DNA of 63,781 nt, taken from the NCBI GenBank assembly GCA_028716525.1, contig JAQUPQ010000023.1, positions 1 to 63,781 on the forward strand, in the 5' to 3' direction. The DNA is from Terriglobia bacterium. Lineage in GTDB: Bacteria; Acidobacteriota; Terriglobia; JAIQFV01. This document shows, piece after piece, positions 1 to 63,781 of the stretch. The notes beneath the pieces were generated by a model. The model searched no databases. It was given only the letters and a program-made list of their open reading frames with translations, and had not been told where the DNA came from. The translations under genes were made by a program, and so were the position numbers. Each line of letters opens with the position of its first letter. Position 1 is the first letter of the stretch.

Positions 1-1
1 C

Positions 2-2077
2 ATTCTGTATAACTATGCCATCGTCGCCGAGGTGGACTATATCCTGAACGACGAGGCCCGCACCCCTCTGATCATCAGCGGCGCTTCGGAAGAATCCACC
101 GACAAGTATTACAAGTTTAATGCCATCGTCCCCAAGCTGGTCGCTGAAAAACACTATCAAATCGACGAAAAACTCCGTACCGCCACGCTGAACGAAGAAG
201 GAGTAACGGAGTGTGAGCACCTGCTGGGCGTCGAAAACATGTACGACCCCTCGCACATGGATCTGATTCACCACGTCTATCAGGCCTTGAAAGCCCACAC
301 GCTGTTCAAGCGCGATGTGGATTACGTGGTCAAGGACGGCGAGCACGGACCCGAAGTGGTCATCGTGGACGAGTTCACGGGGCGCCTCATGCCGGGGCGG
401 CGTTGGAGCGACGGTCTGCATCAGGCCGTGGAAGCGAAAGAAGGCGTCAAGGTCGAGCGCGAAAATCAAACCCTCGCCACCATCACCTTCCAGAATTATT
501 TCCGCATGTATCAAAAGCTCGCGGGAATGACCGGAACCGCCGAAACCGAATCCGCCGAATTCATCAAGATCTACAACCTCGAAGTGCTTGTAATTCCCAC
601 CAACCAAACACTGCGACGCCATGAATATCCCGACATGGTGTATCGCACCGAGCGCGAAAAGTTCAATTCCGTCGTGGAAGAAATCCTGGACCTGCACAAG
701 AAAGGTCAACCGGTTTTGGTGGGCACCGTGTCGGTCGAAAAATCGGAGCGGCTCTCCGGCATGCTGAAGAAGCGGGGCGTCAAGCACGTGGTGTTGAACG
801 CCAAGTATCATGAAAAAGAAGCGGAGATCGTGGCCCAGGCGGGCCGCAAAGGCATGGTGACCGTCGCCACCAACATGGCGGGCCGCGGCACCGACATCCT
901 GCTGGGCGGGAACCCGGAATTTCTCACCCGGGCGGAATTGCGGCGCCTGAACATCGATCCGGTGGCGGCCGATAAAGAACAATGGGATCAGGTGTTCTCG
1001 CGCATCAAGGAGGAATGCGACCGTGAGCACGACGAGGTGGTGGGAGTGGGCGGCCTGCATATTCTCGGCACGGAGCGTCATGAAGCCCGCCGTATTGACA
1101 ACCAGCTGCGTGGACGCGCCGGCCGTCAAGGGGATCCCGGATCCTCGCGGTTTTTCCTTTCTCTGGAAGACGACCTGCTGCGGATCTTCGGAGGCGAACG
1201 CATCAAGAATTTGATGGGACGCTTCGGCATGGAGGAAGGCGTGCCCATCGAATCCCGGATGATCACCAAACGCATCGAAGCCGCCCAGAAAACCGTGGAA
1301 GCGCACAACTTCGACGCCCGCAAGCATCTGCTGGAGTATGACGATGTGATGAACAAGCAGCGCGAGGCCATCTATGCCATTCGCCGTCAATTGCTGGAGG
1401 GCAAAGATCAGAAGGAGTATGTCCTGTCGCTGATGGATGAAGTGGTGCAAGCCCTGGTGGACACCAATTGTCCCAAGGACGAACATCCCGACACCTGGAA
1501 CGTTAAGGGCGTCCGCATCGAACTTCAAAGGCAATTCGGGCTGGATCTTCCTCAACTGGGCATTGACATCGACCAGTTGAACCACGATGAATTAATCGAT
1601 GAGTTGATCAAGAAGCTGGAAGAAAAATACAACGAAAAAGAAAAGCAGATTGGCGAAGCGGCCATGCGGTTCCACGAGCGTGTCATCATGCTCAACGTGG
1701 TCGACCAGCAATGGAAAGATCACCTCCTCGACATGGACCACTTGAAGGAGGGCATCGGATTGCGCGGTTATGGACAGCGCGATCCGTTGGTGGAATACAA
1801 GCGCGAGTCTTACGACATGTTCCAGGCCATGATGGACCGCATCAGCGATGAAACGTTGCGCTACCTTTACCTCATGCAACCCATCACCGAAGAGCAACAG
1901 CAGCGCGAAGTTGAACGCAAGCGCCGAAAAATCGAAAAGGAACTCACCTTCAGCGGCGGCGAGGCGGCCTCCGAGAAGCCCAAGCCGGTGTTGCGGGGAG
2001 AAAAAATCGGCCGGAATCAACCCTGTCCGTGCGGCAGCGGCAAGAAATACAAGAAATGCCACGGAGCAGTAGCGTAA
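2..2077 (+). CDS. secA: Protein translocase ATPase SecA (5' end outside the window)
   Basis: SecA is the cytosolic motor that pushes unfolded preproteins through SecYEG with ATP. The reading frame is open to the left edge, so the N-terminal Walker A part is missing; about 690 residues remain. Visible landmarks are the ARTPLIISG stretch after the Walker B region, the preprotein cross-linking region, the second ATPase half with [17 protein letters not shown] (motif V) and [15 protein letters not shown] (motif VI, arginine finger), the helical scaffold with [18 protein letters not shown], and a C-terminal zinc-binding SEC-C tail ([13 protein letters not shown]). Odd point: the Walker B region reads [12 protein letters not shown] where the family normally has DEVDSILIDEAR, so the Walker B aspartate is alanine. 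Identity is certain; the active-site change is discussed as a finding. Confidence 0.97.
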
Positions 2078-2186
2078 TCCCCCGCTGTTCCACTCCTAGC
2101 GAATTCCCAACTTTCATTCAGTACCCGCCAGGCCTCACGTCGTATTCAAAATTGAAAACACTGTGATATCACCAATCGCGCCCTCT

Positions 2187-2228
2187 CTCGCCACTCGCCA
2201 CTCATCACTCGTCACCAGTCACTCGTCA
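2187..2228. repeat. Six tandem 7-bp units (consensus CTCGTCA)
   Basis: Six consecutive heptamers: CTCGCCA, CTCGCCA, CTCATCA, CTCGTCA, CCAGTCA, CTCGTCA. The array sits between secA and the stop codon of the convergent DoxX-like gene and touches the last codons of that gene. Confidence 0.7.
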
Positions 2229-2630
2229 CTTCTTTAATGCCCGATCCACGGAAAATCCATTCCAATCTTCCAGCGCCAGTAAGCCGGCGACTACAGCGGT
2301 GGTCATTAAATTGTTGGCAACCGTCGGCGCATCCAAAATGACGGCGCAACCCATGGTCAATGCCACCATCAGAAGGCCCGCCAGTGTCAGCGCCACACGA
2401 TTGAAAAGGCCCAGAGTAATCAGTGTTCCAAAGATCACTTCACAGAACGGCAGGACGTGGGCGAACGGAGACACCAGGAAAGCGGGCAATCTTCCAGCAA
2501 ACTGCTTGACCAGGCCTTCCGCAACTCCTCCCACGCCGGCGCGAAATTTGTAGATCCCATACCACAAGAACATGAGTCCGACGGCCAGCCGAACCAAGGC
2601 GTAGGCAGTTTCCCGATTTCTTCGAATCAT
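2226..2630 (-). CDS. DoxX family membrane protein
   Basis: A 134-residue integral membrane protein with four predicted hydrophobic segments, at roughly residues 8-25, 50-75, 78-100 and 103-122. The first carries the LxVGLMFLWYGIYKF pattern typical of DoxX/SURF4-like proteins. Length and spacing fit the DoxX family, whose members are often linked to quinone or thiol redox processes; no specific reaction can be assigned. The ATG start is preceded by a clear AAGGAG ribosome site. It is convergent with secA and followed on the same strand, upstream, by a methyltransferase gene. The extreme C-terminus overlaps a short tandem repeat, so the last residues may vary between strains. Confidence 0.8.
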   Translation of the reverse strand: MIRRNRETAYALVRLAVGLMFLWYGIYKFRAGVGGVAEGLVKQFAGRLPAFLVSPFAHVLPFCEVIFGTLITLGLFNRVALTLAGLLMVALTMGCAVILDAPTVANNLMTTAVVAGLLALEDWNGFSVDRALKK

Positions 2631-2709
2631 GGTGTAATCGCTCCTTTCAGTTATTTGTCGTTCGAGGCCAGGGGATGGAAGACACCTTCAGACGCGATGC
2701 AATACCCTT

Positions 2710-3477
2710 CTACATCATGGACGAGCGCGAAGCACAATACAGATGGGTATCGTATTCAATCACGATCTTCCCATCTCGAACATGCTTCTCAAAAAGATCT
2801 TTCAAGGCCGCCAGCATCTGCGGATATTTGGGATGCCCTTCCGTCGGCACATAGGAAGCCGACAAGGCCCGCCCTTTGAGTCCTTCAAAACCCAGGATCT
2901 GACGATTACCGAAAACGGCATGCTTGAATTCTCCCCTGAAAAAGCCGCTCATTTGAGCCGCTTCAGGGTAACGCCGCTTCACCTCGGCGTAGTCCGTTCC
3001 GTGTTTCAAAAGAAATTTCTCATAATCCACCAGGAATCGATTTCCGCCGGTGCGTCGACCATTCCATGTGACCGCCAGCCAGCCCTCGGGTTTTAAGATC
3101 CTGATGAACTCCAGGCGCGCCGCTTCCTGATCAAACCAGTGAAACGCCTGTCCGGCGGTGACGAAGTCGATGCCGGCCGAAGGCAGCGTGGTTTTTTCAG
3201 CGGTTCCCGCAAGGCTTGTAAAATGAGGATAGTTTTTTAAAAGGAGTTCGGCCACTTGACGCATTTCGTCGTTGGGCTCCACCCCAATGACCGGATTCCC
3301 ATTCTTGAGAAAAAGCTCGGAGAGAATGCCTGTGCCGGATCCTATATCGGCGATCACGGAGCTGCGGTTCAAGCCGCACTTGCGACTAAGGAATTCCACC
3401 AGCTCGACGGGATATCCCGGACGATATCGCCAGTAATTCTCCGCACGATTCGAAAACCGTGAAACCGTTTCCTGCAT
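2710..3477 (-). CDS. Class I SAM-dependent methyltransferase
   Basis: A cytosolic enzyme of about 255 residues with a Rossmann-type methyltransferase fold. Motif I is IADIGSGTGILSE, followed by the acidic GVEPNDEMR strand end that binds the ribose of S-adenosylmethionine, then the DFVTAGQAFHWFD region and a LKPEGWLAVTWNG strand, as in UbiE/Methyltransf_11 proteins. The N-terminal F-x-x-R-A-x-x-Y-x-x-Y-R-P-x-Y-P pattern is usual for one subgroup annotated only as methyltransferase. The ATG at 3477 was chosen because the upstream extension to 3537 runs through a palindrome and matches nothing in the family. The substrate is unknown. Confidence 0.85.
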   Translation of the reverse strand: MQETVSRFSNRAENYWRYRPGYPVELVEFLSRKCGLNRSSVIADIGSGTGILSELFLKNGNPVIGVEPNDEMRQVAELLLKNYPHFTSLAGTAEKTTLPSAGIDFVTAGQAFHWFDQEAARLEFIRILKPEGWLAVTWNGRRTGGNRFLVDYEKFLLKHGTDYAEVKRRYPEAAQMSGFFRGEFKHAVFGNRQILGFEGLKGRALSASYVPTEGHPKYPQMLAALKDLFEKHVRDGKIVIEYDTHLYCASRSSMM

Positions 3478-3507
3478 TTTCGAATTGTAGCATTCAGTAT
3501 TGTCTCC

Positions 3508-3526
3508 CGTCACGCCAGGCGTGACG
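3508..3526. repeat. Perfect 9-bp inverted repeat upstream of the methyltransferase
   Basis: CGTCACGCC-A-GGCGTGACG, a perfect palindrome with a one-base centre, 31 bases upstream of the methyltransferase start codon. It could be an operator for a dimeric regulator or a repetitive extragenic element. It has no T-run and so is not a terminator. Confidence 0.5.
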
Positions 3527-3549
3527 AAAGAGGTCAACGACAGCCGCCC

Positions 3550-3591
3550 AAAAAAAACTCCCCGGATGCATTACCTGAGATCCGGGGAGTT
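3550..3591 (-). terminator. Rho-independent terminator of the giant surface-protein gene
   Basis: Read on the minus strand, a 12-bp perfect stem (AACTCCCCGGAT / ATCCGGGGAGTT) with a 12-base loop is followed by eight T residues. It begins 23 bases after the stop codon at 3614. Confidence 0.9.
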
Positions 3592-3613
3592 CGACATGCC
3601 AATACCGCGGCTA

Positions 3614-6600
3614 TTATTTCGCCACATCCAGGGGCAAACCGTCGTCGCCGAAGAACAGAATAAGAACGTTCTGCGGCGTCGAGGCGGTGTTGAGCAGAAT
3701 GATCTGGGTTCTGAAGCCTCCGCCGTCGGCAATCTGCGGGAACAGGATCGGGACGGGCGCGTTTCGCGCAAAGTCGGCCACCGGGAAGGTGGTGAGCAGA
3801 AACTCCCCGCGACTGTTGGTCAAGCCACGGAGCGTCACCGCCGCAAAGGGCGTCGTGGCCGCCAGATCCAACACCCCGGTGAATCCGGCCGGCAGTCCTG
3901 TAATAAACTCCTGCACAAAACGAGCGGCGTGTCCGTGACCCACCAGATCGACGCTCCCTGAACCGACCACTGTCGACCCGTCGGCTTCAAGCGCCCGCAG
4001 TGTTACATGGACCGGTGTGGAGGTCGGAGCCTCGAGCGCCAACCCCGTCATGTGATTGTTCGCTTGATCCACATAGATCAACCCGTGGGTGGTCGGAATC
4101 GCTGCCGGCACTCCCGACTCTGAAACCACAATCTGTGAACCCACCTCAACACCGATCGGCGCAAAGCGGAACACCCCCGCTCCCTGCGGCGTCATCGTGC
4201 CCGCATCCGGCACCACCTGCATGGCTCCGGCATTGATCCCGGCCGGCGCTCCGTCGGTCTCCAATCGATACAATCCGCCCACCGGAATCGTGTACCGGAA
4301 GGTCGACATTGACCCCGCGGGATCCCCCACCCGATGCACCAGTAACGCCGTCCCGTCGTCGCGGTATAGATTCACCTGTCCGGTTTCAACGGCATTGGTG
4401 GTATTCAAGAGCACCAGCGTGGTCGTGAAACTCCCGCCATCGGCCACCTGCGGGAAGTTCGCCACGGCGTTCGTGGCCGCCGCGGTCAGATCCGCCACCG
4501 GGGTGGTCGTCATCAACGTCTCTCCCCGCTGATTGATCGTCAACCGCAAGGCCACAAAGTCGATCGCTTGATCGCTTGTAATCGTGAGCGTCCCGAACTT
4601 CGTCGCCGTCCCGAAGTTCGACGGAAACACAAAGTCCGGCGCCATCTGGCTCAATTGATCAATGAACAGAGCCCGGTGATTGCCGGCCGGAATCACGGCG
4701 TGTCCCGTGGCCAAGGTCACGGCTCCCGTCGCATCCTGGAGCGTGAAGGTTAAATGCGCCGCCAGGGTTCCGACATTCACCATCGCCACACCGGTGTTGA
4801 TCGAGATCACTCCGGCGTCAAGGCCGCTCCCTTTGAACTGGACGTTGGTGCGATAGTCGATGAAAATCTCGGCCGAGGTCGTGGGCGTGACCACCGGCAC
4901 CCCGGCTTCACTTACCACGGCGTTATCCTGCGTCAGACTGAACACCGCGGTTCCATACAACTGGTTGAGCACGGCGTCACTCGAGCCGCTCTTGCCGCTC
5001 GACGATTGCACCGTGGCATAGCCGGCTTCGACGTTTCCTCCTGTGCCCGGTGTCGAGAAGCTGCAGTCGCCATCTCCTTGCACCCCGCATCCGGCCTGGG
5101 AGTTATCCGTGCTCACCGCCGTCTGAGTCACCATAAACTTCTGACCGGCGATCGTCATCGACCCGCTACGCGTCGTACTCCCCAGGTTTTCACCCACGGT
5201 GTAGGTCACCGGACCGAGCCCCGTCCCGCTCGCGGCCGATGTCACCGTAATGAAGGCATCGTTACTCACCGCCGTCCACGGACAGCTGCTCGTCGCTCCC
5301 ACCTGTACGCTTCCCATGCCTCCGCGTGAGCGGAACAGAACGCTTGAAGGCGAGAGCGTTGCCGCCGGATTGGATACTGTTACTGGAGCGGTCGCCGAGT
5401 TGTTGGCCGGGTTGGGATCGGTCCCCGGGAAAGTAACGCGGGCCGTGTTATTGACCACGGTTCCATCGGCTTGTCCGCAATTGACCGTCACCACCACCGT
5501 AAACGAATCCACTTCGTGGATCGCCATGGCCGTTGCCTTCGTGCAAGTCACGACACCCGAGGTGACACTACAAGCCCATCCGGCAGGGTTGTTGATTGAC
5601 CCGAACGTCATCGCTGAAGGCAAGGTGTCCGTCCAGCTGGCTCCCGTGGCCGTTGTCGGCCCCAGATTCGTCACCGTCACCGTATAGATCAAGGTTGAAC
5701 CGACCAGCGGCGTGGGCGCCGACCCCGCTTTGGTTATCTGCAAGTCGGCCTGCTCGACAGCCAGCACGGCCGTGTTACTCGCTGCCCCGGTCCCGCCGTT
5801 GGTTGAGGAGACCGGCCCGGTGGTATTGGTCTTGTCCCCGGCCGTGACCGGCGTTACGTTCACCGTGATCGTGCAGTTGCTCGAAGTCGCAATCGTTCCA
5901 CCCGTGAGCGTCACCGTCGAACTCGCTGCCACGGCTGTGGCTGTGCCTCCGCAGCCGTTCACGAGTCCGTTGGGGCTGGCCACTTGCAAGCCTGCCGGGA
6001 AGTTATCGGTAAAAGCCACTCCGCTCTCGGCCACCGTGTTGGCCGAGGGGTTCGCGAGCGTAAAGGTCAACGTCGAGGTTGCATTCACAGCCACCAGGGT
6101 GGGATTAAAGGCCTTGGAGATTGTGGGCGGCGCCACGACCGTGATCGTTGCGGTGTTACTGGTTGTTCCGGTTCCGCCTTCGGTTGATGTGATCGCTCCG
6201 GTCGTGTTCGCGGCATTCCCGGCTGCCGTCCCCTTCACATCCACGCTCAGCGTGCACGAGCTGTTGTGGGCCACACTTCCACCCGAGAGGCTGATGACAC
6301 CCGTCCCGGCTGTGGCCGTGACCGTTCCATTACAGGTGTTCGTGACGTTCGGTGTCGGCGCTACCACGAGCTTTCCCGTCGTCGACGGCAAAGTGTCACT
6401 GAAGGCCACTCCTGTCAGATCTCCCGCCGCCGTGGTATTGGGGTTGGTAATCGTGAAAGTTAGTGTGGCGGTTCCGTTCAACGGAATGCTCGACGAAGGG
6501 TTGAATGCTTTTGCAATCGTCGGCGGCGCAACGACAGTCAGTGTGGCCGTGTTACTTGTCGTTCCCGCTCCACTTTCATTCGCGCTGATGGCTCCGCTGG

Positions 6601-9600
6601 TATTGTTCTTAACCCCGGCGGTCGTCCCCTGGATGCTCACCTCGAGCATGCAACTCGAGCTTGCGGCCAAACTCCCGCCGCTAAAGTTGAGCGTGGTATC
6701 GCTGGCTGCGGGCGCAAACGTCCCGCCGCAGGTGTCGCTTGCGCCGGGTGTTGCCGCCACCTGTAAACCCGAGGGCAAGCTGTCGCTGAACGAAATCCCC
6801 GTGAGCGCGATACCGCTATTCGGATTCTGAATCGTAAAGGTTAAAGTCGACGTTCCGTTCAGCGGAATCGCCGCCGCCCCGAAAGCCTTCGCAATAGTTG
6901 GCGGAGAAGCCACCGTCAAGTTCGCACTCGCTGTGTTCCCGGTTCCGCCATTGGTCGAACTCACCGCCCCGGTGACGTTGGTGTACTGACCCGAAGCCGC
7001 TCCTGTTACGGTCACCGAGAACTGGCACTGGCTGCTGGTATTGATCGTCGCGCCCGTGAGTGAAATCCCAGTAGGGTTGGTGGTCGTCAGCGTCCCGCCA
7101 CAGACCGATGAGGTACTGTTGGCTACCGTCAGTCCCGTCGGCAAGGTGTCGGAGAATGCCACCCCGTTCTCGGCCGTGGTATTGGCCGCCGGGTTGGTGA
7201 TCGTAAAGCTCAACGGCGCCGTCCCATTCACCGCGATGGTTGGCGACGCCTTGCACTTGCCCGCGCTACCGGCGTTATAAATCATCTGAATTTCGGGCTG
7301 CGAGAGGGCCCGGTTGAACACTTCCACTTCGTCCAGAAGTCCCTGAAAGCGAGCTCCATTACCGTTGTGGAAATCATTGGACACACGCGCCCCCAGATAG
7401 AGGTCTACATCCGTCTTCGGAGTAAACAGCCCCAGATCTGTGGGGCCGGCAATCACCACCCCGTTGCGATACAGTGTGGCGTAGCCGTGGACCCCGTCCG
7501 ACTTGTCGTAGGTTACCGCCACATGCTGAAAAGCACTCAGCGTGATTACCGAGCCGGAAGAAATAATGTGTGAAGTGCCGCTCGTATCTCTCAAGTTGGC
7601 AAACAGAACTTGCGGCCCATTCACCCATAAATGCACCCCAATCTGAGGCGACCCACTGGTGGCGCTGTACTCCACGATCGGGTGATTGGCCGTCAGGTCC
7701 GTTGGTGCGATCAAAGCGTCGATGGTCAAACCGTTTCCCGTACCCACATTCAGGCTCGATGAGGAGGGAACGAAAACGTCGGCCGTCGTGCCGTTCAGAC
7801 TGAACGCCTGTCCAACCTCGCCCGCGGCGAACGTCGCGCCGCCTTGCAGGGTGCCGTTATTGCTGCCGACAATATCATTCGTATTCCCATCCCCCGGCCA
7901 CCAACTCACCATCCCCGAGGGGGGTGTGACGCAACTTGCAAATGACTTCTGAATGAATGGCGGCGCCACGACCGTCAAAGTTGCGGTATTGGAAGTCGTT
8001 CCCGTCCCGCCTTCGGTCGAGCTGATCGCACCCGTGGTGTTGCTCTTCGACCCGGCCGTCGTCCCCGTCACATCCACTGTGATTGTGCACGTGCCGCTCA
8101 CAATGTTTGAAGTCGCCCGCTTGGGAGCAGCGCTGATCGCACCCCCGCTGAAGGTCAAGCTGGTATCCCCGGCCGCGGGCGTAAATGTCCCGCTGCAGTT
8201 GGTCACCGCATTGGGCGTCGCCGCCACCTGCATTCCTGAGGGAAACGAGTCCGTGAATCCCACACCACTCAACGCTACTCCGGAGTTCGGGTTGGTGAGT
8301 GTGAAGGTGATCGTGGAGGTTCCATTCAAAGGTATAGAGGTCGGTGAAAACGCCTTGGCGATCGTCGGTGGAGCGACCACTGTGATTGTCGCCGTGTTGC
8401 TGGTTGTACCAGCCCCGCTTTCAGTTGAACTTACATTGCCGGTGGTGTTGTTCTTCACTCCGGCGGTCGTCCCTTGGATGTTCACCTGAAGCGTACAACT
8501 CGAACTCGCCGCCAACGTCCCGCCGCTAAAGTTGAGCGTGGTATCGCTGGCTGCGGGCGCAAACGTCCCATTGCAGGTGTTACTTGCGCCGGGTGTCGAC
8601 GCCACCTGTAAGCCTGAAGGCAAGCTGTCACTGAACGCAATCCCGGTGAGCGCGAGCGAGCTGTTCGGATTCGTGATCGTAAAGGTCAGTGTCGACGTGC
8701 CGTTCAGTGGAATCTGGGTGGGATTGAAGCTCTTACTCAAAGCCGGCGGTGAGGCCACCGTCAAGGTCGCGGTGTTACTGGTCGCGCCGGTCCCGCCATT
8801 GGTCGAGCTGATGGCTCCGGTGGTGTTATTCTTCACACCGGATGTTGTTCCTGTCACGCTCACTGAAATCGTGCAAATGTTGGCTGCTGTTCGAGGGCCA
8901 GCCCGCTTCGTGGCCGTATTGATGGTTCCTCCCGAGAAGTTGAGCGTCGTATCTCCCGCACTCGGCGCAAACGTCCCGCCGCAGCCGCTCGAGGCACTGG
9001 GCGTCGCCGCCACTTGCACCCCGCTCGGTAAACTGTCGCTAAATGCCACCCCCGTCTCCTGAACCGTATTCGCCGAGGGATTGGTGAGTGTGAAGGTCAG
9101 CGTCGAGGTGCCATTGACGGCAATCGTGGTCGGTGAGAAAGCCTTGGCAATGGAAGGTGGCGCCACGACCGTCAGTATCGCCGTATTCGACGTCGTTCCC
9201 GTCCCGCCTTCGGTTGACGTAATTGCTCCCGTCGTGTTGCTCTTCGATCCGGCCGTCGTCCCCTTCACATCCACCGTGATTGTGCACGTGCCGCTCACGA
9301 TGCTTGAAGTCGCCCGCTTGGGAGCAGCGCTGATCGTACCCCCGCTGAAGGTCAAGCTGGTATCCCCGCCCGCGGGCGTAAATGTCCCGCTGCAGTTGGT
9401 CACAGCATTGGGCGTCGCCGCCACCTGCATCCCAGTCGGGAACGTATCAGTAAATCCAACCCCACTCAACGCCACTCCCGAGTTGGGGTTGGTGAGCGTG
9501 AAAGTGATGGTGGACGTCCCGCCTGCGGGTATGGAGGTCGGTGAAAACGCCTTGGCAATTGTCGGGGGAGCGACCACCGTGATTGTGGCCGTATTCGAGG

Positions 9601-12600
9601 TGGCTCCCGTGCCGCTCTCATTCGAGCTGATTGCACCCGTCGTGTTGTTCTTCACCCCGGCGGTCGTCCCTTGGATGTTTACCTGAAGCGTACAACTCGA
9701 ACTCGCCGCCAAGCTCCCGCCGCTAAAGTTGAGCGTGGTATCGCCCGCCGTCGCATTCCAGGTTCCAGTGCACGTTGCGCTGATGCCGGTCGGGCTACCG
9801 ACCTGTAAGCCCGAAGGCAAGCTGTCACTGAACGCAATCCCACTGAGCGCGAGCGAGCTGTTCGGATTCGTAATCGTAAAGGTCAGTGTCGACGTGCCGT
9901 TCAATGGAATCTGGGTGGGATTGAAGCTCTTGCTCAAGGTCGGCGGTGAGGCCACCGTCAAGGTCGCGGTGTTACTGGTCGCGCCGGTCCCGCCATTGGT
10001 CGAGCTGATGGCTCCGGTGGTGTTATTCTTCACACCGGATGTTGTCCCCTTCACATTCAACGTAATCGTGCATGTGTTGCTTTGGACCGCAGAACGCGCG
10101 CGCTTCGCCGCCGCATTGATCGTTCCCCCCGTGAAGCTGAGCGTGGTATCTCCCGCACTGGGCGTAAACGTCCCGCCGCAGTTGTTCACCACACCCGGTG
10201 TCGCCCCGACCTGCAAGCCCGAAGGCAAAGTGTCCGTAAACGCTACGTCCGTCTCCGCCACCGTGTTGGCTGCCGGATTGATGAGCGTGAAGGTCAACGG
10301 CACCGTCCCGTTCAGCGCAATCGCCGGGGTCACTTTGCACTTGCCCGCACTGCCGGCGTTGTAAATCGACTGAATCTCAGGCTGACTGAGAGCGCGGTTG
10401 AAGACTTCGACTTCGTCGATCAGACCCGTGAATGGGAAGGACCTGCCGGCAGTGCCGGAGGAACCGATCTTCGTGCTCCCCCCGCCCGTATTTTGAGGTG
10501 TTCCCCCGGCATCGAATGTTGAATTGTGTGCCGCCGGAGCGTTGACGCCGTTGACATAGAAATGAATCTTCTGATCCGCACCCGCGCTTCCATCATACGT
10601 CATCGCGATGTGCTGCAAAGAGCCGGCTACGACAGCAGGGCTGTTGGTAAAATAAACCGTGAAGATGTTCGTCCCACTCTGAACAAAGCCCTGCAAGACG
10701 CCGGTATTGTCAACGAAAAGATAATAGTCGGTCACAGCCAAGGTGCTTCCCGCCTTCGAGAAGATCATCTGATTGGCCAGACTCGTCGGCTTGATCCAAG
10801 CATCAATCGTGAAGGTCGATGCCAGCGCCACACTATCGACATCCACATACTGATCTGAACCATTGAAGCTGAAGGCCTGACCGACTTCGCCTGCCGCAAA
10901 CGTCGCGCCAGCCTGCAGCGTGCCATTGTTGGCGCCCTGAATGTCATTTGCATTGCCGTCCCCCGGCCACCAATTCACCATACCCGATGGTGGTACGACG
11001 CATGCTGCAAACGATTTTTGAATGAAGGGTGGCGCCTCAACCGTCAGTGTGGCCGTATTCGAAGTCGTGCCCGTCCCGCCTTCGGTCGAGCTGATTGCTC
11101 CCGTCGTGTTGTTGCTGCTGCCCGCTGTCGAGCTCGTTACATCCACCGTGATCGTGCAGCTCGTGAGGGCCGTGTTCGACGTTGCCCGCTTCGGTGACGC
11201 CGCCAAACTCCCCCCGCTGAAGGTCAAGCTTGTATCCCCGGCGCTGGGCGCAAATGTCCCACCGCAGTTGGTCACCGCATTGGGCGGCGACACCACCTGC
11301 ATCCCAGTCGGGAACGTATCAGTAAATCCAACCCCACTCAACGCCACTCCCGAGTTGGGGTTGGTGAGCGTGAAAGTGATGGTGGACGTCCCGCCTGAGG
11401 GTATAGAGGTCGGTGAAAACGCTTTCGCAATGGTCGGGGGAGCGACCACCGTGATCGTGGCCGTGTTGCTGGTTGTACCGGCCCCACTCTCGGTCGAGCT
11501 CACATTGCCGGTGGTGTTGTCCTTGACTCCCGCAGTTGTTCCCGTGATCGTCACGCTGAACGAGCAATGGCCGGTCAAGGCAACCGAGCCGCCCGAAAGG
11601 GAGATCACCCCCGTGGAGTGAGTTGTCGTGAGCGTCCCATTGCATTGACTGGCACTTGAATCTGCCACCGTCAATCCAGCGGGCAAAGTGTCTGAGAACG
11701 CCACCCCGGTCAGCCCCGTACTCGCATTCGGGTTCGAAATCGTAAAACCCAAGCTCGTTGTTCCGTTGAGCGGAACTGTCGACGCGCCAAAAGATTTTGA
11801 GATAGTCGGCGGCAAGGGACGCACTGTGACTGAATTGGAGGCGCAGTCGTTGTTGCTTTCGTTGCTTTCGACCACCGAATTGTTCGGGTCGACACGGCAG
11901 ATTCCCGCGGCGCGTGGATTCGTGTAGGAACCCACAGAAATCGAGGTGACCGGCACAACCACGTCGAACTTTCCGGTTGTGGTCCCAACGGTCACCGTGC
12001 TGCCATTGGCTGTGCAGGTCAGTGTTTGACCACCGTTGATGGCGCATTGGATGCTGCCGCTGTTGGTCACACTGGTGACATTCGCCACGGTGGGCGTACC
12101 GTAAGAAACTCCGCCGCTATTGTCGAGATCATCCTGAAGGATGGTGGTTCCAGGAGTGAAAATTGCTCCGGAGTTTCCCGTGTTGGAAGAGGTCAGTGTC
12201 CAATTCCATCCCTGTCCCACGGTGACTGACCCGCTCACGTTGTTGGCCTTGCTGATCGTCAGGTCGGGGGCCGTGACTGTCACCGAGTCCGAATTGCAGT
12301 TATTGTTTGCCTCATTGGTTTCGGGGACCACATTACTCGGATCCACGGCGCACCCGCCGCCACTGCGCGGATTCGTAAAGGTGCCGATGGCACTCGGCGT
12401 GGACGTGAAGGTCACGTCGAAGGAGCCGGAGGTTCCAACCACCACAGTGCCGGTGGCGCTGCACGTCAAGGTATTGCTGGTAACGCTGCAACTGATGTTG
12501 GCGATATTCGTGATATTGGTTCCATTCCCTGCCGAGGGAGTTCCATATGAAAGATTGCCGCTGTTATCCAGGTCATCAGTCACAATGGTCTGCCCGTTCA

Positions 12601-14785
12601 GGAAAGTTGCCGTGGCGGAAGCTGAGCTATTGGCCACGTGAAGTTTCCACGTCCAATTATTTCCCAGCGTGGTCGCCCCGCTCACATTGTTCGATTTGGT
12701 GATGGTCAGGTCGGGCGCCGTGACGTTCACGCTGTTGCTGCAGCTGTTGTTGCTGTCACTGGTCTCTGGAATGTCGTTGTTAGGATCGATGGCGCAACTT
12801 CCGGCGCTTCTGGGGTTGGAATACGTTGCCACGGCGGTCGGCGTGGCGACAAAACTCGCGGTAAAGGATCCTCCGGAATTGATCACCACAGTTCCATTGG
12901 CGGTACACGTGAGGTTGGAGCTACCGTCAATGCCGCAACTGATCGTCCCGGTAACTCCGCTGACGTTGTTCTCAGCGACGGAACCATAACTGATATTGCT
13001 GTTGGGCAAGTTGTCGGAAATAATCGTCTGCCCGTTCGCATAAGTAGCGAATCCCGCGCCGCCATTGGCCCCGGTAAGGGTCCAAGTCCAGCATTGCGGG
13101 CCGCAGCTGCCCCCATTGGCAAGTTGGGTGGCGCCGCTGACGTTGTTGGTTTTGGTCGCCGTGAGATCCGGGCAATTGATGGTGACGGTTCCCGTGGCGA
13201 TAGAGTCGCCATTGGGAATGCCGTCGACTTTGGCTTCAGCCTTCCCTGTAACGGCGGGACTGCAATCGGCGCTGGTGCTTCCGGCTGTAAATGTCGCCGT
13301 GGCCTTGCCGTTGGATTGAATGGTCGTCTGCTGACTGGAAAGTGTGCCATGAGCCGCGTTGGCCCAGGTCACAGGCAGGCCGATCAGTGTGCTGATGTTG
13401 GCGGTCGTCAACGATCCGCCGTTCGAGTCCTGGAGAAAACTTGCCGTCAGGGTCGTGGACGCACCATAGTTCACAGCGCTTGGGCTTGAAGTCGTTTTGA
13501 GCACGATCCAGGGACTGACCGTGAGGGATCCGACACCTCCGGATCCGGAGGTTTTCGCAGCATCGCAGCCGGTGGGAGCCGTGCTGGGATCCACATTGCA
13601 ACTCCACCAATTCTTGGTGGCATCCACACTGCTGGCATCACTCTGATAATCGAGGCCGGCTCCACCCGCGGAAGCCGTGTTTCCATTAAAACGATTTAAG
13701 TTGATGGCATCGGTATGGGAGGATCCGAAGGCATCTTCCACATAGATGGCGCCGCCAAATCCCGCACTGGCAGCATTATTCGTAAAGGTATTGTTGTGAA
13801 CTGTAGCGGACCATGTTTCGCCGGTGTTGGCTCCTTGAATTTGGATGCCGAGCGCGCCTCCACCTCCGGGTCCGCTGCTGGGAGCGGTGGTGGAGTTGTT
13901 GTTAAAAGTGGAGTCGGTAATGCTCAAGCTGCCGGTAAGATTGACGAAAGCCTGCAGAAAATAAAAGACGGCGCCGCCTCCGGTGTTGGTCGTATCCACA
14001 TCGGAATTATTCGTAAAAGTGCTGCTGGAGATGCTGAGAGTGCCACCCCCGGAAAAATTGATAGCGCCGCCGGTTCCATTCCCGGCCGGTACTTGGTTGC
14101 TGTCAAACACACAATCTGTAATGGTCAGAGAATTGCTGGGTCCACCGCCAAGAATGGCCCCACCACCAAATGAATCCGAGCTTAAACTTCCCCCGGTGAA
14201 CTTCAAGTGCTGAATCGTTGTCACGACGTTTGCGTTTGTCCCCGGCGGGTCAATAAGAAAAATCCGATCCGTGCCGGTGTTTGTCATATTGATAATGGTA
14301 TTCGACGACGTGCCGGTTCCATTGAGGGTGATATTTTGAACATTGTTCCCGAATTGTATTTCGCCCAAAGATAGGTTGTAGGTGCCCGCGGGAATATTGA
14401 TTGTGGTTGTGCCGCCTGAAGCGTCCGCTTGTTCAATAGCCGCACGCAGGCTGCAGTGTCCGGTGCCGTCGTTGCAGAGGCCGTCTGCGGTGTTGGAATC
14501 ATGGGTGTCGTTGGTCGTATCAACTGTGAAAGGCCCCACAGCAAAATGAACAGCTTTGTTGGCGGTCGCATAAACCGGGGGATGATCCCCGTCACAACTG
14601 GGACGTTGTTTGCAAATGCCGGCAGCCTGCAAAGAAAGCGCCGGCAACAGGAAAGAGCTCAACACAAAGACCAGGGCAGCCAGGGCCATCCGTGAAGAAG
14701 ATTTCTGTGTTTTCAAAGAGATGCGCTCATGGGTTGGGTAAAAGTTGGCCCAGTGCTCCAAAAGGTTCGGCACGCGACTTGTCAT
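3614..14785 (-). CDS. Giant secreted repeat protein (CSLREA, beta-helix, DUF11-like super-repeat, two LamG domains)
   Basis: A 3,723-residue protein, probably exported and surface exposed. A hydrophobic signal segment lies at about residues 33-56 behind an unusually long N-region. The ATG at 14785 is preferred because GGGGAG lies 8 bases upstream, while the ATG at 14689 has no ribosome site. Order of parts: a CSLRAAIEQA (CSLREA-type) motif near residue 110; a glycine/asparagine-rich right-handed beta-helix to about 390; an Ig-like domain to about 545; three CARDB/DUF11-like repeats beginning PDLT (to about 960); twelve beta-sandwich repeats of about 125 residues starting PP-x-(I/L)-x-K-(A/S)-F (about 985-3010); one canonical DUF11 domain; a BACON-like domain (about 3130-3225); and two C-terminal modules with (V/I)ADGG. 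Two LamG/concanavalin-like domains (about 1268-1485 and 2290-2513) are nested inside repeats. Adhesion or carbohydrate binding is inferred. The gene follows three collar genes on the same strand and ends at a strong terminator. Confidence 0.9.
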   Translation of the reverse strand: MTSRVPNLLEHWANFYPTHERISLKTQKSSSRMALAALVFVLSSFLLPALSLQAAGICKQRPSCDGDHPPVYATANKAVHFAVGPFTVDTTNDTHDSNTADGLCNDGTGHCSLRAAIEQADASGGTTTINIPAGTYNLSLGEIQFGNNVQNITLNGTGTSSNTIINMTNTGTDRIFLIDPPGTNANVVTTIQHLKFTGGSLSSDSFGGGAILGGGPSNSLTITDCVFDSNQVPAGNGTGGAINFSGGGTLSISSSTFTNNSDVDTTNTGGGAVFYFLQAFVNLTGSLSITDSTFNNNSTTAPSSGPGGGGALGIQIQGANTGETWSATVHNNTFTNNAASAGFGGAIYVEDAFGSSHTDAINLNRFNGNTASAGGAGLDYQSDASSVDATKNWWSCNVDPSTAPTGCDAAKTSGSGGVGSLTVSPWIVLKTTSSPSAVNYGASTTLTASFLQDSNGGSLTTANISTLIGLPVTWANAAHGTLSSQQTTIQSNGKATATFTAGSTSADCSPAVTGKAEAKVDGIPNGDSIATGTVTINCPDLTATKTNNVSGATQLANGGSCGPQCWTWTLTGANGGAGFATYANGQTIISDNLPNSNISYGSVAENNVSGVTGTISCGIDGSSNLTCTANGTVVINSGGSFTASFVATPTAVATYSNPRSAGSCAIDPNNDIPETSDSNNSCSNSVNVTAPDLTITKSNNVSGATTLGNNWTWKLHVANSSASATATFLNGQTIVTDDLDNSGNLSYGTPSAGNGTNITNIANISCSVTSNTLTCSATGTVVVGTSGSFDVTFTSTPSAIGTFTNPRSGGGCAVDPSNVVPETNEANNNCNSDSVTVTAPDLTISKANNVSGSVTVGQGWNWTLTSSNTGNSGAIFTPGTTILQDDLDNSGGVSYGTPTVANVTSVTNSGSIQCAINGGQTLTCTANGSTVTVGTTTGKFDVVVPVTSISVGSYTNPRAAGICRVDPNNSVVESNESNNDCASNSVTVRPLPPTISKSFGASTVPLNGTTSLGFTISNPNASTGLTGVAFSDTLPAGLTVADSSASQCNGTLTTTHSTGVISLSGGSVALTGHCSFSVTITGTTAGVKDNTTGNVSSTESGAGTTSNTATITVVAPPTIAKAFSPTSIPSGGTSTITFTLTNPNSGVALSGVGFTDTFPTGMQVVSPPNAVTNCGGTFAPSAGDTSLTFSGGSLAASPKRATSNTALTSCTITVDVTSSTAGSSNNTTGAISSTEGGTGTTSNTATLTVEAPPFIQKSFAACVVPPSGMVNWWPGDGNANDIQGANNGTLQAGATFAAGEVGQAFSFNGSDQYVDVDSVALASTFTIDAWIKPTSLANQMIFSKAGSTLAVTDYYLFVDNTGVLQGFVQSGTNIFTVYFTNSPAVVAGSLQHIAMTYDGSAGADQKIHFYVNGVNAPAAHNSTFDAGGTPQNTGGGSTKIGSSGTAGRSFPFTGLIDEVEVFNRALSQPEIQSIYNAGSAGKCKVTPAIALNGTVPLTFTLINPAANTVAETDVAFTDTLPSGLQVGATPGVVNNCGGTFTPSAGDTTLSFTGGTINAAAKRARSAVQSNTCTITLNVKGTTSGVKNNTTGAISSTNGGTGATSNTATLTVASPPTLSKSFNPTQIPLNGTSTLTFTITNPNSSLALSGIAFSDSLPSGLQVGSPTGISATCTGTWNATAGDTTLNFSGGSLAASSSCTLQVNIQGTTAGVKNNTTGAISSNESGTGATSNTATITVVAPPTIAKAFSPTSIPAGGTSTITFTLTNPNSGVALSGVGFTDTFPTGMQVAATPNAVTNCSGTFTPAGGDTSLTFSGGTISAAPKRATSSIVSGTCTITVDVKGTTAGSKSNTTGAITSTEGGTGTTSNTAILTVVAPPSIAKAFSPTTIAVNGTSTLTFTLTNPSANTVQETGVAFSDSLPSGVQVAATPSASSGCGGTFAPSAGDTTLNFSGGTINTATKRAGPRTAANICTISVSVTGTTSGVKNNTTGAISSTNGGTGATSNTATLTVASPPALSKSFNPTQIPLNGTSTLTFTITNPNSSLALTGIAFSDSLPSGLQVASTPGASNTCNGTFAPAASDTTLNFSGGTLAASSSCTLQVNIQGTTAGVKNNTTGNVSSTESGAGTTSNTATITVVAPPTIAKAFSPTSIPLNGTSTITFTLTNPNSGVALSGVGFTDSFPSGMQVAATPNAVTNCSGTFTPAAGDTSLTFSGGAISAAPKRATSNIVSGTCTITVDVTGTTAGSKSNTTGAISSTEGGTGTTSNTATLTVVAPPFIQKSFASCVTPPSGMVSWWPGDGNTNDIVGSNNGTLQGGATFAAGEVGQAFSLNGTTADVFVPSSSSLNVGTGNGLTIDALIAPTDLTANHPIVEYSATSGSPQIGVHLWVNGPQVLFANLRDTSGTSHIISSGSVITLSAFQHVAVTYDKSDGVHGYATLYRNGVVIAGPTDLGLFTPKTDVDLYLGARVSNDFHNGNGARFQGLLDEVEVFNRALSQPEIQMIYNAGSAGKCKASPTIAVNGTAPLSFTITNPAANTTAENGVAFSDTLPTGLTVANSTSSVCGGTLTTTNPTGISLTGATINTSSQCQFSVTVTGAASGQYTNVTGAVSSTNGGTGNTASANLTVASPPTIAKAFGAAAIPLNGTSTLTFTIQNPNSGIALTGISFSDSLPSGLQVAATPGASDTCGGTFAPAASDTTLNFSGGSLAASSSCMLEVSIQGTTAGVKNNTSGAISANESGAGTTSNTATLTVVAPPTIAKAFNPSSSIPLNGTATLTFTITNPNTTAAGDLTGVAFSDTLPSTTGKLVVAPTPNVTNTCNGTVTATAGTGVISLSGGSVAHNSSCTLSVDVKGTAAGNAANTTGAITSTEGGTGTTSNTATITVVAPPTISKAFNPTLVAVNATSTLTFTLANPSANTVAESGVAFTDNFPAGLQVASPNGLVNGCGGTATAVAASSTVTLTGGTIATSSNCTITVNVTPVTAGDKTNTTGPVSSTNGGTGAASNTAVLAVEQADLQITKAGSAPTPLVGSTLIYTVTVTNLGPTTATGASWTDTLPSAMTFGSINNPAGWACSVTSGVVTCTKATAMAIHEVDSFTVVVTVNCGQADGTVVNNTARVTFPGTDPNPANNSATAPVTVSNPAATLSPSSVLFRSRGGMGSVQVGATSSCPWTAVSNDAFITVTSAASGTGLGPVTYTVGENLGSTTRSGSMTIAGQKFMVTQTAVSTDNSQAGCGVQGDGDCSFSTPGTGGNVEAGYATVQSSSGKSGSSDAVLNQLYGTAVFSLTQDNAVVSEAGVPVVTPTTSAEIFIDYRTNVQFKGSGLDAGVISINTGVAMVNVGTLAAHLTFTLQDATGAVTLATGHAVIPAGNHRALFIDQLSQMAPDFVFPSNFGTATKFGTLTITSDQAIDFVALRLTINQRGETLMTTTPVADLTAAATNAVANFPQVADGGSFTTTLVLLNTTNAVETGQVNLYRDDGTALLVHRVGDPAGSMSTFRYTIPVGGLYRLETDGAPAGINAGAMQVVPDAGTMTPQGAGVFRFAPIGVEVGSQIVVSESGVPAAIPTTHGLIYVDQANNHMTGLALEAPTSTPVHVTLRALEADGSTVVGSGSVDLVGHGHAARFVQEFITGLPAGFTGVLDLAATTPFAAVTLRGLTNSRGEFLLTTFPVADFARNAPVPILFPQIADGGGFRTQIILLNTASTPQNVLILFFGDDGLPLDVAK
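5755..11820 (-). repeat. Coding super-repeat: four A-B-C triplets of beta-sandwich domains
   Basis: Inside the giant gene, twelve repeats fall into three types by the motif near their end: A has ESG(A/T)G, B has TEGGTG, and C has TNGGTG with NP(A/S)ANT near its start. They occur strictly as A-B-C four times (approximate minus-strand limits 11820-9950, 9950-8755, 8755-6910, 6910-5755). LamG inserts lie in the C module of units 1 and 3 only. Stretches of several hundred bases are nearly identical between units, for example 7960-8240 against 9157-9430. Confidence 0.8.
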
Positions 14786-14992
14786 CTGAGGGGCTCCCCC
14801 ACTGATTCCGTTCTTGAAGTTTTAATTTGAGTTGATTTTAACGAAGCGGCGACGGTTTTCAAGCCTCCCGAAGCCTACTTCATTACTCTTTTACCCTTAA
14901 ATCCAACGTAATCCTGAGATGCTCAGAAGTCTTGGAATTTAACGGGCCACCCCGTTCGTAGTTCATCCCGCCACCAGAAACTGCTCGCCATC

Positions 14993-15520
14993 TCAGGTCC
15001 GTGGTGGGAAAACACCCTGCAAAGCAATGCAAAAACTTAATGTCAAGTAGGGCTGCATATTATTGTGGGGCTGTGAACCTCCCGTCTCTGCAAGAGCAAG
15101 AGCATTCATTTGCACATTATTCCCCGATGTAGGCGCATAAAAATTCGGCGCCGGTCTCTGGTTGGATGCGGCTCCCCAAACATGATTCGAAGGATCGTCT
15201 AAGCCTCCCGCCGTCTGAGCATTGACCGTATGGGTATGAGATGGAATTTCAGTGGTAAGTAACGTCACCGTATCTGACCCGCCCGTTTCACCCAGGTCAT
15301 GCAAGGACAGGCCGGGGCCTTGCCCCGGATGCATGGGGACAGACCCTTGAAAATTGGGTAGAGCAAAATTGGATTTTCCGTCGCCCCCGTAAGTTGTGCC
15401 CAACAAGGAAAAAAGTGCGGTATTTTGGCTGATGGGCAGGATCTGCCCATCACAAAATGCCCAGCCCTTGGGCGCAAAATTGAAAGGAAAAATCCTGATC
15501 TCGGCTACAAACGGGTCCAT
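14993..15520 (-). CDS. Phage tail collar domain protein, copy 3 of 3
   Basis: A 175-residue protein of the tail-collar/microcystin-dependent (MdpB-like) type. Its N-terminal third has the family hallmarks: EIRIFPFNFAPKGWAFCDGQ, LPISQNTALFSLLGTTYGG and a FALPNFQG strand. A central histidine-bearing segment (IPSHTHTV) follows, and the conserved end is FCIALQGVFPP. It has no signal peptide. A GAGGAG ribosome site precedes the ATG. It lies 18 bases downstream of copy 2, so the two are co-transcribed, and the giant surface protein gene follows. In phages the collar domain belongs to receptor-binding tail fibres. No other phage structural gene is present here, so a stand-alone surface or injection-related role is inferred. 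Confidence 0.85.
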   Translation of the reverse strand: MDPFVAEIRIFPFNFAPKGWAFCDGQILPISQNTALFSLLGTTYGGDGKSNFALPNFQGSVPMHPGQGPGLSLHDLGETGGSDTVTLLTTEIPSHTHTVNAQTAGGLDDPSNHVWGAASNQRPAPNFYAPTSGNNVQMNALALAETGGSQPHNNMQPYLTLSFCIALQGVFPPRT

Positions 15521-15538
15521 ATTGAACTCCTCGCTTCC

Positions 15539-16039
15539 TTAAGTCTGGGAAGGGAAAATTCCCTGAAGCGCAATGCAAAAGTTAATGACCAGGAAAGGCT
15601 GCAGATTGAGATGCGCTTGGCTGCCGCCTACCGACGAAATCGCGGCCGGATTCATGGATTCATTTGATGAAGTGGCATAGGGGCTGAACCCAGTTTGGCT
15701 TGCCCAGAGATTATTGGCCGGGGTATTCACGGTGGGGCTATTGGAACTGGCCATGACGGTATGGGTATGGCCAGGCAACTCATTCACATTCAGAGTGTGC
15801 GTTTGCTCCCCGCCTTTTTCACCCAGGGTGTGGTTGTTTCCCATGTGCAAAGGCACGCGCCCTTGAAGATCGGGTAGTCCAAAATTGACTTGTCCATCCC
15901 CGCCGTAGGTCGTTCCCAACAGTGAAAAAAGCGCCTCATTTTGGTTGATGGGCAGGAGTTGGCCGTCACACAAGGCCCAGCCCTTGGGGGCAAAACCGAA
16001 AGAGAACAATCGGATTTCACTTAAAAAGGGTTCTGCCAT
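15539..16039 (-). CDS. Phage tail collar domain protein, copy 2 of 3
   Basis: A 166-residue paralogue of the flanking genes. It shares LSEIRLFSFGFAPKGWALCDG, LPINQNEALFSLLGTTYGG, the LPDLQGRVPLH strand, LPGHTHTV in the middle and the terminal FCIALQGIFPSQT. It is closest to copy 3 in the first 70 residues, while the middle, where receptor contacts are made in phage fibres, is different. The start ATG has a GAGGAG ribosome site. The gap to copy 1 is 126 bases and to copy 3 is 18 bases. Function outside phages is not established. Confidence 0.85.
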   Translation of the reverse strand: MAEPFLSEIRLFSFGFAPKGWALCDGQLLPINQNEALFSLLGTTYGGDGQVNFGLPDLQGRVPLHMGNNHTLGEKGGEQTHTLNVNELPGHTHTVMASSNSPTVNTPANNLWASQTGFSPYATSSNESMNPAAISSVGGSQAHLNLQPFLVINFCIALQGIFPSQT

Positions 16040-16165
16040 AGAGGCTCCTCAACAAATCGTCAAAGATGAAGTCAAAGGTCTTGCCACGGATTCTTGGTTC
16101 TTGAATTCCAACTTGTCGGAGATTTGAAGCATCACTTCCTCACGACCACCCATACGCGCAGCCCC

Positions 16166-16663
16166 TTACGTCTGGCTCGGGAAGATTCCAAACATAGAAA
16201 TAATGAAATCGACCACCAGATATTGCATAAAGTTCGAGTGAGGCTGGCTCCCACCAGACGAGGATACCGCTGCTGCGTTCATGGTGGTGTTGGTCGCGGA
16301 GGCCGAATAGGCCTTGGCGGTGGAATTCGCCCACACATTTCCCGAGGCAGAGTCACTTCCACCCGATGAGTTCGCCAAGGGCGTGTGGGAGTGGGAAGGT
16401 ATCTGACTCGAAGTGAGTGTTACGGATTCCGTTCCACCGGTCTCGGCCAGCGTGAAACCGTTGCCGAAGTGAACAGGCACTCGACCCCGGAGGTCGGGCA
16501 ATGCGAAGGTTGACTGCCCATCGCCGCCGTACGTTGTGCCGATCAAATTGAACAGCGTTTCGAACTCGGAAATCGGCAGCAATTGACCTTCGCAAAACAT
16601 CCATCCGGACGGGGCAAAGTTTCCCGCGAACATTCGGATTTCACCGACATAGGGTTGTGCCAT
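16166..16663 (-). CDS. Phage tail collar domain protein, copy 1 of 3
   Basis: A 165-residue tail-collar protein and the first gene of the trio. It has VGEIRMFAGNFAPSGWMFCEG, LPISEFETLFNLIGTTYGG, LPDLRGRVPVHFG, a TETGG-type segment, IPSHSHTP and a terminal FGIFPSQT. It is the most diverged of the three: MFCEGQ replaces CDGQ, and ISMFG replaces IALQG. The ribosome site GGAGGAG lies just upstream of the ATG. The gene is transcribed away from the DUF6916-like exported protein at 17090 on the other strand, so the 16664-17089 gap should carry divergent promoters. Confidence 0.85.
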   Translation of the reverse strand: MAQPYVGEIRMFAGNFAPSGWMFCEGQLLPISEFETLFNLIGTTYGGDGQSTFALPDLRGRVPVHFGNGFTLAETGGTESVTLTSSQIPSHSHTPLANSSGGSDSASGNVWANSTAKAYSASATNTTMNAAAVSSSGGSQPHSNFMQYLVVDFIISMFGIFPSQT

Positions 16664-17003
16664 GACACTCCTCCACTTGTTGTGTGCGCATTCGGGGCGG
16701 CTACCCGACCGCCCGTGATTCGATGTTTATGCCATCAGCAAAAGTGGTTATTTCCCAGACACCAACCGGCCAGCCTCGCTCTGCTTCCAAAGCCAACATG
16801 AATCGGCCCACTCGCCGTGAGCCCCGCTGATGTCCAGGATGTGTTTCTTGGAAAGCTCGTTATAAAGGAGCGAACAATGAACTATGAATGCGGAAACACC
16901 ACAATTAAAGGGCACAATTTTTATGAAGCGGCGCCATTCTAAATCGTTCATTCGGAGCCCGTCAAGAAAGTTTCTCAAAAACACCGCGTGAATCTTTGCA
17001 CAA

Positions 17004-17009
17004 TATAAT
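17004..17009 (+). promoter_or_regulatory. Possible -10 element (TATAAT) in the 16664-17089 intergenic gap
   Basis: A perfect TATAAT lies about 81 bases upstream of the predicted GTG start at 17090. No convincing -35 box is found at 16-18 bases, so this is weak. The rest of the 426-base gap between the divergent collar operon and the DUF6916-like gene holds no gene that I can recognise. Confidence 0.3.
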
Positions 17010-17089
17010 TCAGAAAATTCTTGAAAAAAGATGGACGCCCGTATATGCTCCGCGCCACCGAAGAAGAGTTTAACTCGAGGGAGGATCGT

Positions 17090-17620
17090 GTGGACCTCAG
17101 TCGTCGAAAACTTTTGAAGACCGGATTACTGTCCGGACTTTCAGGAATCGCATTGCTGCGGGGAAAGTTTTTTTATGCCCAGGAGGGATTGTTACTGGGC
17201 CATGCGCCCCAACCGCCACTGCCTCCTGCCTCGATGAATCTGACGCCGCGCGATTTCGACGCCGTGGCCTTCTTGAAGCGATCGGATTTCTCCAGCCGTG
17301 TGGGTGAACCCTTTCTGTTTTTCTCTCCGGAGATGGGCCGAGTGACCTTGACGCTGACTCAAGTATCCGATCTGGTGCTGCCGGGCTCAGCCGACCATTC
17401 GGTTCCTCAAACCATTCTTGCTCATAATTCAGAGGACACCTTCTCGCTCTTGTTCTCAGGTCCCCGAAATCAACTCCTGAAACAAAACACCTACAAGATC
17501 AGTAATTCGAGATTGGGAAGTTTTGCCCTGTTGATTGTTCCCATGGGGGAAGATGCCTCGGTTTGTTTGTACCAGGCGATCTTCAACCGGGAGCTGCCGG
17601 TTTCGTCTCCTCAACCCTGA
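17090..17620 (+). CDS. DUF6916-like protein with twin-arginine signal
   Basis: About 176 residues. The predicted GTG start at 17090 has an ideal GGGAGG site five bases upstream and puts the twin-arginine motif SRRKLLKTG at the very N-terminus; an ATG at 17045 and a TTG at 17021 are in frame but have poor sites. A hydrophobic stretch and proline-rich linker follow the signal. The C-terminal half (F-x-x-R-V-G-E-P-F, V-x-L-T-L-T-Q-V-S-D, FSLLFSGP, LGSFALLIVPMG, YQAIFNRE) matches the shorter protein encoded at 18275-18577, so both belong to one family that I assign to DUF6916. Export in folded form is inferred from the Tat signal. It lies between the collar operon and the GNAT genes. The molecular function is unknown. 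Confidence 0.75.
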   Translation: MDLSRRKLLKTGLLSGLSGIALLRGKFFYAQEGLLLGHAPQPPLPPASMNLTPRDFDAVAFLKRSDFSSRVGEPFLFFSPEMGRVTLTLTQVSDLVLPGSADHSVPQTILAHNSEDTFSLLFSGPRNQLLKQNTYKISNSRLGSFALLIVPMGEDASVCLYQAIFNRELPVSSPQP

Positions 17621-17731
17621 GAGCCTTTTTCCAGTTCAATTTGTTTTGAAGAGCACGCTTCGTCAGGTGTGATGTGCCTCTCTCAACCCGCCGAAAGGAC
17701 CTTGTCTCGTAACCCGATCCTCACTTGGATA

Positions 17732-18220
17732 TCAATGGGCTGAAGACGCTTCGGGATTCCATTCCCAAAGGGAATATACGCCGGCATCTTCAATTGGGGA
17801 AAATCCCAAGCGCGCCAACAATGGCTGCGAGCGATTGAAGACCTCCACATAAATTCGTACGGCCTTCCTCTGCTCTTTCCCTTCTGACAGAATGGTGTTC
17901 AGGATGGCCGTGCCGATTCCTCGACCTCGATGTTTGGAGAGAATTGCCACATCGATGATATGAATCTCGCGGGGCGTCCGATCTATGTGCAAGTGGCCGA
18001 CGGGTTCTCCATCGGAGAGAATGATCTGGTGATTGGCTTCGGGAAAACGTCTCGAATACTCGGCCTGTTGCGCCTCAAATTGCGTCGTGAGGAAGACTTG
18101 CTTTTGCGATTCTTCCCAGTTCACAAGCCTCATCTCTTCCTCTCGAGAACTGCAATACACACCGAAAAGAAAATCCCTGTCGGTCGGTCGGACTGGCCGC
18201 AAATCGTAGCGACTCGTCAT
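17732..18220 (-). CDS. GNAT family N-acetyltransferase (paralogue of 18694-19182)
   Basis: A 162-residue acetyl-CoA-dependent acetyltransferase. The acetyl-CoA pyrophosphate-binding loop is RGRGIGTAIL, with the preceding IDVAILSKH strand and a late LARLGFSP motif. The N-terminal half has SSREEEMRLVNW, a Q-rich helix and RRFPEANHQIIL, closely matching the other GNAT in this locus, so the pair are paralogues. The ATG has a GGAGGT site. It is the last gene of a minus-strand group GNAT, DUF6916-like, GNAT, and is convergent with the Tat-exported DUF6916-like gene. The substrate is unknown; the neighbourhood suggests modification of a locus-encoded protein, which is inference only. Confidence 0.85.
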   Translation of the reverse strand: MTSRYDLRPVRPTDRDFLFGVYCSSREEEMRLVNWEESQKQVFLTTQFEAQQAEYSRRFPEANHQIILSDGEPVGHLHIDRTPREIHIIDVAILSKHRGRGIGTAILNTILSEGKEQRKAVRIYVEVFNRSQPLLARLGFSPIEDAGVYSLWEWNPEASSAH

Positions 18221-18274
18221 CTTTTGACCTCCGACTCGATGGGGGGACGGGCCGAACCCACTGAATAGATTTTC

Positions 18275-18577
18275 TTACTGCGCTCTCCGATTAAAGACCG
18301 CCTCATATAGAAATCCGGCAGGTTGTTTTCCCACCGGCACGAGAAAAACATCAAAGGAACCCAGGACGGAATGACCCATGGAATAAATCTTTTGCTCCAA
18401 AAAAGGTTCCGGGGGACCCTGAAAGATCAACGAGAATTGTTCCCATTCGGGCACTCTGGTGTGATCTGTTACCTGTATGAGCTGCAACTCCACTTTCGAC
18501 GCTTCGCTGAGAACAACCTGGAATTTCGTCCGCCGCTGCTCGTTGAAATCCGTCAGTCTCAGTTTTTCCAAAGCCAT
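18275..18577 (-). CDS. DUF6916-like small protein
   Basis: A 100-residue cytosolic protein without a signal. The ATG at 18577 is chosen because GGAGGAAGAG lies directly upstream; the frame open to 18670 adds residues unlike the family. The whole protein corresponds to the C-terminal domain of the Tat-exported neighbour: F-x-x-x-R-R-T-K-F-Q-V, VELQLIQVTD, FSLIFQGP, LGSFDVFLVPVG and LYEAVFNR. It is sandwiched between two GNAT genes on the same strand, with 54 and 116 bases on either side, and is probably co-transcribed. I assign it to DUF6916 from memory of the motif; function unknown. Confidence 0.75.
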   Translation of the reverse strand: MALEKLRLTDFNEQRRTKFQVVLSEASKVELQLIQVTDHTRVPEWEQFSLIFQGPPEPFLEQKIYSMGHSVLGSFDVFLVPVGKQPAGFLYEAVFNRRAQ

Positions 18578-18693
18578 TCTCTTCCTCCACCCCGCAGAGT
18601 CCCTCGATTTCTCAAAATCAGTGCGCGGATGCCCTCGATCCTGATCCCATCCAGGCACAGATATTCGCACGCCATGGGGCGCTCCAAAACACC

Positions 18694-19182
18694 TTAGGAT
18701 GGCGAAGTTTCTGCGTCACGAAATTCCATATCCAAACGAACCCCATCACTACCTACGCAATGGAAACCCAGTCTTTCATATAAACGCCTTGCCGGGTTGT
18801 TGGGGAAAACCTGTAGTCGAACCGGCTTCCCCTCACGCGAAGCCTCCGCTTGCAGCGCTTGAAGAAGTTGTCCTCCGATTCCCTGCCGACGCACTGACGA
18901 CAGGAGCGCGATATCGATCAAGACGAAGCGGGGACCTCTTCGATCCACCCAAATTCGCCCCACCGGGCGATTTTCAACCATGATGATGTGATGATCCGCT
19001 TCTGGAAACATGGCGCCGTACGATTGAGATTGGGCCGTATATTGCATCTTCAAGAACGCCTCGCGCTGAGCTGCTGTCCACCCCCACGAAGCCATTTCTT
19101 CCTCCCGCGTGTTGCGGTACAGTTCGTAAAGAAATCGCTCATCTTCAGGTGTGACCGGGCGCAGTTGGACCGAAACCGACAT
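18694..19182 (-). CDS. GNAT family N-acetyltransferase (first gene of the GNAT/DUF6916 group)
   Basis: A 162-residue acetyltransferase. Motif A is RRQGIGGQLLQ after the IDIALLSSV strand, and LYERLGFH is the motif-B element near the end. The N-terminal substrate half (NTREEEMASWGW, FLKMQY, MFPEADHHIIM, PVGRIWVDR) aligns with the GNAT at 17732-18220. ATG at 19182 is chosen, with GAGGGAG upstream; an adjacent TTG would add one residue. It is probably the first gene of a three-gene group with the small DUF6916-like protein. Such a paralogous pair around one small partner is unusual. Confidence 0.85.
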   Translation of the reverse strand: MSVSVQLRPVTPEDERFLYELYRNTREEEMASWGWTAAQREAFLKMQYTAQSQSYGAMFPEADHHIIMVENRPVGRIWVDRRGPRFVLIDIALLSSVRRQGIGGQLLQALQAEASREGKPVRLQVFPNNPARRLYERLGFHCVGSDGVRLDMEFRDAETSPS

Positions 19183-19331
19183 CAAGACTCCCTCATCGGG
19201 GGTTACATGGGAGAAACAGTTTTCCTAAATCGAATATTCGAGGATGCTCCCAGCCCTTTCAGTATAACGACAGGTCGGGTTCCGGCACAATCCTTGCCGG
19301 CTCAAAAAATTTTTGGGGCACCCAGGAGCAA

Positions 19332-19441
19332 GAAAACAAATGATTCGGTCTTTGGACGACCGTTCACCGCGGAGACGCTGAGGTCGCCGAGACTGCGCAG
19401 AGAACCTTCCGGATGTCTTCTGAGCAAAAGACTCTCCCCGG
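19332..19441 (+). repeat. Dispersed 'GAGACGC' repeat, copy 1
   Basis: About 110 bases starting GAAAACAAATGATTCGGTC, matching 27952-28061 with about eight differences. The core GAGACGCTGAGGTCGCCGAG is an imperfect array of 9-base (C/G)GAGACGCT-like units. Confidence 0.85.
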
Positions 19442-19574
19442 CACCTGACGCCCGACACCTTTTCTCGGAGCAGTTGCTCATGCCCCGATGCTCGGGACAC
19501 CCAGGAGCATGAAAATGAATCCACGCACTTGAAGCGACAGTCTTTCTGGTCCCTGCAAGGGACCCCTTCAATAG

Positions 19575-19614
19575 CCCAGGGTTGTCCGCCGGCTTTTTGG
19601 CGGACTACCCTGGG
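19575..19614. repeat. Long hairpin: 16-bp stem, 8-base loop
   Basis: CCCAGGGTTGTCCGCC and GGCGGACTACCCTGGG pair over 16 bases with one mismatch around GGCTTTTT. It stands within repeat-rich intergenic DNA, more than 170 bases from either flanking gene, and is not followed by a T-run. Confidence 0.75.
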
Positions 19615-19790
19615 TCTTGGGGAGCATAAGATCGCCAAGCCCCGTCAGGGGCGACAGAGAGCCTCCTTTTTTCGGGCCAGTGGAATATATCGTCCGGCCG
19701 GTCCTTGAAGGGGACGGCTTCAGGGGCCGCGGATTATTGGGCAATTCACGCCGGCATGTATCGGGCGAATTCAAAACATTGTGGTGTGTT

Positions 19791-20009
19791 CTAGGGATCG
19801 GTGCAATCGCGGCGGAAGCCGCAGTTCAGGCAAATGACCTTGCAATTACGCTCGACCATGGGACCGCCGCAGATATCGCACAGCACCTCTGCGTCGGGCA
19901 AAGTCGCCGTTGCCGAACTGCTGTTCACCTTGGATTGAGAAGAAGATTTGGAAGGATAGGATTGCGCTGCGTCGCCCGCCGCCAACGAAAACTCGCGATC
20001 ATCGTTCAC
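19791..20009 (-). CDS. Small zinc-ribbon protein
   Basis: A 72-residue protein: a serine/alanine-rich, probably disordered N-terminal half followed by CDICGGPM-x10-CLNCG and a final RRDC. The two CxxC knuckles are spaced as in a zinc ribbon. It starts at GTG with AGGAGG seven bases upstream, which is strong support for such a short gene. It lies downstream of the etfA terminator on the same strand, so it probably has its own promoter. I recognise the pattern as a conserved small protein but know no function; nucleic-acid or protein binding would be the usual guess for such a knuckle. Confidence 0.7.
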   Translation of the reverse strand: MNDDREFSLAAGDAAQSYPSKSSSQSKVNSSSATATLPDAEVLCDICGGPMVERNCKVICLNCGFRRDCTDP

Positions 20010-20042
20010 GGTAAGCCTCCTGATGGTTTGGACCGGCGTGAA

Positions 20043-20086
20043 TAAAAAGAAGCCTCCCCAGCATAGCGATTCCCGTTCCGGGAGGC
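20043..20086 (-). terminator. Terminator after etfA
   Basis: On the minus strand GCCTCCC pairs with GGGAGGC around a 21-base loop that itself contains a small CCCGTTCCGGG fold, followed by a TTCTTTTTATT tract. It starts 11 bases after the etfA stop codon. Confidence 0.75.
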
Positions 20087-20097
20087 AACGAATTTTT

Positions 20098-21087
20098 TCA
20101 GCCGCGCACGGCTTTGATGGCTTCGGTTAAAGCCGGCAGGATTTCAAACAAGTCGCCCACCACGCCGTAGTCCGCAACTTCAAAAATGGGCGCCTCCGGA
20201 TCTTTGTTGATGGCCACAATGGTCCGCGCGGTTTTCATTCCGACCAAATGCTGGGTGGCGCCGGAGATGCCGACCGCCAGATACAGTTTCGGTGAAACCG
20301 TCTGGCCCGAGCTTCCCACCTGGCGATCCATAGGCAGCCAACCGCTGTCGCAAATGGGCCGTGAAGCCGCCAACTCCGCACCCAGCGCTTCGGCCAGGGC
20401 TTTGGCCAATGCGATGTTTTCTTCTTTCTTGATTCCCCGCCCAACGGCCACGATCTTTTCGGCCTGCGTCAAATCCACCGCCTGCTTGGCCTCGCGGAAC
20501 ACTTCCAACGATTTTGTTCGAATCTGATCCGCTGACAGGTTCAATGGGAGCGATTGCACGGGTGCAGGACTGCCCGCCGCTTCCACCGAATCGCCCGGAA
20601 AAGCGCCGGCTTGAAATGAAACAAAGTAGGGCGGCTCGTGTTCGATCAACACGTCGGCGCTGATCTTGCCCTGGAAAACCTGGCGTACAAAAACCAATTT
20701 TCCGCCGCCATCATGGTAGGAAATCACATCGCCCACCAAGGTGCGGCCCAGACTCGCCGCCAGTTTCGGCGCAAAATCACGGGCCTCATAAGTGTGACTC
20801 ATCAACAAGTAAAGCGGATCCACAGCCGTCAGGATCTGACGGAAGGCGTGACAGTAACCGTCCGGCGTGTAGGCGCCGAGCAGGTCGTGGTCGGCGCAAT
20901 ACACCTGCTGCACTTTCTTTGCGGCCACCGTTTCCGCAATGGACTGGATTCCTTTCCCCAGGATCACCGCCAATACGGGTTGGTTCAACTCTTTGCCGAT
21001 GCGTTGTCCCGCCGCCAAGGCTTCCCAGGAACTGCGGTTGAGCTTGCCGTCACGTTGTTCGATGAAAACTAAAATTCCATTGGGCAT
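20098..21087 (-). CDS. etfA: Electron transfer flavoprotein, alpha subunit
   Basis: A 329-residue large subunit of the FAD/AMP-containing flavoprotein that passes electrons from acyl-CoA and related dehydrogenases to the quinone pool through ETF-quinone oxidoreductase. The N-terminal domain (GILVFIEQRDG) shares the beta-subunit fold. The C-terminal FAD domain has VAVGRGIKKEEN, ASRPICDSGWLP, RQVGSSGQTVSPKLYLAVGISGA-type and VAINKDPEAPIFEVADYGVVGD motifs, all diagnostic. It follows etfB with 158 non-coding bases between them. It is likely regulated with etfB by the FadR-type palindrome upstream, and transcription ends at the stem-loop just after its stop codon. Confidence 0.96.
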   Translation of the reverse strand: MPNGILVFIEQRDGKLNRSSWEALAAGQRIGKELNQPVLAVILGKGIQSIAETVAAKKVQQVYCADHDLLGAYTPDGYCHAFRQILTAVDPLYLLMSHTYEARDFAPKLAASLGRTLVGDVISYHDGGGKLVFVRQVFQGKISADVLIEHEPPYFVSFQAGAFPGDSVEAAGSPAPVQSLPLNLSADQIRTKSLEVFREAKQAVDLTQAEKIVAVGRGIKKEENIALAKALAEALGAELAASRPICDSGWLPMDRQVGSSGQTVSPKLYLAVGISGATQHLVGMKTARTIVAINKDPEAPIFEVADYGVVGDLFEILPALTEAIKAVRG

Positions 21088-21245
21088 AATGTCTCACCTC
21101 AGGAAAGAACTTCATGATGATTTATGAGGAAGCCATAAAGCCAGGGGTTTGCTTTTCATTAAGCGCGTAAAGTTCCATGATCCTGCGAATGACGTTTCCC
21201 GGTCCCCCTTGCTTTCCTGGTTTCCTTATGAAAATCAGCCCGCTT

Positions 21246-22031
21246 CTAAATGACGCGGGCGTCGTTCTTCAACTTGGCCACCAACTTTTCCGCCACTTCC
21301 TTGGCGGAACCCTGTAAAAATTCCGTCTGTTTGGTTTTCTGCGGAGCGTAAATTTTTTGAATGCGCTGTTTGGGTTTCAAATCATCAGTCGAGAGCCCGG
21401 TTGCGGCCAGATCGATGACCTTCATTTCTTTCTTCTTCACTCCCATGATGCCTTTCAAGCTGGCGTAGCGAGGCTGATTGATGCCCGACTGAATTGAAAG
21501 AACGGCCGGCAGAGGCACTTCCAGCCATTGAAACCACCCGCTCTCGAGCTCCCGCTTGATTTTCATTTGCGAGCCGCCCTCCAGGGGTTCCAGACCCATC
21601 ACCAACGTGGTATGAGGAAGATTCAGCAGTTCGGCCAGAATGACGCCGGTTTGCGCGAAGCCCTGATCGTCGGACTGCAGGCCCGTCAACACCAGATCAA
21701 AAGCCTCTTTCTTCAGAACTTCCGCCAGAACCCGGGCCGTGCCGAAGGCATCGAGGCGACGAAATGCCGGATCGTTCAAGTGCAGAGCCCGCTCAGCCCC
21801 TTTCGCGAGCGCCTCACGCAACAGGGTTTGCGCCGAGGCCGGTCCCAAAGTACAGACCACCACTTCACCGCCCAGCTTTTCCTTCAATTGCAGCGCCGCT
21901 TCCAGGGCATAGACGTCGCTCTCGTTGGTTTCCAGCGCAATGTCTTCTTCCTTGATCCAAGTCTCTTCGGGGTTAATGCGTAACGAGGCTTCGCGGCTCG
22001 GCACTTGCTTCATGCAAACAATAATCTTCAT
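21246..22031 (-). CDS. etfB: Electron transfer flavoprotein, beta subunit
   Basis: A 261-residue small ETF subunit, which binds AMP and forms the dehydrogenase-docking face. Start MKIIVCMKQVP is diagnostic and sets the ATG at 22031, with GAGGAAG upstream; the longer open frame to 22157 covers the operator. Further motifs are NESDVYALEAALQLKE, VLTGLQSDDQG and the recognition-loop region PLPAVLSIQSGINQPRYASLKGIM (seen as shorter pieces). It forms an operon with etfA. A perfect 18-bp palindrome of FadR type lies 71 bases before the start codon, pointing to control by a TetR-family acyl-CoA sensor, as in beta-oxidation regulons. Confidence 0.96.
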   Translation of the reverse strand: MKIIVCMKQVPSREASLRINPEETWIKEEDIALETNESDVYALEAALQLKEKLGGEVVVCTLGPASAQTLLREALAKGAERALHLNDPAFRRLDAFGTARVLAEVLKKEAFDLVLTGLQSDDQGFAQTGVILAELLNLPHTTLVMGLEPLEGGSQMKIKRELESGWFQWLEVPLPAVLSIQSGINQPRYASLKGIMGVKKKEMKVIDLAATGLSTDDLKPKQRIQKIYAPQKTKQTEFLQGSAKEVAEKLVAKLKNDARVI

Positions 22032-22102
22032 AAGGGCTTCCTCAATCTCTCCATCTGAAAAATAACGGCCTGCGATTTCAAACGCGGATGATGATTGGCA
22101 AA

Positions 22103-22120
22103 TGAATGAGCGCTCATTCA
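22103..22120. promoter_or_regulatory. FadR-type (TetR family) operator upstream of etfBA
   Basis: TGAATGAGCGCTCATTCA is a perfect 18-bp palindrome. Its half-sites TGAATGA/TCATTCA and their 4-base spacing equal the consensus I recall for Bacillus FadR (TGAATGAMTANTCATTCA), which represses fatty-acid degradation genes including etfB-etfA. No regulator gene is in the window. Confidence 0.75.
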
Positions 22121-22295
22121 GAAAAGTTCCCGACGGGGAAACCGGCGGCCCCACCAATGAATACCCTGGCCAAACCGATTTGCGCCTGCACTGCGGGACG
22201 GATCTTCGGAGGACGGTCCAGGCCTGAAACTTTCGTTCAGGTCTTATCTCTTCACGGTATTTCCGCTCTCGCCGGCCTCTCGAACCGAGGCCTCT

Positions 22296-23552
22296 TCACT
22301 TGTCGGAATATCTCTTGAACAGCAACGAGGCGTTCGTGCCGCCGAATCCAAAGGAGTTGGACAAGGCATAATTCACTTCCAGCTTGCGAGCCTGATGCGG
22401 AACGTAATCGAGATCGCAATCGGGGTCGGGCGTTTCCAGGTTGATGGTCGGAGGAACACGCTGGCAGTGGATCGCCAAGGTGGAGATGGCGGCTTCCAGG
22501 CCGCCGGCGCCCCCCAGCAAATGTCCCGTCATGGACTTCGTCGAACTGATGGCCAGCTTTCGCGCATGTTCCCCGAAGACTCGCTTGATGGCCAAGGTCT
22601 CCGTCTTGTCGTTGAATGGTGTAGAGGTTCCATGGGCGTTAATGTAATCGACCACGGAAGGAGAAACTCCGGCGTCGCGCAGTGTATTTTGAATTACGCG
22701 CACGGCTCCGTCGCCGTCCTCGGAGGGCTGGGTAATGTGGAACGCGTCTCCCGACATGCCGTAGCCCACCACTTCGCAGAGAATGGAAGCTCCGCGCCGG
22801 CGGGCAAATTCCAATTCCTCCAACACCAAAATGCCGGACCCTTCCCCGATCACAAAACCGTCGCGATTCTTGTCAAACGGACGGCTGGCGTGAGGCGGAT
22901 CGTCATTGCGCGTTGAGAGCGCCCGCATGGCGGCGAATCCGCCCACGCCCATGGGCGTGATGGCGGCTTCCGATCCGCCGCAGATCATGACATCGGCCTC
23001 CCCGCGTTGGATGAGTCGAAAGGAATCCCCCACCGCATGGGCGCTGGAAGAGCAGGCGGTGCAGGTGGCGGAATTGGGTCCCTTGGCATGATAACGAATG
23101 GAAACCTGGCCGGAGGCTAGATTGACAATGGCAGCAGGGATAAAAAAAGGCGATATTTTGCGGGGGCCGTTTCGAATAAGTTCTGCGTGCTCACGCTCGA
23201 TGACATCGAAACCTCCGATGCCCGACCCGATGTACACACCCACGCGCTCGGAAATCGAAGAATCCACCTGCAGTCCGGATTGCTGCATGGCGAAACCCGA
23301 CGCCGCCATGGCGAAGTGGATGAAACGTCCCATCTTCTTGACTTCTTTTTTTTCCACATAATTGAAGGGATCGAATCCTTTGACTTCACAAGCGAACTGG
23401 GTGGAAAACAAGGTGGGATCGAACAACGTGATCCGGGCGGCGCCGCTACGGCCTGCCAACAGCGCGTCCCACGTTTCCTGAGTGCCGATGCCGATGGCCG
23501 ACACCATTCCCACACCGGTCACGACGACGCGCCTGTTGTTGACTCCAACCAT
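22296..23552 (-). CDS. fabF: 3-oxoacyl-[acyl-carrier-protein] synthase II
   Basis: A 418-residue condensing enzyme that elongates acyl-ACP with malonyl-ACP in type II fatty acid synthesis. The thiolase-fold catalytic residues are all present: Cys in TACSSSAHA, His in INAHGTSTP, and Lys/His in SSTKSMTGHLLGG. The glycine-rich end SNSFGFGGTNASL is also intact. Length is normal for FabF. It is the last gene of the fab operon on the minus strand and directly follows acpP, its carrier protein. No fabH is seen in the window, so initiation must be encoded elsewhere. Confidence 0.97.
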   Translation of the reverse strand: MVGVNNRRVVVTGVGMVSAIGIGTQETWDALLAGRSGAARITLFDPTLFSTQFACEVKGFDPFNYVEKKEVKKMGRFIHFAMAASGFAMQQSGLQVDSSISERVGVYIGSGIGGFDVIEREHAELIRNGPRKISPFFIPAAIVNLASGQVSIRYHAKGPNSATCTACSSSAHAVGDSFRLIQRGEADVMICGGSEAAITPMGVGGFAAMRALSTRNDDPPHASRPFDKNRDGFVIGEGSGILVLEELEFARRRGASILCEVVGYGMSGDAFHITQPSEDGDGAVRVIQNTLRDAGVSPSVVDYINAHGTSTPFNDKTETLAIKRVFGEHARKLAISSTKSMTGHLLGGAGGLEAAISTLAIHCQRVPPTINLETPDPDCDLDYVPHQARKLEVNYALSNSFGFGGTNASLLFKRYSDK

Positions 23553-23594
23553 AAGAGATGCAGTCGGAAAGAGGCGACTGTCCTTTCGTAAATT

Positions 23595-23834
23595 TTACTT
23601 GGCGTGGCTTTGGATGTAGTCGATGGCGTCCTTGACGGTGGCGATTTTTTCCGCTTCCTCGTCGGGGATTTCAATGTTGAATCCCTCCTCAAACGCCATG
23701 ACCAGCTCCACCGTGTCCAAGGAGTCGGCCCCCAGGTCGTCCACAAACGAAGCGGTGGGAGTCACCTCGGCTTCGTCCACGCCCAGCTGTTCCACGATGA
23801 TTTGCTTGACCTTCTCTTCCACATTAGCTGCCAT
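23595..23834 (-). CDS. acpP: Acyl carrier protein
   Basis: A 79-residue acidic four-helix carrier protein. The phosphopantetheine attachment serine is in the canonical [10 protein letters not shown] motif, followed by the acidic recognition helix II (MAFEEGF) and helix [12 protein letters not shown]. The start at 23834 is preferred over the ATG at 23843, because the ribosome site AGGAGGA abuts the latter and is about ten bases from the former. The gene sits between fabG and fabF as in many fab operons. Confidence 0.97.
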
Positions 23835-23938
23835 GTTCAGCATTCCTCCTTCAGTCTCACCACTGATTAATGCAGACCTTGATTAACCGACCCGGTTCGA
23901 TTCTCCAGCGGAGTTTCCTCGTGCCTGGCAGTGGCCAT

Positions 23939-24679
23939 TCACATGTACATTCCGCCGTTGACACCCAAAACCTGTCCGGTGATATAGGCGGCTTCATCCG
24001 AAGCCAAGAATTTCACGGCGCACGCGATTTCCCGGTCTGTACCCATCCGTTTCAAGGGAATCATTTCCAATAATTTTTGCTTAACCGCCTCCGGCAACCC
24101 CGCTGTCATGGCGGTATCGACAAATCCCGGGGCGACGGCATTGACGGTAATTTGGCGCGAAGCCACCTCCTGAGCAATGGCTTTGGTAAACCCGATGACT
24201 CCGGCTTTGGCGGCCACGTAATTGGCTTGCCCGGCGTTGCCGGATTGAGCCACGATCGAGGTGATGTTGATGATGCGGCCATAGCGTTGCCGCACCATCA
24301 ATTTCAAAGCTTCCTGAGTCGTCCGGAACACGCTGGTGAGGTTGGTGGCCAGGACCGCGTCCCAATCCTCCGTCTTCATGCGCATCAACAACCCATCGCG
24401 CGTGATGCCGGCATTGTTGACGAGGATATCGACGCGCGTCAACTCCTTCACCACTTGCTCGAAGGCACGCTTGATGTCGTCCCCCAAAGAGACGTCGCAT
24501 TGTATCACAACCGCTCGACGCCCCAGGGCTTCAATTTCGGCCCGCAAACTGTTCAATTTGTCCACTTGCCGCGCCAATACCGCCACGGTCGCTCCGGCTT
24601 CAGCCAACACCAAGGCAGTGGCTCGGCCGATACCCTGGGACGCACCCGTAACCACGGCTATCTTATTTTCAAGAAGCAT
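23939..24679 (-). CDS. fabG: 3-oxoacyl-[acyl-carrier-protein] reductase
   Basis: A 246-residue short-chain dehydrogenase reducing 3-oxoacyl-ACP with NADPH. It has the TGASQGIG cofactor loop, NNAG, and the catalytic Ser-Tyr-Lys set: NITSIVAQSG followed by NYVAAKAG. The VNAVAPGFVDTAMT segment and VNGGMYM terminus are typical of true FabG rather than other SDRs. It lies between fabD and acpP on the minus strand; about 100 bases separate it from each neighbour. Confidence 0.96.
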   Translation of the reverse strand: MLLENKIAVVTGASQGIGRATALVLAEAGATVAVLARQVDKLNSLRAEIEALGRRAVVIQCDVSLGDDIKRAFEQVVKELTRVDILVNNAGITRDGLLMRMKTEDWDAVLATNLTSVFRTTQEALKLMVRQRYGRIINITSIVAQSGNAGQANYVAAKAGVIGFTKAIAQEVASRQITVNAVAPGFVDTAMTAGLPEAVKQKLLEMIPLKRMGTDREIACAVKFLASDEAAYITGQVLGVNGGMYM

Positions 24680-24773
24680 AAACGCCTCGAAATCCTCACC
24701 TGCAAGAGCCCGGTGATTGTGGACTCAACTCCGCCGAGGGTTCACCGGCCCGGTAAAAACAGAAATGGCGCGT

Positions 24774-25727
24774 TCAACCCGCAGTTTGGACGGCGCCGGC
24801 TAATGATTCAATCGTTGCCGCCAAACTCTTTTCGTCTTCCACATTCAGGATCTTTACGGTGCGATCGATCTGTTTAACCAATCCCGACAGCACACGTCCG
24901 GGACCCACTTCTACAAACGTGTCCACCCCCGCGTCCATCATGACTCGCACGGATTGCTCCCAAAGCACCGGCGCCGAAACTTGGCGGATTAACGCTGCGC
25001 GCGCAGCACGGCCGGAGGTCACATATTGAGCATCGACATTGGTGACCACCGGAGTTCGCAGATCTTTGAATTCCAAACCCATCAAATCCGACTCCAGCCG
25101 GTCTTGAGCCGGCTTCATCAGGCTGCAATGGAAAGGAGCGCTCACCGGGAGCAGGAGGGCGCGCTTGGCGCCCGCTTCAGTAGCTCGTTTGACGGCTTGT
25201 TCGACGGCCGCTATGGCTCCGGCAATCACGATCTGAGCCGGGGAGTTGATGTTGGCCGCAGAGCATACACCCGCGCTCCGGACCTCCGCACAAACCTTCT
25301 GAACATCCTCCATCGACAGTCCCTGAATCGCCGCCATGGCGCCTTCACCCACGGGAACCGCTTCCTGCATGTAGCGTCCGCGTTGATGCACAATGTTTAC
25401 GGCCTCCGCCAACTTCAGCGCCTGCGCCGCCACCAAAGCGGAATACTCTCCTAAACTGTGACCCGCCACAACAGAGGGTTGAAGACTTCTTTCTTCCAGG
25501 ACGCGAAAGGCCGCCGTTGACACGGTCAGTATGGCGGGTTGAGTATGAGCCGTTAATCGCAACTCCTCATCGGGACCTTCAAAGCACAAGCGACTGATTG
25601 AAAACCCCAAAGCGGAGTCCGCTTCTTCGAAGGTTTTCCGGGCAACGGGAAACTTCTCGAAGAGATCTCTTCCCATCCCGACATATTGAGAGGCCTGTCC
25701 TGGAAATATGAAGGCGATTTTCTTCAA
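24774..25727 (-). CDS. fabD: Malonyl-CoA:ACP transacylase
   Basis: A 317-residue enzyme that loads malonyl groups onto [17 protein letters not shown] opens the protein, the nucleophile serine is in [10 protein letters not shown], the arginine that holds malonate is in VHQRGRYMQ, and the catalytic histidine is in [10 protein letters not shown]-terminal [16 protein letters not shown] completes the family pattern. The start codon overlaps the plsX stop by four bases (ATGA), so translation is coupled. Confidence 0.97.
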
Positions 25728-26797
25728 TGGGCTCTCCGGGGCATCTGGGTCTCTTCGTCCAGGGGGGTTGAAGAAGTCTCTTCCAAGTTCAAGGAGGGTG
25801 CGATACGGGAAATCTCGAGCTCAATTTTTTCGCTGAGTTTGTTGTGGCAAAAATCGTATGCCACGCGGATGGCGTTCTTAATGGCATGTCCGCTGGATCG
25901 GCCGTGACAAATGATTCCGACCCCTTTCAATCCCAACAGCGGCGCTCCGCCGTATTCGGAATAATCCAGCCGTCGCTTGAAATTTGCAAACGCTCGCTGC
26001 GACAACACATATCCCATCTTCGATCTCAAAGTGGCCGACAGCTCCTCGCGCAACAGCTCCCGGATGGCCTCGACCAGTCCTTCGCTGACTTTGAGCGCCA
26101 CGTTGCCGATGAATCCGTCGCACACAATCACATCGCAGGAACCGTTATACAAGTCACGCCCTTCCACATTGCCCACAAAATTCAATGATGATTTTTTAAG
26201 CAGGCCATAAACCTCTTTCGTCAAATCGTTGCCTTTGGAAGACTCTTCACCGATCGACAAGAGTCCCACGCGCGGATGGGCCACATTGAAAATGACGCGG
26301 GAATAGATTTCCCCCATGATGGCGAACTGTTTGAGATGGATCGGCTTGCAATCGACATTGGCGCCCACATCCAGCAGGATGGACGGTTTTCCCTTGGACG
26401 TCGGAAAAACAGCCGCCAGGACCGGACGGTCGACGGAAGGAAGCACTCCCATGACGATCTTCGAAGTGGCCATGACGGCACCGGTATTCCCCGCACTCAC
26501 CACGCCGTCGGCTTTACCTTCCCGGACCAGACGGGCCGCCACGCGCACCGATGAATCCCGCTTCCGGCGGAAGCTGGCGGCGGCCATGTCTTCCATGGTG
26601 ATCACTTGTGAGGCATTGTGGATTTCGACGGGAAGGTTGTTTTTGAAATTCTGATGTTTCAGTTCGGCCCGAATGCGGTCTTCCTGGCCTACCAGAATGA
26701 CCGACACCGGGTATTCCCGGACGGCCGCCAAAGCCCCTTCGACTTCACTGCGGGGCGCGTGGTCGCCTCCCATCGCATCAACGGCAATCTTGATCAT
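25724..26797 (-). CDS. plsX: Phosphate acyltransferase PlsX
   Basis: A 357-residue enzyme that turns acyl-ACP into acyl-phosphate for phosphatidic acid synthesis with PlsY. The start [14 protein letters not shown] is diagnostic and fixes the ATG at 26797. [33 protein letters not shown] and [11 protein letters not shown]-type motifs follow. About 27 extra residues after the usual end ([15 protein letters not shown]) are low-complexity and specific to this gene. Overlap with fabD and proximity to rpmF match the classical rpmF-plsX-fab arrangement. Confidence 0.97.
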
Positions 26798-26923
26798 AGG
26801 ATGTCCAACTTGTCCCCGGATTCCCTTCGGCAACGCCTCCCGGCCGGCGGGATTCCGCAATTCAATGCGACCTGTTGGATTGGAAATGGCGCAGGAGAAT
26901 GACCGCCGAGAAAGCCCCGCCGA

Positions 26924-27109
26924 TTACTCCTCCGATTTGACTTCGATTACTTCCGTCCCGTTGTAGTAACCACACTTCGGACAGGCGCGATGCGGCAATT
27001 TCATTTCGTGGCAATTCGGGCATTCCGAAAAAGAGGGCCCGGTCAACCCATCATGGGCGCGTCGGCGCGATGTCCGGCCTTTGGAATGCCTTCGTTTTGG
27101 ATTTGGCAT
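26924..27109 (-). CDS. rpmF: 50S ribosomal protein L32
   Basis: A 61-residue ribosomal protein. It starts MPNPKRRHSKGRTSRRRAH and has the zinc-knuckle pair CPNCHEMKLPHRACPKCG, i.e. the zinc-binding (C+) form. It lies between the DUF177 gene and plsX, the widely conserved order. Confidence 0.97.
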   Translation of the reverse strand: MPNPKRRHSKGRTSRRRAHDGLTGPSFSECPNCHEMKLPHRACPKCGYYNGTEVIEVKSEE

Positions 27110-27183
27110 GAATCGTCCTTTCTAAAATCTCTGGAACAGGGAAGCAACGTCTCAACCCGGCGAGACGGCCCACATTTCCAACC

Positions 27184-27708
27184 TCATTTACTTGAAGCTT
27201 TCAATTGAGCCCAGCGCGGATCCGTCGCCCCGCCTGAACAGGCACAAGTTCCGGTGTTCAAATTCGTTCCGCATTGCAGGCACAGACCCAGACAATCCGG
27301 TCGACACATGGCCTTCATCGGCATTTCTATCAGGATCAGTTCTCGAAGCGCATCGTTAAATTCCAATTTGTCGCCGACAAAAAAACCCACATCCAACTCC
27401 GGACGCCTGAGCTCAATTTCCTCACCCCGCGAAGTGGGTTGAAGTGTCCGGCTGGGCCGATAAAACAAATCAAACGTCTTCTGGACCGGAACTTCCATCC
27501 GTTCAAGACAGCGCGAGCACTCCATCTCTATCCGAACTTGCAACTCTCCCTGAACCCGGATTTCATCACTGACCAGAGAGGCTACGGCCTCGACAATCAA
27601 AACCCCGACCTGTCGAAAATCCGGGGAGCGAAGATCAATTGCGCCAGCTCTCAAAACCTCGGAAATGACTACCGGCTGGACCGCCAAGTCTTTTAAGGCG
27701 ATTAACAT
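27184..27708 (-). CDS. DUF177/YceD family protein
   Basis: A 174-residue protein with the YceD (DUF177) pattern: an N-terminal beta-rich region, the C-S-R-C-L motif (MECSRCLERMEVPV), an acidic middle with DVGFFVGDKLEFNDALRE, and a C-terminal CRPDCLGLCLQCGTNLN cysteine cluster likely to bind zinc. In bacteria and plastids the family is tied to 23S rRNA and ribosome accumulation, and it is almost always upstream of rpmF, as here. It is the first gene of the rpmF-plsX-fab operon. Confidence 0.92.
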   Translation of the reverse strand: MLIALKDLAVQPVVISEVLRAGAIDLRSPDFRQVGVLIVEAVASLVSDEIRVQGELQVRIEMECSRCLERMEVPVQKTFDLFYRPSRTLQPTSRGEEIELRRPELDVGFFVGDKLEFNDALRELILIEMPMKAMCRPDCLGLCLQCGTNLNTGTCACSGGATDPRWAQLKASSK

Positions 27709-27951
27709 CGGGAGTTTTCCAAGCCTCGGTTGGAAGGTGCTCCAAGGCAGTTCTCAATGAGCCGCCGTACTCCAGTGCGCTTCCACCGTCACACAGAAAC
27801 AAGGCATTATAACAACGCTTCCCCTGATGTCAAGCCGGCCTCCAGAGGCCAATCAGGGGATTCTTACTCTCCTGTCAAGGCAAAAGAAACAGCACCGGGC
27901 AAGAAGATTTCACCTCAGTTGCTCATCCGCCCCTGCCGGATCCAGCGGCAT

Positions 27952-28061
27952 GAAAACAAATGATTCGGTCTTTGGACGACCGTTCACCGCCGAGACGCTG
28001 AGGTCGCCGAGACGGCGCAGAGAACCTTCCGGATGTTTTGTGAGCAATAGATTCTCACCGG
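27952..28061 (+). repeat. Dispersed 'GAGACGC' repeat, copy 2
   Basis: Near-identical to 19332-19441 (about eight differences in 110 bases) and in the same orientation. A diverged third copy of the core is inverted at 32822-32866. Confidence 0.85.
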
Positions 28062-28223
28062 CAGGGGCGACAGAAACTTGAAGAACAGCCCTGCCCCGAT
28101 GCATCGGGACGTGCGCTGCCCGGGCGGCAGATAATCGCCGGCATAAAGAACTGCCGGTGCTTCCAGAGCTATTTTTGGAGCAGAACGGCGAATCTCAAAC
28201 GGCCTTCCCAAAGGCCCCGGATG

Positions 28224-28256
28224 AGAAAAAAAATCCAGGCACTTGGCCTGGATTTT
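28224..28256 (-). terminator. Terminator of the TPR-protein gene
   Basis: On the minus strand AAAATCCAGGC-CAAGT-GCCTGGATTTT is followed directly by further T residues (eight in a row including the stem end). The stem is 11 bp and perfect. It lies 34 bases beyond the stop at 28290. Confidence 0.85.
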
Positions 28257-28289
28257 CGGCATTGAAAGCCCAACCTGTCTTTCCTGAAC

Positions 28290-29039
28290 CTAGCTCGGCC
28301 CACCCGCGGATACCCCTAATTCCGAAAGATGAGTCGAAACATCGGCTTGAACTTGATAGCTGGGGTATTCGGTTTGAATCTTCTTGAACAACTGAATGGC
28401 GGCTTCCTTATTGCCCGCGCGCTGGTAGTATTCCGCCAAAAACATCAGAGCCGTCACCCGCGGAACCGTGTCGGTGGGATGATCCGCCAGCTGTTGCAAT
28501 AGTGTCGCCACCTTTGGGGTATTGTATTGAGCCCCGTAAATTTGAGCCAATGAAAATTTCGCCAACGCCCCCACATCCCCGGCATTGGATTTCTTCCCAA
28601 TCGATTCCAACTGGGAAATCGCCCCGGCCGAATCTCCCAACTGGAATTTGCACATGGCGTCGTAGTAAAGCGCGGTATCGCCGATCACGCCGCCAAACTT
28701 ATGACCCAACCGGGCAAATTCCTTTTCTGCCGTGGAGTATTTTTCCTGAGACGTGGCAAAGACGCGCTGGTTCGGTAAAAGCGGGGTCTTGGTTTGATCC
28801 GTAATCAACGGGGAATTAAATAATTGTATGGCATTGGTCAACTCTTCATTGGTGACCACCCCCCGATGGCGAACATACCACCAGGTGCCCAAACCAATGG
28901 CCGCTACGACGGCCACCGAACCCACACCAATTAGAATCTCACGCAAATGCGCTTGGATATAATCCCAACTGCCGACCATGCCCTCCAGGAATTCATCCTG
29001 TTTGATCAATTCCCTTCGAGTCAGATGTGTTTTTCCCAC
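28290..29039 (-). CDS. Single-pass membrane protein with TPR-like repeats (YfgM-like)
   Basis: About 249 residues. A cytosolic N-terminus ends in one membrane segment at about residues 33-53 (REILIGVGSVAVVAAIG), followed by an alpha-helical periplasmic domain with tetratricopeptide-like units (ALYYDAMCKFQLGDSAGAI, FSLAQIYGAQ, FLAEYYQRAGNKEAAI). This layout resembles YfgM/tetratricopeptide-like proteins that assist export or envelope chaperones. GTG at 29039 is chosen, eight bases from AGGAGG; the GTG at 29045 is too close to it. A consensus sigma-70 promoter lies upstream and a strong terminator downstream, so it is monocistronic. Confidence 0.75.
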   Translation of the reverse strand: MGKTHLTRRELIKQDEFLEGMVGSWDYIQAHLREILIGVGSVAVVAAIGLGTWWYVRHRGVVTNEELTNAIQLFNSPLITDQTKTPLLPNQRVFATSQEKYSTAEKEFARLGHKFGGVIGDTALYYDAMCKFQLGDSAGAISQLESIGKKSNAGDVGALAKFSLAQIYGAQYNTPKVATLLQQLADHPTDTVPRVTALMFLAEYYQRAGNKEAAIQLFKKIQTEYPSYQVQADVSTHLSELGVSAGGPS

Positions 29040-29070
29040 AAGCACTTCCTCCTGGCCTAAGAATCACGAT

Positions 29071-29099
29071 ATCATAACGGCTTGTGCCGGAACGGTCAA
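29071..29099 (-). promoter_or_regulatory. Sigma-70 promoter of the TPR-protein gene
   Basis: On the minus strand TTGACC, 17 bases, TATGAT. The predicted start of transcription is near 29064, giving a leader of about 25 bases that contains the AGGAGG site. Confidence 0.65.
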
Positions 29100-29220
29100 T
29101 TCCTAATGGTCGAAAGCCATTCCAGGAAATGTGAATTAAGTCATTGGACCAATGGGGTTGGAGGCCGTAATTTCGGCGGGTCTTAGAAAGTCGATCGAAC
29201 CGCGGGACAGGAGAATATTG

Positions 29221-30405
29221 ATGTCTTCCAGTACAAACGCTCACGATCAACAACGCGCTTTGATGTTGGCGACTCTCGCCTTTGCGGTTTGCTTTGCCGT
29301 GTGGGGATCCATCTCCGCCCTGGCGCCTCTGTTCAAACAAATGTACGCCCTGAACGCCCGTCAAATCAGCTTCCTGATTGCCATTCCGGTCTTACTGGGA
29401 TCGACCATGCGCCTGCCCATGGGCATGTTGGCCGACCGCTTCGGCGGAAGATCCGTATTTTCCATTCTCTTGTTCTTCAGCGTGCTCCCGGCGGTGGCTA
29501 TCGGCTTTACCCATTCGTTTACCGCATTGGTTCTGTGGGCATTTCTTTTGGGATTGGCAGGCACGTCTTTTTCGATCGGAGTGGCCTTCACATCCAAATG
29601 GTTTCCTCCGGAGCGACAAGGATTCGCCCTGGGAGTTTACGGAGCAGGAAATATTGGGCAATCCGTCGCCGTATTTGGCGGTCCCCTGTTGGCGGCACAT
29701 TGGGGCTGGCAGTCGGTGTACTGGATTTTTGGCGGGTGCGCCTTATTGATGGCCCTCGGATTTGTGCTGCTTGCACGGGATGCCCCCAGGTCCCTCGAGG
29801 CCAAGACCCTCAAAGACAGTTTCCAGGTACTTTTCAGGAAACCTCTTTCGTGGGTGCTGAGCATGTTTTACTTTTTGACTTTTGGCGGATTTGTGGCCTT
29901 GGGCATCTATCTTCCCACGCTGCTCAAAGATACTTTTCACCTTTCACTTCAAGATGCGGGTATTCGGACCGCGGGTTTTGTTCTTTTGGCCACCGCCATG
30001 CGACCCATCGGAGGAAGCCTCAGCGATCATCTGGGAGGATCCAAGATCCTCACTTTTGTTTTCTTGGGAATCCTGATGTTCTCGCTGGGCATGACCAGCT
30101 CCGATTTGCGTTACTTCAGGGTCGGAGCGCTGGGAACCGCCGTGCTCTTGGGGATCGGAAATGGAGCTGTATTCAAGTTGGTTCCTCAATATTTTCCTCA
30201 GGAGACGGGGACCGTGACCGGCCTGGTCGGAGCCTGGGGCGGCCTGGGAGGCTTCTTTCCTCCACTGGTTTTGGGAGCCGTAAAAGACGCCACCGGAACC
30301 TACACACAAGGATTTTGGTATCTGTCAGGATTTGCTTTCATCTGCCTGCTTACAAATTATATTGTGTTTCAGCACAAACATCGGGCCGCTGTGGCCACGG
30401 TTTAA
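29221..30405 (+). CDS. NarK-type nitrate/nitrite transporter (MFS)
   Basis: A 394-residue major facilitator with twelve predicted membrane segments. The MFS signature GMLADRFGGR lies in loop 2-3, and the nitrate/nitrite-porter signature GIGNGAVFKLVPQYFP is followed by GLVGAWGGLGGFFPP in the second half. An equivalent glycine-rich stretch (GLAGTSFSIGVAFTSKWFP) in the first half completes the family pattern, which matches NarK1-like porters. The ATG has AGGAG seven bases upstream. No nitrate reductase is in the window, so whether it imports nitrate for assimilation or respiration, or exports nitrite, cannot be settled. Confidence 0.88.
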   Translation: MSSSTNAHDQQRALMLATLAFAVCFAVWGSISALAPLFKQMYALNARQISFLIAIPVLLGSTMRLPMGMLADRFGGRSVFSILLFFSVLPAVAIGFTHSFTALVLWAFLLGLAGTSFSIGVAFTSKWFPPERQGFALGVYGAGNIGQSVAVFGGPLLAAHWGWQSVYWIFGGCALLMALGFVLLARDAPRSLEAKTLKDSFQVLFRKPLSWVLSMFYFLTFGGFVALGIYLPTLLKDTFHLSLQDAGIRTAGFVLLATAMRPIGGSLSDHLGGSKILTFVFLGILMFSLGMTSSDLRYFRVGALGTAVLLGIGNGAVFKLVPQYFPQETGTVTGLVGAWGGLGGFFPPLVLGAVKDATGTYTQGFWYLSGFAFICLLTNYIVFQHKHRAAVATV

Positions 30406-30498
30406 GCCGGGGATGTGGATCGAAGATGCAGACGCCGTTCATCACAGCGAACCCTTGGGGGTCCATTCCCGTTCAAACGGTCGGGCCTCGATGTCCTC

Positions 30499-30528
30499 TT
30501 GACGTCGTCGCAACCCCCGCGCTAGGAT
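30499..30528 (+). promoter_or_regulatory. Possible sigma-70 promoter before the MauE-thioredoxin gene
   Basis: TTGACG, 18 bases, TAGGAT, ending 31 bases before the ATG at 30560. Confidence 0.45.
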
Positions 30529-30559
30529 TCCGTCTCTTTTATTCAACGCCGGAGTTGAT

Positions 30560-31444
30560 ATGAGCAGTCCTTCAAAAAGTGTTAGTCGTTGGGTTACACC
30601 CATCGCATGGATCCTGGGCCTGGTGTTTTTGGCAGCAGCATTCTTGAAGGCTTGGGATATCCGGCAGTTTGCAGTTCAAATCAGTTACTACAACTTGTTG
30701 CCGGACGTGCTGGAGCTTCCCGCGGCGTTTGTGATGGTGGCCGTGGAAGCTTTTGTGGGGATCAGCCTCATCATGGGATTCCAGCGCCGCTGGGCTCTGG
30801 TGGCGGGCGCTGCACTGCTGGCAGTCTTCATTCTGGCGACCGGATTCCGATGGAAAGAACTGGCCGGGCATGACTGCGGATGCTTCGGATCGTTTGATCG
30901 CGGAGGACCCGCAGCCGTTCTTTGGCAGGACTCGATTCTGCTGGTACTGTTGATTGTAACGTTCCGATTCCGCGACCGGGTTTTGAATCTGGGTGGACGC
31001 CGAATGGCGGCGGTTCTCGTCACACTGCTCTCACTGGCGACGGCCACGTATTCCGAGATGAGCGCTCGTTCCACCGTCGCAGGGATCGATCAAAGCGCCG
31101 TGGGTCAGTTGAATATCGTGGTCTATCTCAGCTCGGTCTGTCCCCACTGCATGGCCAACGCTGAACGCATCAGCCAAATCGCGCATACTCCGGGTCTTCC
31201 CCCGATTCAAATTTACCTGGCGGCCGACAACAACTCTCAGATCACGCAATTTGTCGTGGAAGGCCATCTCACGGCCTCCTACAAACCCATTCCGTTTAGT
31301 TTTTTGTGGCTCATGACCAAATCGGTGCCCGTGATTGAGCTGCGTCGCGGTGAGACTATTCTGGTGCGCTGGGATGGGGGCAATATGCCGACGCCCGAAG
31401 ATGTTCAGAATGCCGTCAAAGAGCAACTCCAAAAGAAATCCTGA
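30560..31444 (+). CDS. MauE/DoxX-like membrane domain fused to a thioredoxin-like domain
   Basis: A 294-residue protein. The first half has four to five membrane helices with the MauE-type FRWKELAGHDCGCFG motif; MauE proteins help form disulfides in methylamine dehydrogenase, and related domains pair with thiol oxidoreductases. After a further helix, the C-terminal part contains a thioredoxin-like segment with VVYLSSVCPHC (CxxC, CPHC) and a later VPVIELRRGE (cis-proline-like) strand. The predicted topology puts the CPHC domain outside the membrane, so a periplasmic disulfide or redox-relay role is inferred. It lies between the NarK-like gene and a ferredoxin gene. Confidence 0.75.
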   Translation: MSSPSKSVSRWVTPIAWILGLVFLAAAFLKAWDIRQFAVQISYYNLLPDVLELPAAFVMVAVEAFVGISLIMGFQRRWALVAGAALLAVFILATGFRWKELAGHDCGCFGSFDRGGPAAVLWQDSILLVLLIVTFRFRDRVLNLGGRRMAAVLVTLLSLATATYSEMSARSTVAGIDQSAVGQLNIVVYLSSVCPHCMANAERISQIAHTPGLPPIQIYLAADNNSQITQFVVEGHLTASYKPIPFSFLWLMTKSVPVIELRRGETILVRWDGGNMPTPEDVQNAVKEQLQKKS

Positions 31445-31505
31445 GTTGCTTGTCGGCAGTTGTTCAAAGGCAGAAGAGGGACAAGCTCTCTGAATATTGC
31501 GCCGC

Positions 31506-31534
31506 TTGACTAAAGATTCTGCGTCATCTAGTAT
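31506..31534 (+). promoter_or_regulatory. Sigma-70 promoter of the ferredoxin gene
   Basis: TTGACT, 17 bases, TAGTAT; predicted transcription start about 31541, 31 bases before the ATG at 31572. It also supports that start over an upstream in-frame ATG. Confidence 0.6.
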
Positions 31535-31571
31535 GGGATTGAAGTCAGCAATTCTTTCACAGGGAAAAGAT

Positions 31572-31922
31572 ATGGATGCGACTGCGGTCGTGAAAAGCGA
31601 GCCCAAATCCAAGGGATTGGACACTCCTCGTAAGAAAATCCCCAAAGAACTTGCGGTCATTACGGAGTTTTGCACCGGATGTGCCGGTTCGCCGGCCTGT
31701 GTGGATTATTGTCCAGTCGAAGATTGCATGTACTGGGTTTCCGATGAAGACCATCCGCCCTTCGGCCGCATTGAAGTCGATCCTCAGCTGTGCATCGGGT
31801 GCAAGAAGTGCACCAGCAAAGGCCCCGACGGTTGCTTCCTGGATGGCTGTCCCTGGGACGCCATCGACATGCTTCCCACCGAGGAAGTGGAACAAAGTCT
31901 CGGCATCAAGTTCACTTCTTAA
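31572..31922 (+). CDS. Two-cluster ferredoxin
   Basis: A 116-residue small iron-sulfur protein. About 25 lysine-rich residues precede the FCTGCAGSPACVDYCPVEDC half, and the second half is LCIGCKKCTSKGPDGCFLDGCPWDAI. Nine to ten cysteines are available, enough for two [4Fe-4S] clusters, with insertions between cysteines in both halves that differ from classical clostridial ferredoxins. It has its own promoter and is convergent with crcB. The redox partner is unknown. Confidence 0.85.
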   Translation: MDATAVVKSEPKSKGLDTPRKKIPKELAVITEFCTGCAGSPACVDYCPVEDCMYWVSDEDHPPFGRIEVDPQLCIGCKKCTSKGPDGCFLDGCPWDAIDMLPTEEVEQSLGIKFTS

Positions 31923-31969
31923 AATTAACGGTCTTAAAACCTGAGACCATCTGCATCCGCCCTCTCCGA

Positions 31970-32509
31970 TCATTCGGAAACCGCACTCGATTCATGAGCC
32001 CTCATACCCTTATTCGCATGCCGTGATTCGAGAGAAGTATTCGCGGCGCCTCGGCGCGAGGATGCCTGAGGAGCCCCAACGATCTCGACGTGACTCGATT
32101 CAGTCGCGGCTGAAACGTCTGTCTTAAATCTCGCTTCGATGCTACGAGCCGAAGCGATCCCGCCCCACACGGCTAGAAATCCCAACATTAGACTGACGGC
32201 GATATTCAGCAGACCGCCAAAGCCGTTGCCTTTTTCGAGGAGCTTGAAAGTTTCATACTCGAAGGTGGAAAATGTGGTGTAAGCGCCCACAAAGCCCACC
32301 GACACGGCCAATCTCCAATGCATGGGGAGGTGAATCTTCTCCCCCGCCAACGTCAAGAAGAAACCCAGCACAAACGAGCCGGAAATATTAATAATGAGGG
32401 TGCCTAAGGGAAATCGGCTTGTCAGTCGGGAACCGATCAATGACCCGAGCGCATACCGCGCCAGCGTGCCCAATGCACCTCCAACCGCAATTGCAATCCA
32501 TCGATTCAT
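31970..32509 (-). CDS. crcB: Fluoride ion exporter CrcB/Fluc, with long C-terminal tail
   Basis: A four-helix fluoride channel of about 125 residues plus a hydrophilic tail of about 55 residues. Motifs are GGALGTLARYALG (start), the GTLIINISGSFVLGF helix with the polar track residue Asn, and GFVGAYTTFSTFEYE, which carries the fluoride-lining phenylalanines and the Thr/Ser sodium-site region. The ATG at 32509 is preferred (GAGGAG eight bases upstream). Fluc channels are dual-topology homodimers normally ending near residue 125, so the serine/alanine-rich tail is unusual. I could not find a fluoride riboswitch in front of it. Confidence 0.92.
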   Translation of the reverse strand: MNRWIAIAVGGALGTLARYALGSLIGSRLTSRFPLGTLIINISGSFVLGFFLTLAGEKIHLPMHWRLAVSVGFVGAYTTFSTFEYETFKLLEKGNGFGGLLNIAVSLMLGFLAVWGGIASARSIEARFKTDVSAATESSHVEIVGAPQASSRRGAANTSLESRHANKGMRAHESSAVSE

Positions 32510-32960
32510 GCGTCCACTCCTCATCAACGGCCTGCTGTGTCACCCCTGGGGCAAACCGTCAGACTTTCATTGGCTGTGTAAGAAGGTGGGCAAAAAGAAA
32601 ACCCCTACTCTTTCTCACAGGTTCTGAGTCAAAGTAGGAGTCATTGACTGCGGATTGCAGTGGTTAGCGGTGAACTCCACCACCGTCGACTTCAATCCTC
32701 AAGGAGTTGAAGACAAAGACATCGTAGTTCGTTGTCTTGGAAATTGTCAACTGTGAATTTGGTCTGATGGAGCTCTAAGGGGCTGAAAGGAGCTGATGAT
32801 GGTCCGTTAGGCAAATCGGCGACGGTTCCTCTGCGCGATCTCTGCGTTCTCGGCGTCTCGGCGGTGAGTGCTTGTCGAAAATCCGGAACATTTTCATGCC
32901 CCTGGACCCGATGGCGGCACATGAAGAACTCCGCAGAAAATGGGTAATACTGCAATTACC
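32510..32960. other. Intergenic region with inverted repeat copy
   Basis: About 450 bases. The only recognisable element is the third, inverted and diverged copy of the 'GAGACGC' repeat core at 32822-32866. The part next to crcB holds its leader; no riboswitch or convincing promoter was seen. Confidence 0.55.
32822..32866 (-). repeat. Dispersed 'GAGACGC' repeat, copy 3 (core only, inverted)
   Basis: On the minus strand CACCGCCGAGACGCCGAGAA continues into CGCAGAG and GCGCAGAGGAACC, the same core as copies 1 and 2, but the outer parts do not match. Confidence 0.7.
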
Positions 32961-33842
32961 TCATTTCCCGGCACGGCGCTGTATGGATTCAATCGTCTGG
33001 CGGGCTTGTTCACTGATACGCGAAGAGAGGCCCGGGGTGGACCTTGTATAGGGTTCGATCGCGGAAAGGTCTTCGGGCAAGCCCACCAGGTAAAGTCCGC
33101 GCAGCGCTTCCCAAACATTTTTCTCATCGGGAAGCAACGAGAACACGGCCTGATCCTTGGTGAGGGTGCTCCCGTTTTGCGGAAGGATGGTTTGAATTTG
33201 CCCCGGCACCGGTGAGCGAAATTCTTCTGTTTGGTTTGAAGGTGTTTCGATCCGCGCCAGCAAAGTTCCCCGATTGACGCGATCGCCCACTTTGAGGCGC
33301 TCTTTAAAAATCCCTGCCGTAGGCGCGGTGACCTTGAATGGCCGAAGCATTTCGATCAACACCGGCCGCCCCGCGGCGTCGCCAAAGCGGACCAGCGCCA
33401 AAGCCGCGTTCCAACGTACCAGGGCTTGGGGATCCGCCAAACCCTTCAACAAGGACGTATGGAATGGCGCGTAGCTGTTGTCCTGTCCCATCACCCAGGC
33501 CGTGGTCATTCGCAATTCCATGACCGGGCTGTCAGCCAACTTCAAGACTTGGGGATAAAACTGTTCGACGGAGCGATCGCCGCGCGACAGCCGGTCGGAA
33601 ATCTGGGCCAAAGCATGTTGGGCATTGCGCGGATGTTGATTGTCGGAAAGATACCGGGCGGTTTGCTGATTGTTGAGCTTTCCGCCGAACCAGGTGGCCC
33701 GCCAAAAAAGAAACGGCATCAACGTAACCACCCAGGCGATGATCAGAATGATGATCATCGAGAGACGCGGTTTCTTCTTGATGGGATCGGCGGTTGGGGA
33801 CGATCCATCAGCAGAAGATTTATCTTCGATCAAGTCCGACAT
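32961..33842 (-). CDS. Membrane-anchored HEAT-repeat and biotinyl/lipoyl-like domain protein
   Basis: A 293-residue protein of unknown function. Residues 1-27 are polar, residues 28-48 form one membrane helix (MIIILIIAWVVTLMPFLFW), residues 60-160 form helical repeats of HEAT type (MELRMTTAWVMGQD, QALVRWNAALALVRFGD), and residues 165-240 look like a barrel-sandwich hybrid (VTAPTAGIF, LKVGDRVNRGTLLARIET, SPVPGQIQTILPQNGSTL). No modifiable lysine of the MKM type is present, so a structural role similar to adaptor proteins is likelier than cofactor carriage. It is the last gene of a minus-strand group with a ferredoxin reductase-like flavoprotein, DUF420 and Sco genes, which points to respiratory-chain assembly or electron transfer. 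Confidence 0.65.
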   Translation of the reverse strand: MSDLIEDKSSADGSSPTADPIKKKPRLSMIIILIIAWVVTLMPFLFWRATWFGGKLNNQQTARYLSDNQHPRNAQHALAQISDRLSRGDRSVEQFYPQVLKLADSPVMELRMTTAWVMGQDNSYAPFHTSLLKGLADPQALVRWNAALALVRFGDAAGRPVLIEMLRPFKVTAPTAGIFKERLKVGDRVNRGTLLARIETPSNQTEEFRSPVPGQIQTILPQNGSTLTKDQAVFSLLPDEKNVWEALRGLYLVGLPEDLSAIEPYTRSTPGLSSRISEQARQTIESIQRRAGK

Positions 33843-33868
33843 GGAAATTTCAGGTGACCCTCATGGCC

Positions 33869-34576
33869 TCAATAAAACTTTTCGCGGTAAATCGGACAGA
33901 GACCCTTCCCTCGAATCAAGTCCGTTACCTCTTTGATCATCCCGCTTCCGCCGCACAGGTAAACCGCGAGACGCTCCACCGTATCGATACGCTCCACCAG
34001 TCGAGTGACCCGTCCCCGCTCTCCGGTCCACAGCTCCGACGGGCGGGATAACGTCGTCACAAAAGAAAAACTGTTGTGATCCCGGGATAACGCATTCAGC
34101 TCGTCTTGATAATAAAGATCCCGCTCACTCCGCAAACCCCAGAACAGCTTCACGACCTTCTGTGGCTGACGGTTGAACAGATCGTAAAGCATCGACCGAA
34201 CGGGTGCAATCCCCGTTCCGGTCACCACAAAAAGAAAATCACGGTCGGCATCCTCACGCAGATAGAAATGACCCGCCGGTCCGGTGAAACGGACTTCATC
34301 CCTTTCCTTCAAGCCGAACAGAAATTCCGAGCCGGGACCGCCTTGAACCCGATTGAACACCAGCGTAATGATTCCCTTCTCACCCGCAGGAGAGGCAATG
34401 GAATACGGCCGCGAGGTCGGCGCCGGAAGGTCCTTGCGGTTGATCTGGAAAGAAACAAACTGACCCGCTTTGAAATCGATCTGCGGCGGATCGAGCAAAC
34501 GCAATTGAAGCTCTCTCACGTCATGCGTCAAATCATGAATCTGCTCAACACGAGCCGTTAATTGAGGAACCGACAT
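33869..34576 (-). CDS. Ferredoxin-NADP reductase-like flavoprotein
   Basis: A 235-residue oxidoreductase of the FNR superfamily. The FAD domain has GQFVSFQI and SRPYSIAS (the R-x-Y-S-T/I FAD motif), and the NAD(P) domain has VTGTGIAPVRSM, KLFWGLRSERDLYY and VYLCGGSGMIKEV. There is no fused ferredoxin domain, so electrons go to or come from a separate partner such as the ferredoxins or haem proteins in this region. It is 26 bases upstream of the HEAT/lipoyl-like gene on the minus strand and probably co-transcribed with it. Confidence 0.85.
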   Translation of the reverse strand: MSVPQLTARVEQIHDLTHDVRELQLRLLDPPQIDFKAGQFVSFQINRKDLPAPTSRPYSIASPAGEKGIITLVFNRVQGGPGSEFLFGLKERDEVRFTGPAGHFYLREDADRDFLFVVTGTGIAPVRSMLYDLFNRQPQKVVKLFWGLRSERDLYYQDELNALSRDHNSFSFVTTLSRPSELWTGERGRVTRLVERIDTVERLAVYLCGGSGMIKEVTDLIRGKGLCPIYREKFY

Positions 34577-34718
34577 AACGAATACTTTTAACCCTTCGGA
34601 TGCCTTCAGGCCCCGGCCCGATGATTGCGATTGCGTCGTTCGGAATTCTTCAATCCCCTCAGATTGAAAAAGTGGCTGAGTGTGACCGTCAGCTCACCTT
34701 TCCCTTCAGATGATCCGA

Positions 34719-35135
34719 CTACATCCGATACAGCATCCAGTAAATCGTTACGCCTGTGACGGACACGTAGAGCCAAATGGGCAATGTCCAGTGGGCGATC
34801 TGTTTATGTTTGTCGAACTTTTCCCGCAGAGCCCGCGACAGTGTGATCAGAGCGAGGGGAACAATCGCCACAGCCAAAATCGTGTGAGAAATCAAAATGC
34901 TGAAATACAAGGGACGAATCCAACCGAAATGCCGGAAGTGAACGTTTCCGACATGAAAATGATAGGTGAGATATGAAACCAGAAATAAAGTCGAGGTCGT
35001 CAGCGCGGCAATCATGCAGGCTCGGTGCCACCGGATCAAACGCCGCCGAATGAACACAAAACCACACGTCAGGAGAAGGGCGCTCGTTCCGTTCAGAGAG
35101 GCGTTGACGACCGGCAGATCAGCGATGGTTATCAA
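34719..35135 (-). CDS. DUF420 membrane protein (CtaM/YozB-like)
   Basis: A 138-residue protein with four membrane segments and the family histidines: RRLIRWHRACMIAA, YLTYHFHVGN, SHTILAVAIVPLAL and DKHKQIAHWTLPIWLYVSVTGV. In Staphylococcus a homologue (CtaM) is needed to make active haem-copper oxidase. The start overlaps the Sco gene stop by four bases, so the two are translationally coupled, and the combination points to copper or haem insertion into a cytochrome oxidase. No oxidase subunit gene lies in the window. Confidence 0.85.
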   Translation of the reverse strand: MITIADLPVVNASLNGTSALLLTCGFVFIRRRLIRWHRACMIAALTTSTLFLVSYLTYHFHVGNVHFRHFGWIRPLYFSILISHTILAVAIVPLALITLSRALREKFDKHKQIAHWTLPIWLYVSVTGVTIYWMLYRM

Positions 35136-35782
35136 TCGGGGTCTTCTCTTTCCACGCGCCGAATGTCGACGACAAACTGCTTCATGGAATCGTCGTCATC
35201 GCTGTCGTAGTAGCCTCGCAGGCGGCCCTGGCCATCGACCAACACAAAGCGCGTGCTGTGGACGATGGGCCCTTGACCGCTGGGAGTCTTTGCGCCGGCA
35301 TCCACTTCCAGGGCCAGATGCATTCCATCCGTGGCCAAAGATTTAATTTGGTCGCGCGACCCCGTCAGAAACAACCAGCGGGTGGGGTCAGCGCCGAACG
35401 TGTCGGCGTACTTTTGAAGGACTTCCCGAGTATCCGTTTCTGGATCCACGGTCACGGAAACAAACCGCACAGGGGAATCTTCTTTCAACTCCCCCTGTAA
35501 ACGCCGCATACGGCTGCTCATCATCGGACAAGGACCGGGGCAGGAGGTGTAAATGAAATCAAAGACCACGACATGATGACTTAAATCGGAAAGCTGCACG
35601 GTCCGCCCACTGCGCTCCATCAACGAAAAATTGGGAAGGTTTCCATAAACCGGCATGTCGGGCGCTTTGCTGCGTTCCCACGTTCGCCTCGCCGCAAGCC
35701 CCGCCAAGGTGGCGACAATGATCGCCATCAGAACACACAAGCCCACTCCGATTTTCAGGATTCGAGTCAATCGCACATCCAT
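35132..35782 (-). CDS. SCO1/SenC copper chaperone
   Basis: A 216-residue membrane-anchored thioredoxin-fold protein that delivers copper to the CuA site of cytochrome oxidase. An N-terminal helix spans about residues 10-30, the copper-binding CxxxC is in FIYTSCPGPCPMM, and the distal histidine ligand is in IVHSTRFVLVD. VDPETDTREVLQKYADTFG is also typical. It is coupled to DUF420. A highly acidic stretch (YDSDDDDS) near the C-terminus is unusual. Confidence 0.92.
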   Translation of the reverse strand: MDVRLTRILKIGVGLCVLMAIIVATLAGLAARRTWERSKAPDMPVYGNLPNFSLMERSGRTVQLSDLSHHVVVFDFIYTSCPGPCPMMSSRMRRLQGELKEDSPVRFVSVTVDPETDTREVLQKYADTFGADPTRWLFLTGSRDQIKSLATDGMHLALEVDAGAKTPSGQGPIVHSTRFVLVDGQGRLRGYYDSDDDDSMKQFVVDIRRVEREDPD

Positions 35783-35880
35783 CTTCAGTCCTCAATGAGA
35801 CTACAGGGAAGGTTTGCTTTGGCGGGTCGCAAGAATCGACCGGCGTGGTCCCATCCGCACACGAGTCAGCGGGAACAATA

Positions 35881-36132
35881 TCACACTGATTCGCTCCCCG
35901 CCTTCGTAGATTCTCCTCCTGAAATCTTTTTTTCCGGAGGAGTTATTGGGGCTTTCTTAAACTCACCCTTTCGGATGCTTCCAATGGCCCCGCCTAGAAA
36001 CATCCCGGCGAACACGACACAAACCAGCAGCAGAAAATTTCCGTCCATCGAACCAATTTGGCCGCTCAGAATATCCCAGGCCAAGACCGCCACCGCCAAC
36101 AGGCCCAATACAAGGTCAATCCCGATGAGCAT
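35881..36132 (-). CDS. Small membrane protein, two helices
   Basis: About 83 residues. Two hydrophobic segments (about residues 3-20 and 33-53) are followed by a basic, proline-rich tail (KGEFKKAPITPPEKK). ATG at 36132 is chosen because AGGGAG lies six bases upstream; a further ATG at 36147 is in frame but has a weak site. It is upstream of and in line with the Sco gene, 98 bases away. No family recognised. Confidence 0.55.
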   Translation of the reverse strand: MLIGIDLVLGLLAVAVLAWDILSGQIGSMDGNFLLLVCVVFAGMFLGGAIGSIRKGEFKKAPITPPEKKISGGESTKAGSESV

Positions 36133-36486
36133 CAATGTCTCCCTCATACCCTATTTTCACCCATGTTGCACCGCAACGCTTCCGTTTCAAAAGGTTCGTT
36201 TCACGAACCAAGGAATTGAATTGTCCCTTGAAAAATACTTCACAATTATACATTAAATGTTGCGGTCGATTTGCTGAAAATTCCGTGTGAATCTTTAATC
36301 TCCAATAAGCGATCTTCAATGATGTTGAAAATGAAAGGCCTAGGCGGGTAGGAATCCAAACACTTTGAGGACCACGCCTCACCAGTGATATCCATAGCCT
36401 ATTGGAACTCCAATTGCTGAATCTCAGTATGGACAATCATCGTAACTTTGGACTCATCAAGCCGAGGAGGCTTGGAGGAGACACAA
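36133..36486. other. Divergent intergenic region with an operator-like palindrome
   Basis: About 350 bases between the divergent small membrane protein and the 36487 gene. It contains the inverted repeat GGTTCGT-TTC-ACGAACC at 36193-36209 and an ATTATA stretch at 36245-36250 that reads TATAAT on the minus strand, about 115 bases before the 36132 start. A partnered -35 box was not found. Confidence 0.45.
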
Positions 36487-36867
36487 ATGAACGAGACGGA
36501 ACGAATCGAGGTCGTCGAGAAATTGAAGTTAGAGCTCAACATTTTGAAGGATGGCGGTTATGGCCGCTCCGTCAGGACACCGCGTGCGGAACCGGTTTAT
36601 CTCAGAGATTCGGTGACCTGTTTGAATTTCGGCCGCCACGAGGATCGCGAACCTTGTGATCGCTGCTTTCTTATGGAATTTGTTCCGCAAGAATATGCCC
36701 ATCGGGAACTCCCGTGTCATCACATCCGTCTCAATGACACGGGAGAGACGCTCGCCTCGTTGGAAGCCCGTGGCGACAAAGATCATCTCGAAGCGGCCTT
36801 GGGGCAGTGGCTCAAAAACACGATTCTGGAATTGCAGGACAAGGAAGGCTCTGCTAAAGTTTCTTAG
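36487..36867 (+). CDS. Conserved-looking cysteine-rich protein of unknown function
   Basis: A 126-residue soluble protein. The ATG at 36487 is preceded by AGGAG at a good distance. It carries SVTCLNFGR, EPCDRCFLMEF and ELPCHHIRLND, i.e. four cysteines and two adjacent histidines that could bind a metal or iron-sulfur cluster, flanked by helical ends. I do not recognise the family. It is on the same strand as the cytochrome operon but 570 bases away, with a doubtful gene between. Confidence 0.6.
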   Translation: MNETERIEVVEKLKLELNILKDGGYGRSVRTPRAEPVYLRDSVTCLNFGRHEDREPCDRCFLMEFVPQEYAHRELPCHHIRLNDTGETLASLEARGDKDHLEAALGQWLKNTILELQDKEGSAKVS

Positions 36868-36937
36868 CGCTCATGAATCCGAACATGCATCTTGAATCTA
36901 TCGGCCCAACAGTGCATCCGACGATGGAGAAAAATCA

Positions 36938-37318
36938 GTGAGATCAACCAACTCCCACCGGTCGTTCAAGCGTTCCGTGGTGCACGCGATATTCATGTTT
37001 CTGGTGATTCCAGTCTTTTCGACCCCTTCGGACGTACGTCTCGTCGGAAAGTCGTTCTTTTCCCATTACAGGACTGTTTCCCTCGCCTCACAACAGTCCC
37101 CTTCGCAAGCCAATTTGCAATCCTATGGCAGAACCGATCATCAGCCCCGTTCCTGGGACGGATTCGAGGAATTTACCGAAAGTGCTGTAAAAGTATTTAT
37201 ACCCTCGCTCTGTTCTTGCTGCGGAGCCGTTCTCTTTAAGGCGGAATCTTCTTCCAGTAATAATTTCATTTGCGGCGTTCAGCGGGCACCCCCCGTTCCT
37301 TATTTCTTTAATTCATAA
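36938..37318 (+). CDS. Doubtful small exported protein
   Basis: A 126-codon frame starting at GTG with GGAGA eight bases upstream. The first 30 residues look like a signal peptide (basic start, then VVHAIFMFLVIPVFS). The rest is serine-rich, with SLCSCCGA and no recognised motif. Overlapping frames of similar length exist, so this may be non-coding leader of the cytochrome operon. If not coding, 36868-37438 is a gap of about 570 bases in which I see no other structure except several TTCGA/ATCGG inverted fragments near 37365-37400. Confidence 0.3.
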   Translation: MRSTNSHRSFKRSVVHAIFMFLVIPVFSTPSDVRLVGKSFFSHYRTVSLASQQSPSQANLQSYGRTDHQPRSWDGFEEFTESAVKVFIPSLCSCCGAVLFKAESSSSNNFICGVQRAPPVPYFFNS

Positions 37319-37438
37319 ACCCGGGCTTGAGCCAGGCAAAAATCCGGACTTCTTCGGCCCTATCGGATGTGGATTCGATCATTATTCGAAACCGATCCGT
37401 TTCTTGTAGACCTAAATCAACACAGGAGGTGTTGCACT

Positions 37439-38872
37439 ATGCTTTTGAACAAGAGCTTCAAGCTACACGTCATGGTGGGCCTGTTGCTGTCCGTCGGGAT
37501 CATCGGCTTGGCGCTGTTTGAATCCCGTCGGGATTCCTATGCCATACCGGCTTTTGCCCGCAAATATCAAACCTCGTGCGCTACGTGCCATAACAATTAT
37601 CCGGAGCTCAACGACTTCGGGGAAGCTTTCAAAAAGAACGGCTTCAAGTTTCCAAAAGATGACGAGACCTTCGTCAAGGAGCCTCCGGTCTTGTTGGGAG
37701 CGGCAGCTCAAAAGCAGGCCTTTCCGAACACCATTTATCCGGGCGAAATCCCCGGCACCATTCCGATCGGCTTCCGCTACTCCGGATTCGCAACCATCAA
37801 CAGCCGACAACCCGTCGCTTTGGGATTTTTGCCGCGGACGGACCTCTTCACCCCCAATACCTTCACGATCCTGGCGGCCGGCAGCATGGGCTCCAATCTC
37901 TCCTTCTGGATTGACGACGATATTTCCACAGGCGGTTCGGGAGCGGATGGAGGGCTGGGCGACGGCTATATCAAGTACAACGACCTGGGCCATTTCCTCC
38001 GCCTGCCCAAAGATGCGCTGAATGTCCGGTTCGGGCAATTTGAATTGGACCTTCCCTTTTCACAGGCGCGCACGATCAATCCCACCGACTACGACATTTA
38101 CGATCAGGCCAGCGTGGCCATGCAGCAAGGCACCACCAACAACCCCTTCGTGTTTGCCGCCCCGCAGCGTGGGATCGAGTTTGGGGGCTATCCCAATGAC
38201 GGTAATTTCGCCTGGTCCGTCAGCTTTGTGAATGGCTCCAACGATCAACCGGCCATGCGCAACAGCAAGGATGTTTATTTCCGGGTCTCCCAGAAATTCA
38301 ATCTGGACCGCGATCGCAATAGTCGAAAAGAGATCCAAGCCGCCGGCGCGACCGGCCCCCGAGATCACACCTCCATCCGGGTCGGGGCGTTTTATTACTA
38401 CGGACGTAACGCCCTCAACCTAGACGGCACCTTGCTGCCGGGATTCGGGATATTGCGCGAACCTTTTTATCGCGCGGGCGGGGATTTTCGGTTCAAGTAC
38501 AACAAATTCGAACTCTACGGACTCGGCATGTTCGGCCATGACACCAACTTGTTTGCCGACCCCAACGCCTTGACGCTGCTCCATGCGGCGCCGGTAACTT
38601 TCACGGGGGGATTTGTCCAGGCAAACTATTGGATCTATCCGTGGATGATCGCCATCATGCGTTATGACGCAGTCAATTCTCCAACCGACTTCTTGAATGG
38701 CGTATCATTGCACAACACGCGAAATCGTTTTTCACCGGGTTTGCAGTTCCTGATTCGCGCCAATTTAAAAGCCGTGTTTGAGTATGAACATCGTTGGCAA
38801 ATTCCGTTCGGTCTTCCGGGGCAGTCTTTCCGACCCAATTCGTTCACCGGAGGCATCGGCTATTCGTTCTAA
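37439..38872 (+). CDS. Outer-membrane monohaem cytochrome-barrel fusion (Cyc2-like)
   Basis: A 477-residue exported protein. After a signal peptide (about residues 1-37) comes IPAFARKYQTSCATCHNNYP, a single c-type haem motif (CATCH) with the PAFAR lead-in and the following LNDFGEAFKKNGF segment. The remaining 400 residues consist of alternating amphipathic strands ending in an aromatic residue (GGIGYSF), the sign of an outer-membrane beta-barrel. This plan, one haem plus a barrel in one chain, is that of Cyc2 iron-oxidising cytochromes and their wider relatives. AGGAGGT precedes the ATG. It is the first gene of the electron-transfer operon. Iron oxidation is possible but not shown. Confidence 0.75.
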   Translation: MLLNKSFKLHVMVGLLLSVGIIGLALFESRRDSYAIPAFARKYQTSCATCHNNYPELNDFGEAFKKNGFKFPKDDETFVKEPPVLLGAAAQKQAFPNTIYPGEIPGTIPIGFRYSGFATINSRQPVALGFLPRTDLFTPNTFTILAAGSMGSNLSFWIDDDISTGGSGADGGLGDGYIKYNDLGHFLRLPKDALNVRFGQFELDLPFSQARTINPTDYDIYDQASVAMQQGTTNNPFVFAAPQRGIEFGGYPNDGNFAWSVSFVNGSNDQPAMRNSKDVYFRVSQKFNLDRDRNSRKEIQAAGATGPRDHTSIRVGAFYYYGRNALNLDGTLLPGFGILREPFYRAGGDFRFKYNKFELYGLGMFGHDTNLFADPNALTLLHAAPVTFTGGFVQANYWIYPWMIAIMRYDAVNSPTDFLNGVSLHNTRNRFSPGLQFLIRANLKAVFEYEHRWQIPFGLPGQSFRPNSFTGGIGYSF

Positions 38873-38884
38873 CAACACCGCTCT

Positions 38885-38910
38885 TGGGATTGCGCATCTA
38901 AGCAATCCCA
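38885..38910. repeat. Intercistronic hairpin
   Basis: TGGGATTGC and GCAATCCCA form a perfect 9-bp stem with an 8-base loop between the cytochrome-barrel gene and the cupredoxin gene. No T-run follows; it may stabilise or process the mRNA. Confidence 0.6.
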
Positions 38911-38944
38911 GGAGTTTATCTCTTGATCAGAAAGAAGGTACCTC

Positions 38945-39571
38945 ATGAAATCATCATCTGAAAATCGTTTCAAAAAATTAATGTGCGGGACGCTGGCATT
39001 GGGCGTCCTGGTTGCCCTCAGCACTCCGGCGCTGGCCGGTAACATTGAAGGGAGGGTGACGGCTCAGGGTCTGAAGTCAGCCGCCAATATCGCTGTGTAT
39101 GTCGAAGCCGTTCCGGGAAAGACATTCACGGCCCCGGCCAAAGCCGAAGTCATGGATCAAAAGAAAATGACTTTCATCCCCCACGTCATGGTCGTCCAAA
39201 AGGGAGCTACGGTGGAGTTTCTGAACAGCGACCCGGTGGGTCACAACGTCTATTGGCCCAACGTCGGCGGAAACCGGAAACTGGCGCACAATATGGGGAC
39301 GTGGCCGCAAGGAGCGAAGAAGTCCTTCACGTTCAACGATGAGGGCGCTGCCCCGCTGCTCTGCAATGTTCACCCGGAAATGTCGGGCTACATTGTGGTG
39401 GTTCCCACACCCTATTTTGCGGTGACGAATAAAGAAGGCGAATTTGTGATCAAGGATGTCCCGGCTGGACATTACACCGTGAAGACCTGGAGTGAAGAAG
39501 GCAAACCCGTTTCTCAAGCGGTTGACGTCGCCGCTGGAAACACAAAGTTGAATCTCACGGTGCACCGATAG
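38945..39571 (+). CDS. Exported cupredoxin with C-terminal regulatory-like beta domain
   Basis: A 208-residue periplasmic protein. A signal peptide ends near ALA-G (residue 31). The central part is a plastocyanin-type domain with type 1 copper ligands in DPVGHNVYWP (His) and LCNVHPEMSG (Cys, His, Met), in the order expected for a blue-copper site. The last 50 residues (FVIKDVPAGHYTVKTWSEEG) resemble a carboxypeptidase regulatory-like or transthyretin-like sandwich. It lies between the cytochrome-barrel gene and the flavoprotein gene, so it may act as a soluble electron carrier for the bc-type complex downstream. Confidence 0.85.
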   Translation: MKSSSENRFKKLMCGTLALGVLVALSTPALAGNIEGRVTAQGLKSAANIAVYVEAVPGKTFTAPAKAEVMDQKKMTFIPHVMVVQKGATVEFLNSDPVGHNVYWPNVGGNRKLAHNMGTWPQGAKKSFTFNDEGAAPLLCNVHPEMSGYIVVVPTPYFAVTNKEGEFVIKDVPAGHYTVKTWSEEGKPVSQAVDVAAGNTKLNLTVHR

Positions 39572-39637
39572 GATCGAATTCCGGGCCCGGCGCCAACGGT
39601 TCGGCAGGCCGGGTCCGGAACAATCACGAGACCTGAA

Positions 39638-41599
39638 ATGGCTGACGAAAAACCCAAAACACGAACCAAGCTGGTCGATTTGGACTGGCTGGAATCAAAC
39701 TTCCCGTGCATGCAAGCCTGTCCGGTACACACCGAGGCGGGCCGCTATGTGGCCTTGATTGCTCAGGGCCGTTACGAAGAAGCCTATCGGTACGCCCGGC
39801 AACCGAATCCTCTGGCCTCGATTTGCGGGCGGGTATGCGGTCATCCCTGTGAAACGGCTTGCCGGCGCGGGCAATTTGATGCCCCCATTTCCATTCGGGC
39901 CCTGAAGAGGTTTCTGACCGAACGCCACGGGCCGGAATCGCGGCATCCGGTCGAGGTCTATCCGGATCGGCCGACAATTAAGCATACCGAGAAAGTAGCC
40001 GTCATCGGATCCGGACCGGCCGGCTTGGCGGCGGCGCATGATCTGGCGCTGCTCGGATATCCCGTCACCTTGTTTGAATCGGCTCCACTTCCCGGCGGCA
40101 TGCTGCAATTGGGAATCCCGGAATACCGGCTTCCCCGGGATGTCTTGCGGGCCCAAATTCGCGAAATTCTCGACCTGGGAATCAAGCTCCGCCTCAACTC
40201 CCGACTCGGCCGCGATTTCACCCTGGAACATCTCCGGGCCCGGGGATACAAAGCTTTCTTGCTGGCGATCGGCCTGCATCGCAGCCGGGATTTGAACATT
40301 CCGGGCCACGACCTCGACGGCGTGGTCAAGGGTGTCGATTTTCTTCTGAACGTTAATTTGGGTTATCGCCTCTCGATCGGCAAGAAGGTGGTCGTGATTG
40401 GAGGCGGCAACGTGGCCATCGATGTGGCCCGCTCGGCCTTGCGGACGCAACAAAAGCAAGCGCTCGAGAATTTTCTCACTCCCGAGACGATTGAACGGCT
40501 CTCTCCAAGCGAACAACAAACCGTCATGAACGAATTGATGGACGTTTCGCGTGCCGCCTTGCGGATGGGAGCGCACGAAGTGCATCTGGTGTGCCTGGAA
40601 TCGCGCGAGGAGATGCCGGCATTTGAAGATGAAATCGAAGAAGGGCAGCGTGAGGGCCTGCATCTGCATCCTTCGCGGGGTCCGTCGGTGTTTTTGGGAC
40701 GCCAGGGATCGGTAACCGGCCTGCAAACAGTCCGCTGCACCTCGGTGTTCGACGCCCAACATCGCTTCAATCCCACGTTCGAACCCGGCAGCGAGAGCAT
40801 CATCCCGTGTGACACCGCCATTCTTGCCATCGGACAGGCCGCCGATCTTTCGTTCTTAAAACCTGAAGATGGAATTGAAGCCACGCGGCAAGGAACCATC
40901 AAGATTAATTCCGACACTCTAATGTCGACGGCCGACGGCGTGTTTGCGGCCGGGGATATCGCTTTTGGGCCGCGTCTCATCATCAATGCGGTGGCCGACG
41001 GAAAGAAAGCCGCTGAAAACATCGATCGATATTTGCGCGGCGATGCCTGGAAGCCGCGGGAGCGTTTCGTTCAGATCACGGTCCTGGATCATCATCAAAT
41101 GGCGGGCGAATATGACGAGTTCTCGCGTTTGGCCGTTCCGGTCCTGCCGGTCGACCGTCGCACCGGAGTGGTCGAGGTCGAAACCGGTTTTACCGAAGAA
41201 GATGCTCAGCGCGAAGCCTCCCGGTGCCTGCAGTGCTGGATCAACACCATTTTCGACGGCAATGAAACGGACGGCACGGAATGCATCCTGTGTGGTGGTT
41301 GCGTGGACGTCTGCCCCGAAAACTGCCTGCAACTGGTTCCGCTGAGCCAGCTCCACTTCAGTGATGAAACCAAAAAGCAGTTGAACGATCACGCGGAATT
41401 CCACGAAAACCAGCTTCAGCATTTGGAGGCCGGCGACTTGCCGGCTACCGAGGGTTCTGTCATGATCAAAGACGAAACCATTTGTATCCGGTGCGGCCTG
41501 TGTGCGGAACGATGTCCCGCCCATACGATCACGATGGAATCGTTCCAGGCTTTCGACCGGGATCCCGAACTCGTCAAGATCGAGGTGCCGTCGTTATGA
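39638..41599 (+). CDS. GltD-type FAD/NAD(P) oxidoreductase fused to ferredoxin domains
   Basis: A 653-residue cytosolic iron-sulfur flavoprotein. Residues 20-95 form the N-terminal helical [4Fe-4S] domain of GltD-like proteins (FPCMQACPVHTEAG, CGRVCGHPCETACRRG). About 110-470 hold the FAD loop VIGSGPAGLAAAHDLA, PGGMLQLGIPEYRLP, the NAD(P) loop VIGGGNVAIDVARSA and GVFAAGDIAFG. The C-terminus adds more cysteines (CLQCW, CILCGGCVDVCPENC, CIRCGLCAERCP) for two or three clusters. The gene overlaps the Rieske gene by four bases, so a flavoprotein that handles NAD(P)H is tied to the quinol-oxidising complex. Electron bifurcation or feeding of quinone from NAD(P)H are possible readings, both inferred. 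Confidence 0.85.
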   Translation: MADEKPKTRTKLVDLDWLESNFPCMQACPVHTEAGRYVALIAQGRYEEAYRYARQPNPLASICGRVCGHPCETACRRGQFDAPISIRALKRFLTERHGPESRHPVEVYPDRPTIKHTEKVAVIGSGPAGLAAAHDLALLGYPVTLFESAPLPGGMLQLGIPEYRLPRDVLRAQIREILDLGIKLRLNSRLGRDFTLEHLRARGYKAFLLAIGLHRSRDLNIPGHDLDGVVKGVDFLLNVNLGYRLSIGKKVVVIGGGNVAIDVARSALRTQQKQALENFLTPETIERLSPSEQQTVMNELMDVSRAALRMGAHEVHLVCLESREEMPAFEDEIEEGQREGLHLHPSRGPSVFLGRQGSVTGLQTVRCTSVFDAQHRFNPTFEPGSESIIPCDTAILAIGQAADLSFLKPEDGIEATRQGTIKINSDTLMSTADGVFAAGDIAFGPRLIINAVADGKKAAENIDRYLRGDAWKPRERFVQITVLDHHQMAGEYDEFSRLAVPVLPVDRRTGVVEVETGFTEEDAQREASRCLQCWINTIFDGNETDGTECILCGGCVDVCPENCLQLVPLSQLHFSDETKKQLNDHAEFHENQLQHLEAGDLPATEGSVMIKDETICIRCGLCAERCPAHTITMESFQAFDRDPELVKIEVPSL

Positions 41600-42105
41600 G
41601 TGAACCCAAGAATCCCACCGTGTCTTCATCTCTCGAGAAACCCGAGGATAAAGAAGGCCTTTCGCGGCGGGATTTTTTCAACGAAATTGCCGCCGGGGCG
41701 TTGGGCGTGGCCGGCTTGGGAGCCTTCGTGGTGTCGGTCCGATACCTTTCACCCAACGTGCTCTTTGAACCCCCCACGAATTTTCGAATCGGACCGCCCA
41801 GTGATTACCAGGTGAATTCCGTGACCTATCTGGCCAATCAGGAGGTCTACATTGTACGCACCAGCGATGGCCTTTTCGCCCAGTCCGCCATTTGCACGCA
41901 TTTGGGTTGCATCACGCAATGGAAACCCGAATTGGAAATGATTGCCTGCCCGTGTCACGGAAGCAAATTCAGAAAAGACGGAAGTGTGGAACACGGTCCG
42001 GCGCCGCGGCCGCTGCAACATTTTGCCGTTCGAATGATGCCGGATGGCGAATTGATGGTGGACTTGCTGGAGTTGGTGAAGCCTACACAGATTCTGAAAG
42101 TCTGA
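41596..42105 (+). CDS. Rieske iron-sulfur protein of a bc-type complex
   Basis: A 169-residue protein. The ATG at 41596 overlaps the preceding stop (ATGA). [19 protein letters not shown] is a Tat-like, uncleaved membrane anchor, followed by a hinge and the [2Fe-2S] domain with CTHLGC and CPCHGSKF, each giving one cysteine and one histidine ligand plus the disulfide cysteines. [14 protein letters not shown] follows, as usual. It extracts the first electron of quinol and passes it to a c-type cytochrome. Immediately downstream are the two cytochrome b genes. Confidence 0.93.
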
Positions 42106-42112
42106 GCACCCC

Positions 42113-42865
42113 ATGACCTCTTGGGAGAACACGATCGAACGTTTGCGCCGCACGCCGGTGTGGCAATCGCTTTTTCGGCGCGGACCGGCTCGAACCAACC
42201 GCACTCGCAGCGTGGCCGTGTTCGGCAACATCTTCCTCCACCTCTTGCCCGTCAAGGTCCGCGACGCCTCCTTGCGCGTCCGGGCCACCTACTACCTGGG
42301 TTCGATTACTTTTTTCCTTTTTGTGATTTTGACCGTGACGGGCGTTCTGCTGATGCTGTATTACCACCCCGCGGTTCCGGAAGCCTATCAGGACATGAAG
42401 GACCTGCGTTTTGTCGTCTCGAGCGGAGTGTTTCTGAGAAATCTGCACCGTCTGGCCGCTCAGGCCATGGTGGTGTTTGTGTTTTGGCACATGTTTCATG
42501 TGTTCTACCGCGGCGGCTACAAACCGCCCCGTCAGTTTAACTGGGTCGTGGGCGTGGGATTGTTGCTGCTCACTCTCTTTCTCAGCTACACGGGATATCT
42601 GCTGCCGTGGGATCAGCTGGCATTCTGGGCCATCACGGTGGGGACCAATATCATTTCTTATGTCCCGATCCTGGGCCAACCCATGCGGTTTCTCCTTTTG
42701 GGTGGACATGGCATTGGCGAGAACGCGTTACTGCGTTTTTATGTGCTGCACATCGTCATTCTGCCGCTGTTTGCCATCATCCTGATTGCGGTTCATTTCT
42801 GGCGCGTCCAAAAGGACGGCGGAATCACTTTGAGAGAAGAACATGGACGAAAAGAAAAAGACTGA
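42113..42865 (+). CDS. Cytochrome b, N-terminal (b6-like) subunit
   Basis: A 250-residue protein with four membrane helices that carries both b haems. Helix B has the pair His in RNLHRLAAQ and His in FVFWHMFH, 13 residues between them. Helix D has YVLHIVIL and AVHFWR with 14 residues between, which is the b6f-type spacing. [17 protein letters not shown] contains the conserved Qo-site region. The split after helix D follows cytochrome b6 rather than mitochondrial cytochrome b. It overlaps the next gene by 23 bases. Confidence 0.93.
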
Positions 42866-43541
42866 GACCGGGTTTGGGTCTGACGCGCTCAAAGATCCGA
42901 GGCGCATTGTCTTCATCACCAAGAAGACTTCGGCCAAAGTCAAAGGCGATGTCGGGCGCCAAGCCATGTCCTATCCCAAGTTGATCCTGCGGGAAGCCAT
43001 CGTCTTGGAGATTTTGACCATTCTGATGGTAGTGGTGGCGTTGTTCTGGGACGCGCCGCTGGAGCAGCTGGCCAATCCCCTGTTGACGCCCAATCCTGCC
43101 AAGGCGCCCTGGTACTTTCTGGGTTTGCAGGAACTGCTGCATTATTTTCCGCCTATCGTCGCCGGGGTCCTGATTCCGGGCCTTGTGATTGTGGCCTTGA
43201 TTGTGATCCCCTACTTCCATGTCAACGTCGAAGGCGCGCCGCTGTGGGCGAACTCCAGCCTGCGTCGCTTGGGAATGTTTTCTGTGGTGGTGGTGGTCCT
43301 GTTGATCTTTTTCGGGATATACCAGGCTTGGACCATCTTTATTCCTACACTTGTGATGGCTGGAGTGGCGGGTACCACCTATTTTTTGCCGGGCCAGGGT
43401 GGAAGGTTCGGGACATACCTTCGTGCCCGCCCGTTGTCCTGGTGGATCATGACGTGGTTCATAATTGTTGCAATCATTCTTACCGAAATCGGCACACATT
43501 TCCGCGGCCCCGGCTGGTCGTGGGTGTGGCCCTGGAGATAG
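42843..43541 (+). CDS. Cytochrome b, C-terminal (subunit IV-like) subunit
   Basis: A 232-residue protein with an N-terminal polar part, then three helices of the subunit IV type and two further helices (about 155-215) not found in b6f subunit IV. The Qo-site PEWY motif appears as [19 protein letters not shown], i.e. APWY without the glutamate; similar APWYF forms are known to me in menaquinone-type bc complexes. It is translated with overlap from the b6-like gene and followed after one base by the octahaem gene. Confidence 0.88.
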
Positions 43542-43542
43542 C

Positions 43543-45654
43543 ATGCCCGCCGAAGAAATGGGAAAAGCTTCACGCAAGCTCCGCTTGGCTTTTGCAATTT
43601 CAAGCGTGGTGTTCGTGGCGGTGCTGGCCATCTCTCCGCTCAAGGATTACTTCGCGCCCTGGCGCCAGTACAAACGTGCCTATGCGCGTTTTGCCAACAC
43701 CCGTCCCGATACCAAGCGCCTCCTGGCCGATTATCACAGCGGGATTGATCAGATTTGGATTCCCGAACTGAAGGTGGTGGATCGATGCACCACCTGTCAT
43801 CAAGGCATCACGCAACCCAGTTTGATGGACGCTTCGGTGCCACAACCTTTCCGGGCGCATCCCTCCATTCCGCATCATGCGCTCGACTGGGGATGTGTGG
43901 TCTGCCACCGCGGCCAAGGTTTAGCCACTGAAGTCCGCGAAGCGCACGAAACAACTCTGGGGTGGGAACAGCCGCTGCTTCCCACCCATTTCATTCAAGC
44001 TTCTTGCGGCGTGTGTCATCAGAGCGATATTCCGGAAACGCCGCAATTGAATCGTGGCCGGCAACTGTTGGTCGATCTCAACTGTTTTCGTTGTCATCGA
44101 ATGAACGTCTCGGAACGAATTTACGTTCCTCCCCCGGACTTATCCAACATTGGGCACAAAGCGAGTCGCGAATGGATCTACAAATGGTTGAAAGAGCCGC
44201 GCACGATCCTCGACAGCGACGGAAATGTGGTGACCAACGGTTACGCCAACGAGCCGCGCATGCCGCAATTCAGGTTGAATGACGCGGAACTCCGGGATCT
44301 CTCCGCTTTTTTGAGCACAAGGCAGAATGAGCCACTCGGGTCTCACCAGATTGACCCGCGGATCGTGGCCGCTTGGCAGAAGAAACCCGACGTGGCGGAC
44401 CAGGGCGAAACCCGATTCCGCCAGATGTTCTGTACGACCTGCCATGCCGTCGCCGTAACTCGGGCCGGACAGACTCAACTCATCGGCGGAAACATCGGTC
44501 CGGAATTGACCAAAATCGGCAGCAAAGTAAATGAAGACTGGTTGATTGCCTGGCTGCGCAACCCCCAAAGCTACTTTGGGTACGCTCAGATGCCGCGCTA
44601 TCAGTGGTCGGATGAGGATCTCTACAAGGTTTCGCGTTACATCATGACGCGATTAACGGACAGCGATTTGTTAAGTGATGTGCCCAAAATGGATCCTCCC
44701 ACACCCGCGGAAATCCAAGCGGGGAAACAACTCTTTGTCGGGAAAGGCTGTGCCAACTGTCACGGCATTCAGGGCATTAAAGCCCCCAAAGAATTTGGAC
44801 CCGATCTTTCGGCTGTCGGGAGCAAAACGGTTTCCGAGCTGATGTTCGGTGATGCCAAGATTCCTCATACCCTGGTCGATTACCTCCGTTCCAAGATTGA
44901 AAACCCAACTTCGGTCAATACCACGGCCGCGATGCCCCAGTATCATCTGAAGAAGGAGGACGTGTCGGCGTTGATCACGGCCTTGCTCAGCATGACTCGC
45001 CGACCCGATGCACCCGCGTTTGCCAAGTTGGTCGTACGCGCGACCCCATCGAAGTTTCAACCGGCGGGTCAGTTCGGAGAACTTTACGATCGCTACAAGT
45101 GCTACCTGTGTCACCAATTCAATGGCTACGGGGGGACCTTGGCACCGGATCTCTCATTCGAAGGCAGCCGCGCACAAAAAGCCTGGGTGGTTTCATTTCT
45201 CAAAAATCCTCAAACGCTGCGCCCCGCATCGACGTTCCGTATGCCCCAATTCAATTTCACCGATGCGGAGGCCTCCACTATTACCGATTACCTGGAGATG
45301 GTGATGCAGTCACCGCAGGTCAATCCCAATCCCGACAACTCTTCAAAAACATCTCCGGAACTGGTGGCCTTGGGAAAGCAACTTTATGAAGTGAAGTATC
45401 AATGTCAGTCGTGTCACACCATTGGCGCGACCGGCGGGTATGTCGGACCCAATCTCAGCAACTTGGGCAGTTGGATGAGGCCCGCTTGGATCGCAGCGTG
45501 GTTGAAAAATCCGCAGGCGCTGGTGCCCGGAACCATTGAACCTCGCCGCGAGTTTACCGATCAGGAGATCCAAGCTTTGAGCGCCTTCTTGATGACGCTC
45601 AAACAAACACCCACGTCAGCCAAGGCGGGTTCCGCGGCGGGAGGTTCGCGCTGA
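43543..45654 (+). CDS. Membrane-anchored octahaem cytochrome c
   Basis: A 703-residue protein. An N-terminal helix (about residues 13-33) anchors a large periplasmic domain with eight CxxCH sites at about residues 82, 118, 156, 181, 297, 403, 520 and 621 (CTTCH, CVVCH, CGVCH, CFRCH, CTTCH, CANCH, CYLCH, CQSCH). The last four or five units look like repeated monohaem cytochrome c domains, each with a downstream MP(Q/R)(F/Y) methionine such as RMPQFRLND, QMPRYQWSD, AMPQYHLKK and RMPQFNFTD. It takes the place of cytochrome c1 or f in the operon. The start at 43543 has GGAGA five bases before. Confidence 0.9.
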   Translation: MPAEEMGKASRKLRLAFAISSVVFVAVLAISPLKDYFAPWRQYKRAYARFANTRPDTKRLLADYHSGIDQIWIPELKVVDRCTTCHQGITQPSLMDASVPQPFRAHPSIPHHALDWGCVVCHRGQGLATEVREAHETTLGWEQPLLPTHFIQASCGVCHQSDIPETPQLNRGRQLLVDLNCFRCHRMNVSERIYVPPPDLSNIGHKASREWIYKWLKEPRTILDSDGNVVTNGYANEPRMPQFRLNDAELRDLSAFLSTRQNEPLGSHQIDPRIVAAWQKKPDVADQGETRFRQMFCTTCHAVAVTRAGQTQLIGGNIGPELTKIGSKVNEDWLIAWLRNPQSYFGYAQMPRYQWSDEDLYKVSRYIMTRLTDSDLLSDVPKMDPPTPAEIQAGKQLFVGKGCANCHGIQGIKAPKEFGPDLSAVGSKTVSELMFGDAKIPHTLVDYLRSKIENPTSVNTTAAMPQYHLKKEDVSALITALLSMTRRPDAPAFAKLVVRATPSKFQPAGQFGELYDRYKCYLCHQFNGYGGTLAPDLSFEGSRAQKAWVVSFLKNPQTLRPASTFRMPQFNFTDAEASTITDYLEMVMQSPQVNPNPDNSSKTSPELVALGKQLYEVKYQCQSCHTIGATGGYVGPNLSNLGSWMRPAWIAAWLKNPQALVPGTIEPRREFTDQEIQALSAFLMTLKQTPTSAKAGSAAGGSR

Positions 45655-46142
45655 TGAAACCTCGAAGACTTTGCCTTCTTCTGGCCGTCCTGGCGCTCGC
45701 CCTCTCTGGATGCGGAACCAAGAAATCGACGGCCCAGCCGGATCCGCTTCTTCATGCCTACGACGTCGAGCCGGACTGGAGTAATCCCGATCACCTGTTT
45801 TATCTCAACTACCAGCAAGCCCAAGGGAAGCGCATCTTTTATGACAAGTGTGTGTGGTGCCATGCCGATTCCACACCGGCCGGCCCTTCAAACCGTTCCA
45901 ACTTGAATCCCATGCCGGCCTTGGCCAATGATGGAAGCGCCCTGAACTCCTTGAGTGATGACTACCTAAGAAACATCATCACTCTGGGCGGGAGTGCTGT
46001 CAGCAAGTCCGCCATGATGCCGCCTTATGGGAAAACTCTGACACAGGACGAGATTCAGGCGGTGATTGCCTTTATGCGGGCGATTGCTCAACCCCCGTAT
46101 CAACCGCCGGCTCGACCGGGGCCGCAATATTCGACGAGGTAA
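45654..46142 (+). CDS. Monohaem cytochrome c lipoprotein
   Basis: A 162-residue lipoprotein. The lipobox LALSGC ends the signal at about residue 20, then comes one haem site CVWCH and a distal MMPPYG methionine, with a C-terminal QDEIQAVIAFMRAI helix typical of small cytochromes c. The ATG overlaps the last base of the octahaem stop codon (TGATG), so the two are coupled. It probably exchanges electrons with the octahaem subunit at the membrane surface. Confidence 0.9.
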   Translation: MKPRRLCLLLAVLALALSGCGTKKSTAQPDPLLHAYDVEPDWSNPDHLFYLNYQQAQGKRIFYDKCVWCHADSTPAGPSNRSNLNPMPALANDGSALNSLSDDYLRNIITLGGSAVSKSAMMPPYGKTLTQDEIQAVIAFMRAIAQPPYQPPARPGPQYSTR

Positions 46143-46148
46143 ACGCTT

Positions 46149-47474
46149 ATGAAACTGTCACGACCCTCCCTTTGGATCTTAACCTTGGGAATTCTTCTCG
46201 TTGTTTCGGGAAGCTTGCGCTTGAGGGCACAGGTGAGCCCTGCCGAGATTCGCAACGGGCACCTCCGGGGTATCGAACGAACCTACTTGAAACAACTGAT
46301 TGCCGCCCAACGCGCCATCGAAAAGCTCAAATTCCCTTACGGCTTTTCATTGGACCGTTACGTCGGTTTGGAGCCGGGGCAGCAATTGGGAGCCGATACG
46401 CGGGGATTGGAGTTCGTCAATTTTCACGACCATGTGGTTCTGAAAGTCACCGGAAACTACAACGCCGCTTTCAATGCCGATCTTCTGACACCCAACCAAC
46501 GCGCCGACCAGGCGTTCAATCAAGTGGCTGTTCCCATTCTTCAAACCCTTCCCAAGTTCTTCTCGTCCGACGATCAGTTCGAACGGGTGGGGCTGGAAAT
46601 TGCGTTCCACACGCGTAGAAAATCAAAAAATTATGATTACGAAGGGAAGGAAATTCTGGTCGTGGTCATGGATAAACCGGATGCTTTCGCGTACGCGGCC
46701 GCCACGAACGCCGGCGATCAGCAAGCTCTTCTGAACCGTTCGGAGATTTTTTTGAACGGCAAGGCTTTCGGGTTGGCGCTGGGAAAAGGCGAGCCCCTGG
46801 ATGCGGCGGACATGGAAACGGCCGAGAACGATCCCCCGGTGTCACCCGCCCTGTTGCACCCTTCATCGAACACTTTCAGCGCTTCGAAAACTTTTCGCGG
46901 GGACGATCAGGCTTCCACCCCCGCAACGGCTCCGGCCGCGGCGCTCGCTGGAAGCGCGAAGGAATCGGCCGGAAGAATTCCGGAGCCTTCCTCCTTGGCC
47001 ACGCAAGCCGACGCGGACCAGTTGCAGACCCAATACCAAGCCCAGCTGGAAGCCTTGGGAAAGGAAGGCGCCGCCAAGATGCATTTCGTCGAATACGCCC
47101 CGCCTTCTTTTGTGATCTTCAAAAACCAAATCTATCTCCAAGTGACGCTTCGAAATCCCGCCCCATTCGATGGGGATGCGACATCCATTTACCGCCGTTC
47201 GGCGCAGACTTTTGATCTGTTTCTGGCTCCCTTATTGAAGCCGATCCTCGATCGCATCAGCACCCAAATGAACATTGCCGGACTGGATGTCTCGGTGCTG
47301 AACACCCTGCACCGCCAGGCCCAGAATTCTTCAGAAGCAGTGGAATTCGTTTCTCCCAATCAAGCCCTGCGCCAGTTCGTGAATGCCGATATCACCAATC
47401 AGGATCTCATCAATCAGAGTATCGTCATGGTAAACGGTGTTCGGATCAATTTAAATCTTCAGCAAGTGGAATAG
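46149..47474 (+). CDS. Exported protein of unknown function, last gene of the bc operon
   Basis: A 441-residue protein with a clear signal peptide (about residues 1-28). The N-terminal part has conserved-looking GIERTYLKQLIAAQRAIEKL, FPYGFSLDRYVG and VNFHDHVVLKVTGNY segments. A low-complexity Ala/Ser/Pro linker covers about residues 225-300. The C-terminal part (FVIFKNQIYLQVTLRNP, LLKPILDRISTQMNIAGLDVSV) looks like alpha/beta structure. It has no haem or metal motif. It starts six bases after the lipoprotein cytochrome and is convergent with the phosphatase gene. I do not recognise the family. Confidence 0.7.
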   Translation: MKLSRPSLWILTLGILLVVSGSLRLRAQVSPAEIRNGHLRGIERTYLKQLIAAQRAIEKLKFPYGFSLDRYVGLEPGQQLGADTRGLEFVNFHDHVVLKVTGNYNAAFNADLLTPNQRADQAFNQVAVPILQTLPKFFSSDDQFERVGLEIAFHTRRKSKNYDYEGKEILVVVMDKPDAFAYAAATNAGDQQALLNRSEIFLNGKAFGLALGKGEPLDAADMETAENDPPVSPALLHPSSNTFSASKTFRGDDQASTPATAPAAALAGSAKESAGRIPEPSSLATQADADQLQTQYQAQLEALGKEGAAKMHFVEYAPPSFVIFKNQIYLQVTLRNPAPFDGDATSIYRRSAQTFDLFLAPLLKPILDRISTQMNIAGLDVSVLNTLHRQAQNSSEAVEFVSPNQALRQFVNADITNQDLINQSIVMVNGVRINLNLQQVE

Positions 47475-47524
47475 GGGAAATTGAAGACCAGGGGGGGCTG
47501 GAGCCGAATCGGCCCCGGGAAAAA

Positions 47525-50353
47525 TCAGACGACTCGCGCGACCACCAGGGTGATATCGTCGTGCTGAGGCGCCGAACCGACGAAACGGTCCACGGCGTTC
47601 AGGATTTCATCCTGCAACTCGGCGGCCGATCGCCCCAAATGTGAAGTGATCACCGCCTTTAACCGTTCCTCGCCAAACTCTTCCTCCGCTTCATTCATCG
47701 CTTCAGACACCCCGTCCGAAAACAGCACCATAATGTCTCCGGATTCAAGCTGCAGTGTGGCCTGCTCATAAACCGAGTCGGTAAACAGGCCGACGACCGT
47801 TCCGCCGGTTTCCAAACGAACGACTGCCGGGTCTTGCTCCCTTTGAATCGCCAACGCCGTACTCCCCGGGATTTCCTCTGCCGCCCATGATTTTATCTCG
47901 CCCGCTGATCGCTTTTTTCGAAAAACCAGCGGAGGATTGTGGCCTGCGTTGACATAAGTCAACCGCCGTCCGGTATCGTTGTATAAGCCATAGAAAAAAG
48001 TCGCATAGCGATTGCTGGCCGTGGAGTCGCACAACAGGCGATTGACCTCGCTGATCAGTTCACTGAGGCGATCAAGCCGAGCCGGCGCCTGGCTTCGCAG
48101 CGACGCCTGCAAACTGGCCATCAACAACGAGGCCGAAATGCCCTTGCCCGCCACATCGGCTAACGCAATTCCCAACTGCCCGGAACTCAACAATAAAAAA
48201 TCGTAGTAATCTCCGCCCACACCTCGGGCCGCCTTGCAAACACCGGTGTAATCGAGTGTTTTCATTTCAGGCAAAATCTGAGGAAATAAGTGCTCCTGAA
48301 CTTCTTTGGCAATCTCAATTTCCCGACTCAACTTCTCCTGCTCGGCAACTTGGTTGATCAATTTGGCATAATCCATGGCGATTGCGGCCTGCTCCGCCAC
48401 CGTGGCCAGGAGTTCCTTGTCCTCCGTCGAGTAGGGCTCCTCCGAAAGTTTTTCCCCCAAACTCAAAAAGCCCAATACGCGGTCATTGCTGATCAGCGGA
48501 ACGATCAACCGGGTATTCAATTCTTCCAAAAGGAGACGTTCCTGGTATCGCGGGTCGCTTTTCGAATCCACCCGAGCCAGGACACCCGTCCAGGAGCTGG
48601 GGTCATCGAGATAAACGTCGGCGGGAGAATGCTCCCGCATCGGTACTCCTTCCAAATATCGCGCGATGAAAGAGTGAGCCGGGAGGCGCAACGATTCGCT
48701 GGGGGCCGGTATAACCACGGTATCCCGCCCCGAAGCCGCTCGAAAGGAACGGCGAACACAAACCAAGTCTCCGCCCTCTGTCTCCGGCAGGCGTGTTCGA
48801 GGGCCCTTCGCCTCCTCGCGATCACGGATCAATCGAGCTTCGGCGTCACGCACAAAGATGGCGACTTGATCCGGGAAAAGCGATTCGCTGATCTTGCTTG
48901 AGACCAGTTCCAGCAGCTTTTCCGGCTGGGCCGACAATTGGCGAACGGCGCGGCTCAACTCCGTCAGCACTTGTTGTGCATTGTAGGCATTCCGAAAGAA
49001 TTTACGATCGATGGCCTGAACGACGGGGCGATTGATGCGCGCCATGAATCCCGTCACGGCCGTGGCCAAAAGCACGGTGTATGCCAAAACGGTCCAGGGG
49101 CTGGGATTCGGCATGAATTTCTGAAAGAAAAACGCCGAGAAAAAGAAAAGAACAACGGCCGTGACCAAGACCGCGCCAACGCGATATCCTCGAGAAACCA
49201 CCGTGTATTGAAGCCCGCGCCGAATGATGAAGCGAATCCCCATCACCCGGTGCTTGATCACAACATACGCAAAAGTCGCAGGAAATAGCGCCACCATCGC
49301 GAGGGCAAGAAACAGCACCCACAACGGCGGGGTCAAGCCGGTCTTCAAAGAGTAAATACCGATCCCCACGGCCGGAAGCACGCTCGCCATCGTTCCTGAA
49401 AGCATGATCGTCATGCGCCGACGTTCATCTTTGCTTCCTGCCTTCACGGTATTCATGACCAGGGAGGCCAATCCCACCGTGAAAATCACTGCCAGAGTCA
49501 CGGCAAAGAAAGGTCCGAAAACAACATCAAACTTCTTGAGGGGAATGAGAAGCGCAAACGAAGTGAACTGTGCAACCAATTCGAACAGCACCACGGGAAT
49601 GCAAAGAACCGTGATCACAAGAAATAAGCCACTGAGCCAGGGAATCTTCCGTGCGATCCACGACGGCGAGGGGAACAGCAGGAAGAACCGTGCGAACAGG
49701 AAGGCCAGGAAGGAATTGGCGAGACCCTGGAAGATCAATCCAAACATCTGAAGCTCGTGGGGGTACAGCGGCGCAGCTGTCCCGAAAATCGTTGAGAACG
49801 AAACGAACAACAGGCTGGCCGTGAAGGCATTGTCATCCTGGGGCTTCATAAAGCCGATCAAAAATGCCGTGATGAGGGTGAGAAGCGGAAAAATGAGAAT
49901 AGATAGGCCGCGCACTTTCAGTTGGGCCAGACCGGAGGCCGGGCGTGTCAACGGAGGCATTTTCAACCGCACCTCCTGACCCGTTCCCTCACGCCGAACC
50001 ACCATCTCCCACGGTTTCCCGTAAGGAACCAACTTTTCAATTTCGTAGTAGTCCGAGAGTCCGCGAATGCGCCGCCCTTCGCCGCGGTCGTTGTAAATGG
50101 CCGTAACGACATCTCCTTTTCGAAGTCCCGCCTGAAAAGCCGGGCCGGGTTCCCCACCGGATAGGGTTTCTGGAACGGCGATTACTGTGAGCCCCTGAAT
50201 CCGGCCGTCCCAACTCCAGCCGGCGCGCCGCAGTTCAACACGCTGATCGGTCACAAACACAAACACATCGACGCCGCGACATATCAGTGCTATGCATGCG
50301 ATCAACAACAAGAACAACACTCGCCCGCTCTTAAAGTAATTCGTATGGGTCAT
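47525..50353 (-). CDS. PDZ, multi-pass membrane, GAF and SpoIIE-type phosphatase protein
   Basis: About 942 residues. The ATG at 50353 is chosen; a TTG at 50413 is also in frame. An N-terminal helix leads to a PDZ-like domain (GPAFQAGLRKGDVVTAIYNDRG) outside the membrane, then about eight membrane helices, a GAF-like sensor (about 470-660, with LIVPLISNDRVLGFLSLG), a coiled segment (EKLSREIEIAKEVQEHLFP) and a PP2C/SpoIIE domain with GGDYYDF, ALADVAGKGISASLLMASLQ, NAGHNPPLV, LFSDGVSEA and QHDDITLVV, which supplies the metal-binding aspartates. Such proteins dephosphorylate anti-sigma factor antagonists in partner-switching systems. No antagonist or kinase gene lies next to it. Confidence 0.88.
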   Translation of the reverse strand: MTHTNYFKSGRVLFLLLIACIALICRGVDVFVFVTDQRVELRRAGWSWDGRIQGLTVIAVPETLSGGEPGPAFQAGLRKGDVVTAIYNDRGEGRRIRGLSDYYEIEKLVPYGKPWEMVVRREGTGQEVRLKMPPLTRPASGLAQLKVRGLSILIFPLLTLITAFLIGFMKPQDDNAFTASLLFVSFSTIFGTAAPLYPHELQMFGLIFQGLANSFLAFLFARFFLLFPSPSWIARKIPWLSGLFLVITVLCIPVVLFELVAQFTSFALLIPLKKFDVVFGPFFAVTLAVIFTVGLASLVMNTVKAGSKDERRRMTIMLSGTMASVLPAVGIGIYSLKTGLTPPLWVLFLALAMVALFPATFAYVVIKHRVMGIRFIIRRGLQYTVVSRGYRVGAVLVTAVVLFFFSAFFFQKFMPNPSPWTVLAYTVLLATAVTGFMARINRPVVQAIDRKFFRNAYNAQQVLTELSRAVRQLSAQPEKLLELVSSKISESLFPDQVAIFVRDAEARLIRDREEAKGPRTRLPETEGGDLVCVRRSFRAASGRDTVVIPAPSESLRLPAHSFIARYLEGVPMREHSPADVYLDDPSSWTGVLARVDSKSDPRYQERLLLEELNTRLIVPLISNDRVLGFLSLGEKLSEEPYSTEDKELLATVAEQAAIAMDYAKLINQVAEQEKLSREIEIAKEVQEHLFPQILPEMKTLDYTGVCKAARGVGGDYYDFLLLSSGQLGIALADVAGKGISASLLMASLQASLRSQAPARLDRLSELISEVNRLLCDSTASNRYATFFYGLYNDTGRRLTYVNAGHNPPLVFRKKRSAGEIKSWAAEEIPGSTALAIQREQDPAVVRLETGGTVVGLFTDSVYEQATLQLESGDIMVLFSDGVSEAMNEAEEEFGEERLKAVITSHLGRSAAELQDEILNAVDRFVGSAPQHDDITLVVARVV

Positions 50354-50610
50354 GAGGGCGCCTTTGCACTGCCATCTGACGTTTTTCCGCCGTGTCCCTA
50401 AGCCGATCGTCAACCGATTTGAAGTTTTTGAATCCTGCTGATTCTAACGACAATCTTTGCAAACCGTCAACACGCCATCATGGCCGCACGGCAGGCCGGC
50501 GGCATTTTTAAAAGCGCCCGGAATGAACTTCTCCTTCTTGATTTCCATTCCATTCTCCCGTAAGCTGCGCCCAAATCCGGGGCTTTTACCGCAGAAGGGA
50601 TCCTCACCCC

Positions 50611-51285
50611 ATGGAGAAACCCAAATTTGCCGATGCCGCTCGCGCCCAACACAGCATCCTGGCGCCGCTCGAAAAGAAAACCTTGATATGGCTGGCCCAT
50701 CGCATGCCGGCGTGGGTGAACTCCGACCACCTCACTGTCCTGGGCTTTTTAGGAATGTTCCTGACGGGCCTGGCCTATTGGTGGGCGCGTTGGAACAAGG
50801 CCGGGCTGTTGTGGGCGATTGTTTGTTTGGCCGTGAATTGGTTTGGCGACAGCCTTGACGGCACCCTCGCCCGTGTCCGCAACAAGCTGCGACCTCGATA
50901 CGGATTCTACGTCGACCACGTGGTTGATACCTTCGGGGCCTTCTTTCTTCTCTCCGGCTTGGCGCTTTCCGGCTACATGCACTGGAAAATCGCCATGGGC
51001 CTGCTTATTGCCTTCTACGGAATTTCCATCGAAGTGTATCTGGCCGCCTACACCCTCGGCACCTTCCATCTTTCACATTTCAAACTGGGTCCAACGGAAC
51101 TGCGCGTTCTCATGTGCATCGGAAATGTCTTTCTGATCTATCATCCTATGGCCGTGGTGTTCGGCCATCGTTTCCAACTCTTCGATGTCGGCGGCTTTTT
51201 CGGCATCTGCGGCATCGGCGTCATGATGTTGGCGGCCGTGTTTCGCAACACGCGGACACTCTATCGCGCGGAGCCCATTCAGTGA
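50611..51285 (+). CDS. CDP-alcohol phosphatidyltransferase family protein
   Basis: A 224-residue membrane enzyme with six helices. The signature D-x2-D-G-x2-A-R-x8-9-G-x3-D-x3-D is complete in WFGDSLDGTLARV, then RYGFYVDHVVD. These enzymes transfer a phosphatidyl or phosphoalcohol group from CDP to an alcohol acceptor; the acceptor cannot be told from sequence. Its stop overlaps the GtrA-like gene start (GTGA), so a lipid or polyprenol-linked sugar pathway is plausible. Confidence 0.88.
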   Translation: MEKPKFADAARAQHSILAPLEKKTLIWLAHRMPAWVNSDHLTVLGFLGMFLTGLAYWWARWNKAGLLWAIVCLAVNWFGDSLDGTLARVRNKLRPRYGFYVDHVVDTFGAFFLLSGLALSGYMHWKIAMGLLIAFYGISIEVYLAAYTLGTFHLSHFKLGPTELRVLMCIGNVFLIYHPMAVVFGHRFQLFDVGGFFGICGIGVMMLAAVFRNTRTLYRAEPIQ

Positions 51286-51755
51286 CTGAGCCGGCTAATA
51301 AAAAGAGGATCATCGGCGGCGGACTTCACCACTGGCTGAAATTCAATACCGTGGGCGCCATCGGCATCGGCGTTCAGTTGGCGGCGCTGGCCTTGTTCAA
51401 AAGCGGATTGAAATTGAACTATTTGATGGCCACCGGACTCGCTGTTGAAACGGCCGTCCTTCACAATTTTTGGTGGCATGAACGCTGGACTTGGGCGGAT
51501 CGCTCCAGCCTGCATCGGAGAGTGATTTTGGAACGGCTGGTTCGATTTAATCTGACGAACGGCGCCATCTCCATTTTGGGAAATCTGATTTTCATGCGGT
51601 TGTTTGTGGGACAGTTTCATCTCGCCTACATCGTCGCCAACCTGATCTCCATCGCGCTGTGCTCGCTGCTGAATTTTTTCGTCAGCGATTTGTTTGTGTT
51701 TCAGCCGAGTCTGTGGAGTGTCGAGCGCGAGGAGGATCCCAATCCGCCGGCTTAA
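51282..51755 (+). CDS. GtrA family membrane protein
   Basis: A 157-residue four-helix protein of the GtrA/DPMS-like family. KFNTVGAIGIGVQLAALALF starts the domain, NFWWHERWTW and RLVRFNLTNGAIS lie in the middle, and LNFFVSDLFVFQ ends it. GtrA proteins flip or handle polyprenyl-phosphate-linked sugars. Start GTG at 51282 lies inside the preceding stop, indicating translational coupling with the CDP-alcohol phosphatidyltransferase. Confidence 0.85.
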   Translation: MTEPANKKRIIGGGLHHWLKFNTVGAIGIGVQLAALALFKSGLKLNYLMATGLAVETAVLHNFWWHERWTWADRSSLHRRVILERLVRFNLTNGAISILGNLIFMRLFVGQFHLAYIVANLISIALCSLLNFFVSDLFVFQPSLWSVEREEDPNPPA

Positions 51756-51768
51756 AGAACAGCCCTGC

Positions 51769-52022
51769 TCCGATGGATCGGGGCGAGCGCTACCTATCCT
51801 CTTCACATTAATGCTGCGACCCGAAACTATGCCGCTCCCGTTGGGAGCTGCCTCATCCTGCAGGGGTCAGCGACCTGAGGCTTACGCCTCAGGCTACGAA
51901 TATTTCATCCCCCAAGGGGGATTTTTACGCTCAAGCCCCGATATGTCGGGGCGAGATAGTCGTAGCCCCACGCGTGAGCGTGGGGAAACCTGGCCCCATG
52001 ATGGAAGCCCGCCTTGGCGGGC
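51769..52022. repeat. Cluster of short perfect hairpins after gtrA-like gene
   Basis: This covers most of the 51756-52143 gap. A GTAGCG-family fragment (about 51769-51795) is followed by five stem-loops: 51874-51893 (8-bp stem, TTAC loop), 51907-51922 (ATCCCC/GGGGAT), 51935-51952 (7-bp stem, TATG loop), 51966-51985 (8-bp stem, GTGA loop) and 52007-52022 (7-bp stem). No gene is supported here. Confidence 0.8.
51907..51926 (+). terminator. Possible terminator of the CDP-alcohol/GtrA operon
   Basis: ATCCCC-CAAG-GGGGAT followed by TTTT on the plus strand. It is 152 bases after the gtrA-like stop and within a hairpin cluster, so the assignment is tentative. Confidence 0.45.
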
Positions 52023-52143
52023 GGAAGAGAGTCCGGCGAAGTAATGTCAAGGATCGAGGTGGTCCGTTCCTGGAGGGTGAATTCAGTTCGTTTTCGTTCC
52101 CAATAATCCCCGGTCTAAAAACGTCCCGGCGCTACCAAACTTG

Positions 52144-53496
52144 TCAACTGGCTTGTCCGTTGAGGGGCAGGATCAGGCGCGCGATGCAGCCGGGACCGGG
52201 TTTACGATTCTGAAGACTGAGGCTGCCACCATGGCCTTCGGCGATCTGGCGGCTGAGCACCAAACCAATGCCTGAGCCGCCCGGCTTGGTGGTAAAGAAG
52301 GGAACAAACAAATTGGCCGTGTTGGAAAGGCCGGGTCCCTCATCTTCAATGGAAACCTCTAACTGGCGACCTCGCTTCTTCCAACTCACAAACACACCTC
52401 CACGGGTTTCCATGGCGGCGTCCACGGCATTGCGGAGTAAATTGATGAGAAGTTGTTCGAGCTGATCTCCATCCGCTTGAACCGTCAGATTCGGCCCCTC
52501 GGTCAGACGGATATTCAAACGGGTTTCGAGCCCCACCAGGCGACGAATAATCGGACAGACTTCCAAAGGTTTCAGCGTCGGTTTCGGGAGCCGCGCCAAC
52601 CGGGCATAAGCTTCCATAAAACGATTCAACGCTTCCGCTCTTGTTTCAATCACCGACAGCCCTCGCTGGGCATCTTTGCGCCAATCGCCTGGAAGCGGAT
52701 CCCGCTTCACCAGATTATTCAAGCTTCCGGCAATGGACTTGATGGGCGTGAGCGAGTTATTGAGTTCATGGCCGATGACCCGGATCAAGCGCTGCCACGT
52801 CTGGCGTTCCTCTTCGCGCAAGGCGCGGCTCAAATCCGACAGCACGACCAGTTGATGGGGTCGTCCCTCCTCGCGAAAGGCGCTGCGATGCACTTCCCAC
52901 CGGCCGCTGCGACCCAGGAATGTCATTTCCAGTGTGCGAACAGGTTCCCCATCAAGACACTCGCCCAAACCCAATTCCAGGGCGTCTTTCCCGAGGAGCC
53001 GTTCAACGGGCTGGTCCAACAGCCGTTCTCCGGAGCGATTGACCAGGCGCAATCGTTCTTCCTGATCAAACGCAAAAACCGCGACGTCGATTTCCGTCAT
53101 AACAGTGCGGAGCAGTGCGGTCGCTTCCAGGGCGCCCAATCGTTGTTCCCGGAGTGTGGTACCGAGCGAGTTGACCTCCATCATGACGGCGCCCAAGGCG
53201 TTGTCGTAGGTGGCGCCCCGCGCCCGGATGGAGTAATCGCCCTCGCGCAAGGCCGCCAGAAGGTTTGAGATCGTTTGCAAAGGCGAGGCAATGCGGTCGC
53301 GCAGGCTGTAGGAACAGGCCCACCACACCAGCACGATCAAAATCGAAAAGGTCCACTCAACTTTGGGGGTGAAACCTTGGAACCAAAGAAAATAGAGGGC
53401 GACCAGCAACGCGGGAAGACCCGCAATCAGAGCCACAAAAACGCTACGGGCTTCGTGGCTTAAACGTCGGCGAGCCGGTTTCTTCCCATCGCTCAT
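52144..53496 (-). CDS. Sensor histidine kinase, NtrY-like
   Basis: A 450-residue kinase. Two close membrane helices (about 18-38 and 45-65) precede a HAMP-like stretch, a PAS domain (about 125-225), the phosphoacceptor VIGHELNNSLTPIKSIAGSL (His) and the ATP lid with LINLLRNAVDAA, IEDEGPGL and FFTTKPGGSGIGL. The HELNNSL form of the H-box is typical of NtrY/NtrB-type kinases. It overlaps the sigma-54 activator gene by four bases, and the two form a two-component system. Confidence 0.92.
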   Translation of the reverse strand: MSDGKKPARRRLSHEARSVFVALIAGLPALLVALYFLWFQGFTPKVEWTFSILIVLVWWACSYSLRDRIASPLQTISNLLAALREGDYSIRARGATYDNALGAVMMEVNSLGTTLREQRLGALEATALLRTVMTEIDVAVFAFDQEERLRLVNRSGERLLDQPVERLLGKDALELGLGECLDGEPVRTLEMTFLGRSGRWEVHRSAFREEGRPHQLVVLSDLSRALREEERQTWQRLIRVIGHELNNSLTPIKSIAGSLNNLVKRDPLPGDWRKDAQRGLSVIETRAEALNRFMEAYARLARLPKPTLKPLEVCPIIRRLVGLETRLNIRLTEGPNLTVQADGDQLEQLLINLLRNAVDAAMETRGGVFVSWKKRGRQLEVSIEDEGPGLSNTANLFVPFFTTKPGGSGIGLVLSRQIAEGHGGSLSLQNRKPGPGCIARLILPLNGQAS

Positions 53497-54860
53497 AGAC
53501 CGTATCGTTGAAGACGGCGATAGAGGGCGCTGCGACTTAATCCCAGAATCTCGGCGGCGCGGCTGACGTTACCGTCGTAGCGGGCCAAGGCTTTCTGGAT
53601 CAGGAATCGTTCCATATCTTCCAAACTCATTTCCTCGACGCGGGCCGGAGCTTCCCGCCCCGTTCGCAAACCCAGATCCACCGAATGGATCACCTCATGC
53701 TGCGCCATCAACACGGCGCGCTCGACGGCATGGTCCAACTCTCGAATATTCCCCGGCCAGGCGTGCTCCATCATCATTTGCAAGGCCGCGGAGTCGAATG
53801 CGGTGATGGACTTCCGGTACCGCTGGGTGTGTTGCCGCAAAAAATGATTGGCCAGCAGTCCAATATCTTCCCGCCGATCCCGGAGTGGTGGCAAATGAAT
53901 TTCAATAGTGTTCAATCGAAACAGCAGATCCTGCCGAAATCGCTGGGCCGCCACCTCGGCCTCCAAATCGGCGTTGGTTGCGGACAAAATGCGAACGTCG
54001 ACGCGGCGGGTCTTGGAAGACCCGACCCGCTCAAATTCTCCGGTCTCGAGAACCCGCAGCAGCTTGGCCTGCTGCGTCAACGGAACATTGGCAATTTCAT
54101 CCAAAAAGAGCGTTCCCCCATCGGCCAATTCGAAACGGCCTTCGCGGTCGCTCTTGGCGTCGGTAAAAGCGCCCTTCATGTGGCCGAACAATTCGCTCTC
54201 AAATACTCCTTCCGAAAGGCCTCCGGTATTGACGGTCACCATGGATTTCGAAGCCCTCAAAGACCGGGCGTGCAGCGCCATGGCCACAACTTCTTTTCCG
54301 GTGCCGTGTTCACCGGTGATCAATACGTTGGCATCCGAGGGCCCCACGCGTGAAATCATTTGCAGAACCGGCTGCATCGCCGCCGATTCGGCAATGAATT
54401 TGTGCTGCGAGGCGCCGCGCAGCAGCTCATTTTCGGCCTCCAGGCGCTGCCCTTTGCGCAAGGCCTGACTCAGCTCCACTTGAGTTCGCAAAATCGTCAG
54501 CAGACGGGCATTCTCCCACGGCTTCTGAATGAAATCTTTCGCACCGCGGCGCATCGCTTCAACCGCCACTTCCACGCTTCCCCACGCCGTCATCACCACC
54601 ACCGGCGTATGACCGTCCATCAGGAGCAACTGCCGCAGCAACTCCAAGCCTTCTGCGCCCGAGGTGGTGTCGCGTGAATAATTCAAATCAATCAGACAGA
54701 TGTCGAAGTCTTTCTTGCCGGCGGCCGACAAAGCGGCCGAGGGAGTCATCGCCGCTTCAATCTCGTAGCCTTCACCCTTCAACAGCAGGCGGAGTGATTC
54801 CAGAACATCCGGCTGATCGTCGGCAATCAGAATGCGTGATTCAGGCTCTGTGGATTTCAT
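53493..54860 (-). CDS. Sigma-54-dependent response regulator, NtrC/NtrX family
   Basis: A 455-residue activator. The receiver domain (residues 8-130) has the acidic pocket IADDQPD and LIDLNYS with the phosphoacceptor aspartate, Thr/Lys in VVMTAWGS and FIQKPW. The AAA+ domain has Walker A GEHGTGKE and Walker B GGTLFLDEIANV. The Fis-type helix-turn-helix is NVSRAAEILGLSRSALYRRL. The sigma-54-contacting GAFTGA loop reads GAFTDA, a variant. Upstream in the same direction lies the adaptor-ATPase operon, whose promoter has a -24/-12 sequence, a likely target. Confidence 0.93.
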   Translation of the reverse strand: MKSTEPESRILIADDQPDVLESLRLLLKGEGYEIEAAMTPSAALSAAGKKDFDICLIDLNYSRDTTSGAEGLELLRQLLLMDGHTPVVVMTAWGSVEVAVEAMRRGAKDFIQKPWENARLLTILRTQVELSQALRKGQRLEAENELLRGASQHKFIAESAAMQPVLQMISRVGPSDANVLITGEHGTGKEVVAMALHARSLRASKSMVTVNTGGLSEGVFESELFGHMKGAFTDAKSDREGRFELADGGTLFLDEIANVPLTQQAKLLRVLETGEFERVGSSKTRRVDVRILSATNADLEAEVAAQRFRQDLLFRLNTIEIHLPPLRDRREDIGLLANHFLRQHTQRYRKSITAFDSAALQMMMEHAWPGNIRELDHAVERAVLMAQHEVIHSVDLGLRTGREAPARVEEMSLEDMERFLIQKALARYDGNVSRAAEILGLSRSALYRRLQRYGL

Positions 54861-55110
54861 AGTCTGGCCTTATCTTTCCTTGAAAACGGCCACCCCGTCA
54901 AGCTGCCGGAATCCATCAGGAGCAGGCCAAAAACCGAACCCCTGCTCCAGTGGTTTCTGTTCGAGGGTGACATGCAAATCGAAAATTCGGGGATGGCAGG
55001 AACGACGACGTGTTGCCGGCGGATTGTTGGCGAATAACGGATTCCCGGGGACCAACAACCCGGTCCCCGAATTCCTCTATCCGTGGAACGATCGTCTCAA
55101 GGAGGTGCGC

Positions 55111-55812
55111 TCACGCCACCTCCACATTCTCCTCCACGATCCGCCCGTCAAATAGATGGACCGTGCGATCGGCATGGCGGGCAAATCGCGGATCGTGCGT
55201 CACCATACAGATGGTGGCGCCTTCACGGTGGAGGTCGCGCAACAATTCCATCACGGCGTCGCCGTTCTTGGAATCCAGGTTTCCCGTGGGCTCGTCCGCC
55301 AGAAGGATGGAAGGTTTTCCCACCAGGGCCCGGGCCACGGCCACGCGCTGCTGCTGACCGCCTGAGAGTTGACTGGGAAGATGTTTGGCACGGTGCCCCA
55401 TCCCGACTTTCTCGAGAGACTCGTTGACGCGCTGCTTCCTCTCCGAGGCTTTCATGCCGCGATACGTCAGAGGCAACTCCACATTCTCAAACACCGTGAG
55501 ATCACCGATCAGATTAAAACTCTGGAAGATAAAACCGACCTCCCGATTCCGGATGCGGGCCCGCTCCGACATTTTCAAGGACTCCACCGAGCGGCCGTTG
55601 ATGGTGTATTTTCCGTCCGAGGGCGAGTCCAGCAAACCCAAAATCGAAAGCAGGGTCGACTTGCCGCAACCCGACGGGCCGGCGATGGAAACGTACTCCC
55701 CGGGAGCAATCTGTAAATGAATCCCTGAAAGGGCATGCGTTTCTATTTCGTCCGTGTAAAACACCTTGGTCACCCCATCCAGCGAGATGAGCGATTGAGC
55801 CTCTGAGCTCAT
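55111..55812 (-). CDS. ABC transporter ATP-binding protein (MacB/LolD type)
   Basis: A 233-residue ATPase. Walker A is GPSGCGKST, the Q-loop FIFQSFNLI, the signature LSGGQQQR, Walker B ILLADEPTGNLD and the H-loop VTHD. The LDSPSDGKYTINGRSV stretch is typical of the MacB/LolD/FtsE class, which works with FtsX-like permeases. It is 30 bases downstream of the adaptor gene. No permease gene follows; after 250 non-coding bases comes the sigma-54 regulator. Confidence 0.93.
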   Translation of the reverse strand: MSSEAQSLISLDGVTKVFYTDEIETHALSGIHLQIAPGEYVSIAGPSGCGKSTLLSILGLLDSPSDGKYTINGRSVESLKMSERARIRNREVGFIFQSFNLIGDLTVFENVELPLTYRGMKASERKQRVNESLEKVGMGHRAKHLPSQLSGGQQQRVAVARALVGKPSILLADEPTGNLDSKNGDAVMELLRDLHREGATICMVTHDPRFARHADRTVHLFDGRIVEENVEVA

Positions 55813-55842
55813 GCGTTTTTCCTCCGATATAATTTACCAATA

Positions 55843-57099
55843 CTAATTGAGACGAATGCGATCGTGGCTGTCGTATTGAGACATGTCCGAAAGGATGACC
55901 TGATCGCCTTCCTTGAGGCCATCCACGATTTCCACGGCGGTGACGGATGCGCGACCCAACTTGACCGTCGTCCGCACTGCCTCCCGCCCGTCGTCCACCA
56001 ACTTGAATAAACCGACCGGGCCATTCTCCTGCATTAGAGCCGGTCGGCCGACGTACAACACATTGCTCATGTGTTCCAGCTCAATGGTCCCATCAACGCT
56101 CAAATCCGGACGCGCTGTCCCCGGCGGCAATGAGCCTGTGAACGTGACATCCACGGTCACCGTTCCCGCCACCACGGAAGGATCAATGCGCGACACGCGT
56201 CCTGGGACGACCCCGTTGCGGGTGTCCACACTGGCGACCTGGCCGATTTGAACATCTTTGGCTTGGGTCTCGGCGATTTTCACTTCGGCCTTGAGACGTG
56301 TGGGGTCGGCTACGCGGGCAAGGTTCGCACCGGGCGCCACTTGCTGCCCCACCTCCACCGGCACCAATTGCAAGACCCCGTTGATGCCGGCCCGAACATG
56401 AAGCATTTCCACTTGCTGCCGTTTCAGATTGTAAAAAGTTCGAAACTGCTCCACCTTGGCCTGCTGCGCCGCCAACGTGGCGGCATTCGAGGTTTTGAGT
56501 TGCTGCAGCCGCTGGTCTTCCAGTTTGCTGCGGTTTTCGAGCTCGCTTGCCGACAGGTTGGAAAGCTTGACCGTCAAATCGGCAATCAATCCCTCTTTGG
56601 CCAACTGGTTGTTGGCGTCAGCTTGCAACCGCGCTTGGCGATATAAGGATTGAATCTGCGCCGCGTTGGCCTGCTCATTTAAATAATCGCTCTGAACCTG
56701 CGCCCGAAGCTTCTCGAGATCGGCTTCACCCGCTTTGAGCTGCATCTCGGCATCCTGAGCGGCTTGCTCCACGATGGGATTGGTCAACTCAACAATAATG
56801 CTGTCCGCTTTTACAACGGCCCCGGGCCGAAGGACAATGTTTTCCACCCGGGCGTCCGTCGAGGCTGGGATCCATCGAATGTCTTCCGGAACCAGAGTTC
56901 CAGTTCCGTGAACCTCGCGAATCAAAGGTCCCCGCTTCACGGTGTCGATCACCACAATGGACCGATCAACCGGTTGAAGAGCCGGCCTCAACCTCGACAA
57001 AACAACCGTAGTACCGGAAACGAAAATGACAACGATAATGCTTATAACAACCCATCGTGTGATACGGCGTCGACGGGCACCCTCACGTACGATATCCAT
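55843..57099 (-). CDS. Periplasmic adaptor (HlyD/RND-MFP type) of an ABC efflux system
   Basis: A 418-residue adaptor. The ATG at 57099 is chosen, with AGAGG upstream; a TTG at 57111 is also in frame. After a basic N-terminus and one membrane helix (about 18-38) come a lipoyl-like half (GTLVPEDIRWIPAS, NIVLRPGAVVKADSIIVEL), a long alpha-hairpin of about 120 residues rich in Gln/Ala/Leu, the second lipoyl half (NGVLQLVPVEVGQQVAPGAN), and beta-barrel and membrane-proximal domains (VRTTVKLGRASVTAVEIVDGL). It pairs with the downstream ATPase as in MacAB-like systems. Confidence 0.9.
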   Translation of the reverse strand: MDIVREGARRRRITRWVVISIIVVIFVSGTTVVLSRLRPALQPVDRSIVVIDTVKRGPLIREVHGTGTLVPEDIRWIPASTDARVENIVLRPGAVVKADSIIVELTNPIVEQAAQDAEMQLKAGEADLEKLRAQVQSDYLNEQANAAQIQSLYRQARLQADANNQLAKEGLIADLTVKLSNLSASELENRSKLEDQRLQQLKTSNAATLAAQQAKVEQFRTFYNLKRQQVEMLHVRAGINGVLQLVPVEVGQQVAPGANLARVADPTRLKAEVKIAETQAKDVQIGQVASVDTRNGVVPGRVSRIDPSVVAGTVTVDVTFTGSLPPGTARPDLSVDGTIELEHMSNVLYVGRPALMQENGPVGLFKLVDDGREAVRTTVKLGRASVTAVEIVDGLKEGDQVILSDMSQYDSHDRIRLN

Positions 57100-57120
57100 A
57101 AGACCTCTCAAAATGTATTA

Positions 57121-57137
57121 AGCAAGTTATGAGCCAG
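57121..57137 (-). promoter_or_regulatory. Sigma-54 (-24/-12) promoter of the adaptor-ATPase operon
   Basis: On the minus strand CTGGCTCATAACTTGCT: GG and GC are separated by exactly ten bases, matching TGGC-N8-TTGC. The predicted transcription start is near 57110, leaving an 11-base leader that contains the ribosome site of the 57099 ATG. Confidence 0.65.
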
Positions 57138-57199
57138 GTTGCAGACTTCCCATAAACAACTGATTATTATAGCCCAATAAATGAAACAAGCTGAAGAGG

Positions 57200-57240
57200 T
57201 TGAGAAAGCGGTGTTCGAAAGTGGGACGACCGCGTTTCAA
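57200..57240. promoter_or_regulatory. Candidate upstream activator site for the sigma-54 regulator
   Basis: TTGAGAAAGCGGT (57200-57212) and ACCGCGTTTCAA (57229-57240) form an imperfect inverted repeat with one gap and one mismatch, about 90-130 bases before the predicted transcription start, the usual place for enhancer sites. Confidence 0.35.
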
Positions 57241-57322
57241 TTTCTGACAAGCCAATCAGCGGCTCCTCGTGGCTATTTTGGCCCTTTTAGAGGCGGTAGG
57301 GTTCGGCCGGACTGCTGGATTC

Positions 57323-60300
57323 TTATCCCACCGCAACCGGTGAGGTCAATTCTCGTGCCATATCTTTAAGCCGTTTCAAATCGAGCTTTCCACTCCCGAG
57401 GGTCGGCAACGCGTTGACGTGGTGAAAGTTCTCTTTTCGCGGCAGCCACAAACGCGGCATTTGATTTTCTCTCAGGCGCCGCAACAGATCCTCGACGTTC
57501 AAAGACGCATCGGTGTACAGGACGACCAGCTTCTCGCCCTTCAGCCCATCGGCTGTCGAAGTCACAGCCAATTGCGGCTCCACGGCTCCCAACATTCTGT
57601 GTAAAGCATCTTCCACGTAAATATGAGGAACCATTTCGCCACCGATCTTCGAAAAGCGGGACAGACGATCGGTGATGGTCACAAAACCATCGTTATCCAT
57701 GCGGGCGATATCACCCGTGACATACCAACCATCCTTCAACACCGTTTGACGGGTCAACTCGGGTTCATCGAGATAGCCCATCATCACGCCGGGGCTTTTC
57801 ACCAGCAACATTCCCTCTTTGCCCGGCGGGAGATCTTCAAACTTCTCCAAATCGACGATGCGCACGGCCACGCCGGGGATGGGATGCCCGATGGTTCCGG
57901 GTTTGTAGCCGATCTGTTGTTCCTGGGGCGAGATGTATCCTTGTGTCCCGACCGCCACCACGGGCGACAACTCCGTACAACCATATCCTTCGTAAAGGTC
58001 CAATCCAAACTTCTTCTTGAACGCTTGCGCCAGCTCGGGCTTCATCTTTTCGGCGCCCACAATCGCCAGGCGCATGGCTTTAAAATCGTCATCGTGGCAG
58101 CGCCGCACATACTCCCAACAGAATGTCGGCGTGCAAATCATGATGGTGACTCCATACTTGCGGCACAAATCTCCGATGGTTTTCGCCTCCAGGGGATTGG
58201 AATGGTAGATGACTCCAAATCCGGACAGCGCCGGCAGCCACAAGGCAACGGTAAATCCAAACACGTGGAAGAACGGCAGGATGCCCAGCAATCGATCATG
58301 AGAATCCACGTTGATGGCCTGCTGAATACCCTCCAGGTTCGAAACGATGTTACGATGGTTCAACATCACTCCTTTGGGTTCGCCCGTGCTCCCGCTGGAG
58401 AAAATCACCGTCGCCAACGAATCGACGGTCACGCCCCGCGGCATCAGCCAGCGATGCAGCACAAACCGTGGGAGCAAACGCGCCGCCAACAGATTCAGCA
58501 GTTTGGTCGAAGACTTGATCCCCGCCGCCACGTCCTCCAGCATCACCATCCCCGGCAGCTTGGTCATGGAGAATCGTTCGAGCAACTTCGGCGAGGTGAA
58601 AATCGTTTTGATATGACACCGCTGGATGGCAAAGGCGATGGATTCTTGAGAAGCGGTGTAGTTCAAATTCACGGGAATGTGTCCCGCCAGGCTGATTCCC
58701 AAATTCAACAAAGCCGTCGGCACCGTGGGCGGCAACAGGACGCCAATCATCCGTTCTTCCGGGCACATCTTCTGAATGATCTTCCGGAAGACCATGGCCC
58801 CCACCAGGACGCGTCCGAAATTAATTTCGCGGCCGTTGGAGTCGGCCATGGCAAACCGGCGCCAGCTTCTCCGCGTCGAGTCAATGAGCAATTCCTGCAG
58901 CGGCCGCTGGGTGGCGCTGCGTTCGGCAAAGGCTTCGGCCCCCAGACGCATGACGGCCTGGCGCACTTCAAAGACTTTGGATTGCGGTGAAAGCGGCCGC
59001 CCAAAGCTTACCGTCACCGGATAAGGAAAATGCTTGGGCCAACGGAAGAAAATGCGCCCGCGTTCGTAGTGAAAGGCACTGCCCCACACGCGATCGATGT
59101 GGATGGGAATGATGGGGACCGATTGCCCGCGCATGATATGTTCGAATCCCCGGCGAAACCGCAGCAGATTTCCCGTGCGGGTGGTGGCTCCCTCGGCAAA
59201 CAGGCACACCAAGCGGCCTTCGTTGAGATGCTGCTGCGCCGTTTGAAGGGATTTCACCATTAATCGCGGCGGATCTTTTTCAGAAACCGGAATAGCTCGC
59301 ATCAAACGCGCGAACCAGTGAATTCCGGGAATGTTGTAGAACCGGCGGTACATCATGAAACTGATGAAACGTTGCGTGCAGGCGGCAATTAGATACGGAT
59401 CTACAAATGAAATGTGATTGCATACCAACACCGCCGGGCCGCGCTTGGGAAGATTTTCTATTCCCCGGACCTGAATTCGATACAAGGTGTTGGTCAACAG
59501 CCACAATACCAATCGGATCATGAAATCCGGGAGCAGGGTCAATACGTACACCGTGACGGCCACCGACACCGCCGCCATCAGCAACATGATTTGATTGGGT
59601 CGGAGCTTCAAGGGACCCGACAAGAACCACAACACCGCCCATCCGATGAAGACGGCGGTGTAAGCCATGGCATAGGCGACCGCAATCGCCCGGCCCTTGG
59701 AGGTAGTGCTGGCTCGCTGCTGCAAGAAAGCCTTCAAGGGAACCAGATACACGCCCCCGAAAAATCCCAGCAGGCTGACTCCGACCAACGTGTTCCAATA
59801 AGAATGCCCCGCGATGAAGACGTAAAGTCCGAACACCGCCATGCCGATGGACCCGATGGGAACCAGGCCCTGTTCCACTTTATCCGCCGACAATTTTCCG
59901 GCCACCACAGCGCCCACGCCAATACCTATGCACACGCAGCCGTTCAACACGCTGAGAGAGTGATTCCCCAAATGCAGCTGTCCGCGTCCGTAGATCAGCA
60001 CACCCAGGGTATAGGCTGCGCCCAGCAGCCAAAAATACGAAAGACCCAGCACCGTGAACAGCAACGGCCGGTTGTTGCGGATTTCCCCAAAATCGCGCCA
60101 CCATTCGGTGGCCCAGTTCCAATGAAATTTCTCGAGATAACCGGAGGGCGCTACTCGCGTAATGTTGAGGCTGAAGGCATAACCCGCCAGCGCCAAGGCC
60201 ATCAACATCAGGGAAGTGATAAACGGCCGTTCGGGGAACAGGGGGAGCAACAAGCCGGCGCTCAGCGGCCCGGCAAACAGTGTTCCGTAAATTCCCAGTT

Positions 60301-60754
60301 GCAGCAGCCCGTTGGCTCGCGACAAATCTTCATCGGGCAACATCTCCGGCAAAATCCCTTCCCGCGCCGGTGTTGCAAATACGCTCACCAAACCCATCAT
60401 GAACAGCATGGCAAACATCAACGGGATATGCGTGAACATCATGGCCAGAAATCCGAACGCCATCACCAATCCTTCCGCCACCTTGGTCCAAATGATGATT
60501 TTTCGTTTGCTGTAGCGGTCGGCCACTTGACCCGCGTAAGAGGAAAAGAGCACATAGGGAAGAACAAACAGAATGCCGCAGGCGGTTAACTTCAGATTGA
60601 CTTCAGTCGCCGATACGGCTTTGGAGATGATAAAGATCGAGAGGGTGGTTTTGAAGGCTGCGTCGTTGAAGACTCCCAACAGTTGCGCCATCAGGAGCGA
60701 AGTGAATCCGCGGTGCTTCAACAGTTGCGTGTAGGTGCGCGCCGATGAATGCAT
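57323..60754 (-). CDS. LplT-type MFS, acyltransferase and acyl-[ACP] ligase fusion (Aas-like)
   Basis: A 1,143-residue, three-part membrane protein. Residues 1-415 form an MFS domain like the lysophospholipid flippase LplT (GVFNDAAFKTTLSIF, SYAGQVADRYSKRK). Residues 430-620 form a PlsC-type acyltransferase with CNHISFVDPYL (H-x4-D) and FAEGATTRTG. Residues 650-1143 form an AMP-forming ligase with IFSSGSTGEPKGVML, EGYGCTELSP, YVTGDIARMD and KLDLKRLKD. Together they would import a lysophospholipid, activate a fatty acid and reacylate it. Separate LplT and Aas proteins do this in enterobacteria. It stands alone, downstream of a 210-base gap. Confidence 0.92.
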   Translation of the reverse strand: MHSSARTYTQLLKHRGFTSLLMAQLLGVFNDAAFKTTLSIFIISKAVSATEVNLKLTACGILFVLPYVLFSSYAGQVADRYSKRKIIIWTKVAEGLVMAFGFLAMMFTHIPLMFAMLFMMGLVSVFATPAREGILPEMLPDEDLSRANGLLQLGIYGTLFAGPLSAGLLLPLFPERPFITSLMLMALALAGYAFSLNITRVAPSGYLEKFHWNWATEWWRDFGEIRNNRPLLFTVLGLSYFWLLGAAYTLGVLIYGRGQLHLGNHSLSVLNGCVCIGIGVGAVVAGKLSADKVEQGLVPIGSIGMAVFGLYVFIAGHSYWNTLVGVSLLGFFGGVYLVPLKAFLQQRASTTSKGRAIAVAYAMAYTAVFIGWAVLWFLSGPLKLRPNQIMLLMAAVSVAVTVYVLTLLPDFMIRLVLWLLTNTLYRIQVRGIENLPKRGPAVLVCNHISFVDPYLIAACTQRFISFMMYRRFYNIPGIHWFARLMRAIPVSEKDPPRLMVKSLQTAQQHLNEGRLVCLFAEGATTRTGNLLRFRRGFEHIMRGQSVPIIPIHIDRVWGSAFHYERGRIFFRWPKHFPYPVTVSFGRPLSPQSKVFEVRQAVMRLGAEAFAERSATQRPLQELLIDSTRRSWRRFAMADSNGREINFGRVLVGAMVFRKIIQKMCPEERMIGVLLPPTVPTALLNLGISLAGHIPVNLNYTASQESIAFAIQRCHIKTIFTSPKLLERFSMTKLPGMVMLEDVAAGIKSSTKLLNLLAARLLPRFVLHRWLMPRGVTVDSLATVIFSSGSTGEPKGVMLNHRNIVSNLEGIQQAINVDSHDRLLGILPFFHVFGFTVALWLPALSGFGVIYHSNPLEAKTIGDLCRKYGVTIMICTPTFCWEYVRRCHDDDFKAMRLAIVGAEKMKPELAQAFKKKFGLDLYEGYGCTELSPVVAVGTQGYISPQEQQIGYKPGTIGHPIPGVAVRIVDLEKFEDLPPGKEGMLLVKSPGVMMGYLDEPELTRQTVLKDGWYVTGDIARMDNDGFVTITDRLSRFSKIGGEMVPHIYVEDALHRMLGAVEPQLAVTSTADGLKGEKLVVLYTDASLNVEDLLRRLRENQMPRLWLPRKENFHHVNALPTLGSGKLDLKRLKDMARELTSPVAVG

Positions 60755-60779
60755 GGTCCACGTCCTCGTTGGTAAGAGT

Positions 60780-60840
60780 GGGGACAGACACCGTGGTCAG
60801 GAAATCGTGTACGATTTATGAGCGGAAGGTATCTGTCCCC
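60780..60840. repeat. Nested inverted repeat, MITE-like
   Basis: Outer arms GGGGACAGACACC (60780-60792) and GGTATCTGTCCCC (60828-60840) pair with one mismatch. Inside, AAATCGT-GT-ACGATTT (60802-60817) is a perfect second palindrome. The GGGGACAGACACC terminus is one I recall from flanks of REP-associated transposases. The rest of the gap 60755-61214 contains this and the 61001-61055 repeat, and no gene. Confidence 0.7.
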
Positions 60841-61000
60841 ATTTTTAGTGCGCGAAATGAGTAGCGCGATCGTCAGGAAAGGTCGTGCCGGGGAAAAACC
60901 TCACATCCAACAGAGCAGGAAAACATGCTCGACCCCGAAAGAGCCCGCCTATTCTACAACAATCGATACTTGCGGAGAAACGAATCATCGGCTGCGGCAG

Positions 61001-61055
61001 GTAGCGCCGGCCGTTTTTGAGCCGGCGGTTGTATGTCGTATGGGTAGCGCTCGCT
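61001..61055 (+). repeat. GTAGCG palindromic repeat, copy next to the flavoprotein gene
   Basis: GTAGCGCCGGCC, TTTTTGA, GCCGGC and GTATGGGTAGCGCTCGC blocks; matched by 62384-62487 in the same direction and by 62578-62679 in the opposite direction. An apparent N-terminal extension of the downstream gene arises only from translating this repeat. Confidence 0.8.
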
Positions 61056-61214
61056 CGTGTCTTTGAGAAAGCGCTCTGGCCCAATCTATCCAACCGAGCA
61101 CTGCCTACAAAATCTCCCGGTTCCTCGATCTTGATCTTTACAACGCGTGCACCCCTCATTAGACTTGGGTGTTTTCCAAAACATCGCGTTGCTCTGACGA
61201 TTAGTGGAGCGCAT

Positions 61215-62387
61215 GTGGCTGTTGATCTCCTCATCATTGGCGCCGGACCGTACGGCTTGGCCGTGGCTTCCTTGGCTAAACATCGTGACATCTCTTACCG
61301 CCTCTATGGAAAACCCATGGACTTTTGGAAATCCCACATGCCCCGGGGAATGTTTCTGCGGTCGGGAATCCAGTGGCACATGGATCCGCTACAGCTCCAC
61401 ACCTTGGAACAATTTCTTCATGAGAAGAATTTGAGGCGAGATGAGGTCGAGCCCATTCCAGTTGAAATCTTTCAAGCCTATGGCGATTGGTTTCAACAAC
61501 AGTCCGGAGTGGTTGCAGAAAACATTCTGGTGAGCGAAATAAATCGGCGCGGGGAGCTGTTTGAAATGACTTTAGAGAATGGGGAAACGGTCTTGGCAAA
61601 ACGCGTTGTCGTGGCCCCAGGATTCCGATATTTTAAGAATGAACCGGAGGAATTAACCCGGGGACTTATCGAACACCGCTACTCTCACACATCAGATTTC
61701 AACGATCTTCGAGCCCTCAGTGATAAAGCCTGTTTGATACTTGGTGGTCGCCAAAGTGCTTTTGAAACCGCAGCGCTGCTTCGCGAAAATGGCGCTCGAA
61801 GCATTGATCTCGTGTACCGGCATGCCACGCCCCAGTTTGCCGTTTCGGATTGGACCTGGATCGATCCGCTTCTAGACGAGGCTGGACGGACGCCGGGGTG
61901 GTTTTCCCATTTGCCGAGGGAACAACAAGAAGACATACGCCGTCGTTTCTGGGTGGAAGGGCGAATAAAACTTGAGCCGTGGTTGGGGCCACGCATCGCT
62001 TTTGAAAATGTAAAACTTCATCCTCAAACCTCACTGCTCAGTTGGAGTTTATCGCAGGATCACCTCACGGCTCGACTCAGCGACGGAGAAGCGATAAAGG
62101 TCGATCAGGTTATTCTGGCCACGGGCTTCAAGGTTGATGTTCGCCAACTTTCTTTCCTTTCAAAAGAAACCATTCTCCCCTTGCTCCGTTCTGTGGATGG
62201 ATATCCGAGCTTGGATGAAAACTTTCAATCCACCATTCCGGGCCTTTATTTTACGGGCTTGATTGCCAGCCGGGATTTTGGGCCGTTCTTTGGATTCGTT
62301 CGAGCTTGTCCGCTCTCAGCGCAGTACATTGTAACCGGTGTGGAAAGATCGATCCGGCAGGAGCGCAGAGTCCCGCAACACGGGTAG
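61215..62387 (+). CDS. FAD-dependent NAD(P)-binding oxidoreductase (monooxygenase-like)
   Basis: A 390-residue flavoprotein. GTG at 61215 is chosen: GGAG lies five bases upstream and the Rossmann motif VDLLIIGAGPYGLAVAS starts at once, whereas the open frame extends back through a repeat. RGMFLRSGIQWHMDP and FQAYGDWFQQQ resemble N-hydroxylating and flavin-containing monooxygenases. A second nucleotide loop is ACLILGGRQSAFETAALL, and VILATGFKVD is the late ATG motif. The C-terminal PGLYFTGLIASRDFGP is usual. It is flanked on both sides by palindromic repeats and is not in an operon. The substrate is unknown. Confidence 0.85.
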   Translation: MAVDLLIIGAGPYGLAVASLAKHRDISYRLYGKPMDFWKSHMPRGMFLRSGIQWHMDPLQLHTLEQFLHEKNLRRDEVEPIPVEIFQAYGDWFQQQSGVVAENILVSEINRRGELFEMTLENGETVLAKRVVVAPGFRYFKNEPEELTRGLIEHRYSHTSDFNDLRALSDKACLILGGRQSAFETAALLRENGARSIDLVYRHATPQFAVSDWTWIDPLLDEAGRTPGWFSHLPREQQEDIRRRFWVEGRIKLEPWLGPRIAFENVKLHPQTSLLSWSLSQDHLTARLSDGEAIKVDQVILATGFKVDVRQLSFLSKETILPLLRSVDGYPSLDENFQSTIPGLYFTGLIASRDFGPFFGFVRACPLSAQYIVTGVERSIRQERRVPQHG

Positions 62388-62693
62388 CGTCGGCCGTTCT
62401 TCTAGCCGGCGACTGTACGCCGCGTTGGTAGCGACGGTTGTTCTTCAAACCGGCGGTTGTAGGTCGTATGGGTAGCGCTCGCCCCAATCCACCAGGGCAG
62501 AGTTGTTGGTCAAACCGGTGGTCATTAGTGACCAAAACCATCGCCGCCCTACAGAGCGGGCGGCGCTGCCCAATCTGCACATAACCGCCAGCTCAAAAAC
62601 GGTCCTGCCCCGATGCATCGGGGCGAGCGCTACCCCCGCGGCGTATAACCGCCGGCTCAAAAATAGCCGGCGCTACCAAAACGTTTCAGGGAT
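62388..62693. repeat. Array of GTAGCG palindromic repeats
   Basis: The whole 306-base gap consists of repeat blocks: GTCGGCCGTTCTTCTAGCCGGC, GGTAGCGACGGTTGTTC, GGGTAGCGCTCGCCCC (to 62487), then inverted units with CCTGCCCCGATGCATCGGGG, CGAGCGCTACC, ACCGCCGGCTC and GCCGGCGCTACC (to 62679). It separates two convergent genes and has no coding potential. Confidence 0.8.
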
Positions 62694-63781
62694 TCACAGT
62701 GTTCGTCGGAACAGCGCCGTGGCCAGCACCATCATCAGGATCGCGAACAGCGCCAAATAAGCCAGATTTCCTGCGATCGCCTGTAAGCCGGTATTCTTCA
62801 GCATCAGGTCTTTGAAAGAGGCGACCGCGTAAGTGAAGGGATCCACCCTGGCAATCGCTTTCATCCAAATTGGAAAACCATTGATGGGATAAACCGCACC
62901 GCTGGGGAAAAACAGCAGGGTGTTCAAAACGCCGAAGGTGGCGCGCGGAACAAGAGGATCGCTCACTCGCACCATCAATAAAAACATCATGCTGATCAGC
63001 GCCATGGACGTGATGGCGATAACGATCAGCAGTCTGATCAGGCGCAGGGGATCCAAGGGGTTTGGAATTCCCGCGATCAGAGAGCCTAAGGTGCACAAAA
63101 CCACGCCCGCCATAAATGCTTTGATGGCGCCGGAGAGATTAAAGCCCAGGATCAGCTCAAACTTGGTGATGGGAGTGACGAGGTATCCTTCATGCAATCC
63201 CCTGGCTTTATCGTCGATAAAAATGATGCCGCCGCCGATCATCGCGGAAATGAAAATCGCCAGTACGATGGATCCCGGAAGCAGATATTGAATGTAAGGA
63301 ACGTAGGGATACAACTCCACCACCGACAACGTCACTTGCGGCGGAACCCGCGTCGAGACGTTGCGCTGATTGAAGGCGCCGATCAACTCCGATAAGACCC
63401 CTTGGAGCGCGGTGGCGGCAAAGTTGTCCGTGTTGTCTTCGATGAGCGCCACTTGCGGCGCCGCCTGCGCCAACACGTTACGCGAGAATTGCGGGGGAAT
63501 ATTGAGAACGCCCTCAACGCGGCCGTTCCGAAGATCCGCCAGGGCTGAGCCCATGTCGTTGTACCAAACGGTGTCGAAGGTGGCCGCATTGGCGGCGATG
63601 GCTCCGAACATTTCACGGAGCTTCACGGTTTCGATTCGGCGGTCTTGATCGACAATGCCGACCTCCAGATGCTTGATCTTTCCTCCGAAGGCGTAACCGA
63701 GGACCACCAACTGCACCAGTGGAAAAAACATCGACACCAGAATCAATGTGGGGCTGCGCATAAACTTGCGCATGTCGCGTT
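62694..63781 (-). CDS. ABC-2 type transporter permease (5' end outside the window)
   Basis: About 360 residues of an export permease; the frame stays open to the right edge, and comparison with the family suggests that only about 10-20 N-terminal residues are missing. An N-terminal amphipathic segment (RKFMRSPTLILVSMFFPL) and first helix are followed by a large periplasmic domain (about 30-165) with the IVDQDRR, GVLNIPPQFSRNV pattern. Five helices then include the GGGIIFIDDKARGLHEGYLVTPI signature and VLNTLLFFPSGAVYPI. It matches the DrrB/YhhJ class. The partner ATPase is probably just beyond the window. Confidence 0.88.
   Translation of the reverse strand, partial: RDMRKFMRSPTLILVSMFFPLVQLVVLGYAFGGKIKHLEVGIVDQDRRIETVKLREMFGAIAANAATFDTVWYNDMGSALADLRNGRVEGVLNIPPQFSRNVLAQAAPQVALIEDNTDNFAATALQGVLSELIGAFNQRNVSTRVPPQVTLSVVELYPYVPYIQYLLPGSIVLAIFISAMIGGGIIFIDDKARGLHEGYLVTPITKFELILGFNLSGAIKAFMAGVVLCTLGSLIAGIPNPLDPLRLIRLLIVIAITSMALISMMFLLMVRVSDPLVPRATFGVLNTLLFFPSGAVYPINGFPIWMKAIARVDPFTYAVASFKDLMLKNTGLQAIAGNLAYLALFAILMMVLATALFRRTL

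Follow-up and report, generated by a model that had tools for sequence, protein, structure and literature searches.

A total of twelve DUF7933 modules in a giant secreted-type protein from a Terriglobia bacterium follow each other in the order A-B-C, and this triplet is older than the gene and the species and common to other Acidobacteriota. The protein is encoded in a stretch of 63,781 nucleotides (the window; contig JAQUPQ010000023.1). We consider it probable that the array is the isopeptide-locked stalk of an adhesin, growing by duplication of triplets, shared across Acidobacteriota together with a cassette of collar genes, homogenised patchwise and equipped with LamG side heads.

The giant protein and its module classes

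The giant protein possesses, from the N- to the C-terminus, a signal sequence (residues 33-54, read by eye), a CSLREA/beta-helix-like N-terminus, DUF11-like modules, the twelve DUF7933 modules, DUF11, a BACON-like domain, and a C-terminal module ending in ...LDVAK, which was also found in G001 and contig C78 proteins. The array (window 5750-11812, minus strand, residues 992-3012) matches PF25564 (DUF7933) in 12 stretches with 873.8 bits (E 2.8e-268), and single modules score 62.8-104.5 bits each against a gathering score of 26.5 bits. Fibrillar adhesins are long, secreted proteins combining stalk repeats with an adhesion-type domain, and the predicted signal, the 12 modules and two LamG domains place the protein among them. 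The array region is best read as the stalk portion of a giant adhesin of this kind, which would be located at the cell surface; Pfam and NCBIfam scans of the giant protein, C-terminus included, returned no surface anchor family. Assignment to the TafC family of fimbrial proteins (NF052521) was rejected, with 51 bits against a curated cut-off of 410 and the LamG part alone matching. The name TafC in the literature search refers to a fungal siderophore.

Features of the giant gene and its neighbours (window positions)
Feature	Position	Strand	Remarks
Collar protein (PF07484), first of three	16166..16663	minus	resembles T4 gp12 short tail fibre
Collar protein (PF07484), second of three	15539..16039	minus	
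Collar protein (PF07484), third of three	14993..15520	minus	directly upstream of giant gene
Giant secreted-type protein gene	3614..14785	minus	3,723 aa
Module A1	11441..11812	minus	DUF7933
Module B1	11033..11440	minus	KR insert KRATSN
Module C1	9947..11032	minus	interrupted by LamG1
LamG1	10334..11002	minus	inside C1, between Lys-bearing first strand and next strand
Module A2	9569..9946	minus	
Module B2	9161..9568	minus	KR insert
Module C2	8750..9160	minus	KR insert, no LamG
Module A3	8372..8749	minus	
Module B3	7964..8371	minus	KR insert
Module C3	6905..7963	minus	interrupted by LamG3, no KR insert
LamG3	7250..7933	minus	inside C3
Module A4	6527..6904	minus	
Module B4	6131..6526	minus	mosaic; tail B-type, core closest to A1 and foreign B modules
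Module C4	5750..6130	minus	

The tail motifs of the modules (ESGxG in A, EGGTG in B, TNGGTG in C) display the A-B-C order four times with zero exceptions, as the initial annotation had read from the sequence, although the class identity that is clean in the tails is less clean in the module cores. Its two other observations on the distribution of features also hold: LamG (PF13385) is found inside C1 and C3 alone, and the KR inserts are confined to B and C modules of the first three units (B1, B2, B3, C1 and C2).

Lys, Asp and Asn at positions 6, 41 and 101 are present in 12/12 window modules, the same positions as the DUF7933 isopeptide triad Lys973/Asp1008/Asn1068 in 968-1093, a family in which disulfides are reported to be prevalent (PMC12617251). 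Among acidobacterial modules, the Lys is conserved in 172 of 175, the Asp in 175 of 175, the Asn in 174 of 175, and both cysteines in 175 of 175. Each module is probably an Ig-like (CnaA/CLIPPER-like) domain with a predicted Lys6-Asn101 isopeptide bond, assisted by Asp41, and a predicted Cys59-Cys85 disulfide would serve as a second lock, resulting in a stiff and protease-resistant rod. Bond formation in the modules is suggested here from the conserved residues. The model of module A1 superimposes on 9ifr (CLIPPER/DUF11) with Z 13.9 and rmsd 2.2 over 115 residues; a sequence search at E 0.1 found no solved structure for DUF7933. In C1 and C3 the Lys in the HMM alignment is that of GKCK, whereas the model sets FIQKSF, preceding LamG, as the first strand.

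The three-module period in this and other genomes

Mean identities among the window modules at lags 1 to 7 are 53, 55, 70, 56, 54, 66 and 53%, and among permutations of module order 1 of 2000 and, in a second set, 0 of 400 attained the period-3 statistic, which corroborates the view that the repeats are not randomly ordered. The expectation of three clades in a tree of the twelve modules is borne out for C (bootstrap 95-98) and not cleanly for A and B: A1 pairs with B4 outside the remaining A and B modules, A2 pairs with A3, and B1, B2 and B3 form a cluster from which B4 stands apart. The grouping of A1 with B4 can be attributed to mosaicism, both modules being mosaic. A topology in which each of the three classes forms a clade was not rejected (AU 0.086 for DNA, 0.22 for protein).

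Of 18 acidobacterial DUF7933 arrays with at least six modules, 14 have lag 3 as their best lag, against 1 of 16 arrays from other phyla, counts to which related genomes do not contribute as statistically independent samples; the Fisher p of 7e-6 was computed on 14/16 versus 1/16, preceding the addition of the last two negative arrays. Some acidobacterial arrays are without period 3, among them those of G001 contig 28, G313, L122 and G242. Leave-one-array-out scoring gave 52 of 71 steps in the A-B-C direction and 5 in reverse (permutation mean 24.5, maximum 41). With classes trained on other genomes only, the lead of C over the next class amounts to 31-50 bits for window modules C1-C4 and to at most 6 bits for all other modules of the array. 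By raw score the external HMMs draw window modules A2, A3 and B1-B3 nearest to C, and therefore only the C result was used. Window-trained class HMMs performed poorly for B in other genomes because of the KR insert. Since A and B yield no clean clades and external HMMs separate the A and B modules of the window imperfectly, homology between genomes is firm for class C alone. The C class occupies each third position in other genomes, and both the C class and the A-B-C order are also present in Blastocatellia.

The three collar neighbours of the giant gene score 96.4, 97.0 and 101.4 bits to PF07484 (threshold 24 bits), and the collar genes of many array loci constitute three orthologous groups. 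Nine arrays with period 3 and one lacking it have neighbouring collar genes, usually exactly three of them, while no collar gene lies next to ten non-period-3 arrays for which the flanks suffice or the whole genome is available. The recurrence of the three-beat order together with the collar neighbours therefore points to a design passed on by inheritance rather than a local chance product. The three-class array predates the species and occurs together with a cassette of three orthologous collar (short-tail-fibre-like) genes, and the rod and the collar proteins may be physical partners. No other phage genes were detected among ten neighbouring proteins scanned, and the literature search found no paper joining tail collar and DUF11. 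The adjacency of the collar genes and their three orthologous groups lend circumstantial support to the idea that each collar paralogue docks on one module class, with the rod as a scaffold displaying three tail-fibre-like proteins in A-B-C order. This is quite improbable: collar trios lie also beside proteins with just 1-3 DUF7933 modules (G186, G289, G309 and G361), and no signal peptide was seen by eye in the collar proteins, both of which count against class-matched docking. If true, it would denote a non-phage extracellular fibre bearing phage-type receptor-binding heads.

Growth of the array

The best lag of 3 and the three-clade tree, which was not rejected, support triplet growth as the dominant scale of duplication, and the fixed order of three classes can be explained by a triplet as the duplicating unit. 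Why the triplet persists might be attributed to folding. Neighbour-repeat identity is limited in mammalian systems and very similar repeats misfold (PMC9704523); identical neighbouring Ig-like domains would misfold together, and period 3 would keep neighbours unlike yet permit recombinational growth, which conforms to neighbours being less identical in the window than same-phase modules. This is compatible with the stalk explanation above and competes with it only on the persistence of the triplet. We regard it as possible but rather unlikely, for the arrays of G001 contig 28 and G313 from the same phylum have neighbours 62-75% identical, so that unlike neighbours are not strictly needed, and period 2 would do equally.

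It is unlikely that the order is a functionless by-product of triplet duplication in each lineage independently, with period 3 arisen repeatedly. Multi-domain tandem duplication is a general route by which repeats expand, and same-class modules of one protein often cluster; however, both the C class and the A-B-C order can be recognised in different genomes, Blastocatellia included, and period 3 is rare in other phyla and associated with the collar cassette.

Patches of identity show intragenic homogenisation among the modules, to which their mosaic neighbours also point. Identical DNA tracts extend over 105 nt between B1 and B2 and 99 nt between C1 and C2. Same-class window modules share 54-87% DNA identity pairwise, and module copies differ with dS of 0.35-1.75 and dN/dS of 0.09-0.40. 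Same-class modules would be homogenised in patches by unequal crossing-over and gene conversion acting in each lineage. Two exact repeats of 105 nt, the longest present, and the draft state of the assembly (104 contigs) could also fit duplication or reordering of units by the short-read assembler, but this is very improbable given that the remaining exact repeats are all at most 52 nt, the copies have diverged to such dS values, and the same order is found in comparable arrays of independent genomes; the array is not an obvious artefact.

The six-domain period proposed initially has to be abandoned: a single copying of A-B-C(LamG)-A-B-C, from units 1+2 to units 3+4, would account for the confinement of LamG to units 1 and 3 and for the head PPFIQKSFA shared by C1 and C3, which group at 97/95 (protein) and 81/84 (DNA), but is hardly tenable as its topology is rejected (AU 1.5e-6 for DNA, 0.005 for protein), A2 goes with A3, B1-B3 cluster apart from B4, lag 6 is below lag 3, and LamG1 and LamG3 (47% protein identity) are no closer mutually than to the LamGs of the C40 protein from the same genome (45-49%). 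Origin of LamG1 and LamG3 in one recent copying event is not supported by the same comparison, and with the sextet rejected, the alternate placing of LamG does not imply a period of six.

LamG inserts and relation to known systems

LamG lies after the shared head in both C1 and C3, and in the C40 protein it sits in the KR loop of a DUF7933 module. The predicted A-B-C unit reproduces the nesting, with the strand FIQKSF before LamG in C1 (block pLDDT about 88); the LamG part is of low confidence (block pLDDT 29-73) because the alignment had two LamG rows only. Structural matches of LamG are the lectin domains of NanA/NanB sialidases (Z about 14; ConA-like lectin fold). The fold matches of A1 and LamG make the earlier picture of lectin-like heads on a rod plausible, and the heads may bind glycans. 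In this species LamG domains have been plugged into DUF7933 loops, following the first strand in the case of C1 and C3 and at the KR loop in that of the C40 protein, and would project as side heads from the rod. No LamG nested in DUF7933 was found in 96 DUF7933-bearing ORFs of the examined loci outside this genome, and a C1+LamG query of 399 class genomes was strongly spanned in both parts in this genome only, other long matches being weak. No LamG relatives were found in viral contigs.

The modules share with DUF7933 (PF25564; PMC12617251) the match of 12/12 modules, the Lys/Asp/Asn triad and two invariant cysteines. That family is described domain by domain, and we found no description of three ordered classes, KR loops or nested LamG. 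CLIPPER domains (DUF11, PF01345; 9IFR) have the same fold, isopeptide chemistry and tandem arrangement in fibrillar-adhesin stalks, and one DUF11 follows the array here; they belong to another Pfam family, and the DUF11 modules flank the array outside its three-class order. Periscope proteins (Rib, SasG and others; PMC9704523) are likewise secreted and carry functional domains on a rod of tandem folded repeats, but their repeats are nearly DNA-identical and variable in number, unlike the divergent same-class copies here. Among multi-domain structures, the A1-B1-C1 model matches best the C-terminal domains of streptococcal antigen I/II (3qe5, 2wza), also a row of isopeptide-locked Ig-like domains (the bonds are predicted here); their sequence identity is about 15%, and they differ in the absence of a LamG insertion and in a Gram-positive cell-wall anchor. 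Phage T4 gp12 (1ocy) has the collar domain PF07484 in common with the three neighbours (E 1.6e-5), which here form a three-gene cassette on a bacterial chromosome.

Fold and chemistry are known, while the conserved three-class order and the linkage to three collar genes appear unreported. The LamG plug-ins suggest that lectin heads may be added to a rod with predicted covalent locks without breaking it. The order of domain classes is conserved between genera and in at least two bacterial classes, resembling higher-order repeats of chromosomal satellites. This lets one ask what holds the array in triplets, whether recombination, neighbour folding or a three-part partner, for which the tail-collar trio is a concrete candidate.

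Order and period of the modules

In Pfam, twelve DUF7933 (PF25564) stretches, two Laminin_G_3 and nine DUF11 domains were found in the giant protein. NCBIfam adds a match to the isopeptide-forming fimbrial domain TIGR04226 at 103 bits and an N-terminal CSLREA match slightly below the cut-off. Sorted by tail, the twelve modules do run A-B-C four times, as the initial annotation had described, in the order read from a draft assembly. The nesting of LamG in the C modules of units 1 and 3 was likewise confirmed, LamG1 lying in C1 and LamG3 in C3, each immediately preceded by PPFIQKSFA. The Lys/Arg-rich (KR) inserts of 10 residues, ascribed there to the B and C modules of units 1 to 3, are present in B1-B3, C1 and C2 and missing from C3.

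Features of the window and of a second contig of the same genome
Feature	Location	Strand	Remark
Giant ORF	window 3614-14785	minus	encodes 3,723 aa
DUF7933 array	residues 992-3012 of giant protein		
Three tail-collar genes (PF07484)	window 14993-16663	minus	directly upstream of giant gene, same strand
44-nt tandem repeat	window 62382-62477		2.2 copies
Second giant protein (L047)	contig C40:28000-36869		

Mean protein identities between window modules one to seven positions apart (lags 1-7) are 53, 55, 70, 56, 54, 66 and 53, and the period-3 statistic was equalled in 1 of 2,000 permutations of module order. The six-domain period proposed earlier was not upheld: the sextet topology is rejected by the AU test (1.5e-6 for DNA, 0.005 for protein). 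The three-clade topology survives it (0.086 and 0.22). In the free tree, the expected separation of A, B and C into three clades holds for C; A1 joins B4, because the modules are mosaic. Sliding comparison displays B2 with a first part identical or near-identical to B1 and a remainder closest to B3, a tail shared by A1 and A3, and another shared by C1 and C2. B1 and B2 have 105 nt in a row without a difference, and C1 and C2 have 99 nt; both stretches are longer than chance for the overall divergence. With dN/dS of 0.09-0.40 and dS of 0.35-1.75, the modules are thus shown to be old copies under purifying selection. A1, B4 and C4 at the array ends rank among the most divergent modules, as expected if homogenisation acts within the array, with C3 as the exception.

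The triplet in other genomes

A total of 38 arrays with at least five modules were sampled from this genome, its class-mates and 76 named loci, and two arrays were added later. Where an array has six modules or more, lag 3 scores best in 14 of 18 acidobacterial cases versus 1 of 16 others, related arrays not being independent of one another; the acidobacterial exceptions are contig 28 of the same-family genome G001, L122, G313 and G242. Period 3 is clear in G387, G142, G277 and L104 (lag-3 identity 75-82%) and weak in L080, L084 and L093. The triplet is common to the window array and other acidobacterial arrays. In the exceptional G001 array (C28, L043), five of the seven modules carry KR loops, and collar genes do not adjoin it.

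Class models were built from the phases of six foreign arrays; under leave-one-out testing they gave 52 A-B-C steps of 71 (reverse, 5; permutation maximum, 41). With these classes, 29 of 75 steps in held-out acidobacterial arrays are A-B-C (p 0.008), and arrays of other phyla give no such signal (p 0.5). All four window C modules favour C by 31-50 bits, the C lead being at most 6 bits for every other module of the window array; a clean A versus B assignment across genomes was not obtained. Among the features that genomes share by eye are an extra residue in the NPAANTxxExGVAF loop of C, GVGF in B, and the ESGAG tail of A, which is present in Blastocatellia arrays L093, L096 and L105. The closest relatives of C3 and B4 are C modules of G277 and B modules of G387, respectively.

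Linkage to tail-collar genes

In related loci the same collar genes adjoin the giant gene, on its upstream side in L042, L093, L096 and L103 and on its downstream side in G142, G277, G387 and L104; 3' of the window gene are a methyltransferase and, on the opposite strand, secA. The collar genes form three orthologous groups, with one member of each in every complete acidobacterial locus. Among 399 genomes sampled from the class, DUF7933 occurs in 21, collar genes in 55 and both in 11 (odds ratio 8, p 1.6e-5); in nine of these 11 the collar genes, always three, lie on the contig of the DUF7933 gene within ~5 kb. For arrays of six modules upwards that have enough flank, period 3 was found in 9 of 10 with adjacent collars (exception, L146) and in none without except the weak L084, a comparison confounded by phylogeny. 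That the three collar proteins correspond to the three module classes is speculation. In the collar tree, orthologues from Blastocatellia (L093, L096, L103) are the sisters of each window gene, and the collar genes of G001 group with other class-mates, which may reflect locus transfer between classes or old paralogy.

Fold, predicted bond and lectin domains

An intramolecular isopeptide bond has been predicted for several families, DUF7933 among them, with bond residues 973, 1008 and 1068 in domain 968-1093, i.e. positions 6, 41 and 101 (PMC12617251). These are conserved in 172, 175 and 174 of 175 acidobacterial modules, respectively, and two cysteines in all 175; the bond would probably form in these modules. 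The AlphaFold model of A1-B1-C1, an A-B-C unit with its LamG insert, has well-formed sandwiches (block pLDDT mostly >90), and modelled A1 matches CLIPPER 9ifr (Z 13.9). FIQKSF, N-terminal to LamG, forms a strand in the model (residues 263-268), which fits a LamG that leaves the sandwich by the loop following the Lys strand. LamG itself is poorly modelled (only two rows), yet matches sialidase lectin domains (Z ~14).

The C40 protein (L047) has four LamG domains. Three are N-terminal, and the other is nested in a DUF7933 KR loop, immediately before the KR segment and in another loop than in C1 and C3. The lectin domain is therefore accepted by two loops of one DUF7933 fold. Across three arrays in this genome and G001 contig 28, 13 of 24 modules have a KR loop, and G001 contig 42 has a single related insert; in the rest of the 375 modules such loops are nearly lacking.

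In the open-access papers searched, few of which name these domains, neither ordered classes of modules in DUF7933 arrays nor a linkage to three collar genes was found described; the fold, the chemistry of the bond, the role as a stalk and the lectin domain are of known kinds. An LRR protein on contig C78 of the same genome (L048) has a single DUF7933 and shares with the window giant its DUF11/BACON-like/C-terminal module, which suggests a common export or anchoring end. The giant protein would be secreted and anchored, and its LamG domains may bind glycans.
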